From: a virus
IMG/VR virus record: IMGVR_UViG_3300031963_007040
Location: 1-24,744 of that record
Reading direction: 5' to 3' (one strand)
DNA length: 24,744 bases
A program made the translations under genes and the position numbers. Numbering within the stretch: the stretch's first letter is position 1; every line of letters begins with the position of its first letter. The notes beneath the pieces are model-generated. The model made no database searches. It was given only the letters and a program-made list of their open reading frames with translations, and had not been told where the DNA came from. Below are positions 1 through 24,744 of this stretch, piece by piece.

Positions 1-36
1 TCGTGGAAGCTGTACCTGGAGGACATCACGCGATGA
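1..36 (+). CDS. 3' end of an upstream phage gene (partial)
   Basis: Frame 1 is open from the first base and reads SWKLYLEDITR before a TGA at 34-36. That stop overlaps the ATG at 33 of the next gene in the ATGA arrangement common in this window, so this is probably the tail end of a head-tail joining gene. Only eleven residues are visible, so no family can be assigned; the role is inferred from position only. Confidence 0.6.
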   Translation, partial: SWKLYLEDITR

Positions 37-413
37 TCGACGGCGCATTTTCTGCAGCGGTACAGGACGCGCTTGCGCTTGCGCTCCCAGGCGTTTATGT
101 CGGCGAACCGCAGGACGACCAGCCTATCCCGGGCAAGTCCGTGCTAATGGAATTACAAAGCGACATCGTCGTCGGCAGTCCGTTGCAACGCGGCACGCTG
201 ACGCTCAACGTGATCTCGCAGGCCGACGACTACACCAAGGCCGAGCAGGCCGCTTTTGCCGCCCAGGTAGACGCCGCAATGCGCGCACTGGTGCTCGTTT
301 CTGAGGCAGTGCAGCTGTACGGGGTGGTCGCACAATCCACAGACAATCTTCGCGAGGAACGCCACTGGCGAACCTCCATGCCCTACATCGTGGGCTACGG
401 CCCAAAACCATAA
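33..413 (+). CDS. Tail terminator / tail completion-like protein
   Basis: 126 residues from ATG 33. This start is preferred to the in-frame GTG at 3 because GGAGGA lies 10 bases upstream and the ATG overlaps the previous stop. The protein is small, alpha/beta in character, with a conserved-looking centre (VLMELQSDIVVGSP, then LNVISQADDYTKAEQAAF). Small proteins of this size directly before the tail tube gene in siphoviruses are usually tail terminators that cap the tube and join it to the head. The assignment rests on size and gene order, not on a recognised motif. Confidence 0.45.
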   Translation: MIDGAFSAAVQDALALALPGVYVGEPQDDQPIPGKSVLMELQSDIVVGSPLQRGTLTLNVISQADDYTKAEQAAFAAQVDAAMRALVLVSEAVQLYGVVAQSTDNLREERHWRTSMPYIVGYGPKP

Positions 414-419
414 CACACC

Positions 420-719
420 ATGCCTGTATCATTTGGAGCAGTCACATTTGGAGTCACCGCGCCGAGCGGTTATTTGCAAGAGTCGACGCAAGAAACGGTC
501 GTTGAACTTGCAACAATCCGCGATGCCGACGGGCAAACGGTCGTGGTGCAAGCCAAGCCGCGCAGCACTACCACGACAACCGTCAAAACCAAAGGCGAGG
601 ACAATTTGCTCGCGGTTCCAGAAGGCTCGTTTAGTGGCGCAAAACTTACTGGGTCAAAGGTTTCACAAACCAACGACGATTTCTCAACCGCCGAGGCAAC
701 CTACACCCTTTTTGAATAA
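420..719 (+). CDS. Small tail tube-like protein, first of a tandem pair
   Basis: 99 residues, rich in Thr and Val, with predicted beta character and no membrane segment. It ends with SQTNDDFSTAEATYTL, which parallels SKNDDFRGWSATGTIY at the end of the next gene, and both share a central stretch of alternating Thr/Val ending in KGED or KGDT. The two therefore look like diverged duplicates. Position before the tail chaperone is where the major tail protein normally lies, so one or both may form the tail tube. No Shine-Dalgarno site is seen; the leader is CACACC. Confidence 0.5.
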   Translation: MPVSFGAVTFGVTAPSGYLQESTQETVVELATIRDADGQTVVVQAKPRSTTTTTVKTKGEDNLLAVPEGSFSGAKLTGSKVSQTNDDFSTAEATYTLFE

Positions 720-721
720 TC

Positions 722-1033
722 ATGGCTACTTTTGGAGTAACACTTGTGACGGCATCGGGCTCAATTGTGGAGTCTGTTGACATCGAAATGAAGGGCGAGT
801 TCAAACAGTTAATTGACTCAGTGGGAGCATTCTCTGAAGCCAAGACTTACGACACGACTTACGCAGTCAGTGTAAAAGGCAAAGGTGACACTTGTCCTTT
901 TGACCCCGGCGAAGAAACCAGCGGAATCAGTGGTGTGACCGGCAAAGGGTTCTGGACCAACGTAACGCTGGATTCAAAAAACGACGACTTTCGCGGCTGG
1001 TCTGCAACCGGCACAATTTACAAAAACGCTTAA
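722..1033 (+). CDS. Small tail tube-like protein, second of a tandem pair
   Basis: 103 residues, beginning two bases after the preceding stop. It is related to its upstream neighbour over the C-terminal half (NDDF motif, then a Thr-rich final strand). It carries one Cys in a DTCPFDPGEE loop. Placement between the terminator-like gene and the tail chaperone gene suggests a structural tail protein. A major tail protein of only about 100 residues is small for the family, so the pair could also be minor tube or tail-decoration proteins. Confidence 0.5.
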   Translation: MATFGVTLVTASGSIVESVDIEMKGEFKQLIDSVGAFSEAKTYDTTYAVSVKGKGDTCPFDPGEETSGISGVTGKGFWTNVTLDSKNDDFRGWSATGTIYKNA

Positions 1034-1045
1034 CACAAATAACTT

Positions 1046-1468
1046 ATGCGCCTCCGATTACTTGAGGACAACGAAGCTCCTGGAAAGAGTTTCAACACTG
1101 ACATCATCGCCGCTTGGCTTACTAGCGGCGGTACTTTGGTTAAGCGTGGCGGGTTTCAGCATTTTGTGGACGAGGCTGGAAAGACGCACGTCCGCTGGAT
1201 CGTGAATTGCGACATCCTCGCCAAGGTCGACGGAGAACCGATCGACTTTGATGAGTTCCGCAAACGCTTTGAAGACCTTGAATGGTGCAAGGCAAATCCT
1301 GACTCTGACATCTCTTGGATGCGTGGGTACAGGGACAATGCACGCGACCTAAAGCGGTTTGCCAAGTCTTCAGCGGTGGGCATCTCCCGCAAAGATGGAC
1401 GTGCATTCGGCATCGTCTATCCAGACAGCCCCGAGTGGCTCAAGCAGGAGTTCCAAGCGCGATTCTAA
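1046..1468 (+). CDS. Hypothetical tail-module protein
   Basis: 140 residues, soluble, with many charged and aromatic residues. The middle reads as mixed beta strands (HVRWIVNCDILAKVDGEPI) followed by helical, Trp-rich segments (LEWCKANPDSDISWMRGYRDN). Its stop overlaps the next ATG in TAATG, so it is translationally coupled to the tail chaperone gene. No family is recognised. It sits where phages often keep a small protein between tube and chaperone genes. Confidence 0.6.
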   Translation: MRLRLLEDNEAPGKSFNTDIIAAWLTSGGTLVKRGGFQHFVDEAGKTHVRWIVNCDILAKVDGEPIDFDEFRKRFEDLEWCKANPDSDISWMRGYRDNARDLKRFAKSSAVGISRKDGRAFGIVYPDSPEWLKQEFQARF

Positions 1469-1812
1469 TGAACCCGTTTTTTCTTAAAAACACGGTGATT
1501 GGGCCGCTGGAACTGCGTCCGTGGACGATGACAACCCAGTTAGCTATTTCCGAACTGAAGTTGGCAAAACTTTCGGACCAGCAACAAGTCATTGCGTGTG
1601 CATGGCTGCAAAGCCGGGAACCGGAGGACGTGGAACAGGCAATCAGCGACAGCACAGCGCTTGCTGCCATCAAAGCGTTTACAAGGGCGTTTCCGCTGGC
1701 GTTGGCAAAGCCGGTAGCTGAATGGTGCCGAGCGCAGGCTGAGGCAGTAGAAGAGGGCCGCGTGGACGTTATACCGCAACCTGGAGGCCGCACGGATCAG
1801 CCAAAAAACTAA
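1468..1812 (+). CDS. Tail assembly chaperone, short (gpG-like) product
   Basis: 114 residues from the ATG that overlaps the upstream stop. The sequence is mostly helical and begins with a short beta-like FFLKNTVIGPLELRPW. It ends PKN at a TAA immediately after a heptamer A AAA AAC, so a fraction of ribosomes should shift to -1 and make a longer product. Gene order (upstream of the tape measure), size and frameshift signal match the lambda G/GT system, in which the short form coats the tape measure and the long form recruits tube subunits. Sequence identity to any named family is not claimed. Confidence 0.75.
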   Translation: MNPFFLKNTVIGPLELRPWTMTTQLAISELKLAKLSDQQQVIACAWLQSREPEDVEQAISDSTALAAIKAFTRAFPLALAKPVAEWCRAQAEAVEEGRVDVIPQPGGRTDQPKN

Positions 1813-2030
1813 CAGCGCCAGGCTGGGGGGAATCCTTCCTCTTGGTGCTGGCGCGTGAAACTGGATGGACACTGGACTACCTGCAACGACGAGCACCGCT
1901 GGCAATGCTGCTGCGCATGTACCACGCCGCGATCTGGGGCAATGGGGCATGGACCACCAAACGACAACAAGCGGCTTTAGAAAGCCTGTTTGTAAGGCCG
2001 CAGCAACCGGAGGACGATGACGATGAGTGA
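1468..2030 (+). CDS. Tail assembly chaperone, -1 frameshift fusion (gpGT-like)
   Basis: Reading frame 1 to base 1809, then frame 3 from CTA at 1809 to the TGA at 2028-2030, gives about 187 residues. The -1 frame is open from 1743, so it needs no start of its own; the only internal start near it is a TTG at 1842 with no clear ribosome site. The shifted part continues LTAPGWGES, then a helical domain, and ends in an acidic PEDDDDE tail. Like GT proteins, the extension has about 70 residues and is encoded directly before the genes leading to the tape measure. Confidence 0.72.
1803..1854 (+). promoter_or_regulatory. -1 programmed ribosomal frameshift signal
   Basis: A AAA AAC occupies 1803-1809 in the register required for simultaneous -1 slippage, and the zero-frame stop TAA follows at 1810. 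Five bases downstream a 7-bp perfect stem GCGCCAG (1815-1821) / CTGGCGC (1848-1854) encloses 26 bases, which can form an inner GGAA/TTCC hairpin (1829-1832 with 1836-1839). Slippery heptamer, 5-base spacer and hairpin are the standard components of this signal. Confidence 0.75.
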
Positions 2031-2802
2031 CGCCATTCGTTGGGATTACGCCGCAGCTCAGGCCAGATTTACTGCGGAACTTCAGCGAGTTGCAGCAACG
2101 TCTCGCCGATCCATGCGCGAAGTTGTTCTTCGCAATTTTAAAGGGGTATTGCGTCTGGTTTTTGCAGTCACCCCTCCAATGGGTGGACGGCGTGCATCTA
2201 TTCGCATAGGGCAAAACGGACAACCAACGGGCCGAGTAGACTTTGCGGGTGGAAAAAAACAGGGAGCAAAAGCAATCGCTTCAGACATTGCCAAAGCATT
2301 CCAACCAATTCCTGCCCGCTACCGAGCAACGGCAGCGCGACCCGGGGGATGGGATCAGATTGCCCGTATCTTCGGAACTCGTGTGACTCGCGAGGCACTT
2401 GAGATGTCACCAGAGCAGCTGCTTGCTTGGTACAAATCCAAGCGGAATAACAAGCGGAGAATTCGAGGAAGGCCAAGAATGCCTGCATGGACAACAAGCA
2501 TTGCTTATGTCCGCAAGAAACTATTGGAAGAGCAAGGTCTTACGGCTTCAGGATGGATTGCTGGGGCAAATCGCTTTGGCGTTGGCGGCATTCCGCGATG
2601 GATTGCCAGACATGGAAACCGAGTGTCTGGTTCGGTTGAAATCCGCGACACGGCTACAGAGTTGAAATATCTCGTACGGAACAACACGGAACACACAGAC
2701 TCCGATGCTATACAGCAAAAACTGTCGGTGGCATTAACGATGCAAGCAAACGCAATGGCGCGGAGCACTGCCAACTTTATCAACCAACAACGTATTCGCT
2801 GA
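2023..2802 (+). CDS. Hypothetical basic tail protein upstream of the tape measure
   Basis: 259 residues from ATG 2023, chosen over ATG 2017 because AGGA at 2011-2014 is 8 bases away from the former and only 2 from the latter. The gene overlaps the end of the frameshifted chaperone. The protein is Arg/Lys-rich, with a VTPPMGGRR segment near residue 50 and a long basic stretch KSKRNNKRRIRGRPR around residue 145. The early TPP motif is reminiscent of HK97-gp10-type tail components, but the match is weak and the position after the chaperone is not typical for that family. Function unknown. Confidence 0.55.
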   Translation: MSDAIRWDYAAAQARFTAELQRVAATSRRSMREVVLRNFKGVLRLVFAVTPPMGGRRASIRIGQNGQPTGRVDFAGGKKQGAKAIASDIAKAFQPIPARYRATAARPGGWDQIARIFGTRVTREALEMSPEQLLAWYKSKRNNKRRIRGRPRMPAWTTSIAYVRKKLLEEQGLTASGWIAGANRFGVGGIPRWIARHGNRVSGSVEIRDTATELKYLVRNNTEHTDSDAIQQKLSVALTMQANAMARSTANFINQQRIR

Positions 2803-2803
2803 T

Positions 2804-4051
2804 ATGATTTTTGCGTCTTTAGGGCTCGACTGGTCCAACTTTCAAAGCGGCATACAAAGCGCAATGTCGTCGATGCGCAGGCTAGCCGGTGGAGCTTCAA
2901 TTTTTGGGGCTTTAACGCTTGCCGCACGGCACTTTTCTGAGGCGATTCAACTAGGCGATGACCTGGTTGACCTCAACGCACAAACCGGGGTTGCGATAGA
3001 CAAACTGATGGAATTGCAGTTGGCTTTTGACCTGAACGGCATGAAGGCCGAGCAGGTGCAGCCAGTGCTTGCCAAAATGCAACGGTTGATTGCTGAAGCC
3101 GGATCTGGAAGCGCTGACGCTGCTGCAAAATTCCAGATAATGGGCATCGCCATTGATGAAATTCAAGGACTCAACGCTGATGAGCAGCTGATGAAGATTG
3201 GCGAAGCAATTTCAAAAATTGAAAATCCCGCGCAACGATCTGCCGTTGCCATGGACATTTTTGGAAAGTCCGGCGCAAAACTGCTTTCTGTTTTTGCTGC
3301 TGGCGGCATGGAGGAAGTCCGCAGAATGCTTGGAAACCAATCCGCTTTGCTGTTGCAAAACGCGGGAGTATTTGGCCGGGCAAGCGATATTCTTGGACTC
3401 ACGGGCAATAAGATTAGAGGATTTTTTGTCGGAATTGCTTCTGAAATTGTCCCGCAACTGATGGAGGTTTTAGACAAGAGCGCACAGCTTGATTTTAGCC
3501 AAATTGGCGTTGCCGCTGGCAAGGAACTGAACATGTTTGTTTTGGCTGCTAAACAGGTTTTTGTGTACCTTTCCAGCGCAGCGAGCATCATCGTGAACGC
3601 TTTTGGCAAAGCCGCTGAACTTCTGTTGGCTCCGGCTCTGTTTTTGGGAAAACTTTTAGGCGGCGATCGGGGGCCAAGCGGACAACAAGAAGGAGCACCT
3701 GGCACTGAGGAAAATTATTTGACTCAGGGGATGGCTGAGATTGAAAAAGCGCAAAAAGAAGCCAGAGAAAAATATCAAACACCAGGGGCGGCACAAACTG
3801 GCATGGACATTTTGCGCAAAGCTGGCACTGGCGCGGCTGTTGGGATGCCGGACATTTCCAGCCTGCAGAAAGTGGGCGGCGGTTCCGCGCTGCTGTCTGG
3901 CGGGCAAGACAACTCTCCCGCCTACCAATCCGTTCGGATCCAGGAAGACATTCGCACTTACATCAAAGAATTGATCGACGTGGTGAAACAAGGCGGCCAA
4001 GACTATCAAATCGCACCGGCTCAATCTGGAGGCCTAGTGCTCACAGCTTAA
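2804..4051 (+). CDS. Tail tape measure protein (short)
   Basis: 415 residues. The N-terminal half is a series of amphipathic helices; the segment KIENPAQRSAVAMDIFGKSGAKLL is typical of tape measure proteins. A hydrophobic central region (residues about 225-285) contains Ala/Val/Leu-rich stretches that may become the membrane-crossing part during DNA entry. The C-terminal third is Gly/Gln-rich and probably disordered. Following the chaperone genes supports the call. The length is short for the family and would predict a short tail, roughly 60 nm at 1.5 angstrom per residue. Confidence 0.8.
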   Translation: MIFASLGLDWSNFQSGIQSAMSSMRRLAGGASIFGALTLAARHFSEAIQLGDDLVDLNAQTGVAIDKLMELQLAFDLNGMKAEQVQPVLAKMQRLIAEAGSGSADAAAKFQIMGIAIDEIQGLNADEQLMKIGEAISKIENPAQRSAVAMDIFGKSGAKLLSVFAAGGMEEVRRMLGNQSALLLQNAGVFGRASDILGLTGNKIRGFFVGIASEIVPQLMEVLDKSAQLDFSQIGVAAGKELNMFVLAAKQVFVYLSSAASIIVNAFGKAAELLLAPALFLGKLLGGDRGPSGQQEGAPGTEENYLTQGMAEIEKAQKEAREKYQTPGAAQTGMDILRKAGTGAAVGMPDISSLQKVGGGSALLSGGQDNSPAYQSVRIQEDIRTYIKELIDVVKQGGQDYQIAPAQSGGLVLTA

Positions 4052-4054
4052 TTT

Positions 4055-4669
4055 ATGGCACTGACACTAACACAAGAAGAGGTCAGCAAAGACCCAACCG
4101 GGCTCATTACGCGGACGACAACCAAGCAGACGCTTGGACCATGGGAAGATCCCTCTGCAGATTGCCGGTCGTATCGAGTCAATCAAACAGACGGAGTGGT
4201 GACGGTCGTGGAGGAGTTCTTTGACGTGATGCCGCCAGTGTACGCACTGGACGTTTCGACAACTCAAGAACCGGTGGAGTCGCATCCGTACTTTGCAAGT
4301 TTGACCCCTAAAAATCGCAAAGACTGGGCAATGTGGAAACAAAGTCCGAACAATCCAGACTTGAACGGGTGGACGCCTGCTGACGAAACAGACGAAGTGT
4401 TTTCCACGTTGTACGCGCTTTGGACAAAGGGCATCACAAATTACTTTGCGCCGCGCATTGTTATAAAGCTGACCACGCTCGAAGACACCGAACCTAACGC
4501 CTCTGAAGTTGGAGTTATTTCCGACCCGGGATATAGTGGCGACACTGGCCCCGTAAATTTTATTTTGACCGGATTGTCAGGGCAACAGGAAGGAGCAAAG
4601 TGGCGTGTTACGCGCGAGTTTTTGGGCTCTGCGCGCGGCAGCAACTGGGAAGAAGTACTTTACACCTAA
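4055..4669 (+). CDS. Hypothetical tail tip / distal tail protein
   Basis: 204 residues, beginning three bases after the tape measure stop and ending in a TAATG overlap with the next gene. It is rich in Thr, Trp and Pro with predicted beta strands. It ends with a compact motif GAKWRVTREFLGSARGSN and then WEEVLYT. No catalytic motif, signal peptide or membrane segment is visible. The slot directly after the tape measure is where siphoviruses encode the distal tail or baseplate hub proteins, which is the basis of the call; the family itself is not recognised. Confidence 0.55.
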   Translation: MALTLTQEEVSKDPTGLITRTTTKQTLGPWEDPSADCRSYRVNQTDGVVTVVEEFFDVMPPVYALDVSTTQEPVESHPYFASLTPKNRKDWAMWKQSPNNPDLNGWTPADETDEVFSTLYALWTKGITNYFAPRIVIKLTTLEDTEPNASEVGVISDPGYSGDTGPVNFILTGLSGQQEGAKWRVTREFLGSARGSNWEEVLYT

Positions 4670-5211
4670 TGGACCTCCCTGCTTTTAGGCGCGGCCTAGA
4701 ACTTGTCAGCGCTGACCTCAACAAGCTCAGTAATGCCGTCCGAGCTGCTTCGGTCACTTCCGTGATCGGCGGAACATTTTCGCGAACACCAGGAGGGACA
4801 ACGATCATTGTCAACGATCAGGTTCGGGGCGGCAGTGGTGGTGGCAGCACTATTCCCTGTCCTTTTCAATGCACAGACGCCTCGGATGAAACAGGGCTAA
4901 GAGTTGAAGTCGCTTGGGGCCTGATCTGGCAAATGCTGCCGACGGGCATGTTTCCCGACAACGATCCGACGCTCAAGCTGACGGTAACGGAGAATTGCTT
5001 CATCTACAGCAAAATCCAGTTCAACCTCACGACGTTGCTCCCAAGTTCAATCAGTTTTTCAGTTGAAACTGGACTGCAATCCAACACGACCGACACGCAA
5101 TACAATCTCATCGCGAGCGTGCAAGTAGACACGACCGCAGACCCGCCAGTCATCACGCAGATTCGCAACGTTTGCCAGCAGCCATTCCCGAGTCCGTGCT
5201 CACTCGCGTAG
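4669..5211 (+). CDS. Hypothetical baseplate-region protein
   Basis: 180 residues from the ATG that overlaps the previous TAA. A helical N terminus (residues 1-40) is followed by a Gly/Ser linker (VRGGSGGGST, about residue 52-61) and a beta-rich C-terminal domain with NLTTLLPSSISFSVETG. Cys pairs occur in CPFQC and at the C terminus (CQQPF...PC). The helix-linker-beta arrangement suits an assembly protein that anchors to the tail by its N terminus. No family is recognised. Confidence 0.5.
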   Translation: MDLPAFRRGLELVSADLNKLSNAVRAASVTSVIGGTFSRTPGGTTIIVNDQVRGGSGGGSTIPCPFQCTDASDETGLRVEVAWGLIWQMLPTGMFPDNDPTLKLTVTENCFIYSKIQFNLTTLLPSSISFSVETGLQSNTTDTQYNLIASVQVDTTADPPVITQIRNVCQQPFPSPCSLA

Positions 5212-5212
5212 C

Positions 5213-6502
5213 ATGTCTCTCAACGATTACAACAGGCGAGCGCGGCTAGACATCTCCGTCCAGATTACGGGCAGCGGGCAGTTTTACCCGTTTTCCAACA
5301 CGTCTGGGCAGCCTGTAGACTGGACGCTTAACGGCACAGTCAATCCAATCGAGTTTGTTGATGAGTTGACGGTTAAAGAGGAAACGTGCGGCGTTCCGTT
5401 TGGATCGGAAAAACAGTTTCGCACTTTTGGTATCCAGGGATCAGTTGGCAACAACTCGGGCGTCGCCAGCGTGGGACAGCTGCCGCAGTTCCCGCAGGGC
5501 TTAGTCAACTTTGAAAACCGAGGCACATGGACCGTCAACACGTCGCCAGTCCTAAGCGCTGATGGCAATGCAGACGGAGACCTCGTGGTGCGCGGTTATT
5601 ACACGGTGGCTCAACCAGACGGCGCAGGCGTTGATGACCCGATTCCGATTGATCCTCCGATTGACTTTTTAACCCGCGTTTACCCCGGCGACCGCGTCTC
5701 AGTCTCTGGGACTGGCGGCAGTAGTAAATGGGTCGTTGCATCGCAATATCGTTACCCAAAACCAGACAGGACATTTTTTTGGACACCGAACAGCAGTCCC
5801 GTGCTGGCATCCGGCGGACTTGCTGACGGCGAGTTGGCGTTACCTGGCACGATAATGCTGCCAACGGCGACTTACTACATCGAAAACGAAGCCGACGCCA
5901 TCGACGGCATGCGCTATTTCATCGCCGGTCAGGGTGTAAAATTTGACGGGCAGCGCTGGACAAAGCTGACCGCTGACGCATTTGTTTACGAGCCACCCAG
6001 CGGGCCGCGAGAGTTTTGGGTTACCGATGTGTCGTACAGCTCAACAGACCGCGATGCCGCCAGACTGGAAAATGACTTTGCAAATCGACCATTTGTCAGC
6101 ACAAACCAAACAATTGACGATGGCAACCCGGTGCAGATCACGCTCACTTACGAAGGCGGCGAACCCGAAACGATCGACCTGCTTTTTCGCTGGAACGGCG
6201 GCAACAACGGCGTCGCAACCAATATCCAGCCTGCCGTCGCCGTTATAAACAACTTTGGGGACGCCTGGAGCACGTACAGGCTCACCACGCGCAACTGGCT
6301 GCAAGAGCGTTTCCCAAGCAACTTTGGAGCTGCATTCCGGCTGAACACAACAGACCCTGAGGTCTACATCGAGCTTTACGTTGACGAGTTTATCGACGGC
6401 AACGTGACGGAGATTAGCCAGACGGTGACAAATCCCGAGACTGGCGACGTGCTGACGAACACCTACACCGTGACGCTCACGGCGACCCCGTACATCGAAT
6501 GA
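5213..6502 (+). CDS. Large baseplate / tail tip protein with two W...GD...W modules
   Basis: 429 residues, almost wholly beta. Two copies of a recurrent phage-fibre module are visible. Copy 1 runs from W106 (GTWTVNTSPVLSADG) to W173 (GSSKWVVAS). Copy 2 runs from W190 (FFWTPNSSPVLASGG) to W249 (GQRWTKL). The same module recurs in the fibre gene at 7347. The N-terminal 100 residues include TVNPIEFVDELTVKEETCGVPFG. The C-terminal domain (about 265-429) is rich in Thr, Asn and Asp and may bind host surface glycans or hold the fibres. Enzymatic activity is not suggested by any motif. Confidence 0.55.
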   Translation: MSLNDYNRRARLDISVQITGSGQFYPFSNTSGQPVDWTLNGTVNPIEFVDELTVKEETCGVPFGSEKQFRTFGIQGSVGNNSGVASVGQLPQFPQGLVNFENRGTWTVNTSPVLSADGNADGDLVVRGYYTVAQPDGAGVDDPIPIDPPIDFLTRVYPGDRVSVSGTGGSSKWVVASQYRYPKPDRTFFWTPNSSPVLASGGLADGELALPGTIMLPTATYYIENEADAIDGMRYFIAGQGVKFDGQRWTKLTADAFVYEPPSGPREFWVTDVSYSSTDRDAARLENDFANRPFVSTNQTIDDGNPVQITLTYEGGEPETIDLLFRWNGGNNGVATNIQPAVAVINNFGDAWSTYRLTTRNWLQERFPSNFGAAFRLNTTDPEVYIELYVDEFIDGNVTEISQTVTNPETGDVLTNTYTVTLTATPYIE

Positions 6503-6726
6503 TCCCGCAATGGATTGCTGACAAGCGCGCGCAGGTGTGCTTAAGTTGCGACAGGTACGCAGGCTGTCCTACGCGCTGGGACATACTGGCCGACAAGCCG
6601 CAGTGTCCGCTTGGCAAGCTGCCAAGCCGGGACGAGGAGGTGGCCGCCAGGGCATGGCCTGCAGGAGCGCAGCCGGTGAGCGGGTGTTGCGACTCGGCAC
6701 GAAACTACCTTGTCCCACACCCCTAG
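6499..6726 (+). CDS. Small Cys-rich protein
   Basis: 75 residues, starting in an ATGA overlap with the preceding gene. Cysteines occur as C-x2-C-x4-C (VCLSCDRYAGC), a further PQCPLG, and a CC pair near the C terminus (SGCCDSARNY). The spacing suggests a metal-binding knuckle or, less likely, disulfides. Being inside the tail operon it may be a morphogenesis factor or a metal-stabilised tip component. No family is recognised. Confidence 0.55.
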   Translation: MIPQWIADKRAQVCLSCDRYAGCPTRWDILADKPQCPLGKLPSRDEEVAARAWPAGAQPVSGCCDSARNYLVPHP

Positions 6727-6732
6727 AGTGTA

Positions 6733-7053
6733 ATGGTCGCCGTCCAGACAAGCTCAACGATTCAGCGGGGGACTGACTGGGACTTTTCTTTCCAGCTGCA
6801 GCAGGACGGCCCGTGCAGCGACTACACCGACCTGACTGACTGGTTTGTCAGTGTCACACTCAAGACCTCGGCAGGCGTCTCGCTGACAACGCCCAGCATT
6901 GTGCGACCGACACCGGACGTTGTTTCGCTGCGGCTGACCAACGCACAGACCGCACTTTTCTCGGCACAATTTGGGGCTCAGTTGACCGTCAACGTCCAGC
7001 GGCCTGACGGCTGGGACATCCGGTTAATCGAGGCCCGCGTCACTATATCTTGA
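6733..7053 (+). CDS. Beta-sandwich baseplate protein (BppU N-terminal-like)
   Basis: 106 residues with the opening IQRGTDWDFSFQLQQDG and then LTDWFVSVTLKTSAG, alternating with short loops to the end. This pattern of a fibre-anchoring beta sandwich, with DLTGW-like motif followed by a strand ending in KTS, resembles the N-terminal domain of BppU-type upper baseplate proteins. It directly precedes the fibre genes, consistent with attaching them to the tail. The family match is from pattern memory and moderate. Confidence 0.5.
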   Translation: MVAVQTSSTIQRGTDWDFSFQLQQDGPCSDYTDLTDWFVSVTLKTSAGVSLTTPSIVRPTPDVVSLRLTNAQTALFSAQFGAQLTVNVQRPDGWDIRLIEARVTIS

Positions 7054-7055
7054 CC

Positions 7056-7337
7056 ATGAGCTGCAACACACTCTGTGGCCCTCTGGTGGTCACATTACTC
7101 ACCGGCGCTCCCGGGCTGCAAGGCCCAGAGGGACCCCAAGGCCCGCAAGGACCTCCCGGATCGCTGACCAGCGTGACCGGCGACCTTTCGCTCGCAACCG
7201 GCGGCGGCGGCACGGTGGCAACCGTCACTGGCATTCGAGGCAAAACCGTTTCCGCGACGGAACCGACAACAAGTCAAGTCTTTCAATACGACGGCACCGA
7301 GTGGGTGCCCACCAACTTTACCGCAGGCACTTACTAA
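7056..7337 (+). CDS. Collagen-like short tail fibre protein
   Basis: 93 residues from ATG 7056; a TTG at 7050 would overlap the upstream stop and is an alternative. Residues 17-35 are six Gly-X-Y triplets, GAPGLQGPEGPQGPQGPPG, expected to form a collagen-like triple helix in a trimeric fibre. The C-terminal part carries a fibre motif also found in the next genes (TEPTTSQVFQYDGTEWVP) and ends in AGTY, the same last four residues as the following gene. Probably a trimeric fibre shaft or connector. Confidence 0.65.
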   Translation: MSCNTLCGPLVVTLLTGAPGLQGPEGPQGPQGPPGSLTSVTGDLSLATGGGGTVATVTGIRGKTVSATEPTTSQVFQYDGTEWVPTNFTAGTY

Positions 7338-7346
7338 ACCACGACC

Positions 7347-8288
7347 ATGGCATTCCCGATCATCCCCATACGCAACGCTGTTACGACCTCGCCCGACGCG
7401 CCTTTGGCTGGCGCTCTGCAGCTGGCCGAGCTGGCCGTCAACACGGCATCTGGTAAACTGTATTTCAAGGCAAACTCTGGCGTGGTCGAAATCGGCGGCA
7501 CGCAAGGCGCGCTGACCACCAATGATCTCACCAGGCTTGCCGAAGCTAACAAGGTCCCGCAGCTGACCGCTGACGGGCTGATCTCGACCTACCAGATCCA
7601 AAACCTGACCACGGCGCAGATTGGCGCGCTGACGACCTCGGCGATTGCAGGGCTCATCCCGCAGCTGGGCGTGGACGGCAAAATCAGCACGGCGCAGCTG
7701 CCATCCGCTATCATCGGTGGTGTGACATACAAGGGAGCGTGGACGGTCAACACATCGCCGGTGATCGCATCCGGCGGCGTTGTCGGGGCCGGCACGGCTG
7801 CCAAGGGCGATTACTACGTTGCGTCCAACAGCGCAACACTCTCGCCTGCCATCGACGGGCAAACACGCGTGGAGGCCGGGGACTGGATTGTGTTCAACGG
7901 CAGCACCTGGGACTTCGTCGACGGTGCCAAATCCGAGGTGCTCAGCGTCAACACTGTGCTCCCAGTCAACGGAGACATCACGCTGACGCCTGCCAATATC
8001 GGCGCGGTGAGCACTGCTCAGCTGACGCAGCTGGCAACGCCTGGTGGTGTTCCCGAGTTGACTGCCAGTGGGTTTCTTTCGACCGCTCAGCTGCAGGTTG
8101 CGACGACCTCACAACTCGGCGTGCTCAGCGTGGACCCAGTTTCCAGCAATTCGCTTTTCGTGAGTTCCGCAGGCGCTGCCAAAATCATCCCGGGGACATC
8201 CACGGTGGTGGGCGGCATCAAGTCATCCGCAAGCATCGAAATCGCCGGAGACGGCACCGCCACCGTGGCTTCCGCAGGTACATATTAG
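7347..8288 (+). CDS. Tail fibre protein
   Basis: 313 residues. The N terminus MAFPIIPIRN and ELAVNTASGKLYFKANSG is shared with the next gene and resembles the N-terminal attachment region of many fibres. A W...GD...W module spans W132 (AWTVNTSPVIASGG) to W188 (GDWIVFNGSTWDFVDG). It is followed by VLSVNTVLPVNGDITLTPAN then IGAV, the classic VNG...V.L...IGA fibre repeat. Internal repeats such as LTADGLISTYQ / LGVDGKISTAQ / LTASGFLSTAQ recur about every 25-50 residues. It ends AGTY. Probably a trimeric receptor-binding fibre. Confidence 0.75.
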   Translation: MAFPIIPIRNAVTTSPDAPLAGALQLAELAVNTASGKLYFKANSGVVEIGGTQGALTTNDLTRLAEANKVPQLTADGLISTYQIQNLTTAQIGALTTSAIAGLIPQLGVDGKISTAQLPSAIIGGVTYKGAWTVNTSPVIASGGVVGAGTAAKGDYYVASNSATLSPAIDGQTRVEAGDWIVFNGSTWDFVDGAKSEVLSVNTVLPVNGDITLTPANIGAVSTAQLTQLATPGGVPELTASGFLSTAQLQVATTSQLGVLSVDPVSSNSLFVSSAGAAKIIPGTSTVVGGIKSSASIEIAGDGTATVASAGTY

Positions 8289-8291
8289 TCT

Positions 8292-9623
8292 ATGGCTTTC
8301 CCGATCATACCAAAGCGCAGGAGCGGCGCGTCGGGAAATCCGACAACGCTCAATCTCGGGGAGCTTGCCGTAAATACTCAGACCGGCGAGCTTTTCCTCG
8401 GTGCAGACGCCGGCGTGACGCTACTCAACGGGCCAGTGGCCGCTGGCACTACGGTGACCGAACACACCGGAGACGGCACGACAACGGCGTTCACTTTTGC
8501 CGGATATAACGGCACGGCGGACGGTGGGTACATTGTCAGCGTGGGCGGCATTGACCAGCCTCCTAGCAAGTACGCCATCACCTCGACCGCAGGCGGCACT
8601 ATCACCTTTGTAGAGGCTCCCGTTGCTGGCGAATTGATCAGCATCCGAGCATTGGTCGCCGGTTCCGGCGGCGGAGGCAGTGGTGATGCAACATCGCTGC
8701 AAGGCCGCGACATTGCCACGACTGCACCGACTGACGGGCAGGTGCTGGCTTGGAACGCCACAAACTCAGAGTGGGAACCAACTTCGCTGAACGGTAGCGT
8801 AACTTTTAACACCGCCGGTACGCACACGTGGGTCGTACCGGCTTGGGTGAGATACGCTTATGTTTCTGCCAGTTCTGCCGCAGGCACAGACGGCACGGCA
8901 ACCAATGGACAACCAGGGCAGACGGGTTTCAATGCTTATTTCGACACTGAAGGAAATCCGGTTGTTGCAACAACTGGCGCAAATGGTGCCGACGGAACCG
9001 CATCTGCGGGCAGCGATGGCAAGGGCATTGCTATTGCTGCCATCACTTGGAGTTTGCCGGGGGGCACAGGTGGAGCCGCTGGTGTTGCGGGGTATGGCGG
9101 CGGTGGCAGCGGCGGTGGAGGTGCAGTTAATTCTGATGGCAGCGTTTATTTGTCACCGGCAGCCGGTAGTACAGGAAACGGACCAAACGCTGGCAACGGC
9201 GGCAACACTGGCACACCAGGCAGTGGCGGGAGCGCAGGCGGGGTTGACGCAACAGCTGGAGGTAATGGATCTAGCATCGATCCATTCGGAGGAGCTGGAG
9301 GAATTGGCGCAACAAACGGAGGAAACGGAGGCGATGGCGGTGCCGGGGGATATATTGGCAACGGCGGGGGAGGTGGCGGCGGTGGGGCAAATCATTCTGG
9401 AGGAGGCGGAGGCGCAGGTGGAACTGCTTTGCTTTATTTTGGCAATCCATTACAAGGATCAGCAGGAACTCCAGGCCAAGGCGGCACAGCAATACCTGGA
9501 GGCTCGGGAACTCCCGGAGCTAGTTTTGCCGACCCTGTCGATTTCTCAACCGTTGCAGGCACAACCATTTCAATCGTGATCTCCGAAGGAAACGGAGACG
9601 CAAGCATCACAATTACTTACTGA
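8292..9623 (+). CDS. Glycine-rich tail fibre / adhesin
   Basis: 443 residues. The N terminus (MAFPIIPKRRSG, then GELAVNTQTGELF) is paralogous to the preceding fibre. The middle has TAPTDGQVLAWNATNSEW, a module shared with the neighbouring fibres. From about residue 175 comes a glycine-rich domain beginning FNTAGTHTWVVPAWV, the hallmark of phage Gly-rich fibre domains, followed by about 200 residues of GGN/GGA/GGG runs. In T-even gp38 adhesins and related proteins, glycine-rich tips hold the host-specificity loops; the same role is inferred here. Confidence 0.7.
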   Translation: MAFPIIPKRRSGASGNPTTLNLGELAVNTQTGELFLGADAGVTLLNGPVAAGTTVTEHTGDGTTTAFTFAGYNGTADGGYIVSVGGIDQPPSKYAITSTAGGTITFVEAPVAGELISIRALVAGSGGGGSGDATSLQGRDIATTAPTDGQVLAWNATNSEWEPTSLNGSVTFNTAGTHTWVVPAWVRYAYVSASSAAGTDGTATNGQPGQTGFNAYFDTEGNPVVATTGANGADGTASAGSDGKGIAIAAITWSLPGGTGGAAGVAGYGGGGSGGGGAVNSDGSVYLSPAAGSTGNGPNAGNGGNTGTPGSGGSAGGVDATAGGNGSSIDPFGGAGGIGATNGGNGGDGGAGGYIGNGGGGGGGGANHSGGGGGAGGTALLYFGNPLQGSAGTPGQGGTAIPGGSGTPGASFADPVDFSTVAGTTISIVISEGNGDASITITY

Positions 9624-9624
9624 C

Positions 9625-11109
9625 ATGCCTTCTCTCAACTCTCCCATCCTCTCCGGCGACGTTTCCGGCGGGCTGCACTCGACAAGCGTCGACAAAATCA
9701 AGGGCTCCGCAGTTTCCGGCACTGCACCCACGAGCGGGCAGGTGCTGACATGGGACGGCTCTCAATGGGCTCCTGCAGCTTCTACGGGCGGTGGCGGCGG
9801 TGGTGCGAACGGGCTGACCTATTACCTCAATCAGGGCACCGATGCCGACGCACCGACGACAAACCTGCCAGGCACTCCCAAACAACTCGGGCGCAGCGCA
9901 GACGCAACGCAGACGACGGCGACAACCGGCAGTCTGACGCCGACAACCTGGACGCAGTTTGCGGGTTTCGTGTCCGAGTCCACGCCGCAGGATCCGGGCT
10001 CAACTGACATCCCTGCGGGCCTCTGGGACTTCAATGTTTGGCTGTACGGTGTTGCGGACAACAACCACAGCAACAGCGTGCGCGCCAAGGTCTACAAGTA
10101 TGACGGCAGCAACGCACCGACGCTGCTTGCGACCTCGGCAGCGGTAACCATTGGCCAGACCTCCGCGCTCGTCGGGATTTCTGTGCTGGTGCCGGAAACC
10201 GCCATGCTGGTTACTGACCGCATTTATGTGACCCTCGAAGCCTACGCAACAGGCAACGGGCACAGCGTGACTGGTGAGTTTGGCGACGACACGCCGAGCC
10301 ATGTGCACACATCCCTTGGGCTTGTGGCGGGCACAGGGCTTTGGAAAAATGTGGCTGGCGTGCTGCAATCACCAGCGAGTCTGCTGGTGGATGCAGATGT
10401 GGCGGCTGACGCGGCGATTGCGCAAAGCAAAATTGATGGGCTGACAAATGCGCTGGCAAACGTGCCGACGCCGGGCGCTTATATTGAGTTCTTTGAGCAG
10501 TTCATGGGTACTGCTTCCCTGACGGGAAATTTGACATTTGGCGTAACTGGCGGCACCAACTCACAGGTCAACGCTGGATTTGGTGTTGTCGCAATGTCAA
10601 CCGGCACGGCAGCAGCGGTGACCCAACAGGCTCGCGTCAATCAGGCTGCTAGTGTGGCGCTGATTGGCAATTCTGCCGCTCGCGTAATTTTTCGAGCAGG
10701 ACAAAGCGGAGTTACTTGGTTTGACGGCACGTTGACTGGTGCTTTCCGGTGCGGTTGGGGTGATTCCATCACGGCTGAATCAGCAAACGGCATCTATTTT
10801 CGAGTTCAAAACGGACAGGCGATTGATTTTGTGACGCGAACAAGTGGAAACGAAACGCTGACCTCAACTGGCATTTCATTCTCAACAAACACTTTCCGTT
10901 CGTTGGAAATTCTCATCAACGCAGCTGGGACACAGGTGGTTGCCAAAATCGACGGCAACACGGTTGCCACGCATACAACCAACATTCCGACAGCTCGGTT
11001 GTTTTTCTTTGCTCACATCAACCGCACGGCGGCGATTGCAACGGCAGTGGTGGCAAATTTGGACTTTGTGTACTCGCGGATCACGCCGAACACGCCGTAT
11101 TTCGCATGA
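9625..11109 (+). CDS. Large tail fibre / receptor-binding protein
   Basis: 494 residues, the last structural gene before lysis. It starts with LNSPILSGDVSGG and the shared fibre module GTAPTSGQVLTWDGSQW, followed by a GGGGGG hinge near residue 56-61. A beta domain follows with a histidine-containing segment (DDTPSHVHTSLGL). The C-terminal half resembles a jelly-roll or lectin-like domain (GNLTFGVTGGTNSQ through FRSLEILINAAGTQ). Likely the distal, receptor-contacting fibre; no depolymerase catalytic motif is evident. Confidence 0.65.
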   Translation: MPSLNSPILSGDVSGGLHSTSVDKIKGSAVSGTAPTSGQVLTWDGSQWAPAASTGGGGGGANGLTYYLNQGTDADAPTTNLPGTPKQLGRSADATQTTATTGSLTPTTWTQFAGFVSESTPQDPGSTDIPAGLWDFNVWLYGVADNNHSNSVRAKVYKYDGSNAPTLLATSAAVTIGQTSALVGISVLVPETAMLVTDRIYVTLEAYATGNGHSVTGEFGDDTPSHVHTSLGLVAGTGLWKNVAGVLQSPASLLVDADVAADAAIAQSKIDGLTNALANVPTPGAYIEFFEQFMGTASLTGNLTFGVTGGTNSQVNAGFGVVAMSTGTAAAVTQQARVNQAASVALIGNSAARVIFRAGQSGVTWFDGTLTGAFRCGWGDSITAESANGIYFRVQNGQAIDFVTRTSGNETLTSTGISFSTNTFRSLEILINAAGTQVVAKIDGNTVATHTTNIPTARLFFFAHINRTAAIATAVVANLDFVYSRITPNTPYFA

Positions 11110-11285
11110 CCCAGCTCATTGACCTAATTGCCCAGCAGGCAGCCGCGCAGGGGCTTTCCATGGCTCTTACGCTGGCCGCAGTGTGGCACCTCCACGGCAA
11201 AATCAAGGAGTGCGAGGCAGATCGCAAAGCGCTCTGGGAACGACTACTTAACGACCATGAAACAGACTCTCAAAAATTACGCTAA
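11106..11285 (+). CDS. Tiny membrane protein of the lysis cluster
   Basis: 59 residues, starting in an ATGA overlap with the last fibre gene. Residues 16-30 (GLSMALTLAAVWHLH) form a possible short transmembrane segment. Residues 31-50 are a charged amphipathic helix (KIKECEADRKALWERLL). One membrane anchor plus a coiled coil is common in accessory lysis proteins or small i-spanin-like proteins. It overlaps the next gene by 29 bases in another frame. Function inferred from position. Confidence 0.5.
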   Translation: MTQLIDLIAQQAAAQGLSMALTLAAVWHLHGKIKECEADRKALWERLLNDHETDSQKLR

Positions 11286-11424
11286 GCAGCCTTCGACATG
11301 GCTCGGACTTGCAAAGCTCGGGGCCGCACTGGGCTTTTACTCGACCGGACTTGGCGGCGAACTCGGTTCTGCGATCGTCGCAATCTTTGGCGTCGTCGAC
11401 GTGATTCGGAACGAGCGCAAATGA
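11257..11424 (+). CDS. Putative holin
   Basis: 55 residues beginning at ATG 11257, inside the end of the preceding gene. The N terminus is basic (MKQTLKNYAKQPSTW), followed by two hydrophobic stretches (LGLAKLGAALGFY and ELGSAIVAIFGVVDVI) and a charged tail RNERK. Size, two hydrophobic segments and a position ahead of the lysozyme gene suit a small holin that opens the inner membrane at lysis. Its TGA overlaps the next ATG. Confidence 0.55.
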   Translation: MKQTLKNYAKQPSTWLGLAKLGAALGFYSTGLGGELGSAIVAIFGVVDVIRNERK

Positions 11425-11675
11425 CGCTAACCGCTGGCAATGTCTCGCTGCTGCTCACACTGCTCTCGACCGTAGCGCCGGGGACGTGGGCCATTGTCGC
11501 GGGCGTTGGTGGCATTGCTCTTGGGTTTTTTGGCAAGCAACTCCTCAAAAAAAATGACTGTCCTACCTGTTCCTGTGATTCCAAGCCTGCAAGCCCGCTA
11601 CCTCGGCGCGACCCCTCCAGCAGGATTACAAGTCCTCGCCGCCGTAAAAAGAATCCTCCCGCCAGCGGGAACTGA
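11421..11675 (+). CDS. Small membrane protein with basic tail (second holin or spanin-like)
   Basis: 84 residues. Residues about 5-35 are hydrophobic (VSLLLTLLSTVAPGTWAIV, then GVGGIALGFFG), giving one or two membrane segments. The C-terminal half is hydrophilic with CPTCSC and a very basic Pro/Arg tail (RRRKKNPP). Start overlaps the preceding stop. The C-terminal half is read in two frames because another ORF starts at 11554 in the +1 register. It could be a second holin, an antiholin or part of a spanin pair. Confidence 0.5.
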   Translation: MTLTAGNVSLLLTLLSTVAPGTWAIVAGVGGIALGFFGKQLLKKNDCPTCSCDSKPASPLPRRDPSSRITSPRRRKKNPPASGN

Positions 11676-11787
11676 CGGCGTGGCGTTGCCGGTTGACAAG
11701 ATCAACCCGTACAGCGGCATTTACGACAAGGACGGCAGGCTGCCGCAAATCCCGGGGCCGGGGACGACGTTTGTTGCGCGCGTCTGA
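11554..11787 (+). CDS. Hypothetical protein overlapping the lysis gene in the +1 frame
   Basis: 77 residues from ATG 11554, which lies at the end of an A8 run (11547-11554). A TTG at 11494 would add a hydrophobic N terminus (SRALVALLLGFLA) resembling a signal peptide and make a nested arrangement like Rz/Rz1, but no lipobox Cys is present. The downstream part is Pro-rich, then reads DKINPYSGIYDKDGRLPQ and ends FVARV. It overlaps the upstream gene by 122 bases. Ribosomal or polymerase slippage on A8 could also fuse it to the upstream membrane domain. Function unknown. Confidence 0.45.
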   Translation: MTVLPVPVIPSLQARYLGATPPAGLQVLAAVKRILPPAGTDGVALPVDKINPYSGIYDKDGRLPQIPGPGTTFVARV

Positions 11788-11790
11788 CGC

Positions 11791-12537
11791 ATGGCAAACA
11801 TCACGCGAGCGTGGAAGCGGTTTTTGGCCGTTGGGTGCTCGCACGGGCACCACGCCGACCAGGCACTGCTCAACAAGGTGCTGGCGTTTAAAAAGCGCTG
11901 GAAGCCTCACACCACGCTGCACCTAGGCGACGCAATCGACCTCGCTTGCCTTCGCTCTGGCGCAGCTGGCACAGCTGACGATGCGGTGGACCCAGAGTCG
12001 GACCTTAACGACGGGCTCGCGTTCCTCTCGCGACTCGAGCCGCAGGTTTACTTTCTTGGCAACCACGAGGCGCGACTGAATACGCTCATGGAATCACCGC
12101 GTGCCATCGTGGCCGCACTGGCAGCCCGTGTAATGGCACAAATTACCGACAGGGCCAAGGACATGCGGTGCGCTGTTGTGGACTATAATTTCCAGCAAGG
12201 CTGGCGGCTCTACGGAGACGCATTGTTCGGGCACGGGTACATGGTCAACGAAAACGCAGTGCGGGATCATGCCGAGGCAATCTGCGAAGGGGCCGCAAGC
12301 AAAGTGGTGATCGCGCACCTACACCGGGTGCAGCAGGCCGAAGGCCGGAACCGTGCGCACCCTACCGGCTATTGTGTTGGCTGGCTCGGGGACGTGAACG
12401 CCATGGGATACAGTGCCCAGCGCAGGGCAACCACGTCCTGGAGCAGGGGCTTTGCTTGGGGCGAATACTCAGACAACGAAACCGTAATATGGCTGGCAAA
12501 AGAGACCAAAAACCAAGAGTTCCGGCTGCCGATCTAA
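11791..12537 (+). CDS. Calcineurin-like metallophosphoesterase with altered motif I
   Basis: 248 residues. Metallophosphoesterase blocks appear in order: GCSHGH (C16, H18), LGDAID (D47, D50), LGNHE (N91, H92, E93), GHGY (H148) and IAHLHR (H176, H178). These correspond to DxH, GDxxD, GNH(D/E), H and GHxH, which bind two divalent metals and the phosphate ester. The usual first Asp is replaced by Cys16. The substrate is unknown; candidates include cyclic nucleotides, DNA ends or phosphoproteins. It lies within the lysis region but is not itself expected to be lytic. Confidence 0.75.
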   Translation: MANITRAWKRFLAVGCSHGHHADQALLNKVLAFKKRWKPHTTLHLGDAIDLACLRSGAAGTADDAVDPESDLNDGLAFLSRLEPQVYFLGNHEARLNTLMESPRAIVAALAARVMAQITDRAKDMRCAVVDYNFQQGWRLYGDALFGHGYMVNENAVRDHAEAICEGAASKVVIAHLHRVQQAEGRNRAHPTGYCVGWLGDVNAMGYSAQRRATTSWSRGFAWGEYSDNETVIWLAKETKNQEFRLPI

Positions 12538-12749
12538 CCGGATCGATCATCGCCGCCCTAAAGGCCGAGTTGCTCGGGGAACCGCCGCCAGAGGGATGGT
12601 ACAGTGTGCGCCAAATCGCGGACATGCTGGGCGTAAGTTTTGAGGCGATAATGCGCCTGGCAAAACGGAAAAAGTGGCCTTGTAAGAGTTACATGACAAC
12701 GACAATCGACGGGCGCAAACTTATAGCGCGCCACTTCTTCATCTTATGA
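12489..12749 (+). CDS. Small helix-turn-helix DNA-binding protein
   Basis: 86 residues from ATG 12489, which lies 49 bases inside the end of the metallophosphoesterase gene in another frame. Residues about 37-60 read WYSVRQIADMLGVSFEAIM, a helix-turn-helix of the type in MerR-like, excisionase-like and Mu-N-terminal domains, followed by basic RLAKRKKW. It might regulate late genes or act as a small replication or transposition accessory protein. Translation of the first residues relies on an overlapping start; a later start would lose only the basic N-terminal tail. Confidence 0.6.
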   Translation: MAGKRDQKPRVPAADLTGSIIAALKAELLGEPPPEGWYSVRQIADMLGVSFEAIMRLAKRKKWPCKSYMTTTIDGRKLIARHFFIL

Positions 12750-12970
12750 CCGACGAGGAAAAGCAGGCTTACCTTGACCGCATGGTTGCCGAGATCGGCG
12801 AGCATTTTGATTGCGTGCAAATACTTGCGCACGATTCGGACACCGACAGCTACACGACGTTTGAGGCCGGTGCAGGCAGCCTTTACGCGCGACAGTACCA
12901 GGCGTTGCGGTGGTCTGAAGGCCCTTGTGCGGAAACCGAAACCGTGGAGGATGACGAGGATGACGACTAA
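12746..12970 (+). CDS. Small acidic hypothetical protein
   Basis: 74 residues, starting in an ATGA overlap with the HTH gene. The N terminus MTDEEKQAYLDRMVAEIGE is helical, the middle reads CVQILAHDSDTDSYTTFEAG and the C terminus is acidic (ETETVEDDEDDD). The pattern resembles small phage proteins with an alpha/beta fold but no family is recognised. The last 11 bases overlap the lysozyme start, so its translation probably feeds lysozyme translation. Confidence 0.55.
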   Translation: MTDEEKQAYLDRMVAEIGEHFDCVQILAHDSDTDSYTTFEAGAGSLYARQYQALRWSEGPCAETETVEDDEDDD

Positions 12971-13568
12971 CCTTAGCTCGCGCGGCATCAAGGCAATTAT
13001 CGGTTGGGAAACCGGCGGAGAGCACGAGTACAACCGCAACCCGGAATGGCCCGGGGAATCGTCGGGAGTCACAATCGGGATCGGCTGGGACCTCGGGCAC
13101 ACTCCGGCAACCGAGACCGCCAGGGCGTGGGACCCGCACCTTGACAAAAAGACACTGGCGGCACTGATCGGCGTTTCTAACCGACGCGGAGAGGACGCAA
13201 AGTTTATCCTGCCGCACGTCCGGCACCTCGTGATCCCGTGGGACGCAGCGCTGGCCGTGTTTGAGGACGTCACAGTTCCGACCTGGTACCTGCGCACTCT
13301 CCGAATCTGGCCGCAGGTGCAGGCACTCCCGGGGGATTGCGCGGCAGCACTGGTGTCGATTGTGTTTAATCGCGGCCCGAACTTGAGCGGAGACCGGCGC
13401 CGCGAAATGGTCCGCATCCAAGAATTGCTCCGCGTCAACGAGCTGGCGCAGATTCCTGACCAGATCCGCGCGATGAAACGCCTCTGGCCCGACACTCGCG
13501 GGCTAAGACGGCGCAGGGACGAGGAAGCAGAGCTTTTTCAGTCTGGTTTGATACCTGCCGGAGAATAA
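12960..13568 (+). CDS. Endolysin, pesticin/T4-type lysozyme
   Basis: 202 residues from ATG 12960, supported by GGAGG at 12946-12950 nine bases upstream. The N-terminal block contains WETGGEHEY and GVTIGIGWDLGH. E17, T38 and D44 fit the Glu/Thr/Asp catalytic triad of pesticin-like and T4-like lysozymes, with the same six-residue Thr-Asp spacing as in pesticin. The enzyme would cleave the MurNAc-GlcNAc bond of peptidoglycan. A later VSIVFNRGPNL segment (around residue 140) matches the family's second conserved helix. No signal peptide is present, so a holin is needed for access to the wall. Confidence 0.85.
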   Translation: MTTNLSSRGIKAIIGWETGGEHEYNRNPEWPGESSGVTIGIGWDLGHTPATETARAWDPHLDKKTLAALIGVSNRRGEDAKFILPHVRHLVIPWDAALAVFEDVTVPTWYLRTLRIWPQVQALPGDCAAALVSIVFNRGPNLSGDRRREMVRIQELLRVNELAQIPDQIRAMKRLWPDTRGLRRRRDEEAELFQSGLIPAGE

Positions 13569-13718
13569 TTTGGGCCTAGGACCCAGCAAGTAGCCGTATG
13601 GTGCGCAGGGAGATCCTGCGACGGGGTTTTACAGTTTCCCCCCTTGAAACAAAGGCACTTGCAACGCTGACGGAAAACAGCCACTAGACAACCAACCGTG
13701 GCTGGATAGGCTGCGGGT
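13569..13718. other. Intergenic region between lysis and early genes
   Basis: 150 bases without a supported gene. It holds a near-palindrome GGGCCTAGGACCC (13572-13584), a 6-bp hairpin at 13604-13620 and a C6 run preceding TTGAAA (13644-13649). No convincing -10 box is visible at the proper distance. This is the largest gap before the early gene block, so a promoter for that block is expected here, but none can be assigned by eye. Confidence 0.5.
13604..13630 (+). terminator. Weak intrinsic terminator candidate after lysozyme
   Basis: CGCAGG (13604-13609) and CCTGCG (13615-13620) form a perfect 6-bp GC-rich stem with loop GAGAT, followed after six bases by TTTT (13627-13630). The position 36 bases after the lysozyme stop suits the end of the late operon. 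The U-tract is short and not adjacent to the stem, so this is tentative. Confidence 0.35.
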
Positions 13719-13940
13719 ATGACGAAAAAGGAAAGCCAGCGCATCACGCTGGCGCTTCGAACTGCAGCAAACCTGACGGCTGAACACGTTAAGGCAACCC
13801 GGCTTCTTGTGATGGCCGAGGTCAACGGGCACTTTTTCTGCACCGGCACGCCAAAGTCTGGCCCGCTGGTTTTCACCGTGGCGGCAAAGACTGCCGAGCT
13901 GTTTTTGGAGCAAGTTGCAGAATTCAAATCCAATGAGTGA
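13719..13940 (+). CDS. Small hypothetical protein
   Basis: 73 residues, first gene after the 150-base gap. Helical ends surround a central beta hairpin (NGHFFCTGTPKSGPLVFTV), followed by AAKTAELFLEQVAEF. No Shine-Dalgarno site is clear (the leader is TGCGGGT). Its end overlaps the next gene by eight bases. No family is recognised. Confidence 0.55.
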   Translation: MTKKESQRITLALRTAANLTAEHVKATRLLVMAEVNGHFFCTGTPKSGPLVFTVAAKTAELFLEQVAEFKSNE

Positions 13941-14145
13941 CCCAGTCAACCACCCACCGCACTACACTTCGCACGCGTCTGGCGTGGAGTGCATCCAGAT
14001 CACGGAGCACTTCAATTTTTGCATCGGCAATGCTATCAAGTACTTGTGGCGTGCCGGGCTCAAAGGCAAGGCACTGGAGGACTTGCACAAGGCCGCTTGG
14101 TACATTAACCGCGAAATCAACCGTTTAGAACGCCATGAGCACTGA
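13933..14145 (+). CDS. DUF3310 protein
   Basis: 70 residues from ATG 13933. The sequence shows the full DUF3310 pattern: VNHPPHYTS, a Gly-Val-Glu-Cys-Ile segment, NFCIGNAIKYLWRAG, and DLHKAAWYINREI. This family is widespread in phages as a small protein or as a domain attached to nucleotide kinases. Its biochemical role is not settled. It belongs to the early gene block and overlaps genes on both sides. Confidence 0.85.
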   Translation: MSDPVNHPPHYTSHASGVECIQITEHFNFCIGNAIKYLWRAGLKGKALEDLHKAAWYINREINRLERHEH

Positions 14146-14296
14146 AAAAACACTCCGAGAACACTGCCGAGAGATCGGGAAGCTGGGCGGCGCAGTAAAA
14201 TCTGAAAAAAAAGCAGAGGCAGCGCGCCGGAATGCGTGCAAGCCTAGACCTAAAGCGCGTGAACGCAACGCGTTACGGCGGGCGAAAAAAAGTTGA
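14135..14296 (+). CDS. Very small basic protein
   Basis: 53 residues from ATG 14135, overlapping the end of the DUF3310 gene by 11 bases in another frame. Composition is strongly basic: GKLGGAVKSEKKAEAARRN followed by KPRPKARERNALRRAKKS. The GKLGG...KS..KKAEAARRN pattern resembles small phage KGG-like basic proteins that may bind nucleic acid. The overlap, tight packing and ordered composition support a real gene, though it is short. Confidence 0.5.
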   Translation: MSTEKTLREHCREIGKLGGAVKSEKKAEAARRNACKPRPKARERNALRRAKKS

Positions 14297-14304
14297 AAAT
14301 AATG

Positions 14305-14357
14305 CTAGCCAACCGCGTTTGGGTGGCTAGAGTTGTCGTCGTTAGAAAAAACGACAA
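14305..14357 (+). promoter_or_regulatory. Tandem hairpins upstream of the 14364 gene
   Basis: Hairpin 1 pairs CTAGCCAACC (14305-14314) with GGGTGGCTAG (14321-14330), nine of ten bases, loop GCGTTT. Hairpin 2 pairs TTGTCGT (14333-14339) with ACGACAA (14351-14357), seven of seven, loop 11. They fill the 67-base gap before the ATG at 14364. AATTTT follows directly, so the second could be a weak terminator or attenuator; together they could control the next gene. Confidence 0.45.
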
Positions 14358-14363
14358 AATTTT

Positions 14364-14588
14364 ATGGCACACAGACCAGCATCTAAAAAATTGATCGCAG
14401 AGATTGAAGCTGCGATCCCAATCGAGGCAGAGACCTTTCTTCGGCTGAAAGCGGAATTGGACGCCGTTTCTACTGGCGTTTACGCTTTGGATATGGGTAA
14501 CCCAAAATATTGCGAAGCCGCAAAACGATGGAATGATTTTGCTTACAAAATGAAAGCAAGCAACTTTATCGAGGTTGTGTACAGCTAG
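14364..14588 (+). CDS. Small helical hypothetical protein
   Basis: 74 residues, nearly all helix: KKLIAEIEAAIPIEAETFL, LRLKAELDAVSTGV, and YCEAAKRWNDFAYKMKAS. No membrane segment or metal motif. The stop TAG (14586-14588) touches the first base of the hammerhead ribozyme candidate, and two hairpins precede the start, so this gene is bracketed by RNA structures. Function is unknown. Confidence 0.6.
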   Translation: MAHRPASKKLIAEIEAAIPIEAETFLRLKAELDAVSTGVYALDMGNPKYCEAAKRWNDFAYKMKASNFIEVVYS

Positions 14589-14639
14589 GCCGAAACGCCC
14601 TTCGGGGCGTCCACTCGTAATGCGGGTGCTGACGAGGCC
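14588..14639 (+). ncRNA. Type II hammerhead self-cleaving ribozyme (candidate)
   Basis: All three core elements and all three stems are present in the type II (open stem II) order. Stem II 5' strand GGCC is 14588-14591. GAAA is 14592-14595. Stem III ACGCCC / GGGCGT (14595-14600 with 14605-14610) closes on a TTCG tetraloop. The cleavage nucleotide C17 is 14611, preceded by GU. Stem I CACTCG / CGGGTG (14612-14617 with 14623-14628) has loop TAATG. CUGANGA is CTGACGA at 14629-14635. Stem II 3' strand GGCC is 14636-14639. Predicted cleavage is between 14611 and 14612. Stem II is only 4 bp, the main uncertainty. Confidence 0.85.
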
Positions 14640-14677
14640 GTCCTTCGTCTGAGAGTGAAACACGAACCAACGAACAA

Positions 14678-14893
14678 ATGAGCACCTCACACTATTCACG
14701 CAGGCCGTATCAAGGCCCGCAACCAACCGCACCCAACACAAAACGGCACAGCGTTGCCTACGCCTGCGGCCTTGGCGCACTCCTGATCGCTGACCTCGTG
14801 GCAATCCAGTATTGCGATTGCCTAGGCGAGTCGCTTGTCATCGCCGGGCTGGCGATCCTCACGACATTGACAATGGCAAGGAGGGCAGCATGA
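14678..14893 (+). CDS. Small two-pass membrane protein
   Basis: 71 residues, first gene after the ribozyme. The hydrophilic N terminus (residues 1-24) is followed by two hydrophobic segments, SVAYACGLGALLIADLVAI (about 25-43) and SLVIAGLAILTTLTMA (about 52-67), ending in RRAA. The leader is A/C-rich (AACCAACGAACAA) with no Shine-Dalgarno site. It may be a superinfection-exclusion or membrane-modifying early protein; nothing specific is recognised. Its stop overlaps the next ATG. Confidence 0.55.
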   Translation: MSTSHYSRRPYQGPQPTAPNTKRHSVAYACGLGALLIADLVAIQYCDCLGESLVIAGLAILTTLTMARRAA

Positions 14894-15597
14894 GCGGCTA
14901 CATGAGCGGATTGCTCAACGGCAAGCCTTGCTGGAGTCCGTCGGCACGTACTCGGGAATACGAGTTTGGCCCGGCTGCGACAAACGAAACGGAGAACCAG
15001 GCAATACTGCGCGAGGCTGCGCAGCTGGTAGCCGACGCCGTCCGGCGGGGACTGGCACGTCGGGCAGATGAGCCCACGCTGACCGAGGCGCAGGCCGGTG
15101 CCATCCTGGACAAGGCGGCGTCTGGTGGATTGTTTCGGCGGCGTGCACCGCGCCAGACTAAGTTCTGTGCGTGCGGTGAACTAATGGGGCGCAGGGCGCT
15201 TAAATGCACCGCGTGCTGGGACCGCGAGCGTCAGCCGCGCATCCGGGCACCAAAGCCGCACAAGGTCCGGTTTTGCGGATGCGGCGTGCAACTGCCGACG
15301 GCATGGAGTCAGCGCTGCATTGATTGCCGAAGGCCCATGAAGCCTTGCACAGCCTGCGGGACAATTTTTAGACCAAACGAGAAAAAGGCTAAAGCATGCT
15401 CCCGGGAATGCCTACAGACTCTGCTGTCTCAGGCGCAGCTGGCGCGCGTCAAAACGACGGTCAAAATCCCGTGCATGGTCTGCGGCATTGAGTTTGCCAA
15501 CTATCGCAAGGGCAAAGGCCCGCGCAAAACGTGCAGCATGGAGTGCAAGCGCAAGGTCGCACAGTTGAACGCAAAAAACTTTAAGGCTAAAAAATGA
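14890..15597 (+). CDS. Protein with four zinc ribbons
   Basis: 235 residues from ATG 14890, supported by GGAGG at 14879-14883. After a helical N-terminal third there are four Cys quartets: C93/C95 with C106/C109; C129/C131 with C143/C146; C153/C156 with C170/C174; C195/C198 with C215/C219. The last two have the form CxxC...CSxEC, typical of small treble-clef or HNH-associated ribbons. The linkers are very basic. It probably binds nucleic acid or RNA polymerase; it precedes the helicase-methylase gene with a 4-base overlap. Confidence 0.65.
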   Translation: MSGYMSGLLNGKPCWSPSARTREYEFGPAATNETENQAILREAAQLVADAVRRGLARRADEPTLTEAQAGAILDKAASGGLFRRRAPRQTKFCACGELMGRRALKCTACWDRERQPRIRAPKPHKVRFCGCGVQLPTAWSQRCIDCRRPMKPCTACGTIFRPNEKKAKACSRECLQTLLSQAQLARVKTTVKIPCMVCGIEFANYRKGKGPRKTCSMECKRKVAQLNAKNFKAKK

Positions 15598-17783
15598 CTT
15601 ACGACGAATACATCACAGGAAAGCAAAAGACCGTGCGGGATGCCGGTTTTGAGCCTTTGCCGATCATTGCGCCGCTTTTTGACTGGCAAGCGCACATCGT
15701 GCGTTGGGCGGTTAGGAAAGGGCGTTGCGCACTGTTTGAGGACTGCGGACTTGGCAAGACTGCCCAGCAGCTCGAATGGGCGAGCCAGGTAGTGCAGCAC
15801 ACTGGCGGCAGCGTGCTTATCCTGACTCCTCTTGCGGTGGCATCTCAAACAGCTAGGGAGGCGCAGAAGTTTGGCATCGAAGCAAAACAGATCGCGAGCG
15901 GTGACGAAATTACCGCACCAGGAGTTTGGATCACAAACTACGAGAAGCTAGAGCATTTTGATTGCTCAGTGTTTGCCGGGGTAGTTTTGGACGAGAGTAG
16001 TATTCTCAAATCCTTCACAGGAAAAACGAGAAAAGCACTGACATATGCCTTTTCGCAGACACCGTACAGGCTCGCATGTACCGCGACACCGTCACCGAAC
16101 GACTACACTGAACTCGGGCAGCACGCTGAGTTTCTTGGCATCTGCTCGCTTGCTCAGATGCTTGCGACGTTCTTTGTGAACGACACGTTTAACACTGGCG
16201 ACTGGAGGCTTAAAAAGCACGCTGAAAGCGAGTTTTGGAAGTGGCTGGCAAGTTGGGCCGCGTGCGTTTCAAAGCCGTCTGATATTGGATTTGAAAACGA
16301 TGGGTACGATCTGCCATCACTCAACATGCAAACGATTCTAGTGGACGCTGACATCAGCACAGACACCGGGGACGACTTGTTTCGCATTGCCACGCTATCC
16401 GCGACGACGATGCACAGGGAAATGCGCATGACATCGGCAGACCGATCCGATGCTGTCGCAAATCTAGTGAACGGATCAGATGAACCTTGGATTGTGTGGT
16501 GTAACACAAACGACGAAGCAGACAATCTTGCCCAGCGAATCCCGGATGCGATTGAAGTGCGTGGCTCGGATGCGCCATCCCGCAAAGAGTCTTTGCTGTC
16601 CGATTTCAGCCAAGGACGGGCTCGCGTCATTATCACAAAGCCAAGCATTGCTGGGTTTGGGCTCAACTGGCAGCACTGCCGCAACGTGGCGTTTGTGGGG
16701 CTCTCCTACTCGTTTGAGGACTTTTACCAAGCTTTAAGGCGGTCTTACAGGTTTGGGCAAACGCAAGAGGTGAACGCCTACATCGTGCAGGCAAAGACGG
16801 AAGGAGCCATCCTTCAATCAATCAGACGCAAAATTGAGCAACATAAGAAAATGCAAGAGAACATGAAACTAGCAGCAGCAGAAATGACTTTTCAGAAGTC
16901 CGAGACAGTGGAAGCGGAAACCGGAGTGGAAACGTACACCGGGAACAACTGGACAGTGCATCACGGTGACTGTGTCCGAGTGGCAAAAACGATCCCGACT
17001 GGCTCAATTGACTTTTCAGTTTTCAGTCCGCCGTTTGCTGACTTGTTTACTTACTCAAACGATCCGCAAGACATGGGAAACTGTGACTCAATGGCAGACT
17101 TTATGGTGCACTTTGATTTTCTGATCCAGGAGTTCAAACGGATCATGCAACCTGGGCGCGAAGTCGCGGTGCATTGCGTGGACCTTCTTTCGACAAAATG
17201 GAAACACGGCGCAATCCAGTTCCAAGACTTTAGCGGGGAGATCATCCGAGCCTTCTGGAAGCATGACTTCCTGTTTCACTCTCGCATCTGCATCTGGAAG
17301 AGTCCGGTAACAGAGATGCAGCGCACCAAAGCGCACGGGCTACTCCACAAAACGCTGAAAACCGATTCATCCAGTTCGCGAGTTGGTTGCGCTGATTACT
17401 TACTCGTGTTTCGCGCTCCGGGGGAAACGGTGGTGCCAGTGACAAAGGACGGATCAGAGTTTCCAGTTTCTTGGTGGCAGGAGGTAGCGTCTCCAGTCTG
17501 GATGACAGTTGACCAAGGGCGAGTGTTAAACGGCGAAGTGGCACGCGACCAAGCCGACGAAAAACACATTTGCCCGCTTCAGCTTGACGTGATCGAACGC
17601 GCCATCACGCTTTGGAGTAACCCGGGCGACTTAGTTTACTCGCCGTTTACGGGCATCGGTTCCGAAGGGTACGGCGCTTTGACCCTTGGCAGGCGTTTTG
17701 TCGGGTCTGAACTTAAAAAGTCCTACGCAGAACACGCCGTTACGAACCTGCGCAACATTGAAGCTCAACCCAGCCTATTCTAA
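15594..17783 (+). CDS. Superfamily 2 helicase fused to a DNA N4/N6 methyltransferase
   Basis: 729 residues. The first 440 residues are an SNF2-like helicase: FDWQ (Q32), Walker A EDCGLGKT (49-56), Walker B VVLDESS (D133, E134), motif III ACTATPSP (161-168), and motif VI QALRRSYRFGQ (379-389). The last 280 residues are a beta-class methyltransferase with motif IV SPPF (478-481) and motif I SPFTGIGSEG (683-692), permuted as in PF01555 enzymes. Such fusions occur in phages and probably methylate phage DNA, perhaps protecting it from restriction. No nuclease domain is evident. It overlaps both neighbours by 1 to 4 bases. Confidence 0.85.
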   Translation: MTYDEYITGKQKTVRDAGFEPLPIIAPLFDWQAHIVRWAVRKGRCALFEDCGLGKTAQQLEWASQVVQHTGGSVLILTPLAVASQTAREAQKFGIEAKQIASGDEITAPGVWITNYEKLEHFDCSVFAGVVLDESSILKSFTGKTRKALTYAFSQTPYRLACTATPSPNDYTELGQHAEFLGICSLAQMLATFFVNDTFNTGDWRLKKHAESEFWKWLASWAACVSKPSDIGFENDGYDLPSLNMQTILVDADISTDTGDDLFRIATLSATTMHREMRMTSADRSDAVANLVNGSDEPWIVWCNTNDEADNLAQRIPDAIEVRGSDAPSRKESLLSDFSQGRARVIITKPSIAGFGLNWQHCRNVAFVGLSYSFEDFYQALRRSYRFGQTQEVNAYIVQAKTEGAILQSIRRKIEQHKKMQENMKLAAAEMTFQKSETVEAETGVETYTGNNWTVHHGDCVRVAKTIPTGSIDFSVFSPPFADLFTYSNDPQDMGNCDSMADFMVHFDFLIQEFKRIMQPGREVAVHCVDLLSTKWKHGAIQFQDFSGEIIRAFWKHDFLFHSRICIWKSPVTEMQRTKAHGLLHKTLKTDSSSSRVGCADYLLVFRAPGETVVPVTKDGSEFPVSWWQEVASPVWMTVDQGRVLNGEVARDQADEKHICPLQLDVIERAITLWSNPGDLVYSPFTGIGSEGYGALTLGRRFVGSELKKSYAEHAVTNLRNIEAQPSLF

Positions 17784-18772
17784 TGAACATCCGACATTCC
17801 TCACTCCCAAAACTGGCCCTGTGCGGCCAGTACCAAGGCGCTTCTGGCACGTCCGAGGCCGCCGCACGCGGCACTATGCTGGACCGTGTTTTCCGCGACG
17901 CCTGGACGACCGGCGAGCTGCCGCGTGACCTTAACGACGAGGACACAGCAGCAGTGCAATGGGCCATCAACAAGTGCATCCTGCTCAACGGCGGCGCTGA
18001 CCGGCTGACGACCGACGAGGCCGACTGCAAGGTCCGCACAATCGGACTTGACCACGAGGGCACCGCTGATGGCGTGGCAGTGCGCGGGCAGTGGTCAATC
18101 GACCTCAAGAGCGGGCAGGTGTACGACTACGCCGCACAGATGGCAGCCTACGCACTGGGGCTGATGCAGACGCACTTTGTGGGGTACTGGACGACGCATT
18201 TGCTGTTTTGCGATCAGAAGCAGGTTGTCAGTCACCGCTGGAGTTACCAAGAAGCGCACGACCTAGTGCACAGCGTGCTTGCCAACGTGGGCACCGCGCC
18301 GGTTGAAAACGAGTACTGCGGCTGGTGTGCAAAAAGCCTGACCTGTCCTGCGAGAGTTGCCAGCAAAGACAGCGCGCTGGTGACCGTTGCCGGGCTCGCG
18401 CCGACAGTCCAGGACGAGGGATTTCTGGCACTGCTCAATGACCCAGACCGGCTCGGGCAATTCTTGGCAGCGTGCCAGACGCTGGACGACTTCCGAGACG
18501 CTGCCAAGGAGAAGGCACGCGGATTGCTTGAAGCTGGCGTGAAGGTGCCAGGCTGGAGACTGCAAAAGCCGCGTGCAAGCGAGTACATCGAGGCCGAACA
18601 TATCGCGCAGGCAGTGCGAAACGGTGCAATCGGTGCCGGTGACGCGATTCTAGCGCAAGGCTCGATCAGCCTTAAAAAGGCGCAATCTCTTTGGAGTGCA
18701 GCCGGTGCAGTGCTGCCGGATGAGATTGTGCAGCGAAAGATTGGGCAGGCTCCACTTGTGGCATCAAAATGA
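17783..18772 (+). CDS. PD-(D/E)XK exonuclease (Cas4/DUF2800-like)
   Basis: 329 residues. The nuclease core shows GTADGV (D96), SIDLKSG (D107, K109) and the following YAAQMAAYALGLM helix, the order D...(D/E)xK...Q of PD-(D/E)XK enzymes such as lambda-exonuclease-like and DUF2800 proteins. A Cys cluster at C179, C182 and C188 (YCGWCAKSLTC) may coordinate zinc or an iron-sulfur cluster. Adjacent RuvC-like, RecT-like and SSB-like genes suggest a role in resecting DNA ends for recombination. Confidence 0.7.
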   Translation: MNIRHSSLPKLALCGQYQGASGTSEAAARGTMLDRVFRDAWTTGELPRDLNDEDTAAVQWAINKCILLNGGADRLTTDEADCKVRTIGLDHEGTADGVAVRGQWSIDLKSGQVYDYAAQMAAYALGLMQTHFVGYWTTHLLFCDQKQVVSHRWSYQEAHDLVHSVLANVGTAPVENEYCGWCAKSLTCPARVASKDSALVTVAGLAPTVQDEGFLALLNDPDRLGQFLAACQTLDDFRDAAKEKARGLLEAGVKVPGWRLQKPRASEYIEAEHIAQAVRNGAIGAGDAILAQGSISLKKAQSLWSAAGAVLPDEIVQRKIGQAPLVASK

Positions 18773-19245
18773 GCACTCAAAACTACATCGCCATCGACCC
18801 AGGCGTGGGCGGCGGCATTGCCTACACCGACACCGACGGCAGCGTGCATGCACTGCCGATGCCGGAGACGCTGCATGACCTCGACACGCAGTTTCAAATC
18901 CTTGTCACGCGAACCACTGGGCCGTTTTTTCCAACTTCTATCGTGTTTTTGGAGGAACTCCCGAAGTTTGCAGGCAAAATGAGCGGCTCAAGCATGGCTA
19001 CCATGTTCCGCAACTACGGAAGAATCGAGGGCATCCTTGCCGCCTACGGTGCTCGGATTGAGTATCTGCCGCCCAAAAAGTGGCAACAGGCTCTTGGGCT
19101 CGGTGACAAGAAAACGCACGGGGACCGCTGGAAAGCTCATCTCAAAGGCCGTGCTCAGGCGCTATATCCGCAACTCACAGTGACGCTCAAGACCGCCGAC
19201 GCACTGTTAATTTTAGAGGCGGGAATGAAACTAAAGAACAAATGA
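18769..19245 (+). CDS. RuvC-like Holliday junction resolvase
   Basis: 158 residues. The RNase H fold motifs are visible: YIAIDPGVGGGIA (D10), VFLEELPKF (E62/E63), and TADALLILEAG (D144). Spacing and length match phage RuvC-type resolvases, which cut four-way junctions with two metal ions. The typical His before the last Asp is not obvious, with Lys or Thr in its place. It overlaps both neighbours by four bases in the recombination block. Confidence 0.8.
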   Translation: MSTQNYIAIDPGVGGGIAYTDTDGSVHALPMPETLHDLDTQFQILVTRTTGPFFPTSIVFLEELPKFAGKMSGSSMATMFRNYGRIEGILAAYGARIEYLPPKKWQQALGLGDKKTHGDRWKAHLKGRAQALYPQLTVTLKTADALLILEAGMKLKNK

Positions 19246-19976
19246 ACCTGATACCATTCGATCAAACCAAACTGATGGCCGAGGCCATCGCAAAATCCAA
19301 ACTCTTTGGCATCCAGACCGCCGAGCAGGCTCTTGCGCTGGGCTTGCTATGCCAAGCTGAAGGACGCCACCCGGCCGAAGCCGCCCGCGATTACCACATC
19401 ATCGGGGGCAAGCCGTCGCTTAAGTCCGAGGCCATGCTGGCACGGTTCCAGCAAGCCGGGGGCCGCGTGGAGTGGCACGAGTACACGCACGAGGCAGTCT
19501 CGGGCACCTTTACGCACCCGCAGGGCGGCAGCCTCAAAGTATCCTGGACAATTAAGGACGCCGAGCGGGCCGGGCTGACTAGCAACCCGACCTGGCGCAA
19601 GTTTCCGAGGCAGATGCTCAAGGCTAGGTGCATTTCCGAAGCAGTCCGGGGAATCTTTCCCGGGGTACTGTCAGGACTTTACGCACCCGAGGAGGTCCAA
19701 GAGTTTGCGCCGGTGCAGGTGCAAACGGAACCGGAACCTGTACAGGTCGAAGCTGAGCCTGTAGAGTTACCAGTCCCGCCAATGCTCGAACGAATTCATC
19801 CCATGCAGCGCTTGCTGGCCGACAAGTCAGCGGCGCAGCGTGAAAAAGTCACGCAAGGGGCCATCAAACGGGGCTGGATTAAAGCAGAGGGACAGACATA
19901 CCTCGACATCCCGGGGGACATTATCACGCAGGCAGTAGCATTCCCTGAGCGGTTTTTCAGCGCCTTCGGTATCTAA
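19242..19976 (+). CDS. RecT-like single-strand annealing protein
   Basis: 244 residues. Conserved-looking blocks are QAEGRHPAEAARDYHIIGGK, LKSEAMLARFQQAGG, SGTFTHPQGGSLKVSWT, NPTWRKFPRQMLKARCISE, and GVLSGLYAPEEVQ. These resemble a phage recombination protein group often annotated as RecT-like. The linker (about 160-185) is Glu/Pro/Val-rich. Proteins of this type anneal complementary single strands. Assignment rests on pattern memory plus neighbours (nuclease upstream, SSB downstream). Confidence 0.6.
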   Translation: MNLIPFDQTKLMAEAIAKSKLFGIQTAEQALALGLLCQAEGRHPAEAARDYHIIGGKPSLKSEAMLARFQQAGGRVEWHEYTHEAVSGTFTHPQGGSLKVSWTIKDAERAGLTSNPTWRKFPRQMLKARCISEAVRGIFPGVLSGLYAPEEVQEFAPVQVQTEPEPVQVEAEPVELPVPPMLERIHPMQRLLADKSAAQREKVTQGAIKRGWIKAEGQTYLDIPGDIITQAVAFPERFFSAFGI

Positions 19977-19985
19977 AAACACACT

Positions 19986-20390
19986 ATGCCATCACTCAAA
20001 ATTGAACCCAACCAACAGCAAACCAGCATCGAAGCTGGGGTGCACCTCGCGAAAATCGAGCACGCTATCGAGGCTGTTTCAAAGGCCGGAAACGAAATGC
20101 TGCAGCTTGAATGCAAAGTGGGACCGCTGACGTTCCGCGCCTACATCGTGTTTACGGCGAAGAACAGCCGCAACGTGGCTGAGTTTGCGACGGCTATCGG
20201 AAAGCGCGTTGTGGAAGGCAAAACGCTTGTCATCGAAACCGAGGACTGCATTGGTAAGATTGCCAAGGTTGAACTCGGGCCCGGTGACCGGATCAGCGAC
20301 AAGACCGGAAAGCCGTACCTCGAAATCAAGCGCTGGCTGCCGCCTAGCGTTGCTGATGATGACCTGATGCCAGACGAAATCCCGTTCTAA
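19986..20390 (+). CDS. Single-stranded DNA-binding-like protein
   Basis: 134 residues with OB-fold-like strands (HLAKIEHAIEAVSKAGNEML, GPLTFRAYIVFT, CIGKIAKVELGPGD) and an acidic C terminus DDDLMPDEIPF. The final acidic-Ile-Pro-Phe tip matches the SSB tail that recruits partner proteins. The family may be DUF669-like rather than classical SSB. It lies next to the annealing protein and helicase genes, as expected for a replication cassette. The leader AAAACACACT has no Shine-Dalgarno site. Confidence 0.7.
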   Translation: MPSLKIEPNQQQTSIEAGVHLAKIEHAIEAVSKAGNEMLQLECKVGPLTFRAYIVFTAKNSRNVAEFATAIGKRVVEGKTLVIETEDCIGKIAKVELGPGDRISDKTGKPYLEIKRWLPPSVADDDLMPDEIPF

Positions 20391-20434
20391 TGACCGTTTT
20401 GGGGGCCGCGCATCCAACTAACGCGGGAACACCA

Positions 20435-20650
20435 ATGAACAAAACTGAACTGACAGAAGCGGAGCGAATTGCGGATGAATTGATGAAGACTCACACGGCA
20501 CTGGTTAATTCTGGGCAGCCTGGACTGCATCCGCTGGCAACTGACACTTATAAGCTCGCAAAGGCGATCCGACTTTTTAGTGCCAAAGCAGAGCCGGAGA
20601 TTGTGTCCGACCTAGTCCGAGCACAAAGACGACACGAGGCAGCGCTTTAA
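20435..20650 (+). CDS. Small helical hypothetical protein
   Basis: 71 residues from ATG 20435. An earlier in-frame ATG at 20390 overlaps the upstream stop but would add 15 residues of unlikely composition (TVLGAAHPTNAGTP). GGGAA lies 9 bases upstream of 20435. The protein is helical (ELTEAERIADELMKTHTAL, then LATDTYKLAKAIRLF) and ends RAQRRHEAAL. No family is recognised; it sits between the SSB-like and helicase genes. Confidence 0.5.
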   Translation: MNKTELTEAERIADELMKTHTALVNSGQPGLHPLATDTYKLAKAIRLFSAKAEPEIVSDLVRAQRRHEAAL

Positions 20651-20653
20651 GGC

Positions 20654-21982
20654 ATGAGCGCACAAAACATCCCGCAGGCTGAACAAGCCGAGCGGGCGGT
20701 GCTGGGCTGTCTACTTTTTGCCCCTCACACCGCACTCCCATCGGTGACAGTTTCGGGGCTGACCGCTGCGGACTTTTACAACCCGACGTTTGCCAAAATC
20801 TTCAGCGGCATCCAAGCGACCGCTGATGCCGGGGAAAGCCTCAACCCGATCGGGCTTGCGACAAAACTTGCGCACCAGGGCGTCGCGTTTGCAATCATTT
20901 CGGAACTCTCCACCGGGATGCCAAGCCTTGAGCCGCTCCCGAGCTGGTGCGGACTGGTGCTGGACGCATCAAGGCGGCGCAGGTTGCTGCAACAACTGAT
21001 TGAGGCGGCAAAAGCGCTAAGCGATGGGCTGCCGACTGGCGACGTCGTGGCCGGGCTAGGCGACGCTGTGACGGTTGCCAGTGCCGAGCAAGGGCTGGGT
21101 TCTATAGTACAAACGGCGTTCAATGACCTCCTGACCTATGATACGGAGTGCGATAGAAACAACCTGATTGGCAACCGGTGGCTGTGCAAGGGCGGCTCGC
21201 TTCTTATCAACGCTCAAAGCGGCATCGGGAAAAGCTCTCTGACGATGCAGCTTGCCATCGGTTGGGCATTGCACGGAAAAGGACATTTTGCAGGCGCTTT
21301 GACGTTTGCAATTACACCAGTTCGACCGCTCAAAAGCCTAATTTTACAAGCCGAAAACGATATCGGAGATCAAGCGGAAATCTTGCAATCTGTGATTTGC
21401 AAATACGGGAAAAACGAATGCGGCGAGTCTGAAAAACAAGCATTAAACGAGCGGTTGGTTTTTTATCGGGATAACGTACACAGCGGGCCGGAGTTTTTAA
21501 GGGTGCTCGAAGCGCTTATCGTTAAGCACAAACCTGACGTTGCGTGGATTGATCCTTTAATGTGCTATCTCGGCGACGATATTTCTGACCAAAAAGTGGT
21601 TACCGAGTTTTGCAATGGGCTAAACCGAATCAGTAGCAAAACCGGAGTCTTGTTGGTGCTGATACATCACCTGCCAAAACCACGGGAGGGCACCGCACGA
21701 ACCGATTCGGACTTGGCTTATGCCGGATTCGGCTCATCCGCGCTTACAAACTGGGCCCGTGAGGTGGTGACTCTACAGAGAGTCGAGACTGAGCCAGGAC
21801 AGCCGCCGACGTGCTCGCTGACGGCAACCAAGCGCAGGCTGAGGGCTGGCATGAGCACCTGGGAGGGGCAACCAAGCGCAAGAATATACATTCGGCACAG
21901 TCCCAACCCAGAGAAGCACGGCATGATTTGGCAGCAATGCCCGCAGCCGGAACCGCCGGAAGAACCCAAAAAACGCAAATGA
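20654..21982 (+). CDS. Replicative DNA helicase (DnaB N-domain plus RepA-like ATPase)
   Basis: 442 residues. The N-terminal domain starts NIPQAEQAERAVLGCLLF, the DnaB N-terminal signature. The ATPase has Walker A NAQSGIGKSS (186-195, K193), Walker B VAWIDPLM (D300) and a following LIHHLPKP (H338, H339), as in KaiC/RepA-like hexameric helicases. It probably unwinds the replication fork. The C terminus is Pro/Lys-rich and overlaps the initiator-like gene by four bases, suggesting joint expression. Confidence 0.82.
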   Translation: MSAQNIPQAEQAERAVLGCLLFAPHTALPSVTVSGLTAADFYNPTFAKIFSGIQATADAGESLNPIGLATKLAHQGVAFAIISELSTGMPSLEPLPSWCGLVLDASRRRRLLQQLIEAAKALSDGLPTGDVVAGLGDAVTVASAEQGLGSIVQTAFNDLLTYDTECDRNNLIGNRWLCKGGSLLINAQSGIGKSSLTMQLAIGWALHGKGHFAGALTFAITPVRPLKSLILQAENDIGDQAEILQSVICKYGKNECGESEKQALNERLVFYRDNVHSGPEFLRVLEALIVKHKPDVAWIDPLMCYLGDDISDQKVVTEFCNGLNRISSKTGVLLVLIHHLPKPREGTARTDSDLAYAGFGSSALTNWAREVVTLQRVETEPGQPPTCSLTATKRRLRAGMSTWEGQPSARIYIRHSPNPEKHGMIWQQCPQPEPPEEPKKRK

Positions 21983-22638
21983 AACCACGATCCGAGAACC
22001 CAAAAGACGAGGGCCCTTTTGCTTGGCAGACCCGCGAAGCTGCTATTGAAGCTGGCAAACTAGGCATCAATGCCTACGCGATTTATTGCGCTTTGACGCA
22101 CTTTCAAAGCGCTGCCGGAACCGATCAAAAAAGGCGTTTTCCGGCGTCCTACGAGCAGCTCGCCGAGCATGTGGGATGCTCTCGCGGGACGGTCAAAACG
22201 GCACTCGATGCGCTTGAAAAATCGGAGTTAATCCGCAAGTTTTCCGGGTCAAATGGAGGCCACCGAGCGACCCGAAACGCCTTTTTTTTGACCTCAATTA
22301 GCAGTACACCACATGGACGCGGCAGTACACCACGTGAACGGCACGTGAGTACACCACATGGACGCGACGTGAGTACACAGTTTGGACGCAAGAAGAGAAC
22401 AGAGAACAAATTTACAGCGGGGCCTCAAGTCCCCGCGTGTAAATTAGAGAAGGAAGAAACTGAGCCCGCTCGCTCGCGCTTAAGGCGCGGCAGCGGCTCA
22501 AAAGAACCGCACCCGGACATCTCCCATTTGCCGGAACGAGATCAGCAGTACATTCGGCACATGTGGGCTCAGGCTGAGGAGACCGATCGAATCATCGCCG
22601 AACAACAGGCCGCCGAAAGTTTTGAAAATTTTTCCTAA
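21979..22638 (+). CDS. Winged-helix replication initiator-like protein
   Basis: 219 residues from ATG 21979. Residues 11-100 form a winged helix of the HTH_36 type: YAIYCALTHFQSA, SYEQLAEHVGCSRGTVKTAL, LEKSELIRKF. Then comes a repeat STPHGRG / STPRERHV / STPHGRDV / STQFGRK, encoded by the iterons, followed by a charged helical C terminus (LPERDQQYIRHMWAQAEE). Its overlap with the helicase gene and the iterons inside it match lambda O/P-type loci, where the initiator binds its own gene. DNA binding by this protein is inferred. Confidence 0.68.
   Translation: MKPRSENPKDEGPFAWQTREAAIEAGKLGINAYAIYCALTHFQSAAGTDQKRRFPASYEQLAEHVGCSRGTVKTALDALEKSELIRKFSGSNGGHRATRNAFFLTSISSTPHGRGSTPRERHVSTPHGRDVSTQFGRKKRTENKFTAGPQVPACKLEKEETEPARSRLRRGSGSKEPHPDISHLPERDQQYIRHMWAQAEETDRIIAEQQAAESFENFS
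22303..22390 (+). repeat. Four iterons inside the initiator-like gene (candidate origin)
   Basis: AGTACACCACATGGACGCG occurs exactly at 22303-22321 and 22348-22366; AGTACACCACGTGAACGGC at 22324-22342 and AGTACACAGTTTGGACGCA at 22372-22390 are variants. Start spacings are 21, 24 and 24 bases, close to two helical turns. CACGTG or ACGTG accompanies the spacers. A T8 run (22282-22289) lies just upstream. Four tandem iterons in the initiator gene resemble lambda ori. A protein-repeat explanation remains possible since spacings are multiples of three. Confidence 0.7.
22409..22445. repeat. 14-bp inverted repeat next to the iterons
   Basis: AATTTACAGCGGGG (22409-22422) pairs with CCCCGC (22431-22436) and TGTAAATT (22438-22445); only G22437 is unpaired and the loop is CCTCAAGT. 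Between it and the last iteron is a purine-rich, G+A stretch (22391-22408). Iterons, an easily melted stretch and a palindrome follow the same order as in the lambda origin. In RNA it would also form a strong hairpin. Confidence 0.65.
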
Positions 22639-22669
22639 ACCGACAACACAACCCAACCGATACCCAACC

Positions 22670-23002
22670 ATGATTCCTGACCTTGTGAACGAAATCGAAC
22701 GTCTCCGCGACGAGGCTGCCATGCTGGCAACCAAGCCGTGTTTGGAATGCGAAACCGTAGTGCCTGGACTGCAGTCCCGGCTGGAGGACCAGAAGCAAAC
22801 CATCCGCACGTTACGAAACCTGCTCCAGCGCGCCGACAACGCACTGGGTGCAGTCCCGTACCACGTCGCCGGAGTGCAATCGCAAGACCCCATCGGCCAC
22901 ATGATGGCCCTCGAAGTCTGGGACAATTACGCAATTATCCTGTCTGACCTCAGACGAGACATCCGCAAACTCCTCACAGGCGAACAGAATGCCGGTTTCT
23001 GA
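22670..23002 (+). CDS. Coiled-coil hypothetical protein
   Basis: 110 residues from ATG 22670. An in-frame TTG at 22622 is less likely because the intervening 32 bases form a typical A/C-rich leader (ACCCAACCGATACCCAACC). The protein begins IPDLVNEIERLRDEAAML, has a C-x2-C pair (CLECETV) near residue 24, and continues with a long amphipathic helix. A Phe ends the protein. No family is recognised. Confidence 0.55.
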   Translation: MIPDLVNEIERLRDEAAMLATKPCLECETVVPGLQSRLEDQKQTIRTLRNLLQRADNALGAVPYHVAGVQSQDPIGHMMALEVWDNYAIILSDLRRDIRKLLTGEQNAGF

Positions 23003-23222
23003 TGCCGTGTATATGCAAACCAGTATGACCACAGCGGACTGGCCTAGAAAGCGGGCTTATTTGGTGAGCGCAGACTACCAGCCGTTCCGTTGGTGGATGG
23101 TTGACGCCGAGGGTGAATGTGACGCACGGCATCAGATTGCTGACCGATTCGGCATCGCACTGGAGGAGTTGGAGGCGAAGCTGGCGAATGCTGAAGAGAT
23201 AAAGCGGAGTAACGTTGTATGA
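22989..23222 (+). CDS. Small hypothetical protein
   Basis: 77 residues, overlapping the end of the previous gene by 14 bases and the next start by four. The core is YLVSADYQPFRWWMVDAEG followed by a helical C terminus IADRFGIALEELEAKLANA. Internal ATGs at 23013 and 23034 are alternative starts because the first 15 residues look unstructured. No family is recognised. Confidence 0.55.
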   Translation: MPVSDAVYMQTSMTTADWPRKRAYLVSADYQPFRWWMVDAEGECDARHQIADRFGIALEELEAKLANAEEIKRSNVV

Positions 23223-23542
23223 CTGACGAACAAATCAACGCGGCGATTGCGAAGAAGTGTGGGTGGACGGAGATTAGAGACAATGTCGTTGGCAAAGCGC
23301 CGGGCGAAACAGGTTACAGGGTAATGTTTTTGCCAAAATACTCAACGAGCCTCAACGCGATGCATGAGGCTGAAAAGGTGCTGACTGAAGACCGCAACTC
23401 ATACCTCACTACGCTTGCCGGTTTGGTCGAAACGGATCATCTGCGCGGATTAGATGCAGACTGGCCGTGGGTGTGCGCTACAGCTCGCCAACGTGCAGAG
23501 GCTTTTCTTAAGACGCTAGGCAAATGGGAGGAAAAGAAATGA
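23219..23542 (+). CDS. Phage ABA-sandwich-like protein
   Basis: 107 residues. NAAIAKKCGWTEIR near the N terminus and LPKYSTSLNAMHEAEKVL in the middle match a phage family with the pattern AIAe..GW...YStdlnAA (Phage_ABA_S type). The C terminus VCATARQRAEAFLKTLGKW is typical too. These small proteins are common in early regions and their role is unknown. Confidence 0.7.
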   Translation: MTDEQINAAIAKKCGWTEIRDNVVGKAPGETGYRVMFLPKYSTSLNAMHEAEKVLTEDRNSYLTTLAGLVETDHLRGLDADWPWVCATARQRAEAFLKTLGKWEEKK

Positions 23543-23766
23543 GCACAGATCCAAACCACGTTAGAATGATTAACGATGCGCGATGCGATTGCGGCGATCC
23601 TTGTATTCTTAATTCCGATTTGGACGAGGCAGAGGCGCGAATTGAAAAGCTGGAAACTGCACTCAAACGCATTTCAGACAGCCAATTTTCGCAAAGTGGA
23701 TCTGCTATTGATCGCATGGACGCAGTGCGCGCAATAGCACGAGAGGCACTGGAACCAAATCGGTGA
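23539..23766 (+). CDS. Small Cys-containing coiled-coil protein
   Basis: 75 residues from ATG 23539, preceded by GGGAGG (23526-23531), one of the best Shine-Dalgarno sites in the window. An N-terminal CDCGDPC cluster may bind metal, followed by a long helix DLDEAEARIEKLETALKRI. No family is recognised. It overlaps the end of the previous gene by four bases. Confidence 0.55.
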   Translation: MSTDPNHVRMINDARCDCGDPCILNSDLDEAEARIEKLETALKRISDSQFSQSGSAIDRMDAVRAIAREALEPNR

Positions 23767-23781
23767 ACCCAACGAAATGGT

Positions 23782-23970
23782 ATGAGCATCAAACCTGTTG
23801 AACGAATTGAACTGACCCTCGCCATCGAAACCGCTATGGCTGCGCTGGAAGAGACGACCAGGCAGTTGAGACTAGCGCACAGGCGCATTGCTGCACTTGA
23901 AACGCAGATGCGTAGGGAAGGCTGGACTGAAGCTGACCTTGACGAGGTGCAGCCTGCTGTGCATCACTGA
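23782..23970 (+). CDS. Short helical hypothetical protein
   Basis: 62 residues, one long helix (RIELTLAIETAMAALEETT, RQLRLAHRRIAALETQM) ending with WTEADLDEVQPAVHH. The heptad spacing of Leu and Ala suggests a coiled coil. It begins 15 bases after the preceding stop. It resembles no named family, and the end overlaps a Cys-rich ORF in another frame. Confidence 0.5.
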   Translation: MSIKPVERIELTLAIETAMAALEETTRQLRLAHRRIAALETQMRREGWTEADLDEVQPAVHH

Positions 23971-24340
23971 GTGCGACAGAGCTTGCCAAGGCGTGAGCCT
24001 CAAACCGGCGAGCCATTACTTCCGCGACACCTGCGGGGCTGACCAGTTGGCCCAAAAGTGGAGTGACAGCAGGAGAGACTGCACGCTTTGCGACACCTGC
24101 GCACGGACCGGGGATATTCCAGTCGATGAGTGGTGTGACAACCTGAGAGTAGGCAGGTCAGCGGCTGACATGAGAGCCGTGGTGAACGCACACCGCAAGA
24201 GGCGTGACATCCGGGAGAGACCGGCGCACATTCCCAGTAGCTCAGTTGGTAGAGCAGCGCTCCCTCAAGGCCAAGGGCCAAAACGCCGGGATCAAGCGCG
24301 GGCCGTGAGGTTCGAGTCCTCACCTGGGAGCTGTTTTTGA
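23939..24340 (+). CDS. Possible Cys-rich protein running into the tRNA-like element
   Basis: The frame is open from before 23939 to the TGA at 24338-24340. TTG 23939 is the suggested start and GTG 23993 is another; neither has a good ribosome site. Residues with clear coding character are CITECDRACQG, RDCTLCDTCARTGD and WCDNLRVGRSAADMRAVV, suggesting a metal-binding protein. The last 35 residues are encoded by the tRNA-like sequence and look like a non-coding translation. A real gene may end elsewhere or the ORF may be spurious. Confidence 0.35.
   Translation: MTRCSLLCITECDRACQGVSLKPASHYFRDTCGADQLAQKWSDSRRDCTLCDTCARTGDIPVDEWCDNLRVGRSAADMRAVVNAHRKRRDIRERPAHIPSSSVGRAALPQGQGPKRRDQARAVRFESSPGSCF
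24231..24330 (+). tRNA. tRNA-like element with an enlarged anticodon loop
   Basis: TAGCTCAGTTGGTAGAGC (24238-24255) is a complete D-arm, and TGAGG TTCGAGT CCTCA (24306-24322) a complete T-arm. The acceptor pairs TTCCCAG (24231-24237) with CTGGGAG (24324-24330), one G-U. The anticodon stem GCGCT (24257-24261) / AGCGC (24295-24299) is perfect, but the loop between them is 33 bases (24262-24294) instead of 7. No anticodon can be assigned and CCA is not encoded. It may be a pseudogene, an interrupted tRNA, or a tRNA mimic. Confidence 0.55.
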
Positions 24341-24342
24341 AA

Positions 24343-24678
24343 ATGACCGAACCAGACTATTCCGCAGGGATTGAAGACCTCCTCGACTTTGGCCTAACGC
24401 ACGACCAGGCCGAGGACGTCTGGCGTTGGTACGTCAAAGGCTGCCGAGCGCACGGGCAGACCTCAGGAGGCGTGGCAATCGTGCGGATTTTAAGTTGGCT
24501 GCTGGACGCCACAGCACGCAGCAACATGCGCCTGCGCATTGTGGGCATGGCGTTTGGCACTGGGCTTGGGCACCTGACAGGATACGAGGATATGAGCCAG
24601 GCAGCGGCGGCACTAGGGGTATCGCACCAGGCTGTTGAATACGCCGCCAAGCAGGCTAGCAAGGCCATGCTGGGGTAA
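24343..24678 (+). CDS. Helix-turn-helix protein, possible packaging or late regulator
   Basis: 111 residues from ATG 24343 (TTG at 24337 is an alternative). The C terminus contains DMSQAAAALGVSHQAVEYA, a helix-turn-helix of the sigma region 4 or small-terminase type. The N-terminal half is helical with GLTHDQAEDVWRWYV. Being just before the presumed packaging genes, it might be a small terminase-like or regulatory protein, but the small-terminase fold cannot be confirmed. It starts 12 bases after the tRNA-like element. Confidence 0.55.
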   Translation: MTEPDYSAGIEDLLDFGLTHDQAEDVWRWYVKGCRAHGQTSGGVAIVRILSWLLDATARSNMRLRIVGMAFGTGLGHLTGYEDMSQAAAALGVSHQAVEYAAKQASKAMLG

Positions 24679-24744
24679 GGGTATCTGCCACCCCCCATAA
24701 GAAGTCTCCTACAGAGGGTTTTCGTCGGGGTGAGGTTGATGACG
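24679..24744 (+). other. Right edge, possible start of the next gene
   Basis: 66 bases after the last stop. GGGGT (24672-24676) can pair with ACCCC a few bases downstream, a weak stem without a U-tract. GGGGTGAGG followed by ATG at 24739 could be the ribosome site and start of another gene (a GTG at 24730 is also in frame), but only two codons are inside the window. Confidence 0.3.

Follow-up and report, generated by a model that had tools for sequence, protein, structure and literature searches.

The window analysed here is the whole of a 24,744-bp linear virus record of IMG/VR (IMGVR_UViG_3300031963_007040) from an uncultured phage, in which a DnaB-like helicase gene is followed by an initiator gene whose start overlaps the helicase stop by 4 nt (Table 1). 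The domains of the helicase were recognized by Pfam (PF00772, E 8.8e-11; PF13481, E 3.6e-18), and its PHROG was likewise DnaB-like helicase. The initiator matched HTH_36 (PF13730, E 3.2e-7, 30.5 bits against a cut-off of 25; Pfam) as well as phrog_270 ('replication initiation protein', 4.2e-12), phrog_391 (1.1e-6), and phrog_678 (1.2e-6), part of this replication-initiation signal being that of a generic HTH. A winged helix was also seen in an AlphaFold model, whose quality is modest (pLDDT 62.5, pTM 0.41) and in which the iteron-encoded repeat region is predicted to be disordered. Foldseek returned the initiator structures 4pql, 4pt7, and 5kbj, which we take to be of the pSK41 type, among its top matches, all of them weak, and a sequence search of the PDB with the initiator yielded nothing meaningful. 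Neither tblastn with the initiator nor megablast with positions 15000-24744 of the window found a match in annotated phages, and no relatives were found when genome contigs were scanned with the family alignment. The homologue set comprised 40 distinct loci, namely the window and 39 IMG/VR loci, all of the homologues being uncultured contigs. In seven of these (L007, L008, L013, L014, L022, L063, and L067), an extra small gene of ~181-183 aa (MNYTKIGALxTHRYI...) was observed between the helicase and the initiator.

Table 1. Features of the window (coordinates in the 24,744-bp record)
Feature	Coordinates	Strand	Description
729-aa protein	15594..17783		Fuses SNF2-type helicase and N6/N4 DNA methylase
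DnaB-like helicase gene	20654..21982	+	442 aa; DnaB N-terminal domain and AAA_25
Initiator gene	21979..22638	+	219 codons, 219-aa winged-helix protein; holds the origin elements
Recognition helix region	22177..22224	+	Residues 67-82, CSRGTVKTALDALEKS; class A
T8 tract	22282..22289	+	Just 5' of the array; codons TTT TTT TTG in most homologues (codon tables)
Iteron 1	22304..22318	+	GTACA-CCACA-TGGAC
Iteron 2	22325..22339	+	GTACA-CCACG-TGAAC
Iteron 3	22349..22363	+	GTACA-CCACA-TGGAC
Iteron 4	22373..22387	+	GTACA-CAGTT-TGGAC
Purine-rich tract	22390..22408	+	17/19 purine; candidate unwinding region or spacer
Hairpin (inverted repeat)	22409..22445	+	14 pairs, one bulged base, 8-nt loop
tRNA-like gene	24232..24329	+	~98 nt, including a long extra segment; RF00005 31.9 bits, cut-off 29 (Rfam); missed by ARAGORN

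The iterons, the purine-rich stretch, and the 14-bp inverted repeat of the original prediction were all located, in the order and place that it had given, with the iterons followed by the purine-rich tract (a region of ~20 nt at 59% AT) and then the hairpin, all after the winged helix. The four iterons are in frame at spacings of 21, 24, and 24 bp and form the top-scoring tandem repeat of the whole window. The predicted spacing of 21-24 bases thus held, while the 19-base unit was refined to a 15-bp palindrome of two arms around a 5-bp spacer, which had gone unremarked earlier; the weakest copy is iteron 4, which encodes STQFGR. The motif GTNCANNNNNTGNAC occurred five times in the window against 0.41 expected, four of the five occurrences being inside the array. 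GC skew across the 24.7-kb linear fragment showed no clear switch at the array.

The STPHGR-type peptide repeat encoded by the iterons is real, and the iterons are in frame in every homologue. Together with the flexible, basic character of the repeat region, this would fit a reading in which the repeat peptide (STPHGR etc.) was selected and the DNA repeats arose as its by-product, but the palindromy lies far above the synonymous null. When the window array was recoded synonymously in 20,000 draws, self-identity was 0.58 +/- 0.04 (0.83 observed) and the palindrome pairs numbered 7.4 +/- 1.6 (16 of 20 observed), with 0 of the 20,000 draws reaching the observed value of either. Across 38 loci (two loci with three or five iterons were left out of the pairing count), arm pairing was 16.2 of 20 at the register centre compared with 2.7-7.7 when the centre was shifted by -6 to +13 bp, and synonymous recoding for the same peptide left 8.2, 10.5, and 9.9 paired arm positions in the classes A, B, and C described below. 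Moreover, AGTnCA-N5-TGnAC was invariant in the 64 class-A iterons, wobble positions included, even though 18 different hexapeptides are encoded, and the hexapeptides of other classes (NAPQAR, KPSQGH, RSPQDL, and RDCESQ) are unrelated. Given also the predicted disorder of the region and the iterons of lambda, which do not share one frame, selection of the peptide is barely credible as the source of the repeats. The constraint evidently acts on the DNA, not on the peptide: relatives in which the peptide was kept while synonymous changes broke the DNA repeats were looked for, and the opposite was seen, with invariant arms and a varying peptide. The earlier suggestion of a possible double use of the DNA segment probably misleads, since the encoded peptide seems to arise as a by-product of iteron spacing at 21/24 bp and lies in a region of predicted disorder. 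Iteron number varies among the homologues (five in L014 and three in L065), always with the frame kept.

Six classes of recognition helix, each with its own iteron arms, were distinguished among the homologues. Class A combines the helix SRGTV[KN] with the arms GTnCA-N5-TGnAC, class B SQRTVCR with ACGCC-N5-GGCGT/C, class C [SA]KNTV[AS]R with A(A)CCC-N5-GGGT, class D SRGTVRI with GGTCA-N5-(T/A)GACC, class E SRATVAR with GT(A/C)TC-N5-GATAC, and class F STKT[IV]QR with (G/A)GGAC-N5-GTCC. Helix class and iteron class agreed in 40 of 40 loci, and no class-A sites were found in fetched family loci of other classes. Single degenerate iteron copies do exist, for example iteron 3 of L019 and iteron 4 of several class-C arrays. 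In class C, the position of the T8 tract is mostly occupied by TTTTGTTTG, and the class-C homologue L006 scored 21.4 bits to PF13730, under the cut-off of 25.

Residues 69, 70, 73, and 77 of the initiator carried 0.81-0.95 of the class information, compared with a mean of 0.16 and a maximum of 0.48 for the variable columns of the helicase. On the helicase tree, for which a quick search was used and SH-aLRT was the sole measure of support, 19 class changes were counted versus 20.1 with shuffled labels; class is thus random with respect to the helicase gene while helix and iterons stay together, moving as a cassette. Two comparisons illustrate this pattern. The helicases of the window (class A) and of L006 (class C) share 97% identity, and the nucleotide identity between L010 and L015 is 92% in the N-terminus, 58% in the helix, 81% in the following stretch (wing), 61% in the iterons, 100% in the tract and hairpin, and 95% in the C-terminus. 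Physical linkage contributes to the co-inheritance of helix and iterons, since only about 80-210 bp separate them, and residues 67-137 tend to be exchanged as a block, with the wing partly following class (residue 87). The two sets of classes might accordingly be correlated merely through one short recombination tract in one gene, with no need to match. This explanation is very improbable in view of the absence of mismatched combinations despite at least 19 class changes, the far weaker class association of the intervening residues 96-107 (0.09, versus 0.40 for the helix and 0.61 for the iterons), and the recovery of other initiators by a motif search with DNA alone (see below). By all indications, iteron class is linked to the recognition helix and not to the background.

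The stem of the hairpin was present in every homologue, ~19 nt past iteron 4, with a few nucleotides more or less in some and a greater distance in L014. Within its outer 8 bp, 97.5% of cells were paired and compensatory changes were found at all eight pairs (20 sequences), whereas pairing fell to 36-45% when the partner was slid by one column. The sequence type of the hairpin was independent of iteron class, and the hairpin therefore seems to be kept for its shape rather than for a class-specific contact. A role as an intrinsic terminator was considered and set aside, as no T run follows the hairpin.

In addition, all viral contigs were searched for pairs of class-A iterons at a distance of 24 bp, using no protein information, and 47 contigs were recovered. 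Outside the family, 14 of the 18 non-redundant ORFs holding such arrays matched replication-initiation PHROGs, mostly O-like, and the iterons were in frame in nearly all of these initiator ORFs. In a control search with the class-B motif, the 23 matches listed included a single identified initiator, L126; this motif is GC-rich, and the extra matches look like chance occurrences in GC-rich contigs. The class-C motif was rejected for scanning the collection, being too degenerate and producing many apparent chance matches. In-frame palindromic iterons with the same 5-bp spacer were observed in unrelated phage initiators (L076-L121 and several of L159-L198), where the peptide repeats are, for example, SPKNG, SSESE, and ENPIGV. 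In-gene origins of the palindrome-N5 geometry look widespread on the basis of these searches, and a 5-bp-spacer palindrome repeated at 24 bp within an HTH gene provides a DNA-only signature for such origins in unrelated phages.

Palindromic iterons, constraint at the DNA level, co-switching of helix and iterons, and covariation in the hairpin are all directly apparent in the sequences. Very probably, the initiator gene of this uncultured tailed phage contains the theta-type replication origin of the phage, and the initiator very likely binds its iterons. Palindromic dimer sites would fit any dimeric HTH regulator, and near-matches of the protein to MarR, Crp, and Rrf2 were reported by Pfam; the array could accordingly be a set of autoregulatory operators through which the winged-helix protein represses or times its own operon, with replication starting elsewhere. 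The sites, however, lie 325-410 bp within the coding region, and class-A sites outside the arrays are almost absent from the fetched family loci (one in L008; position 17169 of the window has a looser match). An operator function is further made improbable by a layout equal to that of lambdoid origins, by PHROG matches to replication initiators, and by the adjoining helicase gene. The lambda-O-like reading put forward in the original prediction is backed by the homologues, by lambdoid controls handled identically, and by the DNA-only motif search.

Dimer binding, unwinding, helicase recruitment, and the start of replication at the array are predicted steps of such an origin. The winged-helix N-terminal domain would bind each palindromic iteron as a dimer, whose two recognition helices would each read one GTnCA half-site on either side of the 5-bp spacer, and four dimers on the phased 21/24/24-bp array could form an O-some-like complex. 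This complex would destabilize the adjoining DNA, namely the purine tract and the AT-rich outer stem of the hairpin, and the conserved C-terminal part of the initiator would then recruit the phage DnaB-like helicase encoded just upstream.

As for why specificity switches, we tentatively suggest that origin specificity might behave as an incompatibility or immunity type, with the helix and iteron cassette exchanged so frequently as to be random with respect to the helicase gene, and rare types presumably escaping origin decoys, resident prophages, and origin-targeting defences. Plasmids with ori-lambda iterons and oop transcription are inhibitory to rep-lambda phages but spare rep-P22 phages (PMC3349717), and the growth of lambda is prevented by ectopic origins (PMC4488673). 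Hypothetically, rare types could therefore be favoured by prophages, plasmids, satellites, or defences that exploit or target a given type of origin. If this is true, the six classes would represent a natural code by which a winged-helix protein recognizes DNA. With six helix and palindrome pairs on one scaffold, swaps of helices or iterons can be used to test how DNA-binding specificity and origin incompatibility evolve.

Among known systems, the locus resembles lambda ori in gene O, gene 18 of P22, and the O genes of HK544 and other lambdoids: the origin is within the initiator gene, N5 palindromic iterons recur every 20-24 bp, and a purine- or AT-rich tract and then an inverted repeat come after them. 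A scan identical to that of the family gave TCCCTC-N5-GAGGGA for lambda, TTTACC-N5-GGTAAA for P22, GTCACC-N5-GGTGAC for SEN22, and TTAGCC-N5-GGCTAA for HK544, followed by a tract of 75-82% AT and, in most, by a hairpin. It has long been known that iteron sequences differ between lambdoid phages and that the specificity of O differs to match. Some lambdoid O genes also encode peptide repeats, because a 24-bp spacing yields them automatically. In HK544 and SEN22, a helicase or primase/helicase gene adjoins O, just as the helicase adjoins the initiator here. The tract of the present locus, in contrast, is shorter and less AT-rich (~20 nt at 59% AT, versus ~40 nt in lambdoids), its iterons share one reading frame, unlike those of lambda, and the helicase gene lies upstream of the initiator, also unlike lambda; no lambda P-type loader was seen beside the initiator. 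Furthermore, PF04492 (Phage_rep_O) matched six lambdoid O controls at 1e-33 to 1e-38 but none of three family members (P0001, which is the window protein, L006, and L063), and a profile comparison with Phage_rep_O aligned only 31 HTH columns at 27% probability, as for a generic HTH. The PF13730 match and the absence of a PF04492 match agree with the predicted winged-helix type other than that of lambda O. Judged from its organization, the origin probably works like lambda ori, with a protein of the PF13730 type that falls outside Phage_rep_O.

In-gene binding sites are also found in the plasmid pSK41 (RepA_N), in which Rep boxes located centrally in rep are bound by the N-terminal winged helix and the central region is a dispensable linker, and a ~500-bp swap brought into pPR9 both its origin and the N-terminal domain of its Rep, a PF13730 domain of phage type (PMC5703833). 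The present locus shares with pSK41 and pPR9 the in-gene sites, the PF13730 domain (pPR9), and the joint exchange of DNA-binding domain and origin, while differing in belonging to a phage rather than a plasmid, in its shorter specificity unit, and in its covarying hairpin; RepA_N (PF06970) was not matched by the initiator up to E 0.1 in Pfam. In the PLE satellites of Vibrio cholerae, the DNA-binding domain of RepA covaries with the iterons and the two are exchanged as modules, and cognate pairs are required for replication (PMC8263062). The PLE origin is intergenic, of RepA_N type, and with two specificity groups reported, whereas the present origin lies within the gene and has six classes, which diverge mainly in the recognition helix and the iterons. 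In summary, in-gene origins and replicon module swapping are already known from lambdoid phages, pSK41/pPR9, and PLE RepA, and what is new here is the six-way helix-iteron series, the small size of the divergent segments, and the covarying hairpin.
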